A DNA stretch of 64,000 nt, from the NCBI RefSeq assembly GCF_018139545.1, contig NZ_JAGSPJ010000002.1, positions 496,001 to 560,000 of the forward strand. Reading direction: 5' to 3'. The stretch is from Affinundibacterium fentianense. Its GTDB lineage: Bacteria > Pseudomonadota > Gammaproteobacteria > Burkholderiales > Burkholderiaceae_D. The notes beneath the pieces were generated by a model. The model was not told the DNA's origin, did no database searches, and saw only the letters and a program-made list of their open reading frames with translations. Positions 1 through 64,000 of the stretch are shown in pieces (within the stretch, counting starts at the first letter, position 1; the number at the start of each line of letters is the position of its first letter). The translations under genes were made by a program, and so were the position numbers.

Positions 1-1087
1 ACAAGGCGTAATGGTCACCAAGATTAAGAAGAAAAGTTACAGCTCGGGAAAGAAAATTACCGACAAAGACATCACACTTTTCACACGTCAATTGGCCACA
101 ATGATGAAGGCTGGCGTTCCCCTCTTGCAGTCTTTTGACATTGTCGGAAAGGGACATGCCAATCCATCCGTGTCTAAATTATTGTTGGATATCCGTTCAG
201 ATATCGAAACTGGTACCAGCCTAAATCAGGCTTTCCGTAAATATCCTTTGTATTTCGACCCGCTATTTTGCAATTTAGTGGGCGCTGGTGAACAGGCGGG
301 TATTTTAGAAGATTTGTTAACCCGGTTAGCGATTTACAAAGAAAAAACCCTTGCTATCAAAGCAAAAATTAAATCAGCACTCACCTATCCGATCGCGATT
401 CTTTCGATTGCCTTCATCGTCACTGCAGTGATTATGATTTGGGTAGTTCCTGCCTTTAAGGAAGTTTTTAAGAGCTTCGGCGCGGATTTACCAGCACCGA
501 CATTAATGGTGATGGCGATCTCCGATTTTGTCGTTGCCAATTGGTATTTTATCTTTGGTGGGCTGTTCGGATCATTGTATTTCTTCTTCCAATCATGGCG
601 TCGCTCATTGGAAATGCAACGTTTCATGGATAGAGCCCTACTACAAGCACCGATTTTTGGTGAAGTCATTCGAAAAGCAACCATTGCCCGTTGGACACGG
701 ACATTGGCAACCATGTTTGCCGCCGGGGTGCCACTCGTCGAAGCACTTGACTCCGTTGGTGGCGCATCGGGTAATGCCGTGTATTTAGACGCAACGATTA
801 AAATTCAGACCGAAGTCACCACTGGCACAAGCCTGACAGTAGCAATGCAAAATGCTGGCGTATTTCCAAGCATGGTGACGCAAATGGTCGCCATCGGTGA
901 AGAATCAGGTGCACTCGATGGCATGCTCGGCAAAGTTGCTGATTTTTATGAAGAAGAAGTTGACGATGCCGTTGCCAATCTAGCGTCATTGATGGAACCA
1001 ATGATTATGGCAATTCTCGGCGTCATCATTGGTGGTTTAGTTGTTGCGATGTACTTGCCTATCTTTAAATTGGGTGCGGTGGTTTAA
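1..1087 (+). CDS. pilC: Type IV pilus inner-membrane platform protein PilC, 5' end outside window
   Basis: PilC is the inner-membrane platform of the type IV pilus (T2SS GspF family) that couples the assembly/retraction ATPases to pilin polymerisation. Two GspF domains are visible, the first opening with the family hallmark FTRQLATMMKAGVPLLQSF and the second with RWTRTLATMFAAGVPLVEAL. Three hydrophobic spans are seen (about residues 122-148, 176-195 and 329-353 counted from the internal Met at position 11). The reading frame is open upstream of that Met: bases 2-10 read Gln-Gly-Val, which fits the usual PilC segment just before the first GspF domain, so the Met at 11 is internal and the gene begins before the window. 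Its stop TAA overlaps the ATG of pilD by one base, as expected for a pilBCD operon. Confidence 0.95.
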   Translation, partial: QGVMVTKIKKKSYSSGKKITDKDITLFTRQLATMMKAGVPLLQSFDIVGKGHANPSVSKLLLDIRSDIETGTSLNQAFRKYPLYFDPLFCNLVGAGEQAGILEDLLTRLAIYKEKTLAIKAKIKSALTYPIAILSIAFIVTAVIMIWVVPAFKEVFKSFGADLPAPTLMVMAISDFVVANWYFIFGGLFGSLYFFFQSWRRSLEMQRFMDRALLQAPIFGEVIRKATIARWTRTLATMFAAGVPLVEALDSVGGASGNAVYLDATIKIQTEVTTGTSLTVAMQNAGVFPSMVTQMVAIGEESGALDGMLGKVADFYEEEVDDAVANLASLMEPMIMAILGVIIGGLVVAMYLPIFKLGAVV

Positions 1088-1953
1088 TGGTCGACTTATT
1101 TCTTTTCACAGCACCTCAAAATGCACTCAGTGCTGGCTTTTTTGGCATTCTAGGCTTACTGATTGGTAGTTTCTTAAACGTCGTTATTCATCGCATGCCA
1201 ATCATGATGCAGCGAGAGTCGGATAATTATGTCGCCAGCGAATCGGGCAAAGAACTAGTCCACACCAGTCCGTACAATTTAATCGTTCCTCGTTCAGCTT
1301 GCCCACATTGCAAACACCCAATAAGTGCATGGGAAAATATACCTATTGTTAGCTACCTAGTCATTGGTGGAAAGTGCCGGGGATGCAAAGCACATATCTC
1401 AATTCGCTATCCGACAATTGAGGCTTTAACTGGATTATTGTCTGGATACATGATCTGGCATTTTGGTAGTGGCACAGCAGGAATGGCTGCCGTTGTTTTT
1501 GTTTGGTTTTTGATCGCAATGACATTCATCGATGCCGATACCCAACTACTTCCGGATGACTTAACGCTACCCTTACTCTGGGGAGGCCTTTTAGTCAATT
1601 TGTATAGCACCTTCACCTCTCTAGACAATGCAGTGATTGGTGCCGCAGCAGGTTACTTATCGCTTTGGTCCGTATATTGGGCATTTAAACTCATCACAGG
1701 TAAAGAGGGAATGGGCTATGGCGACTTTAAATTACTCGCCGCACTGGGTGCATGGATGGGCTGGAGCATGCTCCCTTTAATCATATTGCTATCCTCCGCG
1801 GTTGGCGCAATCATCGGTGTCAGCATGATCGTGCTCGGTAAGTTGGGTAAAGGGAAGCCAATACCATTCGGACCCTATCTTGCCATCGCAGGTCTTATCG
1901 CGTTTGTGTGGGGGCCGACGATCAATCGTCAATATTTAGGACTGATGGCCTGA
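1087..1953 (+). CDS. pilD: Prepilin peptidase / N-methyltransferase PilD
   Basis: Bifunctional polytopic aspartic protease that cleaves the leader of type IV prepilins and pseudopilins and N-methylates the new N-terminus. The N-terminal cytoplasmic loop carries two CxxC pairs (CPHC and CRGC, about residues 74-101), typical of the bifunctional class. Both catalytic aspartates are in place: FIDADTQLLPDD after the third membrane span and GYGDFKLLA further on. The 288 residues are normal for the family, with about seven hydrophobic spans. The start ATG overlaps the pilC stop (TAATG), and coaE starts one base after the stop, so pilC-pilD-coaE are very likely co-transcribed and coupled. Confidence 0.96.
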   Translation: MVDLFLFTAPQNALSAGFFGILGLLIGSFLNVVIHRMPIMMQRESDNYVASESGKELVHTSPYNLIVPRSACPHCKHPISAWENIPIVSYLVIGGKCRGCKAHISIRYPTIEALTGLLSGYMIWHFGSGTAGMAAVVFVWFLIAMTFIDADTQLLPDDLTLPLLWGGLLVNLYSTFTSLDNAVIGAAAGYLSLWSVYWAFKLITGKEGMGYGDFKLLAALGAWMGWSMLPLIILLSSAVGAIIGVSMIVLGKLGKGKPIPFGPYLAIAGLIAFVWGPTINRQYLGLMA

Positions 1954-1954
1954 C

Positions 1955-2572
1955 ATGTCTTTTGACGGCACACAACAGTTTTACATCGGTTTAACTGGTG
2001 GAATCGGAAGTGGCAAAAGCACAGTTGCACAATATTTCGCTGAGCTCGGTGTCAGTATCGTAGACACCGACGTCATTGCGCACGCTCTAACTGCTCCCGG
2101 AGGTGAGGCGATCGAACCCATTCGCATGCAGTTTGGAGCAGATTTCATCAGTGCCGACGGCTCAATGGATCGCAAGAAAATGCGTGAATTGATCTTCACC
2201 AACCCTGAAGCTAAACAGACCCTGGAACAAATACTACACCCACGAATACGCACAGCCTGTGAGACGGCTGCTCGTCATGCTGAAGGTAGCTATGTGATGT
2301 TTGTTGTTCCTCTGCTAGTTGAATCGGGCAATTGGATAGATAGAGTTAAGCGTATCCTTGTGGTGGACTGTGACGAGGAAATCCAAATTCAACGTGTGAT
2401 TGCGAGAAACCATTTCTCACGCGAACAAGTCGAGGGCATCATGCGAGCACAAGCTAGTCGAGCATTCAGATTGCGACATGCAGATGACGTTGTTAATGCC
2501 AATCTCAATTTGCTTGAGGTGGCCCGTCAAGTTGAAGCATTACACCAAAAATATCTCAAAATGTGTGTGTAA
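1955..2572 (+). CDS. coaE: Dephospho-CoA kinase
   Basis: Last enzyme of coenzyme A synthesis: phosphorylates the 3'-OH of dephospho-CoA with ATP in the cytoplasm. The P-loop is at the N-terminus (GLTGGIGSGKST, residues 13-24), followed by the family motif DTDVIAHALT and the lid region with RVIARNHFSREQ. The 205-residue length is normal. It begins one base after the pilD stop; the pilD-coaE adjacency is conserved in beta- and gammaproteobacteria. Confidence 0.95.
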   Translation: MSFDGTQQFYIGLTGGIGSGKSTVAQYFAELGVSIVDTDVIAHALTAPGGEAIEPIRMQFGADFISADGSMDRKKMRELIFTNPEAKQTLEQILHPRIRTACETAARHAEGSYVMFVVPLLVESGNWIDRVKRILVVDCDEEIQIQRVIARNHFSREQVEGIMRAQASRAFRLRHADDVVNANLNLLEVARQVEALHQKYLKMCV

Positions 2573-2677
2573 GCTCAAACAATCTCACGCAATGTTTGTA
2601 ATTTTCCCCAGCTTGGTTCAGAATCACGTGAAACTTATTGCGCACTGCATTAGCACCATATTTACAGGGAATTTATT

Positions 2678-3433
2678 TTGATTGTTTACGAATACCCTTT
2701 CAACGAGCGTATTCGCACGTTATTGCGGTTAGAAGACCTGTACGAAAAGTTTTCGTTTTTCTTACACCAGTCCGATCCACTGCAACACCACGTTGCTATC
2801 GCTACTATTTTTGAAATGCTCGAAGTGGCAGGTCGTGCCGACTTAAAATCAGATCTATTGCAAGAATTGGATAGACAAAAAAATACCTTGATAGGATTTA
2901 AGTCAAACCCCAATGTGCAAGCAGATATGCTCGATCAAGTGATTAACGACGTCGAACGGGCGAGCACCAATTTAATGGCATCCACTGGCAAAACTGGGCA
3001 GCACATTCGTGATAACGAATGGCTGATGAGTATCCGCGGTCGCACCATCATTCCCGGAGGTGCTTGCGAATTTGACTTACCAAGCTACCATGCATGGAAA
3101 AAATTACCGGCCGAAAAGCGGTTTAACGATATTTCGAATTGGTTCACACCTATTGCCCCTTTGTTTGACGCGATTGCTGTTGTACTACGTCTGTTAAGAG
3201 AATCCGGTAGCACCACGAAAGTGATAGCGCAAGCAGGCAGCTATCAACAAATGTTACAAGGTAAAGTGTATCAACTTTTACGTGTCTCTATCGACCAAGG
3301 AATGGGCGCCATTCCTGAAATTTCAGCAAATAAATATATGCTGTGGATACGTATCATGTCGCAAGACGGCGATATGAAGCCGAAGCCATTTGAAGGCGAC
3401 GTTCCATTTGATCTTACCCTCTGCAATTTCTAA
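2678..3433 (+). CDS. zapD: Cell division protein ZapD (TTG start)
   Basis: ZapD (YacF) binds the FtsZ C-terminal tail and crosslinks FtsZ protofilaments into bundles at the Z-ring. The N-terminus (IVYEYPFNERIRTLLRLEDL) is the strongly conserved family start, and RGRTIIPGGACEFDLPSYH lies in the middle beta domain. The protein is 251 residues, as usual. The start is TTG at 2678: this codon directly precedes the conserved IVYEYP block, no ATG or GTG lies close by in frame, and CAGGGA seven bases upstream serves as ribosome-binding site. It follows coaE after about 105 non-coding bases and leads into yacG, the classical coaE-zapD-yacG order. Confidence 0.94.
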   Translation: MIVYEYPFNERIRTLLRLEDLYEKFSFFLHQSDPLQHHVAIATIFEMLEVAGRADLKSDLLQELDRQKNTLIGFKSNPNVQADMLDQVINDVERASTNLMASTGKTGQHIRDNEWLMSIRGRTIIPGGACEFDLPSYHAWKKLPAEKRFNDISNWFTPIAPLFDAIAVVLRLLRESGSTTKVIAQAGSYQQMLQGKVYQLLRVSIDQGMGAIPEISANKYMLWIRIMSQDGDMKPKPFEGDVPFDLTLCNF

Positions 3434-3449
3434 CAATTAAATTCTAGCT

Positions 3450-3650
3450 ATGGCAACTGTTGTATCCTGCCCCACTTGTGGGGCTAAAGTCACTTGGGAA
3501 CCGGCGAGTACTTATCGCCCTTTCTGTTCCGATCGTTGCAAAAAAATTGATCTTGGTGCGTGGGCAGAGGAAAAATATACGATCCCCGCTGTGAATTTAC
3601 CCGAAGATCCCAACACTCCTGATGGTCCCGATCTCAGTGATCTCAATTAA
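3450..3650 (+). CDS. yacG: DNA gyrase inhibitor YacG, zinc-ribbon protein
   Basis: Small zinc protein that in E. coli binds GyrB and inhibits gyrase. It shows the complete four-cysteine site: CPTCG at residues 7-11 and CSDRC at about 27-31, followed by the signature [13 protein letters not shown] and an acidic, disordered tail. The 66 residues match the family. It lies 16 bases after zapD and is the last gene of the pilC-to-yacG run; the next gene converges on it only 23 bases away, with no obvious terminator in between. Confidence 0.95.
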
Positions 3651-3673
3651 CACATCCCAACATCGGATGATAA

Positions 3674-5230
3674 TTACTTCTTAGGAATGCCATGCTTGCG
3701 CAATTTGGCCGCAATCATGGAATGCGAAGTATCGAGCCTAGCTGCCAATTTACGGCTGGATGGGTATTCCTGATATAGCTTGCTGAGCAAGGCTGATTCA
3801 AATTGATTGACGGATGCTTCCCAGGTTTCTGCTTCCTCAAATACCACATTATCCGCCTGCATAGAATCTTCCGCCCAATCCAAATCGGCAGCATCCAATA
3901 CACGTTGATCAGCCATCGTAATCGCGCGAAAAACGACATTCTGCAATTGCCGCACATTACCCGGCCAACGGTTATTCAGCATCGCCGTGGTAGCAGCTTG
4001 ATTCAAGCGCGATACAGGTTTTTGCGCTTGCGTACAAGCACGCTCTATAAAATGGCGCGCCAGTAGCAAAATATCGTCAGCGCGTTCACGCAGTGGCGGC
4101 ATTTCTAAATGCAGGACGTTCAAACGATAAAACAAATCTTCGCGGAAACTGCCTTCTTGCACCATCTTGCGTAAATTACGATGGGTGGCGCTGATGATGC
4201 GCACATCGACTTGAATTTCTTTGTCGCCGCCTATACGACGGAATTTCCCATCGTTTAAAAAGCGCAACAACTTCGCTTGCAGGTACAGCGACATCTCGCC
4301 GACTTCGTCTAAAAATACCGTACCGCCATCCGCCATTTCAAACAAGCCAGGCTTACCGCCGCGATTCGCACCGGTAAAAGCGCCCGCCATATAACCAAAC
4401 AATTCGCTCTCGGCGAGACTCTCAGGCAATGCTGCACAGTTCAATTCGAGAAACGGTGCGTTGCTGCGCGCGCTCACCCCATGACACGCTTGAGCCAGCA
4501 ACTCTTTACCCGTTCCCGTTTCGCCCGTGATCAACAAAGGTGCATCCACTACAGCAACCCGCGCTGCACGTTTTTTCAATACCCTAATTTGTTCAGAATC
4601 ACCGATGATGGCTTCAAAGCCACCAATCTCAGCGCGTGAAATCGCATGCAAACGCTCACCTATGCGTTTCGGTGCGGTCAGTGTCAGGAGCGCACCAACG
4701 GCCTTACCATCGCTTGCTGTGCCTGCTGATAAAGGCTCAAACACGGGCGTGACGTCCATCATAAAAGGCTCGCCATTCAACAGCACTTCGCGTGTCGGCG
4801 CACAAAATTCGTTGGCGATTAATTCATGTTGGATCGTGCTATCTTGCAGCACTTGATATAAGGATTTTTGGCAGAGCTCTTTTTCCGTACAGCGCGCCAC
4901 TTCGGCTGCAGCGGCATTGGCGATCACGATGCGACCTAACGCATCAATCGCCAACACTGGGTCTTCCATCACCGCCATGATGGTGTCGAGATTAAGACTG
5001 CGACGCATGCCCGGCAAAATATCAACGACTTCTATCGTTCCTACACCCGCAACCTGATCGCAATCGGCTTGTAAGCTTGCGAGCATGCTTTGCTTTAACT
5101 CGGGAATGTCGATATAAATATTCGGCGGATCGACCTCCACCGCTTGCACATTCAAACCCTGACGCGCCAATACCGCGAGAATCTCGTGAGCGATACCGAC
5201 TCGATCTTCAAAGGGAATGTTGACGCGCAT
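3674..5230 (-). CDS. TyrR/PhhR-like sigma-54-dependent transcriptional activator
   Basis: 518-residue regulator with the TyrR-family order: ACT domain (1-75, opening RVNIPFEDRVGIAHEIL), PAS domain (about 80-190), AAA+ sigma-54 activation domain (210-430) and a C-terminal TyrR-type HTH (about 490-515, SSRKLAARLDTSHSMIAAKL). The ATPase is complete: Walker A GETGTGKE (236-243), intact GAFTGA loop (about 283-288), Walker B FLDEVGE, and the WPGNVRQL motif. E. coli TyrR lacks a functional GAFTGA loop, so this protein is closer to Pseudomonas PhhR, a true sigma-54 activator. It lies 80 bases downstream of dadA on the same strand, and a sigma-54 promoter with TyrR-like boxes lies ahead of alr, so it probably activates alr-dadA and possibly aromatic amino acid catabolism. 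The target is inferred. Confidence 0.88.
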   Translation of the reverse strand: MRVNIPFEDRVGIAHEILAVLARQGLNVQAVEVDPPNIYIDIPELKQSMLASLQADCDQVAGVGTIEVVDILPGMRRSLNLDTIMAVMEDPVLAIDALGRIVIANAAAAEVARCTEKELCQKSLYQVLQDSTIQHELIANEFCAPTREVLLNGEPFMMDVTPVFEPLSAGTASDGKAVGALLTLTAPKRIGERLHAISRAEIGGFEAIIGDSEQIRVLKKRAARVAVVDAPLLITGETGTGKELLAQACHGVSARSNAPFLELNCAALPESLAESELFGYMAGAFTGANRGGKPGLFEMADGGTVFLDEVGEMSLYLQAKLLRFLNDGKFRRIGGDKEIQVDVRIISATHRNLRKMVQEGSFREDLFYRLNVLHLEMPPLRERADDILLLARHFIERACTQAQKPVSRLNQAATTAMLNNRWPGNVRQLQNVVFRAITMADQRVLDAADLDWAEDSMQADNVVFEEAETWEASVNQFESALLSKLYQEYPSSRKLAARLDTSHSMIAAKLRKHGIPKK

Positions 5231-5268
5231 GCTCAGACTTTCTTGTTACAGGTTTCATTAAAAAACTA

Positions 5269-5300
5269 AATCCCCCAATGCCAAGACAATAAGGGATTTT
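5269..5300 (-). terminator. Possible weak intrinsic terminator after dadA
   Basis: On the minus strand a seven-base stem (AAATCCC/GGGATTT) with an 18-base loop is followed by AGTTTTTTAA, just beyond the dadA stop. The stem is short and AT-rich, so it may only attenuate read-through into the regulator gene. Confidence 0.4.
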
Positions 5301-5310
5301 GAATTTCATC

Positions 5311-6588
5311 TTAAATTGCAATCGGGCGATTCATGCTGCCATAGCGATCCATGTACAAGCCCTCGGTCGAGATTGCAGGCTTCTTGCCGGAAATTAAATC
5401 CGCAAGGAATTGGCCGGACCCGCAAGACATGGTCCATCCCAAAGTACCGTGGCCGGTATTCAGGAATAAATTGCGATACGGGGTAGGACCAACTATCGGT
5501 GTGCCGTCTGGTGTCATAGGACGCAAACCAGTCCAGAATTCGGCTTTACTGACATCACCACCATGCGGAAATAAATCAGTAACTGAGTGCACCAAAGTCT
5601 TGCGACGTGACTCTCGCAAACGCAAGTCGTAGCCTGTGATTTCAGCCGTGCCACCAACGCGAATTCGGTCGCCCAACCGCGTAATTGCGACTTTGTAGGT
5701 TTCATCCATCACCGTCGATTCTGGCGCACCTGCTGCATCCGTAATCGGTACAGTGATCGAATAGCCTTTGATCGGGTACACCGGAATCTTAATACCTAAT
5801 TCACGCAACAAAATTGGCGAGTAGCTACCCAATGCTAAGACAAATTTATCCGCAGTGAATTGGCCTTTGGAAGTTTGCACGCTCTTGACTTGATCACCCT
5901 CAGCAATGATGCGTTCTATGCTGACGCCATACTCAAATTTCACGCCCAAGCCCTCTGCCAGCTTCGCCAAATTCTGCGTGAATTTGAAGCAATCTCCGGT
6001 TTCATCACCCGGCAAACGCAAAGCTCCGACGAATTTTTCACGCACATTCTTTAATGCGGGTTCAACCCGCAAACACTCATCGCCACTCAAGGATTCATAC
6101 GGGACGCCATAGCGTTTCAGGATATCGATATCGGCTTGTGAGCCATCGAGTTGCTGTTGATTGCGGAATAACTGCAAAGTTCCTTGCGTACGTTCATCGT
6201 AAGAAATGCCTGTATCTTCACGCAGTTGCTGCAAGACATCGCGGCTGTACTGCGCCATGCGCAACATACGGCCTTTATTGATCTCGTAACGCTTGGTTGT
6301 GCAATTCATCAGCATCTGGAACACCCAGCGCCACATCGCTGGGTCCATACTTGGACGAATTGCTAATGGACTATGTTCCATCATCAGCCATTTGATCGCC
6401 TTCATCGGCACACCTGGGCCAGCCCACGGCGCTGAGTAACCAGGAGAAACCTCACCTGCATTCGCAAAACTCGTTTCCAAGGCAGCGCCACTTTGCCGTT
6501 CAATCACGGTGACTTCGTGACCCGCTTTGGCGAGGTAATAAGCGGTAGAGGTGCCGATAACGCCTGCTCCCAAGATGACTATTTTCAT
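5311..6588 (-). CDS. dadA: D-amino acid dehydrogenase small subunit
   Basis: FAD-dependent membrane-associated enzyme that oxidises D-alanine and other D-amino acids to 2-oxo acids and ammonia, passing electrons to the quinone pool. The N-terminus has the dinucleotide-binding [25 protein letters not shown], and the DadA hallmarks [21 protein letters not shown] and [15 protein letters not shown] near the C-terminus are present. The length of 425 residues is normal. It is the second gene of an alr-dadA operon (43 bases after alr), the usual catabolic arrangement in which the racemase converts L- to D-alanine for DadA. Confidence 0.96.
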
Positions 6589-6631
6589 GTGTATTCCAGT
6601 CTCAATTAATTGTGTGAATTCGGTAATAGGA

Positions 6632-7762
6632 TTAAGCGTCGATATAGTGACGTTGATAACGCGGACCTAAACTGGTTAAGATTTCATAACCGATGGTGCC
6701 GGCACGTTTCGCAACCTGATCGACCGTGTTATTTGGGCAAATCAAATCCACTAAAGCGCCCGGATATAGAAGTTGCGGATCGACATGGCTCACGTTTAAG
6801 GTGATCGTATCCATCGACACATTCCCCACCATAGGCACTTCGACACCAGCGATATGCGCAACACCACAGTTGCTTAAACTACGCAACCAACCATCGGCGT
6901 AACCGACTGATACCGTCGCGATCTTAGAGGGTTGAGTAGCACGCCATGTTTTACTGTAACCGACACTCGCGCCCATAGGAATTTCGCGCGTTTGAATAAT
7001 TCGACCTTGCAACTGCACTACCGAATGCATAGGGCTAGCCTGTCCTGCAACGGGTGCTACACCGTACAAAGCGGCGCCCGGACGCGCCAAATCAAAATGA
7101 AAATCCGTTCCCAAGAAGATGCCAGAGGAATTCGAAAAACTCGCTTTCAAGCCTGGATAATGCTGCCGCAATTGCGCCAATAAATTTTGAAAGCCCTTCA
7201 ACTGCATTTGATTCATAGGATCAAGTTGATCTTCTGCGCAGGCCAAATGACTCATGGCGTAACGGACATCAATCCCATCAGTAATACTAAAATCATTCAG
7301 CCAAGTGATGAGTTCCGCTTGCGACAAACCCATGCGCGCCATGCCGGTATCAATCTGAATCACCGCTGGCAAATTTTCTTGGCGTTCCTGCGCAAGCTTG
7401 CGCCATGCGGTAATTTGATCGAGGCTATTTAAAACGGGCGTACAGCCATATTCGATGAACTCTGCTTCATAACCCACTGGAGAGCCATGCATCACATAAA
7501 TCGCCACGTCGTGCGGAATGTGTGCACGCAAACTAATCGCTTCTTCCAGTTGCGCAACAAACAAATGACGACAACCTTCATCCACCAAAGCTTTAGACAC
7601 TGGAATCGCGCCCAAGCCATAAGCGTCGGCTTTCACTGCGGCACCACAAGCAGCCTTCCCCAAGCGCCCTTGCAAATAACGGTAATTGGCACGAAGTGCA
7701 CGTAAATCGATCGTCAGTAGCGCCCCAGCGCGTCCTGCTTCTTGCAGCATACTTTGCAGCAT
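6632..7762 (-). CDS. alr: Alanine racemase, catabolic DadX-type
   Basis: PLP enzyme interconverting L- and D-alanine. The PLP lysine is K44 in [10 protein letters not shown]; the second catalytic base lies in VGYSKTW (tyrosine), and the glycine-rich phosphate site and MVGNVSMD metal/active-site strand are present. The 376 residues are normal. The first ATG (7762) is preceded by GAGG at good spacing; a second in-frame ATG four codons on is possible. Because it is the first gene of an operon with dadA and sits behind a sigma-54 promoter, it is more likely the catabolic DadX-type racemase than the wall-dedicated Alr, although sequence alone does not separate them. Confidence 0.94.
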
Positions 7763-7796
7763 AGCAACCTCAAAAAATCATCAACTGCAGTGAAAT

Positions 7797-7812
7797 AGCA
7801 ATTGCCATGCCA
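7797..7812 (-). promoter_or_regulatory. Sigma-54 promoter (-24/-12) of alr-dadA
   Basis: The minus strand reads TGGCATGGCAATTGCT. It matches the consensus TGGCAyG-N4-TTGCw at every position, with GG and GC 12 bases apart as required. The predicted start is near 7787, about 25 bases before the alr ATG. A TyrR/PhhR-like activator with an intact GAFTGA loop is encoded in the same gene cluster. Confidence 0.75.
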
Positions 7813-7885
7813 AGTTTTTGAAGTAATACACGCCTAGCAAAATCAATGACTTAGCAATACAAGCGAGAATTCTAACAGAATAGAC

Positions 7886-7903
7886 TGTATCGAAATAAAT
7901 ACA
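7886..7903. promoter_or_regulatory. TyrR-box-like palindrome, promoter-proximal
   Basis: TGTATCGAAATAAATACA is an 18-base palindrome with arms TGTAT/ATACA, resembling the TyrR/PhhR box (TGTAAA-N6-TTTACA). Its centre lies about 108 bases upstream of the predicted sigma-54 start, the normal distance for an enhancer site. Confidence 0.5.
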
Positions 7904-7967
7904 AGAAGAAATTTTCGGTGTCGAGAAAGTTCGACGTATAGAGGAGAACTAGAGAAAATCGGCAATA

Positions 7968-7985
7968 TGTAACATTTTCAATACA
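7968..7985. promoter_or_regulatory. TyrR-box-like site, promoter-distal
   Basis: TGTAACATTTTCAATACA keeps the outer TGTA/TACA halves of a TyrR box in an 18-base frame. It lies 82 bases beyond the first box, about 190 bases upstream of the predicted start. It is a weaker match than the proximal site. Confidence 0.4.
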
Positions 7986-8138
7986 GAGTACGGATTACAA
8001 TACATTTTAAAGTCTTCACAATTGAAAAATCTAAACGTAGAAAGCCGTCAGCCAAATGCAGTCAACGGCAGACAAAGAGAATTTTATGTGCAAAGAAATC
8101 GCTATATAGCTCAAATCAGACAAAACAAGGTTGTCGAA

Positions 8139-9206
8139 CTATGCGCCCCACAAATCGCCATTCGGATTCGTGCGCGGAGCAGTAAGCCCGAAATGCTCAT
8201 AGGCACTGGCGGTTGCAATACGCCCGCGTGGTGTGCGTTGCAAGTAACCTTGTTGAATCAGATACGGCTCTAACACATCCTCGATCGTATCGCGCTCTTC
8301 GCCGATCGCTGCGGCGACATTATCTAAGCCAACTGGACCACCACCAAACTTGAACAAGATCGCTTCCAGCAGTTTTCTGTCCATCAAATCAAAACCGACT
8401 GCATCGACATCAAGCATCTTCAAAGCCGCATCCGCCATAGGTTTGGTGATTTCACCGTTGCCTTTGACTTGCGCATAGTCGCGTACGCGGCGTAACAAGC
8501 GATTCGCAATCCGCGGCGTACCGCGCGCACGCTTGGCAATTTCAAATGCACCATCATCTTTGATCGGTACTTCAAGCAAAGACGCCGAACGGGTCACGAT
8601 ACGACTTAATTCTTCCGAAGTATAAAACTCCAAGCGTGCAACAATCCCAAAGCGATCCCGCAAAGGATTGGTTAACATCCCCGCGCGCGTGGTTGCGCCC
8701 ACCAAAGTAAAAGGTTGCAAATCCAGTTTGACTGAGCGTGCTGCAGGCCCTTCACCGATCATAATGTCAATTTGATAGTCTTCCAAAGCTGGATATAAAA
8801 TCTCTTCCACTACGGGTGACAAACGATGGATTTCGTCGATGAACAACACATCATTCGCTTCTAAGTTCGTCAACAAAGCGGCCAAATCACCCGCGCGCTC
8901 CAACACGGGACCAGATGTTTGACGCAAATTCACGCCCATCTCGCGCGCGATAATATGCGCCAAGGTGGTCTTACCCAAACCAGGTGGACCGAATAACAAA
9001 GTATGATCAAGTGCCTCTTTGCGCTGACGCGCGGCACCGATAAAAATCTCTAACTGATCACGGATTTTTTCTTGACCTACATATTCATCAAGTTGCTTAG
9101 GACGTAGCGCACGTTCGATCGCTTCTTCATTGGGTGAAGTTGGCGTCGCCGCGATGATGCGCGTGTCGATGACTTGCGAAGTCAAATTGTCGGTTTGTAT
9201 GCTCAT
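8139..9206 (-). CDS. ruvB: Holliday junction branch migration helicase RuvB
   Basis: AAA+ motor that drives branch migration of Holliday junctions with RuvA in recombinational repair. Walker A ([15 protein letters not shown]), Walker B ([10 protein letters not shown]), sensor 1 (GATTRAGML) and the arginine finger region are all visible, and the C-terminal winged helix contains [11 protein letters not shown] and TPRGR. It has 355 residues, typical of the family. It is the last gene of the ruvC-ruvA-ruvB run, 16 bases behind ruvA. Confidence 0.97.
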
Positions 9207-9222
9207 ATGGTTCTACTTGTAT

Positions 9223-9804
9223 TTAGCTCTTCGACAGGGCTTTCAAAGCGGCCTTGATGCCATCCGAAACACCTGATCCTGCTGGCACCAATTTCAATGC
9301 AGCCAAGGCTTCTTTATCAGAATAACCTAGCGCCAATAAGGCATTCAAGATATCCGAGCTATGATCACCCGCAGCGGCAGCCACACCAGCCGCACCCAAA
9401 TCAGCGCCCAGTTTACCTTTAAGCTCTAACAACAAACGCTCTGCGGTTTTCTTACCTATCCCCGGCACTCGCGTTAAGCGCCCAGCTTCTTGCAACGTTA
9501 TTGCCTGCGACAAATCAGCCACCGACATACCCGACAAAATGGATAAAGCGGTGCGCGCACCGACGCCACTGATTTTGATTAATTGTTTGAAAGTCGTTCG
9601 CTCTTCAGCAGTACCAAAACCAAACAACACATGCGCATCTTCGCGAATCGCCAAATGCGTCAGTAAAGCTACCTTCTCGCCCAGTGCAGGCAAATTATAG
9701 AAAGTGCTCATGGGCACATCGATTTCATAGCCAACGCCTTGGCAATCAACAAGGATTTGCGGTGGATTCTTTTCGATCAGGATTCCGGCGATGCGACCTA
9801 TCAT
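9223..9804 (-). CDS. ruvA: Holliday junction branch migration protein RuvA
   Basis: Tetrameric junction-recognition subunit of RuvAB. It begins with [20 protein letters not shown], the conserved family start, so the ATG at 9804 is chosen; the frame remains open for 28 more codons upstream but those residues do not look like RuvA. Domain I (OB fold), domain II with two HhH motifs ([13 protein letters not shown] and [17 protein letters not shown]), an alanine/glycine-rich linker and the C-terminal RuvB-binding domain ([16 protein letters not shown]) are in order. The protein is 193 residues. Confidence 0.96.
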
Positions 9805-9955
9805 GCTGGGCTTTCGTACTGTATAAATAAACAGTAATGGTAAACGATTCTTAAGAGCTTGTGGAAGAGATATGTGAGGATAGAACACTAGGTAAAATCA
9901 TAAGAATATTATTCTCATTACATTTTTAATGAAATAAGAATTCCAACCAGCACTC

Positions 9956-10498
9956 TCAACCGATCAACCTACCTGCTTTCACACGCAAACCTCTTTTCGC
10001 CAACTCAGGCGCAAACGCACCAAGGGTTTTTAACGTATCGCCACTGTGTGCATGACAAATCGCCACACCCAACGCATCGGCAGCATCACTACTGGGCGTC
10101 CCAGAAAGAGACAACAAGCGCTGCACCATGTCTTGCACTTGTTCTTTTTTCGCCTTACCGTGACCGACCACACCTTGCTTCACTTGTAGCGCGGTGTACT
10201 CAGCGACTAGAAGTTCAGCTTGCACCAAAGCACAGATCGCGGCACCACGAGCTTGTCCAAGCAAAAGTGTAGATTGTGGATTGACGTTAACAAATACCTT
10301 TTCAATTGCGGCGCAATCGGGTTGGTAGGTTTGGATGATTTCGGTAACGCCGGAGAGGATGGTTTTCAAACGCTCTGGCAAAGTGCCTTCGACTGTTTTG
10401 ATGGTACCTGAGGCGATGTAAGTGAGCTTACTGCCCTGCTTATAGATGACACCGAAACCTGTGGTGCGCAAACCGGGATCGATGCCGAGGATTTTCAT
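9956..10498 (-). CDS. ruvC: Crossover junction endodeoxyribonuclease RuvC
   Basis: Resolvase that cuts Holliday junctions by paired symmetric nicks. The four acidic catalytic residues are present: D in [13 protein letters not shown] in AAIEKVFVN, and the two aspartates in [11 protein letters not shown]. The start is placed at MKILGIDPG (ATG 10498), the conserved RuvC start; an ATG-like extension 11 codons upstream is not family-like. About 150 bases separate it from ruvA, and an unusual palindrome separates it from purH. Confidence 0.96.
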
Positions 10499-10614
10499 TT
10501 GTGCTTGCTTCTGATGAATGATCGTTAGCAAATTATACGCAGAACTTGGGTTTTCACGTATGAGTTCTTCCCACAGAATAATCGCCTTAGGCTAGCGCAA
10601 AAAAATAAGCTCAC

Positions 10615-10738
10615 AATAATGCGCTTGGAATTCGAGTATCGAGATGCAGTTCAAGGCGCAAAGCACAGCAATACGTCGGTATTGCGAGCATTTGCAACGA
10701 TGAAATGCGCTCGAGACTCGGATTCAAGGCGTATTATT
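10615..10738. repeat. 124-base symmetric imperfect palindrome between ruvC and purH
   Basis: The two halves pair about the exact centre 10676/10677. The outer 29 bases of each arm (AATAATgCGC.../...GCGTATTATT) match with about five mismatches and include CGAGTaTCGAG; a poorly matched middle follows; the apex is GCAATAC-GTCG-GTATTGC. The right end runs into the purH stop codon. It has the look of a dispersed intergenic hairpin or MITE-like element rather than a simple terminator, because there is no T-tract. Confidence 0.7.
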
Positions 10739-12303
10739 TAATGACGGAAGTGACGCACGCCCGTATACAACATCACCACACCACGCTCATCCGCAGCATC
10801 AATCACTTCCTGATCGCGCATAGAACCACCCGGATGAATCACACAGGTTGCGCCAGCATCGACGACGACATCGAGACCATCACGGAATGGGAAGAATGCG
10901 TCAGACGCGACTGCGGAGCCTTGCAAAGTTAAACCCGCATTTTGTGCTTTGATCGACGCAATACGTGCAGAATCAATACGACTCATTTGACCAGCGCCCA
11001 CACCCAAAGTCATACCGTTGCCGCAGAACACAATCGCATTCGATTTGACATATTTAGCAACGCGCCATGCGAACATCATGTCGGCCATTTGTTGCGGTGA
11101 CGGTTGCAGTTTACTGACGACGCGTACATCGGCTGGCAAGACGTTTTTCGCATCTGGCGCTTGGACTAACAAACCACCGCCAACACGTTTGACGTCGTAT
11201 TGATTCACGCCTACGCCCAATGGAATTTCGAGCAAACGTACGTTTTGTTTCGCAGCAAAAATTTGTTTTGCTTCGGCTGTGAATGAAGGAGCAATCAAGA
11301 CTTCGACGAATTGTTTGGCAACCGCCTCTGCTGCGGCACCATCACATACGGTGTTAAACGCAATAATGCCGCCAAACGCGGAAGTTGGATCTGTTTGTAA
11401 TGCTTTGCTATAGGCTTCCAACGAGGTCGCGCCGATTGCTACGCCACATGGATTCGCATGCTTGACGATCACGCACGCGCCTGTGTCGAAAGACTTCACG
11501 CATTCCCATGCTGCATCCGCATCGGCGATGTTGTTGTAAGAGAGTTCCTTGCCTTGCAATTGCACATAGTTCGCCAATGCACCTGCGACTGGCGCCAGAT
11601 CGCGGTAGAAAGAAGCGGATTGATGTGGGTTTTCGCCGTAGCGCATTTCTTGCACTTTTTCGAAATGCATATTCAAAGTTTGTGGGTAAACACTGCGTGT
11701 TGTGTGCGCTTTATCTTCACCCAAACTAGTCAAATAATTGGTGATCGCGCCATCGTATTGTGCAGTGTGCGCAAATACTTTTTTCGCCAGCATAAACTTG
11801 GTGTCATACGACACCACATTATTACCCGCCTTCATTTCAGCCAAAACCGTTGTGTAGTCGCTAGGATCGCAAATTACGACTACGTCTTTATGATTTTTCG
11901 CAGAGGAGCGCAACATGGTTGGTCCGCCGATATCAATGTTTTCAATCGCGTCTTCCAAAGAGCATTCTGCTTTCGCCACAGTAGCTTGAAATGGATAGAG
12001 ATTGACAACCACCATATCTATCGTTGGAATGCCGTGTTTTTCTAAGGCTGCTTGATGTTCAGGAAAATCACGACGTGCCAAAATACCGCCGTGTACTTTC
12101 GGATGCAAAGTCTTGACACGACCATCGAGCATCTCTGGAAAACCTGTGTAATCAGCGACTTCAGTCACTGGCAAACCGTTGTCAGCCAAGAGTTTCGCAG
12201 TACCGCCTGTGGACAATAGTTTGACGCCCATGGCATTGAGTTCACGGGCAAATTCGAGAACACCAGTTTTGTCCGATACGGACAGGAGAGCTTGTTTGAT
12301 CAT
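10738..12303 (-). CDS. purH: Bifunctional AICAR transformylase / IMP cyclohydrolase
   Basis: Catalyses the last two steps of de novo purine synthesis: formylation of AICAR by 10-formyl-THF and cyclisation to IMP. The N-terminal MGS-like cyclohydrolase domain ([40 protein letters not shown]) and the C-terminal transformylase domain ([36 protein letters not shown]) are complete in 521 residues. It lies 21 bases after fis, in the conserved betaproteobacterial dusB-fis-purH order. Its stop codon abuts a long palindrome. Confidence 0.97.
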
Positions 12304-12324
12304 GATAAAGAGATTGAAATAAAA

Positions 12325-12558
12325 TTAAAGAAGACCGTGTTGCTGCAATTTTTTGCGCAAAGTATTGCGATTAATACCGAGCATGTCTGCAGCCTGAGAT
12401 TGATTGCTATCCGTGCGTGTCATGACCATTTCTAACATCGGCTTTTCAACCGCCAACACCACCATATCGTAAATATTCGAAGCAGGTTGTTCTCCCAAAT
12501 CACGGAAATATTTTTCCAGATTTTTGTGAACGGCTTCTTGAATGCTTTCTTTACTCAT
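12325..12558 (-). CDS. fis: Fis family DNA-binding protein
   Basis: 77-residue nucleoid protein homologous to Fis, which bends DNA and modulates rRNA promoters and recombination. The C-terminal helix-turn-helix (NQSQAADMLGINRNTLRKKLQQHGLL) is nearly identical to the Fis/NtrC type, and the N-terminal dimer region is short as usual in betaproteobacteria. The gene lies between dusB (129 bases upstream) and purH (21 bases downstream). Confidence 0.93.
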   Translation of the reverse strand: MSKESIQEAVHKNLEKYFRDLGEQPASNIYDMVVLAVEKPMLEMVMTRTDSNQSQAADMLGINRNTLRKKLQQHGLL

Positions 12559-12686
12559 ACTGAATTTTCTTCTTATTAATGAATTCGACTAACGATAAAA
12601 CTGCTATGAATTCAAGGGTTAAACTAAATAAAACTACCACCAAAATAGTGCACATAACTCGCACCAAATACCATTAGGAAAATAAC

Positions 12687-13721
12687 TCAAGCAGCTAAGG
12701 CTTGCGCTAATTCTCCGTTCGTATTCATCTCGGAGGGGCGGTATTGTAACCGTTCTGTCGGTCGACTATCAAAAAACATGTTGACCGCCGCCAATTGTTC
12801 CTCACAAGTTTCCAACTTATTCATTTGCTGGCGAAAGCCTTCGCCATCCACCAAATCTTCCACATACCAACCTATGTGTTTGCGCGCGGTGCGCACGCCC
12901 ATAAACTCGCCATAAAACGCATAATGCTCGCGCAAATGACGGTCTAACAATGCTTTAACTTCCGATACCAAAGGCGCTGGCAAATAGGTGCCCGTCTTTA
13001 AGTAATGATCGATTTCTCTAAAAATCCACGGCCGTCCTTGCGCCGCGCGACCGATCATGATGGCATCGGCACCCGTGACTACCAACACGTATTTGGCTTT
13101 CTCAGGTGTCGTAATATCGCCATTCGCCACGACTGGGATACGTGCTTGCGCCTTCACTGCGGCAATGGTCTCGTATTCTGCATCGCCCTTGTAGCCATCG
13201 GCACGTGTGCGCCCGTGCAAAGTCAACATCGCAATTCCAGCCGATTCGGCAATTCGCGCAATTTGCAAAGCATTCTTGTTCGCTCTATCCCAACCAGTGC
13301 GAAACTTCAAAGTCACTGGCACATCGACCGCAGCAACTACGGCATCCAAAATCTCACCGACGAGTTTTTCATCTTGAAGCAAAGCTGAGCCGCACCATGC
13401 ATTGCAGACTTTTTTGACTGGGCAGCCCATATTGATATCGATAATTTGCGCACCTTTATCGACATTGTATTTGGCGCATTCCGCCAACATCTTGGGATCC
13501 GCTCCTGCGATCTGCACCGCCTTGGGTTCCATCTCACCTTCGTGATTGGTTCGCCGCGTGGACTTCTCGGTTTCCCATAATTTAGGATTTGATGCAGCCA
13601 TCTCAGATACCGCATATCCCGCACCTAAGTCTTTACACAATTGGCGAAATGGCCTATCGGTCACACCCGCCATGGGCGCGACAAAAATATTATTCTTCAG
13701 CTGATAGGAGCCAATGTGCAC
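12687..13721 (-). CDS. dusB: tRNA-dihydrouridine synthase B
   Basis: FMN-dependent enzyme that reduces specific uridines in the tRNA D-loop with NADPH. The TIM-barrel signatures are clear: FVAPMAGVTDRPFR near the N-terminus, DINMGCPVKKV with the catalytic cysteine, LHGRTRADGYKG, ANGDI and MIGRAAQGRPWIFREI. The 344 residues are normal for DusB. It heads the dusB-fis-purH run; dusB-fis co-transcription is known from E. coli, supporting the subfamily call. Confidence 0.95.
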   Translation of the reverse strand: MHIGSYQLKNNIFVAPMAGVTDRPFRQLCKDLGAGYAVSEMAASNPKLWETEKSTRRTNHEGEMEPKAVQIAGADPKMLAECAKYNVDKGAQIIDINMGCPVKKVCNAWCGSALLQDEKLVGEILDAVVAAVDVPVTLKFRTGWDRANKNALQIARIAESAGIAMLTLHGRTRADGYKGDAEYETIAAVKAQARIPVVANGDITTPEKAKYVLVVTGADAIMIGRAAQGRPWIFREIDHYLKTGTYLPAPLVSEVKALLDRHLREHYAFYGEFMGVRTARKHIGWYVEDLVDGEGFRQQMNKLETCEEQLAAVNMFFDSRPTERLQYRPSEMNTNGELAQALAA

Positions 13722-13926
13722 GATGTAGAACCTTGGGAGAATCGGAGGAATTTCGAGGAAGCGCTATTCTACCTGAAAAGCTGCCTAAATAATTAGCAAA
13801 ACTTTAGGTAAGTACGAACAATTTTTTTTAATTTAGAGCAGTCTTTCAATAGACTTTTTTGAAGAATCTTGCCTAATTACAGTCTAAGACTACTATGCGT
13901 TAGACCACAATGAACGCCACCATTAA

Positions 13927-14457
13927 TCAGGACTTAGCCAACTCGCGAGCAAGTAATTGATTTAATTCATCAAATGAGGGTTCACCAACATAGCGCTTCA
14001 AAATATTTCCCTGCTTATCAACGACAAAGGTCGTTGGAGTCAATCTCACATCGCCAAACGCTTGTGCAATTTTCCCCTCTAAATCAAGCACGACATGAAA
14101 GGGCAGTTGACGTGTTTCGGCGAAATTTAGCACATAGTTCGGTGGATCATAACTCATTGCAATTGCTAGGAACTCTAAACCTTGTGCGCGGAACTTTTCA
14201 TAGCTAGCAATCATTTGTGGCATTTCTTTAATACACGTGGTACACGACGTCGCCCAAAAATTCACCAAGTACACTTTGCCATGCAAGCTTTGTTGGCTAA
14301 TGTTTTTTCCTTGAATATTCGTAAAGTTAATTTTCGGCGCTGCTTGCTTGGAACTGAGTGAGAAAAAAGCAAAACCAGCGACTAGCAGAGACAGCAATAT
14401 TAGAAATGCTACCCACCTCTTCGTTTTGCCAATTGGCTTCTGTTGTTCGCTAGTCAT
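13927..14457 (-). CDS. TlpA/ResA-like membrane-anchored thiol-disulfide oxidoreductase
   Basis: 176 residues: an N-terminal cytoplasmic tail, one membrane anchor (about 15-33, WVAFLILLSLLVAGFAFF), then a thioredoxin-like domain facing the periplasm with the redox pair WATSCTTC and the cis-proline loop TPTTFVVD. This is the TlpA/ResA family, which reduces disulfides in the periplasm, often for cytochrome c maturation. No cytochrome genes are near, so the substrate is not known. It lies alone, 93 bases downstream of the GGDEF-EAL gene on the same strand. Confidence 0.85.
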   Translation of the reverse strand: MTSEQQKPIGKTKRWVAFLILLSLLVAGFAFFSLSSKQAAPKINFTNIQGKNISQQSLHGKVYLVNFWATSCTTCIKEMPQMIASYEKFRAQGLEFLAIAMSYDPPNYVLNFAETRQLPFHVVLDLEGKIAQAFGDVRLTPTTFVVDKQGNILKRYVGEPSFDELNQLLARELAKS

Positions 14458-14550
14458 ATCTATCCAATGCCTTTATCAACTGACCGAATCATCTACCGCA
14501 CTCTTCAGCCTACCATCCATACGATATTATACTGCGTCTAAAAAACCAGT

Positions 14551-16881
14551 TCAGTGCTTCGCTCTTTGTTGTTCGACCCAAACATCAGGCGCGGTCGGTT
14601 TAGAGTACAAGAAACCCTGCATCGAATCACATTCATTGGCCATCAAATAGTTTGCCTGTTCTTGGGTTTCGACACCTTCAGCCACCACCTTCAGAGAAAA
14701 TTGCTTCGCCATCGATAAAATGGAACGAACGATCGCGGTGCCATTTGCATCGTCAGGGATATCCTGCACGAAACTCTTATCAATTTTGAGTTCATATAAG
14801 GGTAAACGTTTTAAGTAATTCAAACTGGAGTATCCTGTTCCGAAATCATCGATGGAAAAACGAATACCCAAGTCAGCCAATTTGTCCATTCTAGAAATCG
14901 TCTCCTGCAGGTTATCGATAAAAAGACCTTCCGTAACCTCAAAAATCAAATGATTTCCATCCACACCTTCACCCGCCAGAGTTGCCGATACTTTATCAAC
15001 GAAATCTTTTTGACGAAATTGTTTAGGGCTAACATTGATCGACAATGGAAATGTGAACCCCTCACGCTGTAAGTGTTTTAGAATTTGACATGCCTGTAAT
15101 AAAACCCAGTCCCCCATTCTCACGATCAATCCTGATTCTTCCGCTAATGGTATAAATGTCGCTGGTGAGACCATTCCACGTCGTTTATTGTTCCATCGCA
15201 TCAATAGTTCTGCGCCAAGTGGTACGCCATTTTGATCAACCTGCGCCTGCATCACCATATGCAATTCATTTTGGTCGAGTGCTTTCGCAAGATCACGTTC
15301 TAAAGTCAGGCGTTCCTCGACCTCGGTTTGCATTGCACCTTCAAAGAAAGCAATTTGATTTCTCCCAGCAGTTTTGGCGCGGTACATTGCCGTATCCGAT
15401 TCACGCAATAAATCGTCTGCACTTTGACCAGGCTTCGGCATGAGACTCACCCCAATACTGCAGCTGGAACTATAAATTTGATCATTAATTAAAAAATCTT
15501 GAGACAATGCATGCCGCACTTTTTCAGCGATGGTCAGTGCTAGTTTTCCGGCAAGTTCAATATGTGAATCCAAACTATCAACAAGCACAACAAATTCGTC
15601 GCCGCCGATACGAGCAACTGTATCGACTTCACGCAAAAGCTGGCTAAGACGTTTTGCCACTTCGACCAACAGAACATCACCCACTGCATGCCCTCTTGCA
15701 TCATTGATGGTTTTGAAATGATCTAGATCTATAAACAGTACCGCACTGTAGTTACCTGTTCGCTGTGCATTGGCAAGTTGAACCCCCATACGATCACGCA
15801 GTAGGCGACGATTTGGCAAACCCGTCAAGACATCAAAGAACGCTAGACGATAAATATCTAACTCTGCCTTTTTTCTGTCGGTAATGTCACGTTCGATCGC
15901 AACATAATGTGTACAGTGTCCATCCTGATTATTGATCGGTCGAATATCGACTTCGAGCCAGAATTCGTCTGCATTCTTTGTATAACTAATGATCTCTGAG
16001 CGGATCGCATGACGATCTGCCATGGCGGAACGAATTCGGTGAATTTCATGAATATCGGAATTCGCACCAAAAAGCATTTCAAGGCTATTTCCAATAGCCT
16101 CATGGCGACTATAACCGCTGCTACGTTCAAATGCTTTGTTCACAAACACGAGATGCGGCCCTTGATCAGACAAATTATTGTCAGTGATCATCACCATGTC
16201 GTTTAAGTTTTCGACTGCTGCTGAAATCAGTCTAAGTTCCTCATTTGCATGCCGAAGTGACTTTTGTTCTTGCTGCAAATGCAGACTAATTTTCATCTGT
16301 TTACGAAGCGATTCTTCCAAACGCCTTAGCAAGACTCCGCAAGTCACAGTGATGACAGAACTAATAAACGTAAAATTCAGTGTAATAATAATCCAGCGGA
16401 GGAAAGGTTGGTCGTGGTAACGATCAAATTGGAGATCAATATCAAACCAATAACCCACTGTGACTAAAGTGACCGCATTGACCACCAGCATCAAAATCGC
16501 CGGCCGTAAACCTAACAGCAATGCCGCCAACACTGGCACTGCCATCATATAAATTTGGCTAACTGGACCGACCTTAAACAGAAAAAAAACGCCAACAGCG
16601 AATACGATGAGAAGAAAATTCCAACTACGTATCGTAAAACTCAATGTACGCCAGCGCCACATAACAAACAGCCAAGCAATCGCCAGAACATCGATCACTA
16701 CGACCGAATACAAGCGATCACGTAGAGCCATCAAAATGCTCGGGACTGCGGTAATACCACCAAGGCCCAGTGCTACAGACAGAATGGCGCCCAACATTTG
16801 ATCTCGCCAAACCTGCAGATCTCTAGTAGGAAGACGCTGGGCACGCAAAAAACGTCGCAAAAACGGTCGTACTATCTTCAA
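14551..16881 (-). CDS. Membrane PAS-GGDEF-EAL c-di-GMP signalling protein
   Basis: 776 residues. About five or six N-terminal membrane spans (residues 30-195) resemble a MASE-type sensor; then a PAS domain with PAC (about 215-335), a GGDEF domain (about 345-510) with ARIGGDEF and an upstream RxxD inhibitory site (REVD, five residues before), and an EAL domain (520-776). The diguanylate cyclase site is intact. The EAL signature reads ELLMRW in place of EALLRW, but the other phosphodiesterase residues are present (INVSPKQF, FEVTEG, SIDDFGTG, LKIDKSFV, VAEGVET, MQGF), so both activities may exist. It sets c-di-GMP levels in response to an unknown membrane or PAS signal. Confidence 0.92.
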   Translation of the reverse strand: MKIVRPFLRRFLRAQRLPTRDLQVWRDQMLGAILSVALGLGGITAVPSILMALRDRLYSVVVIDVLAIAWLFVMWRWRTLSFTIRSWNFLLIVFAVGVFFLFKVGPVSQIYMMAVPVLAALLLGLRPAILMLVVNAVTLVTVGYWFDIDLQFDRYHDQPFLRWIIITLNFTFISSVITVTCGVLLRRLEESLRKQMKISLHLQQEQKSLRHANEELRLISAAVENLNDMVMITDNNLSDQGPHLVFVNKAFERSSGYSRHEAIGNSLEMLFGANSDIHEIHRIRSAMADRHAIRSEIISYTKNADEFWLEVDIRPINNQDGHCTHYVAIERDITDRKKAELDIYRLAFFDVLTGLPNRRLLRDRMGVQLANAQRTGNYSAVLFIDLDHFKTINDARGHAVGDVLLVEVAKRLSQLLREVDTVARIGGDEFVVLVDSLDSHIELAGKLALTIAEKVRHALSQDFLINDQIYSSSCSIGVSLMPKPGQSADDLLRESDTAMYRAKTAGRNQIAFFEGAMQTEVEERLTLERDLAKALDQNELHMVMQAQVDQNGVPLGAELLMRWNNKRRGMVSPATFIPLAEESGLIVRMGDWVLLQACQILKHLQREGFTFPLSINVSPKQFRQKDFVDKVSATLAGEGVDGNHLIFEVTEGLFIDNLQETISRMDKLADLGIRFSIDDFGTGYSSLNYLKRLPLYELKIDKSFVQDIPDDANGTAIVRSILSMAKQFSLKVVAEGVETQEQANYLMANECDSMQGFLYSKPTAPDVWVEQQRAKH

Positions 16882-17144
16882 TTGTGCACCTTTTCAACAA
16901 CTGACTAAGTAGGGAGATTGGACTTATGATTGGTCTAATAATTGATCTGATACTTGATCTAAAATTGCGACGCACATTCCCGTTCATTTGAGGCTTTTGC
17001 CTTATCCCATTCAATGTACCAAGATCAACATCCGGCATTGCCTTGGTAAGGAGGGTGCGCATTCAGATTACGTAGCTATGTTTATACGCTGTTTCTTTCT
17101 TGCTGAAAAGTATTTTTTTACAGTCATTTAAGAACCGATCCGGC

Positions 17145-18047
17145 TTAAGGAATATCCTCCCCTGTTGCCGCTCGCCATAAATCGAACCATTGCCCTTTAC
17201 TCAATTGGCAGTCCAAGGCCTGAACTGCCTCGGTCAAAACCTTCACACGCCCAGAGCCTGTCAACAACATCGGCCTCGTTGGTAAATTCAACACCCATGC
17301 CATCGCTACAACGGCAGCACTCCCATTTACTTCATCGGCAATTTTTGCTAAAACTCGCTGCAGCCGCAACCCAACTTGACTTTGGTCTGTGAACAAACGA
17401 CCTCCACCCAAAGCTGACCAAATCATAGGAGTCAGGCGCAAGCGCTGGCAAAGATCGAAGCTCCCGTCATAGATTGGCGACATGTTCAACAAAGAGCACT
17501 CCACCTGATTCGTCACTAATGGATAACGTGCATTCAATAGTTCAAATTGTGTGGGAGTAAAATTCGATACGCCGAAATACTTTACTTTTCCAGCCCGCTC
17601 CAATTGCTCAAACGCCTCGGCGACTTCATCAGCCTGCATCAAAGGATCCGGTCTATGAATCAACAATAGATCAATTTGATCAACTTGCATATTTTGCAGA
17701 GACTGATTGACTGAATTCTTGATATGATCACCACTCGTATTATAAATATGCGCTGTCTGAGTCGGTCTTTGAGCAGATGGAAACTGGATCCCGCACTTCG
17801 TCACAATTTGAAATTGTTGACGCAAATCTGGCGCTAACGCAAATGCCTCCCCCAGCAATGTTTCACTTGTGTAGTCACCGTAAATATCCGCTTGATCAAT
17901 TGTTGTAATACCTAGGTCTAAAGCTTCACGTAAAAATAGTACACGTTCAGATGGACTCATCTGCCACGAAGATAGGCGCCACAAACCGAGCACAATTCGA
18001 GAAAATTCAGGTCCGTCTGGGGCTATTTGAATGCGTGAGCTTTGCAT
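17145..18047 (-). CDS. YdhF-like aldo/keto reductase
   Basis: NADPH-dependent TIM-barrel reductase of the AKR superfamily. The sequence follows E. coli YdhF closely: IQIAPDGPEFSRIVLGLWRL, TTIDQADIYGDY with the active-site Asp and Tyr, DLLLIHRPDPLMQADEVAEAF, FGVSNFTPTQFELL and ATNQVE-type strand. The physiological substrate of this group is not known. The start is set at the ATG 18047 (MQSSRIQIAP), preceded by GAAGG; an upstream in-frame start would add 15 residues that do not fit the family. The protein has 300 residues. Confidence 0.88.
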   Translation of the reverse strand: MQSSRIQIAPDGPEFSRIVLGLWRLSSWQMSPSERVLFLREALDLGITTIDQADIYGDYTSETLLGEAFALAPDLRQQFQIVTKCGIQFPSAQRPTQTAHIYNTSGDHIKNSVNQSLQNMQVDQIDLLLIHRPDPLMQADEVAEAFEQLERAGKVKYFGVSNFTPTQFELLNARYPLVTNQVECSLLNMSPIYDGSFDLCQRLRLTPMIWSALGGGRLFTDQSQVGLRLQRVLAKIADEVNGSAAVVAMAWVLNLPTRPMLLTGSGRVKVLTEAVQALDCQLSKGQWFDLWRAATGEDIP

Positions 18048-18157
18048 AAATTCAACCTTCAAAAAACGAATGGAATTACAAATAATCTCCACTCTAATAC
18101 AGATATGTTTTGCCTAAAATGGGCGCATTCTCGTTAGAAAAAATGACTGGGTTCATC

Positions 18158-18808
18158 CTAACTAGGAAACAAAGCCTCGAAATTTTTAGCCACTTCCTCG
18201 CATTTCGCATATCCAGAGCTTAACATGTGCAAGCCGTCCTCCTGCACCAACAACAAAACGGGAAAACCGCGAATACCCCAACGTTGGATTTGTTGGAAGT
18301 GCATGCGAGTTTCCTCTTTTGTAGAAACATCCGTCATCGTTTCCAAAAAACTCGCGACATCAAACGTAAATGACCTATCAGCACGATTCAATGCTTCAAC
18401 AACAATCTCAGCAAGCACATGCTCGTCAGTGATATCTTGTGCCTCAGCGTAAAATGCATGCTGTATTGCTTGAAACGCCAGAAAATTAACTGAAGTCGGC
18501 ATATCTTCCGTTAGGATTTTGGCTGCAACGACTGCTCGACAAGCCGGTTCCGTATCATAGATAAATCCTGACTTATCTAAACCAGTCATATTAAAAGGTA
18601 GGCCACTCACTTGCTGAACACGATCCCAATGCGACAGGATCATTTCTCGCTGATCTGCATCCAGCACCTCGGTATTGTATGCGCGCAAACCACCTAATAC
18701 GATGTCCAATTCCGCATTCGGTTTGTTTTCAAGAAATCTTACCAACTCCTTACTAAAGCCATAACACCAAGAACACATAGGGTCCGCAACATATAAAAAC
18801 TTGAGCAT
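18158..18808 (-). CDS. DsbA family protein, FrnE-like
   Basis: 216-residue thioredoxin-fold protein with an inserted helical domain. The redox motif CSWC follows the first strand (YVADPMCSWCYGFS) and the cis-proline is in RGFPVLLLV. There is no signal peptide, so it is cytoplasmic, like FrnE and 2-hydroxychromene-2-carboxylate isomerase relatives rather than periplasmic DsbA. FrnE-type proteins have been linked to oxidative stress; the role here is not shown. Confidence 0.85.
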   Translation of the reverse strand: MLKFLYVADPMCSWCYGFSKELVRFLENKPNAELDIVLGGLRAYNTEVLDADQREMILSHWDRVQQVSGLPFNMTGLDKSGFIYDTEPACRAVVAAKILTEDMPTSVNFLAFQAIQHAFYAEAQDITDEHVLAEIVVEALNRADRSFTFDVASFLETMTDVSTKEETRMHFQQIQRWGIRGFPVLLLVQEDGLHMLSSGYAKCEEVAKNFEALFPS

Positions 18809-18868
18809 TGTTGATCTCTCACTAAAGGTTGATGCTTGTTCTTTGACCCGTAGGGAACATCCCTAACT

Positions 18869-18898
18869 CAAGGTGCTGGTGTGTACCATCCCACCTTG
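18869..18898. repeat. Stem-loop between the DsbA-family gene and anmK
   Basis: CAAGGTG and CACCTTG form a perfect seven-base stem with a 16-base loop, and a second small hairpin TAGGGA-ACA-TCCCTA lies just beside it (about 18851-18865). Neither has a T-tract; they may protect the 3' end of the anmK message, but this is a weak call. Confidence 0.25.
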
Positions 18899-18934
18899 TC
18901 CATCTGCATATTAGCACTCGCCTACGCGGTACAT

Positions 18935-20053
18935 CTAAGCGGGATAAAGCGCACCGAGAATGCGCTGCCCTTTTGCGCCGGTCACCTCACTTAAGTTACC
19001 GTGCTTCCTTATAACGAATTGCCGAGCCAACCATGCAAATGCAAGTGCTTCAACATGATTGGGTGCAACACCAAGAATGTCAGTATTTTGCCATTGGATG
19101 GCAGGGGAATAGTCCTGCAGGTTTCGCATCAATTGAGCGTTGTACGCTCCGCCACCACAGACATAAACGGCCGTGCATTCAGGAGCAAATCGCGCGATTG
19201 AGGAACAGATTGTCTCGGCGGTCAATGCACATAAGCTTGCTTGAACATCCCTTGGTGTCAATTCTTGGAAATCGTTTAAAGACTGTTGCAGCCAATCCAA
19301 ATGAAAAAGGTCACGCCCTGTGCTTTTTGGTGGCGACAAAGTAAAAAAGCTTTCCTTAAGCAAGCGATTCAGCAAGCCTGCATGCACCCTCCCCTCGGCG
19401 GCCCACTGACCATTCTCATCATACGATTTTCCTTGGTGCAGATGGATCCAAGCATCCATCAATACATTTCCCGGTCCAGTATCAAAACCTATCGTCCGCC
19501 CATCAGAAAACAAAATACTAATATTACTGATCCCACCAATATTCAGCACAACCCGACACTCACCTTCTTTCGCAAACAGAGCTCGGTGAAATGCGGGCAC
19601 CAAAGGAGCACCTTGTCCACCTGCCGCAACATCACGACTACGGAAATCTGCAATGACATCAATATCTGTCAACTCGGCCAGCAGCGCAGGATTATTTGAT
19701 TGTCGCGTCATGCCAAGTTCAGGACGATGACGGATAGTCTGGCCATGGGCGCCAATTGCACAAATTGGTAAATCAGGATGTTCTAATCGAAGTTGATGGA
19801 CACACTTCGCATAAATGCGCGCTAAGCTATTTGCCAACAGTGCCTCTCGTTCAATTTCGTTGTCACCAGCCACCTGCAAAGACATCGCGATCGATTTGGT
19901 TCCTGCATCAAAGGGGATGTGGGTATTGGCTAGCAATTCTAAGCGTGTCACCGCCGAATTTTCGTGATCAAGAAATCGAACCATGACGCCGTCGACACCA
20001 TCTAAACTTGTGCCTGACATTAGCCCGATAAACACATTAGAATTTTGACTCAT
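18935..20053 (-). CDS. anmK: Anhydro-N-acetylmuramic acid kinase
   Basis: Recycles peptidoglycan: opens and phosphorylates 1,6-anhydro-MurNAc to MurNAc-6-phosphate. The N-terminal phosphate-binding motif FIGLMSGTSLDGVDGVM, the AIGAHGQTIRHRPE block, NIGGISNISIL, FDTGPGNVLMDAW and VCGGGAYNAQL are all characteristic. The 372 residues are normal. It lies downstream of the M23 murein peptidase gene with a strong terminator between, so the pair is a cell-wall neighbourhood more than an operon. Confidence 0.95.
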   Translation of the reverse strand: MSQNSNVFIGLMSGTSLDGVDGVMVRFLDHENSAVTRLELLANTHIPFDAGTKSIAMSLQVAGDNEIEREALLANSLARIYAKCVHQLRLEHPDLPICAIGAHGQTIRHRPELGMTRQSNNPALLAELTDIDVIADFRSRDVAAGGQGAPLVPAFHRALFAKEGECRVVLNIGGISNISILFSDGRTIGFDTGPGNVLMDAWIHLHQGKSYDENGQWAAEGRVHAGLLNRLLKESFFTLSPPKSTGRDLFHLDWLQQSLNDFQELTPRDVQASLCALTAETICSSIARFAPECTAVYVCGGGAYNAQLMRNLQDYSPAIQWQNTDILGVAPNHVEALAFAWLARQFVIRKHGNLSEVTGAKGQRILGALYPA

Positions 20054-20132
20054 AATTATTCAAATAATTGAATGAGCAACTTGGCTCAAGAATTGGACTC
20101 AAACGAAAGATCGGACGAGATTTGTTGGCAAC

Positions 20133-20160
20133 AAAAAAGCCGAACCAAGTTCGGCTTTTT
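20133..20160 (-). terminator. Intrinsic terminator of the M23 peptidase gene
   Basis: Stem AAAAAGCCGAAC / GTTCGGCTTTTT with a short loop, followed by a T-run on both strands. It lies between the M23 gene stop (20185) and the anmK start (20053). Its symmetry makes it potentially bidirectional. Confidence 0.85.
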
Positions 20161-20184
20161 AAATTGTTCGCACAAATCGATAGT

Positions 20185-21579
20185 CTAACGTGCAGCAACA
20201 CGCGCAGCAGAATTGCGTTCTGGCCTTAGCAAATCGAAACGATGAGACATCTCTGCCGCGACCGTTCTAAATTTTGGCAACTCGTGTGCAGCCAATGCCG
20301 CCGCACTTTGCACACTGATCGTATTCGGATCACGAGGCTCGTTATTGACACGGAACTCATAATGCAAATGCGGTCCCGTCGACCACCCAGTTGAACCAAC
20401 ATAACCGATTACTTGACCTTGACTTACACGCACACCCTTCCGGGCGCCTGGTGCGAATCGGCTCATGTGTGCATAAGCCGTACTGTAGCCATTCCAATGT
20501 TTTACGATCACCATATTTCCATATCCACCCTGTGGACCAGCATGTTCAATCGTGCCATCCGCAGAGGCTCGAATCGGTGTCCCAGTGACTGCCGCAAAAT
20601 CAATCCCCGTATGACGTTTCCATTTTCCCGAAATTGGGTGGACACGCATAGAAAAACCAGAAGACACACGAGAAAACTCAAGTGGTGACTTCAAGAACGC
20701 TTTCTTCAGCGACTTACCGTCAAAGCTATAGTAGCCTCCTTCACCTGCACCTTCGTCGAACCATACAGCCTGTGATAACTTACCAGAATTACGGAATTCA
20801 CCTGAGAGCAATTTTCCTGTCTTTACCAACTCACCATTCAACCAGAAAGTTTCGTAAACAACGTTAAAGTAATCGCCACGCTGCAAACGACGAAAATCAA
20901 TACTAGTTTCAAACATTTTCACAATTTGATCCGCGATCGGGGCAGGAATTAGAGCCTTGTCAGTCGCCACGAACAAAGAAGATTGGATATCACCAGAACG
21001 CATTTCTATCCGACGTTCCAATTGTTCAACCACTTCTGTCGCTTTAAAGCCGCTCTGCTCATTACGCGAAACCAGCAGAGTTTTATTACCATTATCCGTG
21101 CCGTCTATCCCTACGCGCAACCATTCTAAAGTACCTTCATCCGTCGTTTTGACTCGGATTGATTTACCTGCTCGGGCCTGCAAAACACTTCGTGCTACAG
21201 GATCCGTTCTTAAGAAGTTTGCTGCGTTCACATCATCGACACCCAATCGCTGCAATAGCGAGGCTAGCGTATCACCACGCTGAATCTTTTCTTCTTTCAC
21301 ATAATGCTGTTGCTGCAAAACGATCTTGGCAATTTGTTCATCCAATGAAGGCAAAACCAACTCATGAGTAACAGTCTTCACGGGTAAATTTGCGGCATCT
21401 GGTGCTAAAGGCGCAACACCCACAGCACCCACAGCGCATACAGCAAAAAATAAGCCTGCAAAAGAAATAACACGTGATGCGCGCATCCCACGCATATTGG
21501 CGATGCCCACAGCAATCAAGGACTCGGCTTTAACTTGTGTAGTTGCAGCTAAATGACGGAATTTATCGGATAAACGCAT
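20185..21579 (-). CDS. M23 family murein DD-endopeptidase, MepM-like
   Basis: 464 residues from the ATG at 21579 (MRLSDKFRHL). Order: short cytoplasmic tail, one membrane anchor (ASRVISFAGLFFAVCAVGAVGV), a LysM/OapA-like region (QRGDTLASLLQRLGV), an alpha/beta linker and the C-terminal M23 peptidase domain. The zinc ligands are seen in KRHTGIDFAA (H, D) and GPHLHYEFRV (H). These enzymes cut D-Ala-mDAP crossbridges in the periplasm during wall growth. The frame is open for 44 more codons upstream, but that extension is not family-like. The gene is divergent from tyrS and beside anmK, a common betaproteobacterial arrangement. Confidence 0.92.
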   Translation of the reverse strand: MRLSDKFRHLAATTQVKAESLIAVGIANMRGMRASRVISFAGLFFAVCAVGAVGVAPLAPDAANLPVKTVTHELVLPSLDEQIAKIVLQQQHYVKEEKIQRGDTLASLLQRLGVDDVNAANFLRTDPVARSVLQARAGKSIRVKTTDEGTLEWLRVGIDGTDNGNKTLLVSRNEQSGFKATEVVEQLERRIEMRSGDIQSSLFVATDKALIPAPIADQIVKMFETSIDFRRLQRGDYFNVVYETFWLNGELVKTGKLLSGEFRNSGKLSQAVWFDEGAGEGGYYSFDGKSLKKAFLKSPLEFSRVSSGFSMRVHPISGKWKRHTGIDFAAVTGTPIRASADGTIEHAGPQGGYGNMVIVKHWNGYSTAYAHMSRFAPGARKGVRVSQGQVIGYVGSTGWSTGPHLHYEFRVNNEPRDPNTISVQSAAALAAHELPKFRTVAAEMSHRFDLLRPERNSAARVAAR

Positions 21580-21791
21580 GCAATAAGTTAAAATTGATGT
21601 TTCGCTGTCGATCTTGGCTATCCGCAGCGAACAGAGTGTTGGCAAACCCACTCCTTTTATTTTTATTAACTTAAGGTGGGGCTTAAAAAATGTCGCCTGA
21701 TTGTAAAGCATATGGCGAATAATGCAAGCTAAGGATTATGTGAGGAAGCCGTTTTTTTCGCTAGCTCTGTTACAAATTTATGAGAGATCTG

Positions 21792-21819
21792 TTGATCTGA
21801 TTCGATCTTTTTAGATAAT
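21792..21819 (+). promoter_or_regulatory. Candidate sigma-70 promoter for tyrS
   Basis: TTGATC and GATAAT are separated by 16 bases, about 28 bases ahead of the tyrS ATG. Both hexamers are partial matches to the consensus, in an AT-rich stretch, so the call is tentative. Confidence 0.35.
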
Positions 21820-21846
21820 TTTTTTAATTAATTAGTTGGAAACATC

Positions 21847-23106
21847 ATGACATCGCCACAACACAACGACAAAGCGCCAGGCGCAACGACTCTCCTGCCC
21901 CTCTCTGATGCTGTGCAACATGCATTAGCTGTAACAAAACGTGGTGTCGATGAACTACTGATTGAAGCCGAATTTGCTCAAAAATTGGCTCGCAGCGAAA
22001 AAACTGGTACTCCTTTACGCATTAAGTTAGGGTTGGACCCAACTGCGCCCGATCTACATTTAGGTCATACCGTGGTGCTCAATAAAATGCGGCAATTGCA
22101 AGATTTAGGTCATACCGTGATTTTCTTGATTGGCGACTTTACGTCAATGATCGGCGATCCGTCTGGTCGCAATGCGACACGCCCTCCTCTGACCCGTGAA
22201 CAAATCGAAGAGAACGCCCAGACTTATTTCAAACAAGCGTCTTTAGTTTTGGACCCAAGTAAGACTGAAATTCGATATAACTCCGAATGGTGTGATCCAC
22301 TCGGTTCGAGAGGGTTAATTCAGCTTTCATCCAAATACACCGTCGCACGTATGATGGAGCGAGATGACTTTACGAAACGTTTTAAGGCTGGCACGCCGAT
22401 TTCTGTTCATGAATTCCTCTATCCACTCATGCAAGGTTATGACTCTGTCGCGTTGCACTCAGATTTAGAACTTGGCGGAACCGACCAAAAGTTCAACTTG
22501 CTGGTTGGACGTGAATTGCAAAAAGATTATGGGCAAGAACCGCAATGTATCTTAACAATGCCGCTGCTTGAAGGTTTGGATGGTGTCGAGAAGATGTCCA
22601 AGTCAAAAAACAACTACATCGCCATTACCGAACCAGCCAATACGATGTTTGCCAAAGTGATGAGCATTTCAGACGAGATGATGTGGCGTTATTATGATTT
22701 ACTGTCGTTCTGCACTTTAGAACAAATCGCGCTGTACAAAAAATCTGTTGCTGACGGACAAAACCCACGAGATGTTAAAGTCGCTATCGCGCAAGAGATC
22801 GTGACGCGCTTCCACAACAAACAAGCTGCGGAGGATGCATTGGCCGATTTCGTGAATCGTTCAAAGGGTGGCATTCCCGATGATATCGCCGAAATCAGCC
22901 TGAATGGGGCTCCGATCGGAATTGCACAATTATTAAAGCAAACCAATCTTTGTGCATCAACCTCGGAAGCGATGCGTATGGTTGATCAAGGCGGTGTCCG
23001 CATCGATGGCAGCGTCATTAGTGATAAACAATTGCAAGTGAAAGCGGGAACGGTAGTCCTTCAGGTAGGAAAACGTAAATTTGCGAAAGTCACGCTGTCA
23101 ATATGA
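21847..23106 (+). CDS. tyrS: Tyrosyl-tRNA synthetase
   Basis: Class I aminoacyl-tRNA synthetase charging tRNA-Tyr. The class signatures are the HIGH-like motif ([15 protein letters not shown]) and KMSKS ([12 protein letters not shown]); the C-terminal S4-like RNA-binding domain ends the protein ([16 protein letters not shown]). The HLGH form and 419-residue length correspond to the TyrRS type with the tight YadB/TyrZ-like signature found in many betaproteobacteria. Its stop overlaps the start of dtd by four bases (ATGA), so the two are coupled. Confidence 0.97.
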
Positions 23107-23564
23107 TTGCGTTATTACAACGAGTCACCGAAGCCAGCGTTGTCGTCGATGGCACTACGATCGGCGCAATCAAAACTGGACTTATGGTTTTGGTCTGCGC
23201 GGAACGAAATGATACGCCTAAGGATGTCGAGTACTTAGTCTCCAAGTTACTCAGTTATCGCGTGTTTTCAGATGATGCGGGTAAAATGAATCGTAGCGTG
23301 ACTGATGTGCAAGGTGGGCTTTTGCTTGTCCCGCAATTTACACTGGCGGCCGACACGCAATCGGGTACGCGTCCATCATTCACGCCAGCTGCACCGCCTG
23401 AATTGGGAAAACAATTATTTAATCATTTCGTCACCAAAGCAAAAGAACGGCTCCCCATCGTCGAGACCGGGGAATTTGGTGCAGACATGAAAGTGTCGCT
23501 AACAAATGATGGTCCTGTGACTTTTTGGTTGCAGAGCAAACCCACAACAGAAAAATCAAAGTGA
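23103..23564 (+). CDS. dtd: D-aminoacyl-tRNA deacylase
   Basis: Hydrolyses D-amino acids, notably D-Tyr, mischarged on tRNA, protecting translation. The family core motifs [14 protein letters not shown] and [11 protein letters not shown] (the Gly-cisPro-type active-site segments) are present, with [17 protein letters not shown] at the start. The 153 residues are normal. Overlap with tyrS is functionally sensible because TyrRS is a main source of D-Tyr-tRNA. It also matters in a genome that makes D-alanine catabolically. Confidence 0.96.
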
Positions 23565-24214
23565 CCGAAATTTTGCTCATACGCCACGGAGAGACCGCTT
23601 GGAATGCCGTGCGCAAGCTTCAAGGGCATCTCGATATTCCCTTGAATGCTGAAGGCAGACGCCAGGCCAAAGCACTTGCCAATCGACTACAACACGAAAA
23701 ACTTACTGCAGTGATTTCTAGTGACCTCCAGCGTGCTATGCAGACAGCTGGTGAAATTGCACGTCAGCAATGTTTACCTACTCGCATTGATGCAGATTTA
23801 CGCGAGCGTTGCTTTGGCGATTTCGAGGGCAAGCTTTACAGCGAATTGCCTGATATTTACCCTGTCGCCTATGCAAGTTGGCGCTCGCGAGATCCGGATT
23901 TCCATTTTCCTAGCAAGCCTGAGGATCCCAGCAATGTCGGCGAAAGCATAAGAGAGTTCCATCAACGTGTGATCGCTTGTATCGCGCACTATGCTGCACA
24001 ATTTTCGGGAAAAAAGATTGCATTGGTCGCTCACGGAGGTGTGCTCGAATGTGCTTATCGTGAGGCGATGCATTTACCGCTCAATGCAGAGCGCACTATG
24101 ACCATTTTTAACGCGAGCATTAATCGTTTTCAATTTCAAGATCATCAACTCACCCTACTTGATTGGGGTGACACGACTCACCTCAACTCCCTTGCCATCG
24201 ACGAAATCCAATAA
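23561..24214 (+). CDS. Histidine phosphatase family protein (GpmB-like)
   Basis: Phosphoglycerate-mutase-like phosphatase using a phosphohistidine intermediate. The motif [25 protein letters not shown] bears the catalytic RHG, with the second histidine in [14 protein letters not shown]. The GTG at 23561 is chosen as start: it overlaps the dtd TGA (GTGA), gives the usual (V/M)[11 protein letters not shown]-terminus and 217 residues. The substrate cannot be told from sequence; it is often annotated as gpmB or an alpha-ribazole phosphatase-like protein. Confidence 0.88.
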
Positions 24215-24418
24215 CATTTGATGCGTGGGGTCTGGATTTTACGATTTCCCAGGACGAAGCAACGCAGTTCGTCAATCTGATGAATCGAGGTATCCCCCCA
24301 TGAAGGCATAGATCAGATCAAGAACAAAGCAATTCCATAAATTCTACTTAATTGACTAATTACTATGCGTGAGTGAAAATCAATGGTTATTTATTTTTCT
24401 TTTTATTCCTGAATTTTC

Positions 24419-26605
24419 ATGCCCGTCTATTCACGCCACCTTCTCATCATCACACTTCTAACGAGTATTTGCCTTTGTGTCGACACAAAGGCACAAGAAA
24501 TTCAAATCCCAGCAAAAAAGAATGATGGATCGAATACTCAAATAAAGACCCAACAAGTTGAGGTAAAAAGTAAAAGTGAAACTCAGCTTGCTCGGCGTGA
24601 TGCGGCTGCAAAAACGGTGATTACAAGTGAAGAACTTCAGCGCTTTGGTGACACAAATATTAACGATGCAATGAAACGTGTTCCTGGCGTTCTAGTTGTA
24701 AAAGATCAATTACAACTACCGGGAATGAATAGTAATTACACACAAATCTTAATCGATGGCGAACCGCCGCGCGGCATCACTATTGCCGATATTCCCCTGA
24801 ACACGATTGAACGTGTTGAAATTTATCGTGCAGGTAGCGCACAGTTCAGCAGTCAAGCGATGGCGGGAACAATTAACATCATCCTCAAACGAGTTCCCAA
24901 CAATCGCCAAGCCCAAGTCAAACTAAATGTCGCACATGGTTTCGGCAGCAACTACACCGTCGATTGGTTGAACTCGGATAAATTCGAGCGCTGGTCGTAT
25001 TCTATATCGGCCACAGCAGCCAAATTAGGCGGTCTAATGGCTGCGCCGTTTAGCTTTACGGACCAACTATTCGATGCAAAGGGACAACTCGTCCAAAGCT
25101 ATCAAGTTCGACAAAATCGCCAACTCACAGGGGATACACTACGAGTTAATCCGCGAATCCAATGGAAGACTGAAAATGGTATAGCTTTAACTTCGACCTC
25201 GTCACTAAACCACAACACCAGTCGTTTTAATAATGACGAATCATATCAATTCGATATCGGCCCAGTGCTTCCCTCTGCACACATCGTACGCAAAAATTTT
25301 TCAAAGAATCAAGCAATGAGTAGCTCCTTGCGTGCTGTGGGAAGCATAGGAAAAAATGATGCCATTCGCTTCGACATCAATACTGGTGTCAGTCGACGCA
25401 ATGCGAATTCCTACGGAGACTATTTATCTTATACACCGGATACCAAAGAAGACTATCAACGCTTCTTTCAGACCGACACGGTCTCGAATGGTTGGAACAA
25501 TTCTGGCAAACTGACAGCCCCCAGTCATACCGAACATGATATTGTGACGGGCTGGACGGTTTCCAATTCAGCGAATGTAAATAACCGGCATGAAACTCAG
25601 GTGAACAAACAAGTTGTATCAAGCACCCACACCGTGCAATTAACAGATAGTAGTATCTTTAAGTCCGCATTATTTGTACAAGACGAATGGAAATTTAGAA
25701 AAGAATCTTCCGCTTATTTCGGCTTACGTTGGGAGTCGATACAAATTCAAAGTGAAGGGAACATTCAAGAAAAGATGCGTCACCGTTCTAGCGTTTTAAG
25801 TCCAATTATCCAAACGCTGTGGCAACTCAATGCAGAGAATACAGACCGTGTCCGGCTAGGCCTATCCCGCACATATCAAGCGCCGTTCGATTTCTATCTT
25901 ATCTCTCCCATATTTAAGACCATCAATAATTCTATTTCTTCACCCAACTTTCGTGGAAATCCGAGTTTACGTCCCGAACTTGCATGGTCGATCGATGCAG
26001 CATACGAACACAATGGAAAAGATGAATGGAACTACAATATTCGTAGCAAACTACGCAGCATCAATGACTTACATCGCGAAGATGTTAGTTTTTATGACAA
26101 TGCATGGTGGCGCCAATTTATCAATGCAAGTCACGCAAATAGCTTCACGATAGAATTCGATACACAATTTCCCTTGAAACGTTTTTTCGACGATGCTCCC
26201 AATATCGACGTTGGTTTTGATATGAATCGCACGTGGTCACGCGTAGACTATTTGCCTGCACCGAACAATATCCTTTCGCCCAATCCATTCAATGCGAAAC
26301 TCAATTTAGATTACCGTGCGCAAGCACTTCCCCTTAGTCTAGGCACAAACATTCGCTATATGGGAAGGCATTGGCAGCAAAGTTCCAAAATCAGCAGAGA
26401 GTTTTCTGGAACGCCAGTTGAAATGGACATCTACGGTTTGTGGAAATTCAACAAGCAAACACAGATCAGAACCAGTATTGATAATCTATTTAAGCATCCT
26501 TACACTTATCTGACCGAACAACAAAACGAAGGCGCGATCTTCCGTTCAAATTTTTACAATCCAGCCATACGTACTATTTCTCTCAATCTCGAACATAAAT
26601 TTTGA
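24419..26605 (+). CDS. TonB-dependent outer membrane receptor
   Basis: 728 residues: signal peptide (1-26, ending TKA), a plug domain (about 60-165: VITSEELQRFGDTNINDAMKRVPGV, NTIERVEIYRAGSAQFSSQA, GTINIILK) and a 22-strand-type barrel ending in phenylalanine (SLNLEHKF), the BAM recognition end. It is an energy-dependent importer of a siderophore, peptide or other large solute. No TonB, ExbBD, sigma/anti-sigma pair or ABC importer is near, so the ligand is unknown. It precedes two small secreted peptides on the opposite strand. Codon use and base composition look more AT-rich than in the adjoining housekeeping genes. Confidence 0.9.
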   Translation: MPVYSRHLLIITLLTSICLCVDTKAQEIQIPAKKNDGSNTQIKTQQVEVKSKSETQLARRDAAAKTVITSEELQRFGDTNINDAMKRVPGVLVVKDQLQLPGMNSNYTQILIDGEPPRGITIADIPLNTIERVEIYRAGSAQFSSQAMAGTINIILKRVPNNRQAQVKLNVAHGFGSNYTVDWLNSDKFERWSYSISATAAKLGGLMAAPFSFTDQLFDAKGQLVQSYQVRQNRQLTGDTLRVNPRIQWKTENGIALTSTSSLNHNTSRFNNDESYQFDIGPVLPSAHIVRKNFSKNQAMSSSLRAVGSIGKNDAIRFDINTGVSRRNANSYGDYLSYTPDTKEDYQRFFQTDTVSNGWNNSGKLTAPSHTEHDIVTGWTVSNSANVNNRHETQVNKQVVSSTHTVQLTDSSIFKSALFVQDEWKFRKESSAYFGLRWESIQIQSEGNIQEKMRHRSSVLSPIIQTLWQLNAENTDRVRLGLSRTYQAPFDFYLISPIFKTINNSISSPNFRGNPSLRPELAWSIDAAYEHNGKDEWNYNIRSKLRSINDLHREDVSFYDNAWWRQFINASHANSFTIEFDTQFPLKRFFDDAPNIDVGFDMNRTWSRVDYLPAPNNILSPNPFNAKLNLDYRAQALPLSLGTNIRYMGRHWQQSSKISREFSGTPVEMDIYGLWKFNKQTQIRTSIDNLFKHPYTYLTEQQNEGAIFRSNFYNPAIRTISLNLEHKF

Positions 26606-26843
26606 ATTGGTATTTATCCTGAAAAAAGCTGCATCGGATGGTTGAGTGGACCCAATATAGTTATTTTGGTGCTGCCGCTTCAATCTGTTATTGAAGGAGG
26701 CGATCGAAAGCGTATCGAGCAATGCTTTGTACAAGCAATATTTTTTTAGTCAAACAACGGTATTCACAAAGCTGAATTTTCATTCTGGTCTCGTACTGAG
26801 CTGGATAATGTTCGAAAACTGATTGCACAATCTGTTGACATCC

Positions 26844-26912
26844 AAGACAACGAACAACCACATTCAAACCTCAAAAAAAAATAAGACGCCCGATGAGGCA
26901 CATCGGGCGTCT
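26844..26912. repeat. Copy 1 of a duplicated terminator module
   Basis: This segment (AAGACAAC..., CATTCAAACCTC, A-rich spacer, hairpin) is repeated at 28151-28214 with few changes. The two copies bracket the small peptide genes. Both have the same orientation. Confidence 0.7.
26884..26912 (-). terminator. Intrinsic terminator of the small secreted peptide genes
   Basis: Perfect 12-base stem AGACGCCCGATG/CATCGGGCGTCT with a five-base loop, followed on the minus strand by TTATTTTTTTTT. It lies 60 bases after the stop of the promoter-distal peptide gene. Confidence 0.85.
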
Positions 26913-26971
26913 AAACAACAATTTAGCTAACAAACTTTGTGTCTTATGAGAATGTAATTGTGATAGTCATT

Positions 26972-27190
26972 TTAAGACTTACAGTGGAGAGTCTCTGTGT
27001 ACATTTTTGCCGTCACTTTTCCCCAACTACTAAATTTCCCATCGCAGCTCAAAGTTTTCCCGCCGACTGCTTTACCTTTTGAATCATAGTAAGTTATTTG
27101 AAATGGTTGAATCATTATTGCATACGCAAAAGTGGCGCTTAGGCTTAAAACTGCGACTAAACTAGTTACAATCGTTCTATTTAACTTCAT
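26972..27190 (-). CDS. Small secreted peptide, paralogue 1 (DUF6289-like)
   Basis: 72 residues: a clear Sec signal peptide (about 1-22, KLNRTIVTSLVAVLSLSATFAYA) and a mature part of about 50 residues with two cysteines. The mature core ITYYDSKGKAVGG...SCDG..SSWGKVTA...C is shared with the neighbouring gene. The pattern YYD-x-GK-VVG-x-C-G-x-WG-x-T-x-C resembles the small DUF6289 proteins, recalled from memory and not searched. The ATG at 27190 is preferred over an in-frame TTG two codons upstream. It follows its paralogue after 29 bases and is followed by a strong terminator. Function unknown. Confidence 0.8.
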   Translation of the reverse strand: MKLNRTIVTSLVAVLSLSATFAYAIMIQPFQITYYDSKGKAVGGKTLSCDGKFSSWGKVTAKMYTETLHCKS

Positions 27191-27219
27191 TCTCAAATTT
27201 CCAAAATAAGACTATCTAT

Positions 27220-27435
27220 TCAAAAACATGGATCGCTTTCTGAGGAATACTGTGCTGTTTGTTTTCCCCATTTACTAATACCACCACCGCAACTTGTATA
27301 GCTGCCACCCACTACTTTTCCTTTTGAATCATAATAAGTCGTTCGAACACTTTGGGAAGGTCTTGCGTATGCAAAAGCGGCGGCTAAACTTACGATAACG
27401 ACCAAACTAGTACCTATGACTTTATTCTTCTTCAT
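27220..27435 (-). CDS. Small secreted peptide, paralogue 2 (DUF6289-like)
   Basis: 71 residues with a signal peptide (1-24, ending AFAYA) and a mature part of about 47 residues: TTYYDSKGKVVGGSYTSC...SKWGKQTA...DPCF. Two cysteines about 29 residues apart could form one disulfide, or an intermolecular one, after export. It is the upstream member of the pair; GGAG eight bases before ATG 27435 is a good ribosome-binding site. The signal peptides differ more than the mature parts, which suggests selection on the mature peptide. Function unknown. Confidence 0.8.
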   Translation of the reverse strand: MKKNKVIGTSLVVIVSLAAAFAYARPSQSVRTTYYDSKGKVVGGSYTSCGGGISKWGKQTAQYSSESDPCF

Positions 27436-28150
27436 CTTAAAATCTCCAAATTAAAATTAGTTATTCACTCAGGTTGTCTCACAACTTCAATTTCGCATTG
27501 TTCGACTAAAGAACAATATGTAATCAAAGGAAGCAATGCAATCACCCGCTTAGAGTAACCCTACATCGCATCGCGAATGAATTAGCTCGGTTTACGCTTT
27601 TTTATACAAAGGCGTTGCGTTATATCTTGTGATGTGATTTTTTCAAAAAAACACGCTGGGTTTGTGTGTATTTTTTTCAATTCCGCAATTTTTAGATTTG
27701 GCTTTTGATAAGCTCGAAATATCGGCCTGTTTTGACATTAAGAAGGAATTAATTGCAAACGAATTACAATCGATTATGCGACAAGCAAGTTTGTTATAAA
27801 TTGATTGGGTGGGTCGATCGACTTATGGTGTCGTCTCAAATTTGATGGATTTAAATTCAAGCTATTTTATACGTATCAGCAATTCGACTACTGCACACAA
27901 GATTGATAACGTCGGCACTAACTGAGTGCACAATTCGTATACTCCGACCGAATCAACATAGCTCATCTCGTCTCTCCTGCATGACCGTAGTATCGTTGAT
28001 ATAAAAAAATAGACGAGCCACAACTTTTATCCAAATGGCTGCCGTGGCGAATTGAAAGAGTCACTATCACTTTAAAAAGAAAATTTAAAATGACTACCTC
28101 TCTTCTATCTATTAAAGGAATAAAACTGATTACACTATCGATTGCCTCAT

Positions 28151-28214
28151 AAGACAACAAAGGCAACATTCAAACCTCGAAAACAAAACGCCCGATGAGA
28201 TTCATCAGGCGTCT
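28151..28214. repeat. Copy 2 of a duplicated terminator module
   Basis: Shares AAGACAAC, CAACATTCAAACCTC, an A-rich spacer and the hairpin ACGCCCGATGA...TCATCaGGCGT with copy 1 at 26844-26912. The hairpin stem has one mismatch here. Confidence 0.7.
28188..28212 (-). terminator. Intrinsic terminator of the M20 amidohydrolase gene
   Basis: Stem ACGCCtGATGA/TCATCgGGCGT with a three-base loop and one mismatch, followed on the minus strand by TTTTGTTTTC. It lies about 80 bases after the M20 gene stop. Confidence 0.65.
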
Positions 28215-28290
28215 ACGCTACACTGCTTGCAGTCAACTCTTTACAAGATTACTCAACTATATACTTTCTCATTTCAAAAAATGATCACAA

Positions 28291-29646
28291 TCATTTTTTC
28301 ATCAAGTCCAACAAGGCAAGCACGCTAGCCTCAATTCCCGCGCGAACGGCTGGCTCTGGGGTAATTTTAAATATTGGGCTATGGTGCCCTGGCACCGCAG
28401 GTCCGCCTTTTTTCTCATTGTCAAAATCTTCCTTAGGTGTACCTCCAATCGAGAAATACACACTTGGAATATAAGGTTCACTGACAAAAAAGGGAAAATC
28501 TTCCGCCCCCATTCCATCTCGCATTTTTGGCGCAGCAAATGCTTCTTTACCTAACTTATCAGTCCACACTTTTTTCAAGCGTTGAGTTAAGGGAATATCA
28601 TTCAAAGTCGGTGGCGTTGGCGTATCGACCTCCACAACCTCAGGCAAAAGATTTTCAGGTAGACCGGCTGCTCTACCTGTATTGATCGCGACACGCTTAA
28701 TTGCAGACAACAGCAAAGCACGTGTTTCCTTGCTTTCGCTACGAACACTCAATTGCAGTTTCGCCTGATCAGAAATGATGTTGGACTTTGTCCCTGAATG
28801 GAATGAACCTACCGTAATGACAGCAGGCTCTCGAGGTGCAACTTCACGAGTCACAATCGTTTGCAGCGCCATGACAATTTGTGCACCAATAACGACTGGA
28901 TCTTTTCCTAAATGCGGATAAGCCCCATGTGTCCCTATCCCATGTACTGTAATCTCGACGGTATCAACACCGGAATACGGCGAGCCTTCTTCAGCCGTAA
29001 TTTTTCCGGCCTCTGAGCCAGAATCAACATGGAATGCCAAAGCATACTTGGGTTGTCCAAACCGTTTCCAAATTTGGTCCTTCATCATCAGCGCAGCACC
29101 TCCTACTCGCTCCTCAGCAGGCTGACCGACCAACATCAGCGTGCCAGTCCATTGACTCTTACGAGCCGCCATTTGGACCGCGGTACCGACCAAACTCGTA
29201 ATATGAACATCATGCCCACAGGCATGCATTACATGTTGTAATTTGCCATCTGGATCTTTTTGCTGAACCTTCGATGCGTAGGGCAAACCAGATTTTTCCT
29301 CAAGCGGCAACCCATCCATATCTGCGCGCAACATCACCAATGGTCCGGGGCCGTTTTTGAGCATCGCGACCACACCGGTCTTCCCCACACCCTCGGTCAC
29401 TTCAAATCCCGCCGCACGCAATTCCTTAGCCAAACGGGCTGAAGTATTCACTTCCATAAACGATAACTCTGGATTTTGATGGAAGTATTCAAATAATGGC
29501 TTTAGTTGCGCGTTATAGTTTTTCGCAATCGCCAATTTCAACTCATTGTCGGCAGCAAGACTTGGCTGACTCAATCCACAAACCAACGCAACAGCGAAAT
29601 AAATTGGTCGCAAACGAGTTTGCGACATAAAGAAATTTGGTTTCAA
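28291..29646 (-). CDS. Exported M20 family amidohydrolase/peptidase
   Basis: Metal-dependent amidohydrolase of the M20D (hippurate hydrolase / IAA-amino acid hydrolase) group with an N-terminal Sec signal (ending PSLA). Metal and catalytic motifs: HQNPELSFME, MLRADMDGLPLEE, MHACGHDVHITSLVG, QPAEERVGGA, the dimerisation segment GIGTHGAYPHLGKDPV and GHHSPIF at the end. The start is set at TTG 29646, because AGGAG lies seven bases before it; ATG 29628 would leave the same signal peptide, and ATG 29664 is also in frame but overlaps that ribosome-binding site. It likely deacylates N-acyl amino acids in the periplasm. Confidence 0.88.
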   Translation of the reverse strand: MKPNFFMSQTRLRPIYFAVALVCGLSQPSLAADNELKLAIAKNYNAQLKPLFEYFHQNPELSFMEVNTSARLAKELRAAGFEVTEGVGKTGVVAMLKNGPGPLVMLRADMDGLPLEEKSGLPYASKVQQKDPDGKLQHVMHACGHDVHITSLVGTAVQMAARKSQWTGTLMLVGQPAEERVGGAALMMKDQIWKRFGQPKYALAFHVDSGSEAGKITAEEGSPYSGVDTVEITVHGIGTHGAYPHLGKDPVVIGAQIVMALQTIVTREVAPREPAVITVGSFHSGTKSNIISDQAKLQLSVRSESKETRALLLSAIKRVAINTGRAAGLPENLLPEVVEVDTPTPPTLNDIPLTQRLKKVWTDKLGKEAFAAPKMRDGMGAEDFPFFVSEPYIPSVYFSIGGTPKEDFDNEKKGGPAVPGHHSPIFKITPEPAVRAGIEASVLALLDLMKK

Positions 29647-29899
29647 ATCAGCTCTCCTGTACATCGATGATCAAACGAATGACGTTCACTTCGCGATCGA
29701 AGGTGTCAACATTAAAAGCCTATTGTGCCTGATCTCCGTATCGAGCCAAGTATTTTCAATGGGAACGGTCTGTGGATATGGATGGGATACAACAAACAGC
29801 GCAAACCTCATGAAAATCGAAGTAAAAATGCTAGTGTGTTATTCAAGTTTCTGCATTCCTTACAAAGCGAAGCCACTTCATCGTCTGCTCTGTGTCGTC

Positions 29900-31261
29900 C
29901 TACAATACACGATACGCCAGCATGTCGAGTCGCGTTCGACTTAGGCGTTGCAACACACGTTTTACTTGCGGTGGGTAGTCTTGTAATCGCTCGATCTTTT
30001 TGTAACTGGCTATTGTTTGCGTGTGTACCATGATCTCCGCTAATTCCGCATCTCGCCTCTCAATTAATTCACCGCGTGGATCAGTGAATAAAAGCGCGTT
30101 TTCGAGATCTAGACGAAACGCACGTGGATTCAGATTATTTCCTGTTACTAAAGTATACAGTTGATCTATCCAGACACCTTTAAGGTGATAAGTATGCTCT
30201 GCATCCTTCCACAGACATATTTCAAGTCCTCCACTTGTAATATCGTATTGATGATTCTTCGCAAAACGACGTAAGTTCATCTCGTATAGATAAGGCAAAC
30301 AAGCGATCGGTTTAAACACTTGATCCGGTGGAATATAAAAGTCATTCGCCGTCTTATCACCGACAATAATTCGAACTTTGACACCACGTGCCAAGGCGCG
30401 ATTGACTTCGCGTGTCATCTCTCGCGGAAAATTGAAATACGGCGTGCAAATCACAATTTGATATTTCGCCGACGCCAAAAGCTGGCATATCGACCGATTC
30501 AATCGGTTTCCTTTACCCATTCCGACTATCGGCGTCACTCTCAAACTAGTCAAATCAGCGCGATCCTGATTCCTCTGAACGACATACTGCGTTTTTTTCA
30601 GTTGGTCACGCGATGCGCGAATTTCCTTTCGTATCGTTTTGGTAGTCGGTAACGAAGCTTGGTCAAGACGATGTACAGATGGTGATCCGATAAAATGATG
30701 GCGCATCCAATCAACCATACAATCGGCTAAATCCGCTTGTTGAATCAACCAATAACGATCGTAACGATATTTTTCTGCGTAATGTAAATAGACATCGTTG
30801 ACACTCGCACCTGTGTAGAGGACGGTGTCATCGATCACCGACCCTTTCAAATGCAAGACCCCGAATAATTCACGTGTCTGAACCGGCACGCCAAAAATCG
30901 GAATGCTGTATTGATGCAGTGTGCTTTGCGTTTGATACCAAGCCGCATTTCCCATCTGCTTTCCCGGAATTGTTTTTTCCCCGATCAAACCGCGTTGTGC
31001 ACGATGCCAGTCTACAAAAATTTGAATATCTACATTCGGATTGTTTCGCTTTGCCGTGTATAGCGCATCAAGTATCAGTTGTCCGGCCGCATCGTTCTGC
31101 AAATACAGGCTACATAGATAAATTCGCTTACGTGCGTTCGCAATTTGATCGAGCAAAGCCACTCTGAATGCGGCCGCACTGTGGAGGATTTGTATTGCCT
31201 GTGAACCAAGAGGAATCGCAGCGAAGTCATTAAAAGTGGGTTTGGGCTTAAACAGAGGCAT
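29900..31261 (-). CDS. pssA: CDP-diacylglycerol-serine O-phosphatidyltransferase, PLD type
   Basis: Makes phosphatidylserine, the precursor of phosphatidylethanolamine, from CDP-diacylglycerol and serine. The 453 residues follow E. coli PssA along the whole length. Two HKD phospholipase-D motifs are present: HLKGSVIDD (from H137) and HLKGVWID (from H360), each followed by the expected GAS/GNN blocks (YTGASVNDVYLH, TGNNLNPRAFRLDLENA). DWHRAQRG and VGDKTANDFYIP are PssA signatures. Most betaproteobacteria carry the unrelated membrane type II Pss, so this gammaproteobacterial type is notable here. Confidence 0.93.
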   Translation of the reverse strand: MPLFKPKPTFNDFAAIPLGSQAIQILHSAAAFRVALLDQIANARKRIYLCSLYLQNDAAGQLILDALYTAKRNNPNVDIQIFVDWHRAQRGLIGEKTIPGKQMGNAAWYQTQSTLHQYSIPIFGVPVQTRELFGVLHLKGSVIDDTVLYTGASVNDVYLHYAEKYRYDRYWLIQQADLADCMVDWMRHHFIGSPSVHRLDQASLPTTKTIRKEIRASRDQLKKTQYVVQRNQDRADLTSLRVTPIVGMGKGNRLNRSICQLLASAKYQIVICTPYFNFPREMTREVNRALARGVKVRIIVGDKTANDFYIPPDQVFKPIACLPYLYEMNLRRFAKNHQYDITSGGLEICLWKDAEHTYHLKGVWIDQLYTLVTGNNLNPRAFRLDLENALLFTDPRGELIERRDAELAEIMVHTQTIASYKKIERLQDYPPQVKRVLQRLSRTRLDMLAYRVL

Positions 31262-31448
31262 GCGTTAATCGATAAAATGAGGGGCTACGTGAGTGAAATA
31301 AACGAGTGAACTAGATCAATAGAGAAACAAAACCTCACTACTTCGACCTAGCCCGAAAGCAGCTAGTGCCGACCGTCACTATTGCCGACAGATTTCTCTG
31401 CACAATAAAATATATTGTTCTCAAAGCCGACTATTCAAGAGCAAGGGG

Positions 31449-32009
31449 CTAAGTCGATTTAAAACTTTGAAGTGAGCGCCGCGTGAACGCAATTATCAAT
31501 AACGCGCAAGCTAAACAAATCATTAAAATGGATACCACCCAAACGGATCCCATTTTTTCTTCCGACATGCTCATGTCGGCTGCAACCGTCTGATCTAGGT
31601 TCAATATAATTTTGTCACCGACACGTAAACTCCAAATTCTTGTCAGTCCGGTCTTTGGCGAGCCTTTTAAAAGGCCTAATTGCACGCGTTCAAAACGCTT
31701 CAAACTAAGCAAGGCCACCTTACTTTCTTCTGGCAACAAATGATCCCATCCTCGCACTGTTGCTAACCAATTTGCTTGAGAAGCCTGCTCCGACAACAAT
31801 TCAAGTTGCAAATAACGCGCTGGATATCGAGCATGCTTAGGTTCTATCACCTCTGGAGCTTGACTCAAAGTCCAAGACTGCAATTCAATTTGTTCGTTTG
31901 CCACCCGTTCTGGTGCATTGATCATACGCGCAACGAGCAAACCCACAAAGGCAATCAGCAATAAGCTAAGGGCCGCTGATTGCACTCCTAATTTCTGTGG
32001 CAAATACAT
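31449..32009 (-). CDS. Unrecognised two-TM membrane protein
   Basis: 186 residues with a membrane span near each end (about 13-30, ALSLLLIAFVGLLVARM, and 150-170, VWVVSILMICLACALLIIAF) and a periplasmic domain between them (about 30-148). The central domain contains charged and aromatic segments such as NWLATVRGWDHLLPEES and no cysteines. A strongly basic tail follows the second span. No family is recognised with confidence. It stands alone between pssA and the VOC gene; the 187 bases ahead of pssA and the ~130 on the other side hold nothing clear. Confidence 0.7.
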   Translation of the reverse strand: MYLPQKLGVQSAALSLLLIAFVGLLVARMINAPERVANEQIELQSWTLSQAPEVIEPKHARYPARYLQLELLSEQASQANWLATVRGWDHLLPEESKVALLSLKRFERVQLGLLKGSPKTGLTRIWSLRVGDKIILNLDQTVAADMSMSEEKMGSVWVVSILMICLACALLIIAFTRRSLQSFKST

Positions 32010-32141
32010 GAAGAAAGAGCTCCTTTTTCAATGTGAATTCTTAGCATTATCAAACATGGTTAGAGGCAACAAAGCAGCATAAAATTCACGAATATTGCGA
32101 ATCACAACAAAATAATTGGGAGTTCAATCGATCAGTAAAAT

Positions 32142-32531
32142 CTATGCGTCACCTTGCACGAAGGCCAGGTAATAACCATTGCAATCTCGAATCGCAAACT
32201 CTCGGGTTCCGTAGGGCATATCCTGCAAAGTCCAAGCGATGTTGACATGCTCCTTTACCGCTCGGAAATAATCGTCGATGTCGTCAATTGTCAAGTAAAT
32301 TGTGCCAGATAGTTGCGGCGCTGTTCGCCACAAGTCCTGCGATGTGAACAAAATATGGCTGGCTGATTTAGAGGTAATTTGCGAACCACCACCAAAGCTG
32401 TCTGTGGCACGTCCTTTAATTGCACGAAAACTTGAGGTATTTAAATCAACAACGTCGAAGCCCAAAATCTCAGAATAAAAACGACGTGTTTGCTCTAGAT
32501 CCGTACAAAATAACAAGACCGATAAACTCAT
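32142..32531 (-). CDS. VOC superfamily (glyoxalase/bleomycin resistance) protein
   Basis: 129 residues in two beta-alpha-beta-beta-beta modules: LFCTDLEQTRRFYSEILGFDVV at the start, TIDDIDDYFRAVKEH and EFAIRDCNGYYLAFVQG near the end. The terminal glutamate-type ligand and D-NGYYLAF segment are typical of VOC metalloenzymes, but the substrate cannot be assigned. It starts nine bases after the stop of the next upstream gene, so the two are likely co-transcribed. Confidence 0.85.
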   Translation of the reverse strand: MSLSVLLFCTDLEQTRRFYSEILGFDVVDLNTSSFRAIKGRATDSFGGGSQITSKSASHILFTSQDLWRTAPQLSGTIYLTIDDIDDYFRAVKEHVNIAWTLQDMPYGTREFAIRDCNGYYLAFVQGDA

Positions 32532-32539
32532 CGTTTTAA

Positions 32540-33091
32540 CTAAAGTTTTTGCAATTCAGGATGAAATTTTTGAATAAACTGATGCGCTATGTCGGCAGCA
32601 ATAGCATGTCCTTCAGGAAGGGCGGTGTAGACTTCATAGGCCCAGCGCCAAACTAAATCAATGTAGTCCTCATCGTCTTGACTCGCATCGATATCGGTGA
32701 CCGTGATTTTAGGACGATTTTGTGAAGAAATTGGCCGTATATATTCCTGTTCTCGTCCAATTTTGTAGGTATCGACAACTTCACTTAACATGCTTGAATA
32801 GTCATAGCACCATTGCACGTGTTGCACCAAAATCAGATGCAAACGAGCCAAATGAAAATGATTATTCCAGCGTCCGTGAATTTCCATGTGTGTCAAAGCA
32901 TGCGCATCAACACATAAGAAAATAGTCATTTTTTCTATACCCACCGCATGTGAGACTTTGTGGGTTAAGTGTCCGGCAGTTTCAACACATTCAGTCAAGC
33001 CGTGCAAGGTCTCTGCACCGCACAGCTGGCAAAGACCATCCTCGAGAACCTCCAGCTCATTTTTCGCCGCCTGCTCTAACCACTTTTGCAT
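32540..33091 (-). CDS. Conserved protein of unknown function, possibly DUF5946
   Basis: 183 residues, soluble. An N-terminal CQLCGA knuckle-like pair is followed by histidine-rich helices (HLTHKVSHAVG, DAHALTHMEIHGRW-NHFHLARLHLIL) that could bind metal, and a C-terminal helical region (VWRWAYEVYTALPEGHA). The DAHALxHxEIHGRWxNHFHLxRLHLI pattern resembles DUF5946 proteins; this is recall, not a search. ATG 33091 is preferred to the ATG eight codons upstream because GGAGGT lies at ideal distance. Confidence 0.7.
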   Translation of the reverse strand: MQKWLEQAAKNELEVLEDGLCQLCGAETLHGLTECVETAGHLTHKVSHAVGIEKMTIFLCVDAHALTHMEIHGRWNNHFHLARLHLILVQHVQWCYDYSSMLSEVVDTYKIGREQEYIRPISSQNRPKITVTDIDASQDDEDYIDLVWRWAYEVYTALPEGHAIAADIAHQFIQKFHPELQKL

Positions 33092-33160
33092 AGTCCACCT
33101 CCAATGCGCTGACACACGCTAAAACTGCACGTCCATCATAAAACACGCGACGAAATTAAA

Positions 33161-33712
33161 CTAGCGTTGTCGCTCTTTTTCCCACAACACATCAGACCCG
33201 CCCGCAAAACGGTTCAACACTCGCGACAATACGAACAACAAATCCGACAACCGATTCATATATTGGCGAGGCGCTTCGTTGATCTGCTCTGCTTTGCCGA
33301 CACTAACGATCGCTCGCTCAGCCCGTCGGCAAACAGTTCTGCAGACATGTGCCATCGATGCTGCGCGCGAACCGCCGGGTAAAATAAAATCTTTTAGAGG
33401 CGGTAAATCAGCGTTGTACTTCGCCAGCAATGCATCAAGACGTAGTACTTGAGCTTCAGTAATCATCGTGTATCCAGGAATACACAGTTCGCCGCCCATA
33501 TCAAACAGGTCATGTTGAATCGAAAGCAATTCCTGTTGCATTTCGGCGGGGATTTCTTCGCAAATTAACGCGCCGATATGTGAGTTCAATTCATCCACAT
33601 CGCCCATCGCATGCACTCGTAATGCATCCTTATCAATGCGACTGCCATCACCTAGGCCAGTTGTGCCCGCATCCCCTGTTCGTGTGGCAATTTTCGAAAG
33701 TCTGTTACCCAT
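33161..33712 (-). CDS. pduO: PduO-type cob(I)alamin adenosyltransferase
   Basis: Transfers the 5'-deoxyadenosyl group of ATP to cob(I)alamin to form adenosylcobalamin. The N-terminal ATP-binding TRTGDAGTTGLGDGSRI, the VDELNSHIG helix, GGSRAASMAHVCRTVCRRAER and YMNRLSDLLFVLSR are the PduO signatures. 183 residues from ATG 33712 (MGNRLSKIATRTGD), the usual start; the frame is open 25 codons further up, through a pair of overlapping hairpins. No other cobalamin genes are near, so it probably serves salvage for a B12-dependent enzyme elsewhere. Confidence 0.93.
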   Translation of the reverse strand: MGNRLSKIATRTGDAGTTGLGDGSRIDKDALRVHAMGDVDELNSHIGALICEEIPAEMQQELLSIQHDLFDMGGELCIPGYTMITEAQVLRLDALLAKYNADLPPLKDFILPGGSRAASMAHVCRTVCRRAERAIVSVGKAEQINEAPRQYMNRLSDLLFVLSRVLNRFAGGSDVLWEKERQR

Positions 33713-33768
33713 AGCATTCACTTTAAATTCGGTAAAAAGCAAAGGATACGCGAAATTTCTAACAGCGC

Positions 33769-33802
33769 GGGCATGTCCATGCCCCAATTAGGGGATTGGC
33801 AT
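33769..33802 (-). promoter_or_regulatory. Overlapping alternative hairpins upstream of pduO
   Basis: On the minus strand ATGCCAAT, ATTGGGGCAT and ATGCCC follow each other. The middle element can pair with the first (stem ATGCCAAT/ATTGG-CAT with a bulge) or with the third (ATGCCC/GGGCAT), so the two hairpins exclude each other. This is the geometry of an attenuator, but no known riboswitch box is seen. Confidence 0.3.
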
Positions 33803-33883
33803 AGCGAACCCATTCTCACTGCAATTCCCACAGACAATCAAATTCGTACTAATTTCCTCTCGATGCAGTATTGAATACAGTAT

Positions 33884-35284
33884 CTAAACTGGAAGAATCA
33901 GACTTACAGTCAGACCACCACTGTCACGATTATTGAGACTTATCCGACCTCCGTGTGCTTCGATAATCTCACGAGCCAAAGCAAGTCCAAGGCCAGTTCC
34001 ATGACGTTTGGTTGAATAAAAAGGCACTAGGGCATTCGACATTACGGTATCACTCATTCCACTCCCCGCGTCGCTGACTTCAATCTTCAGTCCATCAAAG
34101 ATGGGCTTCACCTCCAAACTAATGGCGGCAGGATCGGATCCCGACTCCAAGGCATTTTTCAGCAAATTAAGTAAGGCCTGCTCCATTTGCGCTAGATCAA
34201 ACGCAACCTCCGCCTCTGGCAACTTACCGACAACTTGAAATTGCATCTGAGACTGCAAACGGCCAAGAAAATCTTGCCAACTCGTCGTCTCGTAGCGCGG
34301 TGTCGGCAATTTGGCAAATCGGGCATAGCCGTGAATAAAGCTCTCCAAATGTTGTGCTCGCTCTTCTATTGTCTTCATGATTTCAGGCAATCGTTCGTAC
34401 TGGCCTCGCTGTATCAGAGCGGTAGCAGAATTCGCAAGAGACGCAACAGGTGCTAAGGAGTTATTCAATTCATGGCTAATCACACGAATGACTTTTTTCC
34501 AGGTCTGCACCTCTTGTCGGCGCAATTCAACTGTCAAATGCCGAATCAAAAAAAGTTCGTGTTCGGTGCCATTCAATATGAACACACGTCGAGACAAATG
34601 ATAGATGTCATCTTCACCATCATGCTCCTCGACATTGTCATCTTGATTTTGCTTGATCTGCGCAGTAAATAAGCCGTCACCGCCCTGCGCAATCGCCTCC
34701 CGCAATGAATCTGACACTTGTCGAAGTATCTGCTCAAGCGTATTTCCTTCTAATTTTTTGCCATGATTAAGCAATTGTCTGGCATTGATATTGGCAAAAA
34801 CGATGTGCCCACGCACACCAACCAGAAACATCGCCACCGGTGAATTTTGTAACATGCTGTCTAATAGCAATTCCCGTTGCACCAAATCGAGTCGCTGTGA
34901 CCGCAATACTTCACCCAATGCATTATGCGCATCAACCAATTCCGCTAACTCGTCATTCCGCGACCAATTCAAACCAAAAGAAAAATCTCGGTCTTGATAA
35001 CTGAGTACCGTCCCGCTCATTGCACGAAATAATTCAAGAATAGGGGCGAGTTGCGCGTGTAAAAGAATCACACCAATCGGTGTCAGCACCAACAAGATTG
35101 CCAAGGCAATGAACCAAATAAGATCAGGAAAGAAATGGCTCAACGCCACAACGCTGGCTAAACCTGACAACAATAAGCCTGCCAGCAACAAACCAAAGCG
35201 TGCCAACAAAGGAATACGGACGCCTCTCTGATTTTTGATATCGGATGGAGATGTGGAAATTGTAGGAATAGTGGGATTGTTCAT
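33884..35284 (-). CDS. NtrY-like membrane sensor histidine kinase
   Basis: 466 residues: two membrane spans (about 25-49 and 55-76) with almost no periplasmic loop, a HAMP-like linker, a PAS domain (about 140-200), HisKA with the phospho-acceptor H271 in RVISHELNNSLAPV, and an HATPase domain with the N box (NLLKNALESG), G1 (VSDAGSGMSD) and G2 (HGTGLGLALAREI). The short extracytoplasmic part suggests that it senses the membrane or the ABC complex itself. It is the last gene of the operon, 100 bases after the NtrC-type response regulator, which is its expected partner. Confidence 0.9.
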   Translation of the reverse strand: MNNPTIPTISTSPSDIKNQRGVRIPLLARFGLLLAGLLLSGLASVVALSHFFPDLIWFIALAILLVLTPIGVILLHAQLAPILELFRAMSGTVLSYQDRDFSFGLNWSRNDELAELVDAHNALGEVLRSQRLDLVQRELLLDSMLQNSPVAMFLVGVRGHIVFANINARQLLNHGKKLEGNTLEQILRQVSDSLREAIAQGGDGLFTAQIKQNQDDNVEEHDGEDDIYHLSRRVFILNGTEHELFLIRHLTVELRRQEVQTWKKVIRVISHELNNSLAPVASLANSATALIQRGQYERLPEIMKTIEERAQHLESFIHGYARFAKLPTPRYETTSWQDFLGRLQSQMQFQVVGKLPEAEVAFDLAQMEQALLNLLKNALESGSDPAAISLEVKPIFDGLKIEVSDAGSGMSDTVMSNALVPFYSTKRHGTGLGLALAREIIEAHGGRISLNNRDSGGLTVSLILPV

Positions 35285-35384
35285 AAACTAGCCGTTGCTT
35301 GCTTGGATTATGCGAATAAAACACGGATATTTCTTACCAGCGAGGGCTGTCATCTTCAATACAGAAACGAAAATTTAACTCCGT

Positions 35385-36731
35385 TTACGAAGGGGACGAA
35401 CGAGAAATATTCAATCTTTCCATGCGACGGTAAAGTGCCTGACGACTCAAACCCAAGTCCGATGCGGCCTGTGCGACAACGCCCTTGGCATGTATTAATG
35501 CCTGCTCAATTGCTTCTTTGTCGGGCTCGCCGTCTGCACTGCCCAAGACCAAGGATTGCTGTGGCAAACCCAAATCACTCGCTTGGATTTCATCGGCTGG
35601 AGCGAGCAAGCAAGCGCGCTGCATCGCATTTTTTAATTCACGGACATTTCCTGGCCAAGAGTGGTTCAGTAAACTCGCAATTGCCGCTTGGCTAAAGGAC
35701 TTACTTTCATCTTTAAAGGCATGCGCAAGTGGCAAAATATCATCAGGTCTCTCGGATAAAGGTGGCAAATTCAATTGAATCACATTGAGCCGATAAAACA
35801 AATCTTCTCGAAATTTTCCCTGTTTGATCATACTCGCTAAATCGGCATTCGTGGCACTCAACACCCTTACTTTCACCTGCCGCTCTTTGTTCGATCCAAG
35901 TCGTTCAAATCGTCCTGTTTCCAAGACGCGCAAGAGTTTCACCTGTCCAGCCAACGGCAGATTACCGATCTCGTCAAGAAATAAAGTGCCGCCATCGGCC
36001 GCTTCAAATTTTCCTTCGCGCGCTTTACTCGCGCCTGTGTATGCTCCAGCTTCCGCACCAAATAATTCTGCTTCGATCAATTCAGCAGGAATCGCTCCAC
36101 AATTCAATACAACAAACGGGCCGTCTTTGACCTTCGAATTCGCTTGAATAATCGCTGCAATACGCTCTTTGCCCGCGCCATTTGGTCCCGTGATCAAAAC
36201 TGATACATCCGATTTAGCGACCTGACACGCCATTCCCAGTACCCGTTCGGTTGCCATATCTTCCCAAACATAACCAAGTAAATCATAGCGCGCTTCGAGC
36301 TCACGTTTTTGCTGCTTTTCACGCCGTACTTTGTTTTGTAGACTACGATTTGCCTGTCCCAATTCAATCAGATTTTTCACTGTTGCAATCAGCTTTTGAT
36401 CATTCCAAGGCTTAGCTAAATAATCGGCGGCACCCGCCTTAATCAAATCCACGGCGGCATCCAAATGCGTCCACGCAGTCAAGAGAATGACCGGCAAATC
36501 TGGATGCGCGCTGCGAATTTTCTGAAACAACTCCACACCTTCAGCACCGGATGTAGTGTCTTCACTAAAGTTCATGTCTTGAATCACCAAATCGATGACT
36601 TGTTTCTGCAGAATCTGCAATCCCTGCTGTGGTGATTGTGCGGTCACACTTCGGATATCGTGCAAAGACAAGAGAACGTCGAGCGCGATCGCTATGCTAG
36701 GATTGTCATCAATAATTAAAACTGTAGGCAT
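35385..36731 (-). CDS. NtrC-family sigma-54 response regulator
   Basis: 448 residues: receiver domain with phospho-acceptor D52 (VIQDMNF), a sigma-54 AAA+ domain (about 155-385) and a Fis-type HTH (about 408-440, GVVAQAASDLGLSRQALYRRM). The AAA+ motifs deviate slightly: Walker A is GPNGAGKE in place of GESGTGKE, and the sigma-54 contact loop reads GAYTGA (229-234). Walker B FLDEIGN and WPGNVRELKNA are standard. Phe-to-Tyr in this loop is known to be tolerated, so it should activate sigma-54. It lies in the operon it probably controls, behind a sigma-54 promoter at 41553-41568. Confidence 0.93.
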   Translation of the reverse strand: MPTVLIIDDNPSIAIALDVLLSLHDIRSVTAQSPQQGLQILQKQVIDLVIQDMNFSEDTTSGAEGVELFQKIRSAHPDLPVILLTAWTHLDAAVDLIKAGAADYLAKPWNDQKLIATVKNLIELGQANRSLQNKVRREKQQKRELEARYDLLGYVWEDMATERVLGMACQVAKSDVSVLITGPNGAGKERIAAIIQANSKVKDGPFVVLNCGAIPAELIEAELFGAEAGAYTGASKAREGKFEAADGGTLFLDEIGNLPLAGQVKLLRVLETGRFERLGSNKERQVKVRVLSATNADLASMIKQGKFREDLFYRLNVIQLNLPPLSERPDDILPLAHAFKDESKSFSQAAIASLLNHSWPGNVRELKNAMQRACLLAPADEIQASDLGLPQQSLVLGSADGEPDKEAIEQALIHAKGVVAQAASDLGLSRQALYRRMERLNISRSSPS

Positions 36732-36857
36732 GGAGAATCACTGTTTTCGTTTGTATCGATCGTTTCGTTCTGATAATTCGGTTTGTTCCGCGAAGAGGGA
36801 CATTAGCGAGCATGTCAGTTGACTTCACCACGCTGGAACAAACACCAAACAAGGATA

Positions 36858-38108
36858 TTACACTACACCACGGGTCGCAGTGGCAGGTGAGATACTAGCG
36901 GCACGCCACGCGGGAGCATACACGGCAAATATCCCCAAAATCCAGAAAATAAAAGGCGCAATGAACAAATAACTCAGTGGCAATTTACTCAACTCAAATT
37001 GACTTACCAATACTTGATTCAGGCCAAGTGCCAGCGCTGTTCCCACCACAATACCGCTGCTCGTGATCAAACAATTCTCTGTAAAAAAATATACCAGTAT
37101 ATGTATACGGCTTGCACCCAGAGCGCGGCGAATACCAATTTGCTTTTGGCGCTGCGCAACCCACAATGAACTCATTCCGACTATGCCTGATGCGGTCACG
37201 ACAATCAGCAAAAGACTGACCGTTAACAACATCCAAGCCAATCCTTTTTCACTACGATAGCGGTCAATCCGCATGTCTTCCATCGTCAAACTTTTAACAT
37301 TCACGGGTGTGGTAGAAGCCTTACGAAGTGCTTCCTCGACTTCCTTGATCACGCGATCACGTTGACCTGGTTCCGTTCTAACCGCGTAACCAAAATAGGG
37401 ATCATTCGTCAAACGAACCGGCGAAAGTAGCGAATACTCGCCGCTTTCATCACTTTGCGCACCGGAAGTTTGCAAGCGTTCAACCACCCCAACTATCCTC
37501 AGAGACTGTGCCCCCTCTCCAGTTCCTTGAAAAAATTCCTTACCAACAAATTGACTTTCACCTGGAAATAATTTCTCCGCCAATGCTTTTGAAATAATCG
37601 CAGTCTTGGGAAAATCACGTGAGGCATTAACATCAATTTCCATAAAGTCTTCAGGTTTGAAATCACTTCCTTCTACCAATCGCAAACCCCATGTTTGAAT
37701 CAAAGAATCCGGCGAGAAAAACATTCCCGCAGTCGCTGTGCTATTTGTCTGACGTCGATCTGCTGCCATTCCGCTATTACTACCGGACCGCGAAACAGGA
37801 AAAGAATTGACCCGCGCAACCGACACCACGCCAGGAACCGCGCGAATCGTTGCAGCCTCACGTTTTTGCATCGCAATTTGATCTTCATGCCCTCCCATCT
37901 TTTGATTGCTGATATTGACGCGAAAGCTATTGAGCTCTTCTGCAATTCCACTCGGGCGATTTGCCGCATCCAAACGCAAGTTGACAACATACAAGGCATT
38001 CACCAGCATCGCTAAACTGAGTGCAACTTGAATCGCAACCAGTAAAGGTCCTGTTTTATTGCGTAACATCGCCGAAAGGATAGGACGAACTTCGAATAGT
38101 GTTTTCAT
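36858..38108 (-). CDS. MacB/FtsX-type ABC transporter permease (second)
   Basis: 416 residues with the MacB architecture: one N-terminal membrane span (about 18-42), a large periplasmic domain (about 45-280) and three C-terminal spans (about 285-400) forming the FtsX domain with RRALGASRIHILVYFFTENCLI. There is no ATPase domain, unlike MacB itself; the ATPase is a separate gene. It starts 23 bases after the first permease gene, and the two are related but clearly different, implying a heterodimeric membrane unit. Confidence 0.88.
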   Translation of the reverse strand: MKTLFEVRPILSAMLRNKTGPLLVAIQVALSLAMLVNALYVVNLRLDAANRPSGIAEELNSFRVNISNQKMGGHEDQIAMQKREAATIRAVPGVVSVARVNSFPVSRSGSNSGMAADRRQTNSTATAGMFFSPDSLIQTWGLRLVEGSDFKPEDFMEIDVNASRDFPKTAIISKALAEKLFPGESQFVGKEFFQGTGEGAQSLRIVGVVERLQTSGAQSDESGEYSLLSPVRLTNDPYFGYAVRTEPGQRDRVIKEVEEALRKASTTPVNVKSLTMEDMRIDRYRSEKGLAWMLLTVSLLLIVVTASGIVGMSSLWVAQRQKQIGIRRALGASRIHILVYFFTENCLITSSGIVVGTALALGLNQVLVSQFELSKLPLSYLFIAPFIFWILGIFAVYAPAWRAASISPATATRGVV

Positions 38109-38131
38109 GAAATTTCCTTATTGATTTTTGC

Positions 38132-39445
38132 TTATTGAAGTTTCAATTGAATCGCTGGAGTCACTTGGCAAGCGCGCCAAGTTGGTAATAGGCCAGCTAA
38201 GATTGCGGCCCCAACCGACATTAAGAATGTCAGGCCCAACATTTGCCAATCCATGTGGGCGACTGCTGCTAACGCTCTCGATTGCATCGCAATTAACTGC
38301 AAAGCGCCTAACGCAAGAACGACTCCAACAATCGCGCCGACTAGACCCACGACGGCAGCTTCAATCAGAAATTGTGAAAAAATCTCACGACGCGATGCGC
38401 CCAAAGCGCGACGCACACCGACTTCAGAAGCACGCACTGAAAATTTCGCCAGCAACAAACCTATTGTATTCACCAAGCAGAGCAGCAAAAATCCAAACGC
38501 CAACCATGCTGAAATTTTACTGTCATCACCAATCAACTTACGTTCGATCAACCATTCTCGAACATTAAAGATGCGATTCGGGGCGTGACGTGGAAACCGA
38601 CCGAGTTTTTGCTGTTCACTGACATAGTTATCCAAGTAACTTTGCAATTCCTGACGTTGCGACGCCGACTTCAATTCAAACCAAAAGTGGAACCAAGTAC
38701 ACTCAGAATCCAATAAAGCTTGCCAACCAGGTTCGCGCGAACTCGAACAACTCATACTTCCAGAATGGGGAGTCTCACGGCGAATTGCATTACTCAAAGG
38801 AATAATAAATTCATCCTCATTTGAAAATGCTCCAGAACGCCCATTGTAGATAAAGAATCGAGGTTGTGACTTCCAGTCATTCATCACGCCAACGACGGTG
38901 TAATCACCATTCATCATGCGTACGCGCTGTCCGACCGGATTGACATTGCCAAATATTTTTTCTGCCATCTTTCGATTGAGAACCACCACATCTGCAGCCG
39001 CGTTATCTTCACTCGCTTGCCAAGCTTGTCCATATAAAAATGGGACATCTAACATAGCAAAAAAGTCCGCACTCGCGGCAATTCCATCCATTGCCATGGC
39101 ACCAAGCTCTTTACGTGCTGGCTCAACAATGGCATTGATCCCGTACATCCCTGCTCGGCGCTCTCCTTGCTTACTCTTAAGCAGCGCTTGCACATCTTTA
39201 TAAGTTAATTGATGGTCGACATAACCTTGTCCGGGTACATAGCCTTCTTTTGGATTCACATCGACGGTAAGGCTGAGTAAGCGGTCGCTCTTTTGGGGAA
39301 TAGGGTCGCCAGACATGACATGCAAGATGGTCAATGTCGAGACACTGGCGGCAACGCCAATTGCCAAAATAAGTACCATCAGCGCAGTCAACGCTGGGTT
39401 ACGCCGTAGACTTTTCACGCCAAGCATAAAGTAATACTGAAACAT
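38132..39445 (-). CDS. MacB/FtsX-type ABC transporter permease (first)
   Basis: 437 residues: N-terminal span (about 18-42, ALTALMVLILAIGVAASVSTL), a periplasmic MacB-PCD-like domain (about 45-300) and three C-terminal spans with VRRALGASRREIFSQFLIEAAVVG. The MacB-like periplasmic domain is thought to couple ATP use to lateral motion of the adaptor (mechanotransmission) rather than to form a substrate channel through the bilayer. GGAGAT lies before its ATG. It follows the ATPase gene by 27 bases. Confidence 0.88.
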   Translation of the reverse strand: MFQYYFMLGVKSLRRNPALTALMVLILAIGVAASVSTLTILHVMSGDPIPQKSDRLLSLTVDVNPKEGYVPGQGYVDHQLTYKDVQALLKSKQGERRAGMYGINAIVEPARKELGAMAMDGIAASADFFAMLDVPFLYGQAWQASEDNAAADVVVLNRKMAEKIFGNVNPVGQRVRMMNGDYTVVGVMNDWKSQPRFFIYNGRSGAFSNEDEFIIPLSNAIRRETPHSGSMSCSSSREPGWQALLDSECTWFHFWFELKSASQRQELQSYLDNYVSEQQKLGRFPRHAPNRIFNVREWLIERKLIGDDSKISAWLAFGFLLLCLVNTIGLLLAKFSVRASEVGVRRALGASRREIFSQFLIEAAVVGLVGAIVGVVLALGALQLIAMQSRALAAVAHMDWQMLGLTFLMSVGAAILAGLLPTWRACQVTPAIQLKLQ

Positions 39446-39472
39446 TGGAAATCTCCTCGTCTACCGCACTGA

Positions 39473-40201
39473 TTAGGCAATGTGTAAATTGCTTGGGCTT
39501 GCATTATGATCAACGACCAAACTGGGCGATTTACGCACCAAGTCTGAAACCTGACCATCGATAATATGAACATTTCGTTGTGAACGTAATGCCAATTCTG
39601 GATCATGTGTGACCATCAAAATCGTTGTGCCCCGCGCGTTAATTTCTTCTAACAATTCCATCACACTGCGTGCCATCTGAGTATCGAGATTACCTGTTGG
39701 TTCGTCTGCCAACAACAGGCGAGGTGAACCAGCTAAAGCGCGCGCAATCGCAACCCTTTGTTGCTGACCTCCCGACAATTCGGCAGGATAATGTTTCATT
39801 CTGGAAGACAATCCGACTTGCGCCAATGCGTCCTCAATCCTTTCTTTCCGCTCTTTCGAAGCTAATCCGCGATAACGTAAAGGTACATCGACGTTATCAA
39901 ATAAATTAAGATCAGGAATTAAGTTAAATCCTTGAAAGATAAATCCTAATTTTTCGTTGCGTAATCGCGTCCTTGCATTGTCATCCATGCCAGTCACATC
40001 CACGCCATCCAAAATATACTCGCCACCGGTGTAGTCTTCGAGTAAGCCCGCGATATTTAGAAAGGTCGTTTTACCGGAGCCAGATGGTCCGGTGACAGTA
40101 ACAAACTCCCCCTGCTTGACATGAATTTCAAATCCGCGCAAAGCGTGCGTTTCTATCATGTGAGTTCGATATACCTTACTGAGATTTTTCATGTGCAACA
40201 T
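39473..40201 (-). CDS. ABC transporter ATP-binding protein, MacB/LolD type
   Basis: 242 residues with all ABC motifs: Walker A GPSGSGKTT, Q-loop FIFQGFNLIPDL, signature LSGGQQQRVAIARAL, Walker B LLLADEPTGNLD and H-switch MVTHDPE. The N-terminal KVYRTHMIETHALRGFE is typical of the MacB/LolD subfamily, which powers tripartite efflux pumps or lipoprotein release. It should drive the two permeases downstream in the same operon. Confidence 0.93.
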   Translation of the reverse strand: MLHMKNLSKVYRTHMIETHALRGFEIHVKQGEFVTVTGPSGSGKTTFLNIAGLLEDYTGGEYILDGVDVTGMDDNARTRLRNEKLGFIFQGFNLIPDLNLFDNVDVPLRYRGLASKERKERIEDALAQVGLSSRMKHYPAELSGGQQQRVAIARALAGSPRLLLADEPTGNLDTQMARSVMELLEEINARGTTILMVTHDPELALRSQRNVHIIDGQVSDLVRKSPSLVVDHNASPSNLHIA

Positions 40202-40242
40202 ACGATGTCCTTTGTCCTTTTCGTTTTTTCCGAGATTGGAAA

Positions 40243-41511
40243 TTAGTTATTTAATGTGATTCTCTCTGCGTTTTCGAACTGATCTGTTCCTGCGACAACA
40301 ACCTTCTCACCCAGCTTCAAGCCATCCACAATCTCTACAGCTGAAATGCTGGTTGCCCCCAATTTAAATGACCGGCGGATCGCAACATTGTTTTCGACAA
40401 CATAGACAAATCGACCGCCTTCGCTCTCCACAAAAGGCCCTCGACTTAACATCAGAACATTGGTTTTTTCCTCGATTAGCAAGCGTGCAGAAACGCGCTG
40501 ACTCTGACGCAAACCTACAGGCTGGGCACCATCAAATCGAACACGTGCCAGCACTTGATTTTTCACCACTTCGGGCGAAAGCGCCGACAATTTTCCGCGT
40601 GCTGTGATGCCATTGATCGTGATCTCGGCTGCCATTCCCAATCCTAAATCGGCGACGTAAGTTTCAGGAATTTCGAGTTCAACCTCAAGTTGAGACAAGT
40701 CGACCAAAGTCATCAGCGCTGTATTCGCCGCCACCACGCTGCGGTTCGCAACAGAGAGCGTTCCGACCATGCCATCGACTGGAGCTTTCAGTCGCAACTC
40801 TTCGACTTTACGTTTGGCATCATCACGGACGAGTCGTTGTTGTTCAAGTTGGGCAACTTTAGTTTTCAAACTCAGATCAACATCTTCGCCTTCGAGCTGT
40901 GTCGCTGCGGCCGCATGCTTTGCCCGAATTTCCGCCGTCTTCAACGCATCTTGCGCTTTGGCATAATCAATTTTTGAGATGACCCCAGTTGGGCCCGCAA
41001 TCTCATAACGCTCAAAAGTTCGTGCAGCAGTGATGCGTTCAATTTCCGCTTGATCGGCATCTCGCTGCGCAATCAATTTTTGTTTACGAGCCAAAATACG
41101 TTGACGCGAGACTTCCGCTTCGAGTTGATCATAAATCGCTTGTTCACGCTTTAGTAAATTGCTGAGATCAGGAGACTCAAGTTCGGCCACGACATCACCT
41201 TTCTTGACCATATCGCCCGCTTTGACCTTGAGTGTTACCGTGCTCGATGCGGTGGAAAATAAAGTAGGACTAATTGCCGCCACCATACGACCATTGACAG
41301 CGACGTCGCGTACCAAAGTACCCCGTGTGACCTGCGCAATTTTTATACGCGCACTATGAATAGATTTACTATTTCCGGCATATGCCCGCACCAAAGCAAC
41401 GCAGGCAATCAAAAAAGCACCCGCCACAAGGCAGCCAAGGATGAGTTTTTTACGCCGCCACACTGGGACTTGTGCGATCACGGCATCTTGTCCTGAAGTA
41501 TCTCGAATCAT
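40243..41511 (-). CDS. HlyD/MacA-like periplasmic adaptor of the ABC efflux system
   Basis: 422 residues: N-terminal membrane anchor (about 23-44, KLILGCLVAGAFLIACVALV), a lipoyl half (TLKVKAGDMVKKGDVVAELESP), a coiled-coil hairpin (about 110-230), the returning lipoyl/beta-barrel (RLKAPVDGMVGTL) and a membrane-proximal domain (VVENNVAIRRSFKLGA, EIVDGLKLGEKVVVAG). It bridges the inner-membrane ABC complex to an outer membrane TolC-type channel, which is not encoded here. It is the first gene of the operon, 42 bases ahead of the ATPase gene. Confidence 0.92.
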   Translation of the reverse strand: MIRDTSGQDAVIAQVPVWRRKKLILGCLVAGAFLIACVALVRAYAGNSKSIHSARIKIAQVTRGTLVRDVAVNGRMVAAISPTLFSTASSTVTLKVKAGDMVKKGDVVAELESPDLSNLLKREQAIYDQLEAEVSRQRILARKQKLIAQRDADQAEIERITAARTFERYEIAGPTGVISKIDYAKAQDALKTAEIRAKHAAAATQLEGEDVDLSLKTKVAQLEQQRLVRDDAKRKVEELRLKAPVDGMVGTLSVANRSVVAANTALMTLVDLSQLEVELEIPETYVADLGLGMAAEITINGITARGKLSALSPEVVKNQVLARVRFDGAQPVGLRQSQRVSARLLIEEKTNVLMLSRGPFVESEGGRFVYVVENNVAIRRSFKLGATSISAVEIVDGLKLGEKVVVAGTDQFENAERITLNN

Positions 41512-41552
41512 GCTATTTCCTACTGAAGAATGGGTATGAATACCTAGTCTTT

Positions 41553-41568
41553 AGCAGGAACCGTGCCA
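41553..41568 (-). promoter_or_regulatory. Sigma-54 promoter of the ABC efflux operon
   Basis: The minus strand reads TGGCACGGTTCCTGCT: the consensus TGGCACG-N4-TTGCw with one difference (CTGC) and the exact GG-to-GC spacing. The predicted start is near 41543, about 32 bases before the adaptor ATG. The operon itself codes for a sigma-54 response regulator. Confidence 0.75.
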
Positions 41569-41633
41569 TCAAAATAACTTCTCGCAAGTATTTGATTTTA
41601 AAGAAATTTACAAACGATAGGGATTTTTTTACT

Positions 41634-41667
41634 CGTCCGAAAAGGCGTAGACGGACGGTGACGGACA
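41634..41667. promoter_or_regulatory. Repeated CGTCCG enhancer-like sites upstream of the ABC operon
   Basis: CGTCCG (41634-41639) and CGGACG (41652-41657) form an inverted repeat, and ACGGAC recurs at 41651 and 41661, ten bases apart. On the minus strand the block reads TGTCCGTCACCGTCCGTC followed by CGGACG. It sits about 90-125 bases upstream of the predicted sigma-54 start, a normal place for enhancer binding by an NtrC-type regulator. Confidence 0.5.
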
Positions 41668-41682
41668 GAACGCGAACATGCT

Positions 41683-42030
41683 CTATGGTGTAGATCGAGC
41701 TAAAATGAAAATTCCAATTACGATCACCAATATCCCTAGCATTTTTTGCATATCTAGTGTTTCGTGCAAAATCCAAACACTCGCCAAAGTGATGCCGATA
41801 AAAGTCATGCCTGCCATCAATGGTGAGGCAATACTTAATGCAGATTGCGATAATACTTGTAGCGTCAAAAGAAAGCTCAATCCATACAAAATGACGCTTG
41901 TGATCAAATGCCAACTCAAAAAACTGGCCATTTCACGAAATTGCACACCTCCCTGACTAGCCAACTTCATCAATACCTGCGCGGAAACATTACATAACAC
42001 AGCGCAAAGTGCAATCAACCAAAGTTTCAA
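41683..42030 (-). CDS. Small EamA/SMR-like transporter, likely flippase of a glycosylation cassette (TTG start)
   Basis: 115 residues with four membrane spans: KLWLIALCAVLCNVSAQVLMKLAS, HLITSVILYGLSFLLTLQVLS, SIASPLMAGMTFIGITLASVWI and MLGILVIVIGIFILA. This half-size DMT fold matches ArnE/ArnF-type flippases and small multidrug resistance proteins. The TTG at 42030 is chosen: AGGGG from the end of the preceding gene lies six bases upstream and only one base separates it from that gene's TAA. The adjacent polyprenyl-phosphate sugar synthase supports a role in flipping a lipid-linked sugar; this is inference. Confidence 0.8.
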   Translation of the reverse strand: MKLWLIALCAVLCNVSAQVLMKLASQGGVQFREMASFLSWHLITSVILYGLSFLLTLQVLSQSALSIASPLMAGMTFIGITLASVWILHETLDMQKMLGILVIVIGIFILARSTP

Positions 42031-42031
42031 T

Positions 42032-43030
42032 TTATTCCCCTTTCGCGTCTGATATTTTGGCTTCAAGACCAATTGTCGTGTTTTTAATCGTCATATCTTC
42101 CTGAATCAAATAAGTCGGCCGCCCTTTTACTTCATCATACAGTCGCGCTAAATAGTGCCCAATCACACCTAAACTAAGCAAAATAGCGCCCCCCATAATA
42201 ATGATCAAAAGATTGACGGTCGTAAAACCGTCCATCGCCTTTCCTTCTATCTTTTGTACTAAGCTTATGCTGCCAATTACTATCCCAAAGAGCAGCGTAA
42301 ATACGCCAAGGTAGGTAACCCATTTAAGTGGCAAACTAGAAAAACTCGTGATGTTGTCGACGGCATATCGAATTAATTTCCATCGGTTCCATTTGCTGTC
42401 ACTGCCATCAGGTCGATCGGCGACTTCGAAGGGCAATTGTGCGCACGGAAAATTTGCCCAGGAAATCAATCCTCTGAAAAAACGTTGCCGCTCTGGCAAA
42501 GCCAACAAAGTTTGTACAACTTTTCGATCCATCAATTTGAAGTCAGAATGTCCCCGAAGATCGAGACCGGACATCGTTTTAAAGACCGCATAAAACGCTT
42601 TCGCAAATAATTTTTGCGCCAAACTTTCACGTGCCCGTTGCGCCTTTACAGCATGTACGACGAAAATCCCGCTTTCCCACAATCGCACCATCGGCGCGAT
42701 TAACTCGGGGGGATGCTGAAGATCGCCATCAATAACCACAATCGCGTCGCCCACTGCGGACTCCAATCCAGCAAGTATCGCGGCCTCTTTACCAAAATTC
42801 CGCGTGAACCTAACAAAACGTAAGCGAGGCTCCTGTTGTTGCATATTAAGAAGAACAGCGGCTGTTTGATCAACGGACCCATCATCAACAGCAATCAGTT
42901 CAATCGCATAACGCGATTCAACACCTCGATTTAAGAGCGCAGAATCAAGCACCGACAGAATCTGTGGAATACTCGTCTGTATCATCTGCGCTTCGTTGTA
43001 CACAGGAATAACAATACTAATTGTTTTCAT
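42032..43030 (-). CDS. GT2 polyprenyl-phosphate glycosyltransferase (GtrB/ArnC-like)
   Basis: About 332 residues: an N-terminal GT-A domain with ISIVIPVYNEAQMI, AVDDGSVDQT, FTRNFGKEAAILAGL and VIDGDLQHPPELI (the DXD-type motif), then two C-terminal membrane spans (about 225-290) and a cytoplasmic tail. This is the DPMS/GtrB/ArnC layout that makes undecaprenyl-phosphate-sugars at the inner membrane face. ATG 43030 is preferred over an in-frame TTG two codons upstream. It lies between the polytopic protein gene and the small flippase-like gene. Confidence 0.9.
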   Translation of the reverse strand: MKTISIVIPVYNEAQMIQTSIPQILSVLDSALLNRGVESRYAIELIAVDDGSVDQTAAVLLNMQQQEPRLRFVRFTRNFGKEAAILAGLESAVGDAIVVIDGDLQHPPELIAPMVRLWESGIFVVHAVKAQRARESLAQKLFAKAFYAVFKTMSGLDLRGHSDFKLMDRKVVQTLLALPERQRFFRGLISWANFPCAQLPFEVADRPDGSDSKWNRWKLIRYAVDNITSFSSLPLKWVTYLGVFTLLFGIVIGSISLVQKIEGKAMDGFTTVNLLIIIMGGAILLSLGVIGHYLARLYDEVKGRPTYLIQEDMTIKNTTIGLEAKISDAKGE

Positions 43031-43064
43031 AGTCAATTTTTCGTGATCTCAAAACGGGTCAATG

Positions 43065-45197
43065 TCATTGTTCTACAAGACGCAATTTTTTCAGATGTAA
43101 AGCATGCAAATCCAACTTCCCTTGGGCATGATAAAAGGTCCGTAATTCCAAGGTTTGATTCGCAGTACCGGCGTCGATCGAGAATGGGGCAGAAACACGA
43201 GTTCGTTGTCCATTCGATCCTGACAATTTCCCCGTGGCTAAGCGACGTCCGCCTTCTGGTACATCGGCAAGATTCACCCAAACCTCCCAATCCGCTTGCA
43301 CCGTTTCATCTGAAAGATCACCAACATAGTCCAATACGAATTCATATGTACCCTGCAACACTTGTGCATAGGGTCCAAAACTCAAAATACCTGCTTGTCG
43401 ATTACTGGTTAAAATTTCCACTCCATTCACTTGTGTTTGCACTCCGACTTGTGTTCCCAATTGCGTTGGAGACCACTGTATTGTATCGATCGGTCCGATA
43501 AAAGTCTCGCCCAAGCCATGCTCACGCAATTTCTTTACACGATCCAAGGTACTGCAGACAAGATATCGTTCCCACTTCAAACACTGTCCCTGCTCTATGC
43601 TTTGAACAAAACCATTCGGCGCTTTTAGGATATCTTTGAGTGGCATGACATAGATCGCATCGGCCATAAAGGCGCGTTCAAAGAAATCGCGATTTTTCTT
43701 GCAATCGACTTGATCGCGTGCAATATATCCAGTATCGATTTTCTTCTGATTCCGCGCTGCTAGACGTTGGAAGAACCACACCATATCTTCATTGTTTGTG
43801 CCACAAGAGAATGCAGGATAGACATGGAGTATCTCAATTCCTCTTAGTGGCGCTTCCCAAGCCTCCAGATCTGACTTACTTGATTCGGAAGCGATATTCG
43901 TCAGGCGCTGACTAAAATCACGCGTATCAATGAATTGCAGCCCACATGCCAAGATAAGGAGTCCGACTCGGTAGCGATTGAGTCGCTGCATCATGCCTGC
44001 TAAAACGAGAAATAGGACAGTGTACGCGACCACCCAAAAAAAACGTCCACTGCTACGGAAAGTGTCGGTGATTTTTCGCAATACGTTTGGCACCGTGTAT
44101 TCAAACAGCAGTGTGTCGTTCCAAAATACACGATTTGCGCAGGCGTAAATACTTAAACAAAGCAAGAAAAAAAGGAACCATCTGTAATCCCAACACAAGG
44201 CTTTGAGATTGGCTCTCGCAAAAAACAAGCTAAACGGTAACAGGAAGAATACGCCCAAACCCAAATAATTCAATCCTTCATATTGCCCACGTGTCGGATC
44301 GGAAAAATGATAGGCGGCAAATTGATGTGCTTGCTCGTTCGCAGCACAGGAATAAAAATGACTACCGCAAAATGGCGCACTCAAATTCATCGAGTATTCG
44401 CCAAAACCAAAACTCGTCGTGTGTTGTCCGCCATAACCTAAAACGTAGAAAATGACAGCAAATACGACTAAGGATAATAGGAAAAACCATAGCCCATTCC
44501 GCCATTCACGATGAAGAATCATCTCTTCAAGGATGTTGAACATTAATAAGCTAAATAGCATTGCAAAAAAATACGGATGGATTAGCAATCCCAATACGCT
44601 CAAACTGAGCAGATAGATATGGGCACGATGCACAGATAATTCTGCTTGGCGTTTCTGAAAATAAACAGCGAGCCCGAACAAGATCAGGCACTGCGTCATC
44701 AAAGCTGTATGCCCAAAACGCCACATCAAGGCAGGCCATAGACAGGCAAAGAAGGCGGCAACCGCTGACGCAAAAACCGAGCGTGCGCCTAAACTACGAA
44801 TCAAGACACTGGCACCCAAACCTTGCCCAATAAAAGCCAAGATATGCCACAGGGCGATGTAATGAAATTGTACTGGTAACCATGAGGCAAATGGTTTCAA
44901 CAAGAGCGCAGCGAGGGGGATGCTGTCCATAAAAGCAATATTGACGCCGTCTGGACTATTTATGCGAGTTGTCTTTAGGAGCGGGAAACGCCACTCATCT
45001 TGGGCAAAAAATTGCCAGCCAGCGATGTGTTGGGACGCGTCGATTTTTTCAAAAAAACCTCCTTGACCAGTCCAAAATTGGAAAGGAAATAGGACAAGCA
45101 AAATCATGAGGGCTACAAATAGCCCAACTAGCTTTGTCGCTTGCGGACTATGTTGATGACTCGTAGTCCACTTTGCCATTTGTTGAATCGTATTCAT
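43065..45197 (-). CDS. Polytopic GT-C-like membrane protein, DUF6311-like
   Basis: 710 residues. About 11-12 membrane spans occupy residues 22-425; a loop after the first span carries FFEKIDASQHIAGWQFFAQDEWR, whose acidic residues are placed like the catalytic loop of GT-C transferases. The last 280 residues are soluble and include a beta-rich end (VLQGTYEFVLDYVGDLSDE, LRTFYHAQGKLDLH). It resembles DUF6311 proteins, from memory. With the adjacent Und-P-sugar synthase and flippase-like gene it most likely transfers sugar to a periplasmic envelope acceptor. The acceptor is not known. Confidence 0.75.
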   Translation of the reverse strand: MNTIQQMAKWTTSHQHSPQATKLVGLFVALMILLVLFPFQFWTGQGGFFEKIDASQHIAGWQFFAQDEWRFPLLKTTRINSPDGVNIAFMDSIPLAALLLKPFASWLPVQFHYIALWHILAFIGQGLGASVLIRSLGARSVFASAVAAFFACLWPALMWRFGHTALMTQCLILFGLAVYFQKRQAELSVHRAHIYLLSLSVLGLLIHPYFFAMLFSLLMFNILEEMILHREWRNGLWFFLLSLVVFAVIFYVLGYGGQHTTSFGFGEYSMNLSAPFCGSHFYSCAANEQAHQFAAYHFSDPTRGQYEGLNYLGLGVFFLLPFSLFFARANLKALCWDYRWFLFFLLCLSIYACANRVFWNDTLLFEYTVPNVLRKITDTFRSSGRFFWVVAYTVLFLVLAGMMQRLNRYRVGLLILACGLQFIDTRDFSQRLTNIASESSKSDLEAWEAPLRGIEILHVYPAFSCGTNNEDMVWFFQRLAARNQKKIDTGYIARDQVDCKKNRDFFERAFMADAIYVMPLKDILKAPNGFVQSIEQGQCLKWERYLVCSTLDRVKKLREHGLGETFIGPIDTIQWSPTQLGTQVGVQTQVNGVEILTSNRQAGILSFGPYAQVLQGTYEFVLDYVGDLSDETVQADWEVWVNLADVPEGGRRLATGKLSGSNGQRTRVSAPFSIDAGTANQTLELRTFYHAQGKLDLHALHLKKLRLVEQ

Positions 45198-45212
45198 ATT
45201 GTCGCGCTCTCG

Positions 45213-45671
45213 TCAGACCTTATCATCAGCTTGCGGTACCGCAATCACTTTACCGGCCACATGAGTGGTCAAAACAATTGCCGTCGAGGTGGAACCAAAT
45301 GCATTCAATTCATTGATGATACGTTGCAGATGCTCGACATCAGTGGCCAATACCTTCATGACTGCACCATCTTCGCCCGTCACCGTGTAGCAATCAATAA
45401 TCTCTGGGCATGCAGCAACATATTGCGCATAGGGTCGTCCCTGCTGGGTTGAAACTCTGATCATCGCTGTGATGTCGTAACCCAAGGCTTTAGGATTCAC
45501 TTCCGCACGATAGCCGCGAATAATTTGCTGACTCTCTAAGCGTTTTATCCGCTCCGACACGGCGGGCTGACTAAGATGCACTTGCCGTCCGATCTCTGCA
45601 TGCGACATGCGAGCATCTTCTTGCAATAATTGCAGGATTTTTCGGTCAAATTGATCGATTCTTTGATTCAT
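45213..45671 (-). CDS. Lrp/AsnC family transcriptional regulator
   Basis: 152 residues: an N-terminal winged HTH (DRKILQLLQEDARMSHAEIGRQVHLSQPAVSERIKRLE) and a C-terminal RAM/ACT-like effector domain (ITAMIRVST, VTGEDGAVMKVLA). Such proteins bind amino acids and form octamers. ATG 45671 has GAGGG eight bases upstream. It is divergent from lysA (142-base spacer) and only 15 bases ahead of the DUF6311-like gene, so it may control lysA, itself, or the envelope cassette. Confidence 0.9.
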   Translation of the reverse strand: MNQRIDQFDRKILQLLQEDARMSHAEIGRQVHLSQPAVSERIKRLESQQIIRGYRAEVNPKALGYDITAMIRVSTQQGRPYAQYVAACPEIIDCYTVTGEDGAVMKVLATDVEHLQRIINELNAFGSTSTAIVLTTHVAGKVIAVPQADDKV

Positions 45672-45813
45672 AAGCAAAACCCTCAAATTTCATACAATTT
45701 CATGGCAAAAGCACGCTTTAGCCTTTCAATCACCATTCTATTTCCGCATTGTACGCGCTACAGTCATGCATCTCCAAACCATGTCAACACCGAACAACCT
45801 AGGAACGACCAAG

Positions 45814-47055
45814 ATGCAGAATGCTATCCAAGCACAACAAATACATACTATTGTGCAAAATTACCAAACACCTTGCTGGGCGTATGATGCGACGCGGATT
45901 CGTCAACAGATCAATCTGCTACGTCAATTTGATGTGATTCGATTTGCTCAAAAATCTTGCAGTAACATTCATATCCTGCGCTTAATGCGTGAGGAAGGCG
46001 TATTGGTCGACTCCGTCTCGTTAGGGGAAGTGGAACGCGCCCTCATTGCTGGGTTTGATCCTTCCGTCGATGCGCACCACGCACCGATCGTCTTTACTGC
46101 CGATTTGCTAGATCGTCAAACGCTGAATCGTGTCGTCGAATTGACTATTCCCGTCAATTGCGGCTCTCCTCAGATGCTCGAACAATTAGGGCAGATCCAC
46201 CCAGGTCATCCTGTTTGGTTACGTATCAATCCAGGTTTTGGGCATGGTCATAGCCGCAAAACCAACACAGGTGGAGAACAAAGTAAGCACGGGATCTGGC
46301 ATGAGGAATTACCGCAAGCCTACGCGCTGATTCAACAGTACGGCCTCAAGCTCGTTGGCCTTCACATGCATATTGGATCAGGGGTTGACTACGATCATTT
46401 ACAAAGCGTGTGCGATGCCATGATTGCACAAGTCAAGGCATGTCCTTTTGATCTCACGTCCATCTCAATCGGTGGGGGATTATCTATCCCTTATCAAGCC
46501 GATGAGCCCGAGGTCGATACCACCCACTACTTCGAAATGTGGAACCTAGCCCGTCAACAAATCGAACGGCATCTCGGACACAAGGTCAGCATGGAAATCG
46601 AACCCGGCCGCTTTTTAGTGGCACAGTCAGGGATATTGATTTCAGAGTTGCGAGCACAAAAACAGGTCGGTTCGAATTTTTTCCTCTTCGTCGATGCTGG
46701 ATTTAATGATTTGGTTCGCCCTTCGATGTATGGCAGCTTTCATCGTATCAGTGCGCACACAGCAGACGGACAATTACGTGGTGGTGCGACAAGACCGAGC
46801 GTTGTTGCAGGTCCTCTATGTGAATCCGGAGACGTATTTACGCAGGAAGAAGGCGGAGTCGTAACCCACCAAAATTTACCCGTATGTGAAGTGGGTGATC
46901 TTATCGTCTTTCATGATGCGGGGGCATATGGTGCCAGCATGTCGTCAAATTACAATTCCCGTCCATTGATACCCGAGGTGTTGGTCGACGGCGATACGAT
47001 GCAATTGATAAGACGGCGACAAACCATACAAGAGTTAATTGCACTTGAGCAATAA
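45814..47055 (+). CDS. lysA: Diaminopimelate decarboxylase, E. coli LysA type
   Basis: PLP fold-III enzyme converting meso-diaminopimelate to L-lysine, the last step of lysine synthesis. PLP binds K47 in RFAQKSCSNIHILRLMRE; the glycine-rich phosphate loop ISIGGGLSIPY, HMHIGSGVDY and the active-site AGPLCESGDVF are present. The alignment by eye with E. coli LysA is strong over its whole length. ATG 45814 is chosen for its AGGA ribosome-binding site, though in-frame ATGs at 45766 and 45781 exist. The gene is monocistronic, followed by a terminator, with an Lrp-type rather than the enterobacterial LysR regulator alongside. Confidence 0.93.
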   Translation: MQNAIQAQQIHTIVQNYQTPCWAYDATRIRQQINLLRQFDVIRFAQKSCSNIHILRLMREEGVLVDSVSLGEVERALIAGFDPSVDAHHAPIVFTADLLDRQTLNRVVELTIPVNCGSPQMLEQLGQIHPGHPVWLRINPGFGHGHSRKTNTGGEQSKHGIWHEELPQAYALIQQYGLKLVGLHMHIGSGVDYDHLQSVCDAMIAQVKACPFDLTSISIGGGLSIPYQADEPEVDTTHYFEMWNLARQQIERHLGHKVSMEIEPGRFLVAQSGILISELRAQKQVGSNFFLFVDAGFNDLVRPSMYGSFHRISAHTADGQLRGGATRPSVVAGPLCESGDVFTQEEGGVVTHQNLPVCEVGDLIVFHDAGAYGASMSSNYNSRPLIPEVLVDGDTMQLIRRRQTIQELIALEQ

Positions 47056-47429
47056 GTGATGGTGATCTGCTTTTGTCGCAGCGCCAAAAGGAAACCGCTA
47101 GCCAAAACTGGACTGCGCTGAAGACCAACATGGTGGGTGAGTTTAGCTCCCAACTCACCCCCATTTTTTCGACTACCGCAAGATTGCAATGTAGCGCCGA
47201 GTCCGTCAAACAAATTAGGCGTGTAACCCTAAAACGAGAGTCATTAGTGCATCAATTCATGTGGGAATTTGAGCATCTGGCGACATACTGAATTTCATTC
47301 ATCGCATTTTCACTGTTTTTATATCTAGTGTTTTTTATACTTTCGAGCACCTACTAAAACTCGGCACGTTGATGCTGGTTTTTAGATCAGGTATTTCATT
47401 TTAAACACACGAGATACAGGAAAATAAAG
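47056..47429. other. 374-base gap between lysA and the MipA-like gene
   Basis: The left half holds the lysA terminator (47135-47169). The right half is AT-rich and should hold the promoter of the MipA-like gene; TATACT near 47335 could be a -10 element but no good -35 partner is seen. No gene is supported. Confidence 0.55.
47135..47169 (+). terminator. Intrinsic terminator of lysA
   Basis: Perfect stem GGGTGAGTT/AACTCACCC with an eight-base loop, followed closely by CCATTTTTT. Confidence 0.75.
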
Positions 47430-48233
47430 ATGCAAACTCTAATGCAAATACGTTTGATCGCAACCAGCCTTTTATTCGGATCACTTTGCTTACCAGCCAT
47501 GGCGCAAATGTCTGGGCCGGTACAACTGCATGCCGCTGCTCCTGGCAGCGATGGTGGTCAAACAGGTGTAGCTGTCTTGTCGATACCCGACTACCAAGGT
47601 GCAAAAACTTCACGCACACTCCTTGTTCCATTGATCGATTATCAATGGGCAAATGGTTGGTTTGCAGGCGTCTCCAACGGCGTTGGTTATAATTTCGGAA
47701 CCAGCCCACAACTCGACTATGGACTTCGTCTAACCGCCAACTTGGGACGTCGCGAAAAGCGCTCATTGCGACTGCGCGGGATGGGCGACATTAAAGAGAG
47801 CGCTGAAATTGGCAGTTTCTTCAATTGGCATTTCAATTCAGAAATCGGGATCAGCCAAACTATTCAATTTGGCGCGGGCAACACACATCGTGGTGCAAGC
47901 ATGAATATCGCGGCGCACTTTAATAAAACAGTGGGCAATCATTTGCGGGCAGGAGCGAGTCTCGGCGCGGTCTACGCAAATGAAGACAGCATGCGTAATT
48001 TTTTTGGAGTTGATGCCTTGCAGGCGGCACGTAGCCACCTGCCGCAGTTTCGAGCGAGAGCTGGTCTACAACAAACCTATGTATCGGCGTTTGTGAATTA
48101 CACCTTAGACGAACGCTCTGCACTCAGCCTCATCGTTAGCAGTGAACTCTTAGCGGGCGATGCAAAATCGAGTCCACTCACACAAATCGCGCGCACCAAC
48201 ACGATCGTCGGTGCGTGGACTTATCACTTTTAA
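47430..48233 (+). CDS. MipA/OmpV family outer membrane protein
   Basis: 267 residues with a signal peptide (ending AMAQ) and a beta-barrel body ending in phenylalanine (AWTYHF). The pattern of SIPDYQGAKTSRTLLVPLIDYQW near the start and alternating short strands to the end is that of the MipA/OmpV family, whose members act in murein machinery scaffolding (MipA) or as porin-like proteins. AGGAAA precedes the ATG. No regulator or partner is adjacent, so the role is open. Confidence 0.87.
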   Translation: MQTLMQIRLIATSLLFGSLCLPAMAQMSGPVQLHAAAPGSDGGQTGVAVLSIPDYQGAKTSRTLLVPLIDYQWANGWFAGVSNGVGYNFGTSPQLDYGLRLTANLGRREKRSLRLRGMGDIKESAEIGSFFNWHFNSEIGISQTIQFGAGNTHRGASMNIAAHFNKTVGNHLRAGASLGAVYANEDSMRNFFGVDALQAARSHLPQFRARAGLQQTYVSAFVNYTLDERSALSLIVSSELLAGDAKSSPLTQIARTNTIVGAWTYHF

Positions 48234-48275
48234 GTACTTGGCAATCACTTTACCTATTCAACAAAATTGCACCAA

Positions 48276-48298
48276 CAGGGTCGGGTTCACCCGCCCTG
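48276..48298. terminator. Possible shared stem-loop between convergent genes
   Basis: CAGGGtCGGGT-TC-ACCCGcCCTG forms a strong ten-base-pair stem with one mismatch between the ends of the MipA-like (+) and oxygenase (-) genes. T-tracts are poor on both sides, so termination is not certain. Confidence 0.4.
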
Positions 48299-48330
48299 CA
48301 AAGATTCTCAGACAAAGCTTGTGAACCTGC

Positions 48331-48921
48331 TTAATTAGCGACCGACAAATCAGCAGGGGCCAGCTTAACAACCAACACGATCCGCAGCCCCTCAAATTCT
48401 TTAGAAAGCGGTCGCGGTGCATGCAAGCTATCTGCAGGAAAGCTCAATATACGGTTTCCCTTGGGTAAAACAGACGCGACAATTTCTTTGTCTTTGTTAA
48501 ATATAACAGTCTCGCCCCCCCATTCGGGTTTCCATTCATGATTTAAATAGAGAACGCAAGTTTGTTCTCCTGGTCTATCTGTATCGGTATGCGGCCACCC
48601 ATCAGTCCCATAGGTATGGGCATTCATATAAAAGCGCAAGATTTTTGTGCCAGCCGGTGCCAAATGTTGCAGAAAAAAATCGAGATATTTCGCAAAGATG
48701 GGCAAAGGATGCGCACGCACTTTATCGGAAACGTCTAGGACATTTTTTTTACCACCATGACCTATCTCATAGTGCCAATAGCGCGAATGCGGATTGGATG
48801 GAGTATTCCATCCAAACGACCAACCAATTTTCGGCAAGGTTGTATACAGCTCACTCAATATCTCGACCGGAACAGCATTGTGAATTAATTGAATTTGGCC
48901 AAATTGAAGATGGTTTTGCAT
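48331..48921 (-). CDS. 2OG-Fe(II) oxygenase family protein
   Basis: 196 residues with the double-stranded beta-helix iron site: the HxD pair in GWPHTDTDRPGEQT, the distal histidine in SLHAPRPLS and the 2-oxoglutarate-binding arginine in LRIVLVVK. A conserved WGGETVIF strand also fits prolyl-4-hydroxylase-like enzymes. The substrate is not known. It lies 60 bases after another iron/2-oxoglutarate oxygenase of a different subfamily, in the same direction. Confidence 0.85.
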   Translation of the reverse strand: MQNHLQFGQIQLIHNAVPVEILSELYTTLPKIGWSFGWNTPSNPHSRYWHYEIGHGGKKNVLDVSDKVRAHPLPIFAKYLDFFLQHLAPAGTKILRFYMNAHTYGTDGWPHTDTDRPGEQTCVLYLNHEWKPEWGGETVIFNKDKEIVASVLPKGNRILSFPADSLHAPRPLSKEFEGLRIVLVVKLAPADLSVAN

Positions 48922-48981
48922 ATTTTTTTAACTGGGGATATTTCGCTAAGAAATAAATTATTCGGTATCGTATGGCGAGGA

Positions 48982-49749
48982 TCAAATCACAATTTCAGGC
49001 TTACTCGCAGAACGCGAATGAGGAATGGGTTCGTTATCCAAAGCACGATAAGTGAAAACCATAGAGAATTTGGTTTGAGTCGTTTGATTGCATCCAGCAG
49101 CATGAAATAAGTTACTTGAAAAGAGCAATACATCGCCTTGTTTTAGAGGCACGGTAACCGCCGTTTCGAGCAAGGATTGATTCGTAACATGGTCAGCACG
49201 TAAGAATTGCGCTGAGTCTAGTTGTGCCGATTCAATCTGCCATCGATGTGAGCCAGGTAGCACTAACAGACATCCATTTTCGACTTTTTCATCACGTAAA
49301 GCCAGCCAAACGCTGATCAACTCGGGGCGTTGAAAATGCCAGTAACGACTGTCCCTATGCCAGCCTGTCAGGCTCGAAAATCGCGCTTGTTTCGTCATGA
49401 TGCAATTATGGTGTACCTGCGACATTCGAACGTTTTGTCCCAATAATTGCTTTAAATTGTCCGCCAGATCTTTCTGCGTCGCCCATTCTGCAATCAATTC
49501 AGCACGTGAATAGGCCTGCAACAAACGACGAGCCGTTTGCCCCCCTTCTGCATCGCGCGAAGCTGGTGCACCTGGATAGCGAGTATCTGCCTCATATTCA
49601 ATTGGTTGGACAATGCCATCCAATTCAGACTGGGCAAACGACAATAGCCGATCACATAATTCAGGAGTCGTAAATTGTGGCAAAACCAAATAGCCTTGGC
49701 GTTTAAATTCTTCAAGTTGAGCGAAATTCAGCATAGGGTAGATGTCCAT
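48982..49749 (-). CDS. Phytanoyl-CoA dioxygenase (PhyH) family protein
   Basis: 255 residues. The iron ligands are HxD in LTGWHRDSRYWH and the distal histidine in SNLFHAAGCNQT, with a basic residue nearby for 2-oxoglutarate (TKFSMVFTYRA). FKRQGYLVLPQFTTPELCDRLL at the start and the VWLALRDEKVENGCLLVLPGSH block are PhyH hallmarks. Bacterial members hydroxylate diverse small molecules including ectoine and natural products; nothing near tells which. A second ATG five codons in is possible. Confidence 0.88.
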   Translation of the reverse strand: MDIYPMLNFAQLEEFKRQGYLVLPQFTTPELCDRLLSFAQSELDGIVQPIEYEADTRYPGAPASRDAEGGQTARRLLQAYSRAELIAEWATQKDLADNLKQLLGQNVRMSQVHHNCIMTKQARFSSLTGWHRDSRYWHFQRPELISVWLALRDEKVENGCLLVLPGSHRWQIESAQLDSAQFLRADHVTNQSLLETAVTVPLKQGDVLLFSSNLFHAAGCNQTTQTKFSMVFTYRALDNEPIPHSRSASKPEIVI

Positions 49750-49895
49750 TTTCGTGATTCCGCATTATAGTGCGAAGCAGATTCTTCCATGCCCGAAAAT
49801 CCGAACGAAGGGATTAAAAAAAGTAAAAACTTTGTACACTCAATGATGTACTTAGACGTTAAAATTTCCTGTCTTTAATTTTGTATCGAGTCGCT

Positions 49896-50540
49896 ATGAC
49901 CACCCGTCGCCATTTTCTTCGTCGATCCCTTCTATTGACTGCATCTGGGCTAATGCTCGGTACTCGTTCCGGTTTGCTATTGGCACAAGATGGTGAATCC
50001 AAAACGAGCAAACTCAGCCCACCACCCGATCTATTTGATGCACAAGTCTTGGATGTCGATTTTTGGCTAAAACCACGTACTTTAGATGTGATTCGTCCAG
50101 CAAGTGGAGAGCGTGTAAAACTCTTGTACTGGAAAGATGGTGATATGATTGATTCTGCGTATCAGCAATTCTGTCATATTCTACGTGACGTGAACGGTAG
50201 AAAGACTGCGCCGATCGACCCCAAATTATTAGAGACCTTATGGGCAACGCAAGCATTCATCGCGCGATTTGGCATGACCAAGCCTTTAGAAATTTTGTCT
50301 GGATATCGCACACCAGAATCAAACCAACGACTGCGTGAGGAAGGCATTCCCGCTGCACGAAAATCCCTACATTTAGAAGGCAGGGCTGCCGATATTCGTA
50401 TCGGCGATTTACATGAAGAAGTCCTTGGGGAATTAATTCAAAGTTTCAAGCAAGGTGGTGTAGGTTTCTACTACCGCGCAAGCAGCAAAGGCGGTTGGAT
50501 ACATACGGACACCGGATTACAACGTAGTTGGAAAGGTTAA
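49896..50540 (+). CDS. Tat-exported DUF882 protein, MepK-like murein endopeptidase
   Basis: 214 residues from ATG 49896 (MTTRRHFLRRSLLLTASGLM), a clear twin-arginine signal peptide with RRHFLRRSLL. The DUF882/peptidase M15-like domain shows zinc-site motifs SLHLEGRAADIRI (H, D) and GWIHTD (H), and LSGYRTPESNQ. E. coli MepK (YcbK) in this family cuts L,D crosslinks (mDAP-mDAP) in peptidoglycan. A TTG five codons upstream is in frame but would spoil the Tat N-region. Confidence 0.88.
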   Translation: MTTRRHFLRRSLLLTASGLMLGTRSGLLLAQDGESKTSKLSPPPDLFDAQVLDVDFWLKPRTLDVIRPASGERVKLLYWKDGDMIDSAYQQFCHILRDVNGRKTAPIDPKLLETLWATQAFIARFGMTKPLEILSGYRTPESNQRLREEGIPAARKSLHLEGRAADIRIGDLHEEVLGELIQSFKQGGVGFYYRASSKGGWIHTDTGLQRSWKG

Positions 50541-50561
50541 TTCGCTTACCGCATCGGTGAC

Positions 50562-50837
50562 TTAACGTTTTTTACGTGAGCGATCCGCGGACTCACGTAA
50601 AATTGTAAAGTTCCAATCATGCTCATTGGTCACGCCATTATGGACAGTAATAATACGAAACAATTCCGGCTCTGACTTCAAGCGTTGACCTGTCGCTTCT
50701 AACTTCAGTTCCAGATTGTTTTTATCATAGACATCGAGCTCAACCAGCGAACCATCAATCGCCGCAGGTGACAATAGTGAGGCGATGGTTTTCGGCGTGT
50801 ATTCCAACATATACACAGGCATGGCAAAGGCACCCAT
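50562..50837 (-). CDS. Small conserved hypothetical protein
   Basis: 91 residues, no signal peptide or membrane span, mixed alpha/beta with YMLEYTPKTIASLLSPAAIDGSLVEL and a very basic end (SADRSRKKR). GGAG five bases before ATG 50837 supports translation. Not recognised as any family. It converges on the DUF882 gene with 21 bases between, and a large inverted repeat covers its last codons. Confidence 0.65.
   Translation of the reverse strand: MGAFAMPVYMLEYTPKTIASLLSPAAIDGSLVELDVYDKNNLELKLEATGQRLKSEPELFRIITVHNGVTNEHDWNFTILRESADRSRKKR
50570..50602. repeat. Perfect 11-base inverted repeat over the stop region of the small protein gene
   Basis: TTTTACGTGAG and CTCACGTAAAA are separated by 11 bases. 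The repeat encodes part of the basic C-terminus of the 50562-50837 protein and lies in the short space where two convergent transcripts end, so it may double as a terminator. Confidence 0.6.
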
Positions 50838-50923
50838 CGCAACTCCTTGTTAAACTTGAGATACTCCGATTCTACTCGCCCCAATTCCGCTGTGGCAATG
50901 TATTTCCAAATTAGAAAAACAAA

Positions 50924-50957
50924 ACGGGTGGCAAAACCACAGTGCTTCGCCACCCGT
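50924..50957 (-). terminator. Intrinsic terminator of the DUF885 gene
   Basis: Perfect nine-base stem ACGGGTGGC/GCCACCCGT with a 16-base loop, followed on the minus strand by TTTGTTTTTC, about 100 bases after the DUF885 gene stop. Confidence 0.75.
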
Positions 50958-51057
50958 ACTCTATTCCCCACTCACAGAATCTAGCCACTCAAGTTGCGCT
51001 CACCTTCCACTCAATTGTGCGGAAGGCAAACCAGCCTCAGACGCCGGATGCCAAAGC

Positions 51058-52893
51058 CTATTTTTTCGTGGCGACCCAGTCCTTAATCCGCGTTTCCAAA
51101 ATATCAAGAGGCAAAGCACCTGCGCCTAAAATCTCATCATGAAACTCTTTGAGACTAAATTTCGCTCCTAATGCCTTATTCGCGTAGTCACGCAACTCGA
51201 GAATCTTTAGTTGGCCAATTTTGTATCCTAATGCTTGCCCAGGCCAAACTATGTACCGATCAGTCTCGCTTTGTATTTCCACTTCCTCGATACCGGAATG
51301 GTTACGGAAAAAATCAACAACTTGTTGCCTATCCCATTTTTTGTAGTGCAATCCGGTGTCAACGACTAGGCGAATTGCTCGGAGCATTTCATCTTGTAGG
51401 TGACCATAAAAGCTGTAAGGATCTTGAAAAAAACCTAATTCCTGGCCCAAGCGCTCGGAATACAATGCCCAACCTTCTACATAGGCATTATTTCCGCCTT
51501 GCTGTCGATATGCAGGCAATCCTTCCAATTCTTGGGCAATGGCGATTTGCATATGGTGGCCAGGCACGCCTTCATGTAACGCCGTCGTTTCAATCGACAA
51601 AGTCATCCGATTTGCAAAATCCCCCGTATTCACCATCACATGACCCGGACGCGAACCGTCCGCGGCACCAGGATTGTACGAAGCGCCTGCTGCCTCTTTT
51701 TCGCGGAACTCTTCTACCGCCATGATCTTGACCTTGGCTTTTGGTAAACGACCAAATAGTTCGGGAATTTTGGCATACATCTGATCTGTGTACTTGCTAT
51801 ACAAATCCAAAATTTCTTGACGAGACTTTGGATGAAGTGCCGGATTTTTTTCCATCGAAGCATTGAATGTCTTCAAATCAGCAAAGCCAAGTTTCTTCGC
51901 GACTTCAAGCATTTGCGCCTCTATCCTAGCAACTTCGCGCAAACCAATTTGATGGATTTCTTCGGCCGACTTATTAGTTGTGGTTTGTGTTTTCACTTGC
52001 AATTTATAGCGAGCTGCACCGTCAGGTAGTGACCACATCCCGACATGCGGGCGACCATGTGGCGCATATTCTGAGCGAACAAAATTAGCAAAATTTTGAT
52101 AGGCTGGGATGACTTTGTCTTTTATTGCAGCAAGCACACTTGCCTTTAAGCGATGCTGATCTGCAGCAGAAATATCCGCTGGGAATTCGCTTACTGGTTT
52201 TGCAAATGGCGACGCATCCATGCTCATCGCAACAATATCTTCACATTGACGCGCGATCTTTGGCAGCAAGAATTGTGGTGGCATGATTTTATTCTTTACC
52301 CCCAAACGCATCTGTACCATCGTTTGCTCGAATAACACGGGCAATTTGTTCAATCGGCTAATGTAATCCTCGTAGTCCTTGACGGACTTAAAGCTCAACA
52401 TCGTGACTAACTCAGGTGCATCCAGATGAATGCCTGAATTTTGCAGTACGGGCATTTGCCAGCCCTTAAATCGTGCTCCCTCAATTTCTTCTTGCAGCTG
52501 TCTGACCATCAAGTCTTTGTTCAACTTCTGCTGTACATTGAAACCGCTCGTATCGATTGCATGAAAGCGCTGAAGGAATTCGCGAGTCTTTTTTAAATTT
52601 GCATCGATGGCAGCTTGGGAAAAATCTCTCAATTGATCGTTATAGCGCTTGTCCCCCAGCATAGATGCATATTCAGGATTAGTTCGTAGACTATATTCCC
52701 ATTGTTCATTCAAAAGAGCGTCTAATTGTTTAAGACGTACTTCCAGCGATGATGAATTAACCAAAGTATGGTGCTTCGCTGGCGTTTTACCCTTGAGTGG
52801 CGCATCTACTTGCGCAGAGACAAACTGTGGAGCACTCAACAAACCGAGTGCGATCATTAAGCTAGCTAACTTATTTTGCGCAGAAAATTTCAT
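51058..52893 (-). CDS. Exported DUF885 family peptidase-like protein
   Basis: 611 residues from ATG 52893 (MKFSAQNKLASLM), with a signal peptide ending VSAQ. The DUF885 hallmark HEGVPGHHMQ is a zinc-site-like motif at about two-thirds of the length, followed by AYVEGWALYSERLGQELGFFQDPY and QALGYKIGQLKILELR. The family is thought to be metallopeptidase-like, with few members characterised. The frame stays open 32 codons upstream, but that part is not signal-like. It lies 65 bases after the hutF stop, on the same strand. Confidence 0.88.
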   Translation of the reverse strand: MKFSAQNKLASLMIALGLLSAPQFVSAQVDAPLKGKTPAKHHTLVNSSSLEVRLKQLDALLNEQWEYSLRTNPEYASMLGDKRYNDQLRDFSQAAIDANLKKTREFLQRFHAIDTSGFNVQQKLNKDLMVRQLQEEIEGARFKGWQMPVLQNSGIHLDAPELVTMLSFKSVKDYEDYISRLNKLPVLFEQTMVQMRLGVKNKIMPPQFLLPKIARQCEDIVAMSMDASPFAKPVSEFPADISAADQHRLKASVLAAIKDKVIPAYQNFANFVRSEYAPHGRPHVGMWSLPDGAARYKLQVKTQTTTNKSAEEIHQIGLREVARIEAQMLEVAKKLGFADLKTFNASMEKNPALHPKSRQEILDLYSKYTDQMYAKIPELFGRLPKAKVKIMAVEEFREKEAAGASYNPGAADGSRPGHVMVNTGDFANRMTLSIETTALHEGVPGHHMQIAIAQELEGLPAYRQQGGNNAYVEGWALYSERLGQELGFFQDPYSFYGHLQDEMLRAIRLVVDTGLHYKKWDRQQVVDFFRNHSGIEEVEIQSETDRYIVWPGQALGYKIGQLKILELRDYANKALGAKFSLKEFHDEILGAGALPLDILETRIKDWVATKK

Positions 52894-52958
52894 CCTATTT
52901 TTATCTCCATTGTTTTTTAATATCTGATTCCATTCGAAACCAATCAAACCATATACCA

Positions 52959-54329
52959 TCAGCTTAGACTTCGCAGTTGCCGCATACAAGTACGATACTC
53001 CTGCTGAATCCTCTCTTGATCGTGATGTCGTCCATTCTCGACCAGCAAGTTACCACCAACATACACATCACGAATCATAGGATCATTTCCAGCAAATACC
53101 ACTGTACTTAACACTTCGGGCGCCGACAAATCTTGCAAATTCGGATGTGTATCGTCAAAGACCATGAAATCCGCACGTTTCCCCTTTTCCAGCGAGCCAA
53201 CCGCTCGGCCAGTTGCTTGCGCTCCGCCAGCAAGACATTGCTGCCACAAATAATCTGCGACTCTACGCTGCCCTTGGATGCTCGCAATATTGCGTCCTTG
53301 CGAGCGTAAGCGCTGACCATATTCAAGCCAGCGAATTTCCTCGATAACACTTTGAGACACATGGCTATCAGTCCCAATTCCAAATCGGCCTTGCGCAGCG
53401 ATATAGGCAGGAAGCTCAAAAAAACCATCCCCCAGATTACCTTCAGTTGAAGTACAAATACCTGCTACAGATTGACTCGCGGCCATTGCAGCGATCTCGC
53501 TCTCGTTCAAGTGGGTCGCATGCACCAAGCACCATCGTTGATCAACAGACTGCGTATCGAAAAGCAACTCGACCGGCCTTCTCCCCGTCGCAGCAATACA
53601 GGCATTCACTTCACGCATTTGCTCTGCAATATGAATATGAATCGGACGATCTTTCGGTAACGCCGCAACCAATTCTGCAATCTGTTGTGTACTAGCAGCA
53701 CGCAGAGAATGCGGAGCAACGCCGACTTCAACCTGCGCATCCCTTTGCGACTCAAGTCGTTCAACGATGCGTAAAATCTCATCCACGCTAGTGTTAAAAC
53801 GCCGCTGATCTTCGCGTAGAGGCTGCAACTGAAAATCTGCGTAACTGTACAAGACAGGCAACATAGTCATACCAATGCCGGTATGGCGCGCGGCATCAAT
53901 CACACGTTGCGATGTTTCGGCTCTGTCTTCAAACCACTCTCCTTTGGGATCGCGGTGTACATAATGAAATTCGCAAATCGACGTGTAGCCATGGCGCAGA
54001 CATTCCATATATAGTTGCGCTGCAATTACTCGCATTTGCTCAGGCGTAATCGCTAATGCAAAACGATACATTAAGTCCCGCCAAGTCCAGAAACTATCAG
54101 GCCCCTCACCCGCGATTTCTGTCATCCCTGCCATCGCGCGTTGAAATGCATGTGAATGGAGATTGCTCATCCCAGGTGATACAAAGCCAACCTGCTTTTC
54201 AAACGGGCTAGCCTGAGCATTGAATTCAATTTCCGTGAAATCACCTACTTGATTCCAATGAAGTCGAACATTGCTTGCCCATCCTGTCGACAGTAAGGCG
54301 TTTTTTGCGAAAAGTGTGTTGGTACTCAT
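52959..54329 (-). CDS. hutF: Formimidoylglutamate deiminase HutF
   Basis: Amidohydrolase-superfamily enzyme converting N-formimino-L-glutamate to N-formyl-L-glutamate and ammonia in the five-step histidine degradation route. The metal site is visible: SNLHSHAFQRAMAG near the N-terminus, HIHIAEQ in the middle, VHATHLNESE and GIGTDSHVSQS towards the end. 456 residues, normal. Its ATG overlaps the hutG stop by four bases (ATGA), so both are made together; the substrate/product order matches hutG. Confidence 0.95.
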   Translation of the reverse strand: MSTNTLFAKNALLSTGWASNVRLHWNQVGDFTEIEFNAQASPFEKQVGFVSPGMSNLHSHAFQRAMAGMTEIAGEGPDSFWTWRDLMYRFALAITPEQMRVIAAQLYMECLRHGYTSICEFHYVHRDPKGEWFEDRAETSQRVIDAARHTGIGMTMLPVLYSYADFQLQPLREDQRRFNTSVDEILRIVERLESQRDAQVEVGVAPHSLRAASTQQIAELVAALPKDRPIHIHIAEQMREVNACIAATGRRPVELLFDTQSVDQRWCLVHATHLNESEIAAMAASQSVAGICTSTEGNLGDGFFELPAYIAAQGRFGIGTDSHVSQSVIEEIRWLEYGQRLRSQGRNIASIQGQRRVADYLWQQCLAGGAQATGRAVGSLEKGKRADFMVFDDTHPNLQDLSAPEVLSTVVFAGNDPMIRDVYVGGNLLVENGRHHDQERIQQEYRTCMRQLRSLS

Positions 54330-55144
54330 CTGATTTGCCTATCGCCGTTCTGTCCAGCCCAACTCAAACACGCCCGCAGCAACTGGCCTAACAATGGCTG
54401 AATTTGTGCTGCTAGATCTTCCCGATAGCTGAAAGGGAAATCCTCGTCCATATAGACACATTGACTCATTTCAAGTTGAACTGCATGAATATTCTCGGCT
54501 GGTTGCCCATACTGCCGCGTAATATATCCGCCTTTAAAACGCCCATTAAAAACGTGTGAATAAGGCGTAGCACTCGTCTCCATATGCTCCGCAAGCAATC
54601 GCTGCAAACTTGGTGCGCAAGAACGTTGATCAGCCGTTCCAAAATTTAGGTCTGGCAATTTTCCTTCGAAAAATCGAGGGACATGGGATGCAATCGAATG
54701 AGCATCCCAAAGAATCGCGATACCATGCGCCGCTTTCATACGCGCTAGCTCCGCTTGAATTTGTGAATGATAGGGTGACCAATACTCTCGAATTCGATGT
54801 GCGACCTCATCCGAATTGGGCATTTTCCCTTCTAAATATAAAGCTTGCTTTGCAAACGTATCAACTGGACACAAACCTGTCGTGTCCTGACCAGGATACA
54901 AATTCATATCATCAGATGGCCGATTCAAGTCGATCACATAGCGGGAGTAACGTGCTTGAATACTGGAAGCACCGAATTCGTCTCGCATATTGTAAAGCAG
55001 TGGCAAATGCCAATCGGTATCCGCTTTCAATTGTGCAATCGGATCCATTTGGGCCGCAATTTGTTCAGGAATTTCCGTGCCGACATGGGGCATAGAAATG
55101 AGTAAAGGTACTTGACCTTGGTGGAAGTGATAAGATGTGGACAT
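54326..55144 (-). CDS. hutG: N-formylglutamate deformylase HutG
   Basis: Hydrolyses N-formylglutamate to glutamate and formate, the last step of histidine catabolism through HutF. Motifs typical of the FGase family: LISMPHVGTEIPEQI, TDWHLPLLYN, RYSRYVIDLNRP, ILWDAHSI and YITRQYGQP. 272 residues. It is the first gene of the hutG-hutF pair; hutH, hutU and hutI are not in this window and must lie elsewhere if the pathway works. Confidence 0.95.
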   Translation of the reverse strand: MSTSYHFHQGQVPLLISMPHVGTEIPEQIAAQMDPIAQLKADTDWHLPLLYNMRDEFGASSIQARYSRYVIDLNRPSDDMNLYPGQDTTGLCPVDTFAKQALYLEGKMPNSDEVAHRIREYWSPYHSQIQAELARMKAAHGIAILWDAHSIASHVPRFFEGKLPDLNFGTADQRSCAPSLQRLLAEHMETSATPYSHVFNGRFKGGYITRQYGQPAENIHAVQLEMSQCVYMDEDFPFSYREDLAAQIQPLLGQLLRACLSWAGQNGDRQIR

Positions 55145-55258
55145 AAGAGTTTTTATTTCATTGCGAAATCAACGAGCAAGACGCGCTCATTGATTGCCGA
55201 TTTTCATTTGCGATTGCGGTCGAGATCCCTCAGCTTTGTGGCGCCATTGATTGTAGCT

Positions 55259-55930
55259 CTAGTCGGACTTCGCTTTACATTCTTGCAGCGTGGTACTCGC
55301 AAAATTGGATTTCAACTGTTCCAAAATTTGACGCTCATCGCTGCTCAATTCCTGTACGCGATAATGTACTTTAGCCGAGCTTACCGTACGAGGTGCCAAT
55401 TTTGCCTCCTTCAAACCTTTTTTTGCCAAGTTGGCTAAATGGGCTTTTGCTGCCTCTGGCGTTTTAAATACCCCTAATGAGATGCCCCACCGCATTGGGC
55501 TTTGATCCTGAACGATATAGAACTCAGCGATACCCAATTTACGTAGTTGTGCAGCTTTTTTTTCTGCGGCATCTTTACTGCCTAAAGACGGCAAATAAAC
55601 CATATTATTCGCAACTTCAGATAGCTCGGTTCGAGTTAAGCGGGTCGCCAACTCAAGCGTTTTCAATTTTTCGTCAAATGCTTTTGCATCGGCAGCACTA
55701 AAACCAGACAACTCTACGCAGCTGAGTTTGACTTCCGCCTGTTTGCCATGCGCTTCAATCAAATCTTGTGCCGCGTTCGCGCTGAGCAACTTGATTTTGT
55801 CGGCATTTTTTTCGAGCTTCATACGTGATGGCTCGCGCTCATCGTCAGACCATTTACCGAGATAGCCCAAATTTAAGGCAAGCAAAAGGCCATTGATAAT
55901 CAGGAAAATCCAAAAGAAAAATCTCAACAT
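55259..55930 (-). CDS. SPOR domain-containing membrane protein
   Basis: 223 residues: an N-terminal membrane span (about 3-21, FFFWIFLIINGLLLALNLG), a charged linker, and a C-terminal SPOR domain (about 105-185, MVYLPSLGSKDAAEKKAAQLRKLG, ISLGVFKTPEAAKAHLANL) that binds glycan strands stripped of stem peptides at the septum. It is probably a division- or envelope-linked protein. It follows coaX by 54 bases and belongs to the birA-coaX-SPOR run common in Burkholderiales. Confidence 0.87.
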   Translation of the reverse strand: MLRFFFWIFLIINGLLLALNLGYLGKWSDDEREPSRMKLEKNADKIKLLSANAAQDLIEAHGKQAEVKLSCVELSGFSAADAKAFDEKLKTLELATRLTRTELSEVANNMVYLPSLGSKDAAEKKAAQLRKLGIAEFYIVQDQSPMRWGISLGVFKTPEAAKAHLANLAKKGLKEAKLAPRTVSSAKVHYRVQELSSDERQILEQLKSNFASTTLQECKAKSD

Positions 55931-55984
55931 ACGCTCTCTTTTACGTTCTATCAGGCATCGATTTAGAAATGTGGGAAATGTCCA

Positions 55985-56785
55985 TCAACAGTTTTCAGAA
56001 TGAGCGAAAAAATAAAGGCCTCGCATGACCAAATTTTCGATATGCTGCCAAGTAATTCCCGCATGTTTCCGCAACTCCGGCAAAATGTACGCTGCCGCCC
56101 CACCTGAAATAATCAATTGTACAGTCGGACCATTACTTTTTTCTAATTCGTTCACTGCACAAAGGATGGCACCGATTTGCGCATGGATGCATCCACTTAT
56201 TATTGCCTGTTCGGTATTTTTTCCAAATAAGGATTGCAAACCTGAGTCAGCTGGAATATGGGGGAGTTGCGCGGTGCTGAGTGCCAGTGATGAGGCCATT
56301 AATTGCAGCCCTGGCAGGATCAAGCCGCCAAGAAATGTCCCATTGGGAGTCACTGCATCAATCGTCGTCGCGGTACCACAAGTTGCAACAATGAGTGCTT
56401 CCTTTGGAACAGTCGCGTGGGCACCAATCGCAGCAGCAAATCGGTCAGACCCTAGTCGACTCGGCTGAGTGTAAAGATTAGTCAATCCAGCACAATGTTC
56501 CGATGACACAAAACGACGTATGGCCATTGTTGGATGGGATTTCAGCAATATTTGTTCTAACTGCTGCTGTAGTTTTTCTCCGGCCACGTTTGACACCACA
56601 CAGCGACGTATCGGCAACTCTTGAATGATGGGATTCAATTGCGCAAGATCACTATGCGGCAGGGTGCCGCTAGCGAGCCAAACCGGTGAAACGGCCACAG
56701 TCTGTTCAAGCACAGTCGCCCATTTAAGACGTGTATTTCCTACGTCGATCAACAGCAGAACAGATGAATTTTCGGACATCGACAT
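55985..56785 (-). CDS. coaX: Type III pantothenate kinase
   Basis: First enzyme of coenzyme A synthesis, of the ASKHA fold rather than the PanK I type. VLLLIDVGNTRLKWA is the phosphate-1 motif; LGSDRFAAAIGA, CGTATTIDAVTPNGTFLGGLILPG and ISGGAAAYIL follow in order. 266 residues. A second ATG two codons in may be the true start. It lies 33 bases after birA, as in many Burkholderiales, and complements coaE at the other end of the window. Confidence 0.94.
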   Translation of the reverse strand: MSMSENSSVLLLIDVGNTRLKWATVLEQTVAVSPVWLASGTLPHSDLAQLNPIIQELPIRRCVVSNVAGEKLQQQLEQILLKSHPTMAIRRFVSSEHCAGLTNLYTQPSRLGSDRFAAAIGAHATVPKEALIVATCGTATTIDAVTPNGTFLGGLILPGLQLMASSLALSTAQLPHIPADSGLQSLFGKNTEQAIISGCIHAQIGAILCAVNELEKSNGPTVQLIISGGAAAYILPELRKHAGITWQHIENLVMRGLYFFAHSENC

Positions 56786-56818
56786 AGATAGTCGCTATTT
56801 CATTGCAAAGTAGACATT

Positions 56819-57613
56819 CTATTCCAATGCACGCAAAGACACATCACCTGTATGTATTCTCTGGATCCCTGCGCTGGTTCGTAGCAACATACAGCCATCT
56901 TCATCGACGCCCATTGCGATGCCTTGCTGCTTTACTATACCGCGATCAAGAATAGATACCGTTTGTTGAGCATAGGCATGCAATTGATTCCAGCGATCAT
57001 GGAAGGGTCGAAATCCTAGCACATTAAATTCCGTCAACATACTTTGCAGCGCTTGCAGAAGTTCCGCTAAAAGATCGTTGGGATTCATTTGGGCCAACCA
57101 TGGAAGATCTGCGACGGCCTGTCCAATTTCATTTTCAAGTGCACTTGATGCACGTAAATTCAGTCCGATTCCAATTACAGCCCAATTGGTTAGATTTAAT
57201 CCAACCTGGGTTTCAATCAGGACACCACCAAGTTTCTTTCCTTCTTTTAAAAGATCATTCGGCCACTTTAAACTAACTGGCGCGCCCAATTGGCGCAGTC
57301 GCTCAGCTATCACCACACCAACTGCGAGCGATAAACCAGACAATCTTTGCATAGAGCAGTCGAATGGCCAAGCGATTGAGAATGTCAATGTAGCATCCGC
57401 TTGCGAATGCCAATTTCTCCCAGCACGCCCCTTCCCTGCAGTTTGATGACGTGCAATCAACACCGTGGGTAAATTGAGCTGCTTCACACGAGCCATTAAA
57501 TCAGCATTGGTTGATCCTGTCTCATCCACAACTTCAATCGCTATTGGGCTTGGATAAGCGGCTGCCGTCAATTGATGTAAGGCGTTTTCAATTAAGGAAA
57601 TATCTAACGACAT
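56819..57613 (-). CDS. birA: Biotin-[acetyl-CoA-carboxylase] ligase, no HTH domain
   Basis: Attaches biotin to the carboxyl carrier protein of acetyl-CoA carboxylase. The BPL catalytic motifs GKGRAGRNWHSQ and SLKWPNDLLKEGKKLGGVLIE are present, with a short SH3-like C-terminal domain. At 264 residues it has only the catalytic and C-terminal domains, so unlike E. coli BirA it cannot bind DNA and should be a dedicated ligase. It is the first gene of the birA-coaX-SPOR group, isolated from rpoC by a strong terminator. Confidence 0.94.
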   Translation of the reverse strand: MSLDISLIENALHQLTAAAYPSPIAIEVVDETGSTNADLMARVKQLNLPTVLIARHQTAGKGRAGRNWHSQADATLTFSIAWPFDCSMQRLSGLSLAVGVVIAERLRQLGAPVSLKWPNDLLKEGKKLGGVLIETQVGLNLTNWAVIGIGLNLRASSALENEIGQAVADLPWLAQMNPNDLLAELLQALQSMLTEFNVLGFRPFHDRWNQLHAYAQQTVSILDRGIVKQQGIAMGVDEDGCMLLRTSAGIQRIHTGDVSLRALE

Positions 57614-57671
57614 TTTTTCTCAAGTTATATGTACTACATTCAACAATTTAATACTGTCTATCACAAATAAA

Positions 57672-57702
57672 AACGGCACCGTAGCTTAACTACGGTGCCG
57701 TT
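57672..57702 (-). terminator. Intrinsic terminator of the rpoB-rpoC operon
   Basis: Perfect 13-base stem AACGGCACCGTAG/CTACGGTGCCGTT with a five-base loop, followed on the minus strand by TTTTATTTG. It lies 40 bases after the rpoC stop and separates it from birA. Confidence 0.9.
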
Positions 57703-57741
57703 CTCATTCTATCAAGCTACTTGATCGCTTTAATGAGCGAT

Positions 57742-60700
57742 TCAGATCTCACCTGGAGTAGCATCTGACGCTGCTACTTCTGGAGCCGGAGCAAAAATTT
57801 CTTTCTCTGCTGCTAACAAGGCTGCACGTTCATCGGCTTCCCAAGATTCTTTCATCTTGCGAGCGCGGTGGTATGCGAGACCTGTACCAGCTGGAATCAA
57901 ACGACCAACAATGACGTTTTCTTTCAAGCCGCGCAGTGTATCTTTCTTGCCCATGATCGCTGCTTCTGTGAGAACACGTGTGGTCTCTTGGAAGGAAGCG
58001 GCAGAGATGAAAGAATCTGTCGACAAGGACGCTTTGGTAATACCTAACAAGATATTTTCGTAAGTTGCTGGAATACCATTCGCCGCTGTTACGCGATCGT
58101 TTTCGCCCAACAAGTCAGAACGTTCAACTTGTTCACCAACGATGTAGTTAGTATCACCTGGATTCACAACCACAACACGACGCAACATTTGACGTACGAT
58201 CACTTCAATGTGCTTATCATTGATCTTAACGCCTTGTAAGCGATAAACGTCTTGAACTTCGTCAACGATGTAACGTGCCAAGGCTTCGATACCCAACAAG
58301 CGCAAGATGTCTTGTGGATCAGCTGGGCCGTCAACAATCATCTCACCTTTGTTCACAACTTGACCGTCATGGACCAAGACTTGTTTATCTTTGGTGATCA
58401 AGAACTCGTGTTTCTGACCATCCATGTCGGTGATTTCCAGACGTTGCTTACCTTTGGTTTCTTTACCAAACGCAACCGTACCAGTCACTTCTGCCAACAT
58501 ACCAGCGTCTTTTGGTGAACGCGCTTCGAACAATTCCGCAACACGTGGGAGACCACCGGTAATATCACGGGTTTTTTGTGATTCAGTTGGGATACGCGCC
58601 AATACTTCACCAACGTGAACTTGTTGACCGTCTTTCACTGTAATCAAAGCACCAACTTGGAAACCAATCGTTACCGCGTGCTCAGTGCCAGAAATTTTCA
58701 CTTCTTCACCAGCTTCGTTCAACAATTTAACTTGTGGACGCAAGCTCTTACCACCAGCAGAACCACGACGTTTCGCATCGATAACAACCAATGTGGACAA
58801 ACCAGTCACATCATCAACCTGCTTAGCAACCGTCACGCCTTCTTCGACGTTTTCAAACTTCACTTGACCGGTGTATTCAGTAATGATCGGACGAGTCAAT
58901 GGATCCCAAGTCGCCAAATCTGTACCTGCTTTGATCGTCATGCCGTCTTTTACGATCAAGGTTGCACCGTAAGGTACTTTATGACGTTCACGTTCACGAC
59001 CGTGATCATCCGTGATCAAGACTTCACCAGAACGGGAAATCACGATTTGATCGCCTTTACCATTGGTAACATAACGCATCGTCGCTGTGAAACGAATTGT
59101 ACCGTTAGATTTTGCTTCAACAGAAGAAGCAATCGCTGCACGAGAAGCCGCACCACCAATGTGGAACGTACGCATCGTCAACTGTGTACCTGGTTCACCG
59201 ATGGACTGCGCAGCGATAACACCGACAGACTCACCTGCATTCACCAAGTTACCACGACCCAAATCACGACCGTAGCACATTGCGCACAAACCGTAGCGTG
59301 TGTCACATGTCAATGGCGTACGTACTTTCACTTCGTCGATGCCCAAGGCTTCGATTTCCTCGACCATGAATTCGTCGAGCAAGGTGCCAGCAGCGTACAG
59401 TGTTTCTTGCGTTTCTGGATTCACGATATCATTTGCAGCAACACGACCCAAGATCAAATCGCGCAAAGGTACGTTCACTTCACCACCTTCAACGATCGCC
59501 TTCATTGAAGAACCGTTGGATGTGCCGCAATCGTCTTCGATCACAACCAGATCTTGCGTAACGTCAACCAAACGACGTGTCAAGTAACCGGAGTTCGCTG
59601 TCTTCAACGCCGTATCTGCCAGACCTTTACGTGCACCGTGCGTAGAAATAAAGTACTGGAGAACGTTCAAACCTTCGCGGAAGTTCGCAGTAATCGGTGT
59701 TTCAATAATCGAGCCGTCTGGTTTCGCCATCAGACCACGCATACCTGCCAACTGACGAATCTGTGCTGCAGAACCACGCGCACCGGAGTCAGCCATCATG
59801 TAAATCGCGTTGAATGATTCTTGTGTACCTTGTGTGCCGTCACGACGTGTTACTGGTTCAACTTTGAGCTGTTCCATCATCGCCTTGCCGACTTCGTCAC
59901 CTGTTTTACCCCAGATGTCGACCACTTTATTGTAACGTTCGCCTGCTGTCACCAAACCGGATGCATATTGCTGTTCGATTTGTTTCACTTCGTGCTCAGC
60001 AGCCGCCAACAAAGTGACTTTTTGTGGTGGTACCAACATGTCGTCGATACAGATAGAAATACCAGCACGTGTCGCCAAGCGGAAGCCAGACTGCATCAAT
60101 TGATCCGCAAACACCACCGTCGCGCGCAAACCGCACTTACGGAAGGATGTATCGATCAATTTGGAAATTTCTTTTTTCTTCAAAGGACGATTTAAAACTG
60201 AGAATGGCAAGCCTTTTGGCAAGATCTCAGACAGGATCGCACGACCCACTGTCGTTTCGTAACGCTTAACTGTTTTAACGAATTCACCAGTCGCTTTATC
60301 TTTTGGATATTCAGTAATACGTACTGTGATACGTGTCGCCAATTCCACTTCTTTGTTATCCCAAGCACGAATCGCTTCCGATACGTCTGGGAACATCATG
60401 CCCTCACCCTTACCATTGATGGCTTCGCGTGATGCATAGTAGAGACCCAACACGATATCCTGAGAAGGCACAATCGATGGTTCACCATTGGATGGGAACA
60501 AAATATTGTTAGAAGCGAGCATCAATGTGCGTGCTTCCATTTGCGCTTCGATAGACAAAGGAACGTGAACCGCCATTTGGTCACCGTCGAAGTCAGCATT
60601 GAATGCCGCGCAGACGAGTGGGTGCAATTGGATCGCTTTACCTTCGATCAAGACTGGTTCGAACGCTTGAATACCTAAACGGTGCAAAGTTGGCGCACGG

Positions 60701-61980
60701 TTCAACATGATCGGATGTTCGCGAATCACTTCTTCCAAGATATCCCAAACGACTGGCTCTTGAATTTCAACAAGTTTCTTCGCTGCTTTGATCGTTGTTG
60801 CCAAGCCCATCAATTCCAATTTATTGAAAATAAATGGTTTGAACAATTCCAAGGCCATCAACTTTGGCAAACCGCATTGGTGCAATTTCAGTTGTGGACC
60901 AACCACGATAACGGAACGACCAGAGTAGTCAACGCGTTTACCCAACAAGTTTTGACGGAAACGACCGCCCTTACCTTTGATCATTTCTGCCAAAGATTTC
61001 AAAGGACGTTTGTTTGCACCTGTCATTGCTTTACCGCGACGACCATTGTCTAACAAGGAGTCAACCGCTTCTTGCAACATACGCTTTTCATTGCGCGTGA
61101 TGATTTCCGGAGCGCGCAATTCCATCAAGCGCTTCAAACGGTTATTACGGTTAATGACGCGACGATACAAATCGTTCAAATCAGAAGTCGCGAAACGGCC
61201 ACCATCCAAAGGTACCAATGGACGCAATTCTGGCGGCAATACTGGCAACACTTCCATGATCATCCAGTCTGGCTTGATACCAGAACGTTGGAAGGCTTCC
61301 AATACTTTCAAACGCTTAGAATACTTCTTGATCTTCGCTTCAGATTTGGATTCTTTGAGTTCAGTGCGCAAAGTTTCTGCATCACGATCGATGTCGATAG
61401 AACGCAACAATTCACGGATACCTTCGGCACCCATGAACGCGGTGAATTCGTCACCGTATTCTTCGTACTTCGCAGCGTAATCATCTTCAGACATGATTTG
61501 GCATTTTTTCAGCGGAGTCATGCCCGGATCAGTCACAACATATGCTTCAAAATACAAAACGCGTTCGATATCGCGCAAAGTCATGTCGAGCACCATGCCC
61601 AAACGGGATGGCAAGGATTTCAAGAACCAGATATGTGCTGTTGGGGAAGCCAACTCGATGTGGCCCATGCGTTCACGACGCACTTTCGCCAAAGTGACTT
61701 CAACGCCGCACTTTTCGCAGATCACACCGCGATGTTTCAAACGTTTGTACTTACCGCACAAGCATTCGTAATCTTTAATTGGGCCAAAAATCTTCGCGCA
61801 GAACAAACCATCACGTTCTGGCTTGAACGTACGGTAGTTGATTGTTTCTGGCTTTTTAACTTCGCCATAGGACCATGAACGGATTTTTTCTGGAGACGCG
61901 AGACCAATTTTGATCGCGTCGAATTGTTCATTGGGCTGAACTTGCTTGAATAGATCGAGCAGGGCTTTCATGTATTGCAC
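57742..61980 (-). CDS. rpoC: DNA-directed RNA polymerase subunit beta'
   Basis: Largest catalytic subunit of RNA polymerase. The absolutely conserved metal-binding [16 protein letters not shown], the N-terminal zinc site ([20 protein letters not shown]), the second zinc site ([20 protein letters not shown]), the clamp/rudder and bridge helix region ([23 protein letters not shown]) and the trigger loop ([19 protein letters not shown]) are all visible. 1412 residues, normal for betaproteobacteria. It follows rpoB after a 245-base spacer with a hairpin. Confidence 0.98.
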
Positions 61981-62066
61981 TCCAGTGAAGTGTTGAATCG
62001 CTTGTGCTTATGGAACGCATTTGATCTGCTTTAAGTTTAACCCTGTTCGCATTAGCGGGAGAGCCT

Positions 62067-62086
62067 GTTCGACTTCTTGATCGAAC
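62067..62086 (-). repeat. Small inverted repeat in the rpoB-rpoC spacer
   Basis: GTTCGA and TCGAAC flank an eight-base loop. The stem is short and no T-tract follows; it may be an RNA structure of the spacer. Confidence 0.3.
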
Positions 62087-62148
62087 CAAGTTCCGCAAAA
62101 TACCGGGAACAAAAAACACAAAAAATGTTAGTCCATCTGAATGACCAA

Positions 62149-62169
62149 CGCCCGAAATGAATTCGGGCG
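62149..62169 (-). repeat. Hairpin in the rpoB-rpoC spacer
   Basis: CGCCCGAA/TTCGGGCG, a perfect eight-base stem with a five-base loop, lies about 56 bases after the rpoB stop and about 170 bases before rpoC. There is no T-run, so it resembles an RNA-processing or attenuation element rather than a full terminator. Confidence 0.5.
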
Positions 62170-62225
62170 AAGGTTTACTACCAATTTACTAATTTAAATC
62201 TGATTAATGACAGATCAAGTGCCAA

Positions 62226-64000
62226 TCAACTACGCTCTAGATCGATATCGATACCTAAAGAACGAATCTCTTTAACGAGAACGTTGAAGGACTCAGGCAT
62301 ACCAGCGTCGATCACGTGATCACCTTTAACGAGATTTTCGTACACTTTCGTACGACCATTCACGTCATCGGACTTCACAGTCAACATCTCTTGCAAGACG
62401 TAAGACGCGCCGTACGCTTCGAGTGCCCACACCTCCATCTCACCGAAACGCTGACCACCGAATTGTGCTTTACCGCCCAATGGTTGTTGTGTCACGAGAG
62501 AGTACGGACCAGTCGAACGTGCATGCATCTTGTCATCAACCAAGTGATGCAATTTCAAGACGTGCATGTAACCAACGGTTACATTACGTTCAAACGCTTC
62601 ACCAGTGCGACCGTCATACAAAGTCACTTGATTCTTCGATGGCGTCATACCTAATTGTTTCGCGATTGGATCTGGGTAAGCCAAATCCAACATGCGACGA
62701 ATTTCAGATTCGTGCGCACCGTCAAACACTGGGGTTGCGAACGGTACACCTTTTTTCAGGTTGGACGTCAATTCCATGATTTCGTCATCGGACAAACCAT
62801 CGATATCTTCAGACTTACCAGACTCGTTATAGATTTGCTTCAAGAAACCACGTAATTCTTCAACTTTCACTTTCGCGTTCAACATTTCGCCGATACGCAA
62901 GCCAAGACCTTTCGCTGCCCAACCTAAGTGAACTTCCAAAACCTGACCCACGTTCATCCGTGATGGAACACCCAATGGGTTCAACACGATGTCCGCTGGT
63001 GTACCATCGGCCATGTATGGCATATCTTCGACAGGAACAATGCGTGAAACGACACCCTTGTTACCGTGTCGACCCGCCATCTTGTCACCTGGTTGCAAAC
63101 GACGTTTAACAGCTAAGTAAACCTTAACCATTTTTTGTACGCCTGGTGGCAACTCATCACCTTGCGTCAATTTCGTACGCTTTTCTTCAAACGCTAAATC
63201 GAACTGATGACGTTTTTCAGCGATAGAATCTTTGATCGCTTCGATAGCACGTGCTGCGTCTTCGTCCGCTGGGCGAATATCGAACCAGTGGTACTTATCA
63301 ACCTCTGCTAAGTATTCCTTAGTAATCGTCGCACCTTTAGCCAATTTATTTGGACCACCGTTAGCGACTTTACCAACCAACATACGTTGCAAACGTTCGA
63401 AGGCATCGCCTTCCACAATACGCAACTGATCGTTCAAATCGAGGCGATAGCGCTTCAATTCATCATCGATAATTTGCTGTGCACGTTTGTCGCGTTGGAT
63501 ACCTTCACGTGTGAACACTTGAACGTCGATGACTGTACCAACCATGCCAGAAGGCACGCGTAGGGATGTATCTTTAACGTCAGAAGCTTTCTCACCGAAA
63601 ATCGCACGCAAGAGTTTTTCTTCTGGTGTCAGTTGCGTTTCGCCTTTTGGTGTTACTTTACCGACCAGAGTATCGCCCGCTGTCACTTCCGCACCGATGT
63701 AGACGATACCGGATTCATCCAGACGTGCTAATTGGTTTTCAGCGAGGTTAGAGATATCACGTGTGATCTCTTCTGCACCCAACTTCGTATCACGTGCAAC
63801 TGCAGACAACTCTTCGATATGAATCGATGTATAGCGATCATCAGCTACCACTTTTTCGGAGATCAAAATCGAATCTTCAAAGTTATAACCATTCCATGGC
63901 ATAAATGCGATCAACATGTTTTGACCCAGAGCTAATTCGCCCAAGTCAGTTGATGCACCATCCGCCAACACGTCACCCTTCGCTACGATATCGCCAACTT
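62226..64000 (-). CDS. rpoB: DNA-directed RNA polymerase subunit beta, C-terminal part, 5' end outside window
   Basis: About the last 590 residues of the catalytic beta subunit. Visible landmarks: [40 protein letters not shown], the switch-3/clamp-anchoring part with [14 protein letters not shown], and the C-terminal block [20 protein letters not shown]. The frame continues to base 64000 with VGDIVAKGD, as in RpoB, so the GTG at 63971 is internal. The full protein should have roughly 1370 residues. Confidence 0.97.

Follow-up and report, generated by a model that had tools for sequence, protein, structure and literature searches.

A tandem pair of DUF6289 genes in Affinundibacterium fentianense encoding small, apparently secreted two-cysteine proteins

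DUF6289 (PF19806) is a catalogued, uncharacterised protein family with representatives in six phyla and a confidently predicted fold, for which a literature search by name and accession found no paper. Its members, as read by eye, are short and apparently exported. Those of the Streptosporangiaceae and the Myxococcaceae have a core in common with the gene pair described here, the latter being mostly lipoprotein-like, unlike the pair. With respect to structure, the nearest described proteins are the beta-prism (jacalin-type) lectins, part of whose prism is resembled by the four-stranded sheet of DUF6289; these matches are weak and non-significant, the DUF6289 domain is about one-third of the size of such a lectin and no sequence similarity between them was found. 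The present pair lies in a 64,000-nucleotide stretch of the Affinundibacterium fentianense genome (hereafter the window), and a search of the genome identified no further copies, as a result of which the pair offers a clean deletion target for probing the role of the family. The features of the locus are listed in Table 1.

Table 1. Features at and around the DUF6289 gene pair (positions counted from the first nucleotide of the window)
Feature	Position	Strand	Remarks
TonB-dependent receptor gene, convergent neighbour	24419-26605	+	PF07715 (Plug), E 2.1e-16
Left direct-repeat copy flanking the pair, 99 bp	26815-26913	.	76% identity to 28122-28215; ends in terminator-like site
Intrinsic-terminator-like site past the pair	26884-26912	-	12-bp stem, T-run
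DUF6289 precursor 2, 72 aa from ATG	26972-27190	-	ORF; PF19806 match
DUF6289 precursor 1, 71 aa	27220-27435	-	ORF from ATG; PF19806 match
Right direct-repeat copy, 94 bp	28122-28215	.	Holds terminator-like site 3' of M20 gene
Terminator-like site 3' of M20 gene	28186-28214	-	Within right repeat copy
M20 peptidase/amidohydrolase gene, upstream neighbour	28291-29664	-	PF01546, E 2.3e-25

A preliminary description of the window had reported two adjacent paralogous secreted peptides resembling DUF6289, with a shared core, diverged signal peptides and cysteines about 28-30 residues apart. Both open reading frames are present on the minus strand and the core YYDSKGK-VGG...SC...WGK-TA is common to the two proteins. 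An apparent Sec signal peptide with AYA at its end, judged by eye as was the cleavage site, occupies residues ~1-24 of each precursor and supports secretion; the mature parts would comprise about 47 residues in precursor 1 and 48 in precursor 2. The cysteines, however, are Cys49 and Cys70 in both precursors, a spacing of 21, and it is the signal regions that are the closer (15 of 24 residues identical, whereas the mature parts share 23 of 47). For precursor 2, the version given by the ORF caller has 74 residues and begins at a TTG at 27196.

Gene 2 begins 29 bp past gene 1, the ATG of each is preceded by a Shine-Dalgarno-like stretch (TTGGAG and TTGGAA, respectively), and the two genes are likely to be carried on the same transcript. 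Self-comparison of the DNA revealed a tandem repeat of 206 bp with 67% identity (27017-27222 and 27262-27467), which spans the gene together with its ribosome-binding region, so that the latter was included in the duplication. Pairwise Nei-Gojobori estimates for the pair are 0.39 for dN and 1.26 for dS. A promoter scan gave 5 sites against 5.1 in shuffled sequences and hence did not locate the promoter of the pair.

The likeness to DUF6289 was borne out by the Pfam HMM search, in which the proteins encoded at 26972-27190 (E 1.4e-12, 48.1 bits) and 27220-27435 (E 3.2e-11, 43.8 bits) both exceed the gathering cut-off of PF19806 (27.3 bits) and cover its 43-position model almost wholly. These E-values are beyond chance and, by this sequence criterion, the pair is a member of the family; NCBIfam returned no match. 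DUF6289 matches were identified in 8 of the 43 genomes of the genus, in 9 of 195 genomes of the taxonomic family (8 over the cut-off) and in 5 of 398 genomes of the phylum sample (4 over the cut-off), own genome counted in each. When the genome collection was scanned with a motif that required the first cysteine, VG and a tyrosine but left free the second cysteine and the second glycine (Gly35), 47 stretches were retrieved, from the Pseudomonadota, Myxococcota, Actinomycetota, Cyanobacteriota, Acidobacteriota and Chloroflexota; at least one of these (L113) looks spurious on translation and another (L090) ends short of the second cysteine. The genomes that had yielded 29 of these stretches were checked with Pfam: 24 matched, 22 of them over the cut-off and covering all six phyla, and 5 did not. 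The distribution is patchy, yet it extends across six phyla. Side-by-side pairs also occur in Massilia (L068) and in two Nonomuraea (L134, L129), two Brevundimonas (L093, L100) have divergent pairs that were detected solely with a home-made profile, and one Nonomuraea genome carries 6 copies. The product of gene 27220 shares more identity with a Calothrix protein (59%, over 49 columns) than with its tandem partner (51%); since only 3 of the 42 inner branches of a 45-row tree are well supported and the tree is largely unresolved, no transfer event is claimed for this gene.

Conservation was assessed in 45 aligned rows selected from 76 (74 collected and the window pair; L090 was among those left out). 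All 45, both window proteins included, retain the same two cysteines and two glycines, a count in which 19 rows derive from the motif scan that itself demanded part of this core (first cysteine, VG); Tyr12 and Val20 are nearly invariant. Fixed cysteines and glycines amid mostly variable positions would be in keeping with a binding scaffold, but the variability might just as well stem from weak constraint. In size, signal peptide and the two cysteines the window proteins resemble the other members read. They differ in carrying a short D-S-K-G turn where the commoner form has an S-D-A-x-x-T turn, and in their net charge of +3 and +4, the mean for 71 family domains (the 74 collected minus 3 with the motif misplaced or the gene cut) being -1.6 with 51 of them negative. 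A simple pattern finds a lipobox-like site in 8 of the 9 distinct myxobacterial rows, from which it follows that the domain would act there outside the cytoplasm while anchored. Many actinobacterial members (including L073, L095, L112, L129 and L134) possess an extra N-terminal cysteine pair that is absent from the window proteins, and its presence suggests a second disulfide in those members.

AlphaFold models of the whole precursor 27220 (18 rows; mean pLDDT 81.8) and of the mature protein 26972 (45 rows; mean pLDDT 86.3) both have four strands, with block means of 95-97 for residues 31-70 of the former and 83-95 for residues 11-50 of the latter, and the fold is confidently predicted to be a four-stranded beta sheet. 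Taking the genes, their family membership and duplication, the apparent signal peptides and the conserved cysteines as established from the sequence, we consider that the pair has about an even chance of encoding Sec-exported, disulfide-stabilised beta-sheet binding domains that act in the envelope or outside the cell. The duplicated genes would be transcribed together from upstream of 27435 to the terminator-like site past the pair; the precursors would be exported through the Sec pathway and cut after AYA; oxidation outside the cytoplasm would then join Cys49 and Cys70 in one disulfide, closing the predicted sheet of ~47 residues. The mature proteins may stay in the envelope or be released, and would act by binding a partner (a protein, peptide or glycan) rather than by catalysis or membrane lysis. 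Amongst the roles put forward in the preliminary description, that of an envelope-associated ligand appears to fit best, while those of a toxin or bacteriocin and of a diffusible signal are weakened. Its observations are partly confirmed and its interpretation is partly supported.

The TonB receptor and M20 genes on either side provide the genomic context of the pair. No other copy comparable to the flanking direct repeat was found in the genome. In six relatives the M20 gene comes after a phosphatase gene with no DUF6289 gene at that junction, the two genes being directly adjacent in L040, L060 and L064 and separated by one or two TonB receptor genes in L061, L063 and L065; a seventh region (L062) is not among the six counted. 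The site with its flanking repeats would fit an insertion or a duplication that took place in this lineage, and within the window the genes are an ordinary uncharacterised accessory pair, at a site that is empty in the six relatives. In L040 (G132), a different DUF6289 gene (9378-9647) adjoins the other flank of the orthologous M20 gene.

The genes flanking DUF6289 were surveyed at 62 loci, which remained from 87 (86 and the window) after 25 had been dropped as second views of one place or near relatives. Scoring covered 114 of the 115 flanking genes, one gene of 2318 aa being left out for its size, and the genes were also compared by all-against-all BLAST. Genes were called by a simple in-house rule that takes the longest open frame and, where the DNA is GC-rich, filters on third-position GC; some neighbours are therefore missed or wrong. 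No Pfam family recurs in more than 4 of the 114 genes: in a tally of the first 25 of 180 families, in which the matching member is not specified, Plug accounts for 4 genes, beta-barrel and regulatory-like domains for 3 and the others listed for at most 2. In the lack of a recurrent partner, the flanking genes provide no positive functional lead for the binding reading.

Other roles were weighed against the same body of evidence. A Sec-exported bacteriocin or contact toxin directed against relatives, the tandem copies representing two specificities, would agree with small, cationic and apparently secreted window proteins and with a patchy distribution of duplicated and diverged copies. The positive charge, however, is not conserved in the family, and the net-negative majority, together with the anchored appearance of most myxobacterial forms, argues against it. 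The preliminary description had noted the absence of an adjacent immunity gene, and none is recognisable: six small intergenic ORFs are without a Pfam match above the cut-off and the one at 27963-28169 is without a homologue in the 41 other genomes of the genus, although an immunity gene might be present in unrecognised form. Neither plasmids nor viral contigs contained relatives of the window protein, a relative's protein likewise had no match in plasmids, phages and viral contigs (both searches reach close relatives only), PADLOC gave no match and PHROGs gave a single match at chance level (E 0.18). A literature search on secreted bacteriocins of Undibacterium found nothing pertinent. We regard this role as quite unlikely. 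Small secreted peptides with two cysteines, encoded by tandem paralogues, could also serve as a diffusible extracellular signal, which is the least probable of the roles considered: TonB receptors apart, the 114 neighbours contain any given family of receptors or regulators at most twice, the gene is patchy within one genus (8 of 43 genomes) and a diffusible role sits poorly with the anchored look of the myxobacterial forms. Both roles are disfavoured relative to that of an exported binding domain.

A role as an accessory factor of surface peptide scavenging, for instance as an inhibitor or cofactor of an exported peptidase or as a ligand of a TonB receptor, draws on the neighbourhoods in Undibacterium and in the Pseudomonadota at large. 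The Undibacterium copies adjoin TonB receptor and M20 genes in the window, the M20 gene in L040, a gamma-glutamyltranspeptidase gene in L053 and TonB receptor genes in L059 and L058, where an S9 peptidase is encoded one and two genes away, respectively; 5 of the 9 Undibacterium loci are thus beside or near such genes. According to a home-made profile, 5 of 30 pseudomonadotal loci have a TonB receptor gene as an immediate neighbour (the window, L049, L058, L059 and L104), or 4 independent ones since L058 and L059 have neighbours in common. At a receptor frequency of ~1% of genes (the present genome, of 4.2 Mb, has 37 plug matches; gene number assumed), 0.6-0.7 such loci are expected. Finding 4 then has a Poisson P of 0.003-0.006, rising to 0.019 under an expectation of 1.0, values that are optimistic because the pattern was noticed after looking. 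Against this, some genomes hold up to 120 TonB receptors, 5 of the 7 receptors used to build the profile adjoin these very DUF6289 genes, most of the receptor genes converge on their DUF6289 neighbour and none was seen beside such a gene outside the Pseudomonadota. Moreover, M20 is found twice among all 62 loci, both times as the same orthologous gene, and the pattern was not seen at the other 4 Undibacterium loci (L041, L054, L057 and L066), the neighbours of L057 being genes for a sodium/proton exchanger and a type VI secretion FHA protein. The neighbourhood is suggestive, and a scavenging role is on balance unlikely. It has also to be considered whether the domains are single-sheet relatives of the beta-prism lectins and, perhaps as oligomers, bind glycans. 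Lectins of this class provide the best Foldseek rows (RbmC, E 0.24, probability 0.89; WGA16 lectin, E 0.41, probability 0.99, TMq 0.65) and stand at or near the top in VIA-align (Z 3.7 and 4.5), but no solved structure falls below E 0.2 in Foldseek or attains Z >= 5 in VIA-align. Similar scores go to Cry1Ac (Z 4.5) and to norovirus P domains, so that the likeness is no more than a lead. Small beta sheets are prone to match widely, no sequence match among solved structures supports the relationship, and this reading is highly improbable. A sequence search of the solved structures gave 5 rows, the best of which, a nanobody at E 0.19, was taken as a chance match. A wider picture, in which DUF6289 comprises widespread single-sheet, disulfide-containing binding domains that are possibly lectin-like, move laterally and are placed in the envelope, with lipid anchors in the myxobacteria and with TonB receptors or exported peptidases as neighbours in Undibacterium, would be very speculative. 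In U. macrobrachii (L059, 7034-9424), the TonB receptor gene beside the DUF6289 gene is apparently split into two adjacent open frames.

The preliminary description had further pointed to a MacAB-like exporter with its own two-component system in the vicinity. This is right in substance, while no link between the exporter cluster and the DUF6289 pair was found: the exporter genes start at 36858, and M20, PLD-like, cobalamin-adenosyltransferase and other genes lie in between. The leaders of the two precursors, as read by eye, are Sec-like and end in AYA, and do not represent the combination of a GG-type leader with an adjacent exporter; as the precursors carry such signals, the exporter is probably irrelevant to the pair. 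The cluster itself (33884-41511) encodes an HlyD-type protein, an ABC ATPase, two MacB/FtsX-type proteins, a sigma-54 response regulator and a histidine kinase.
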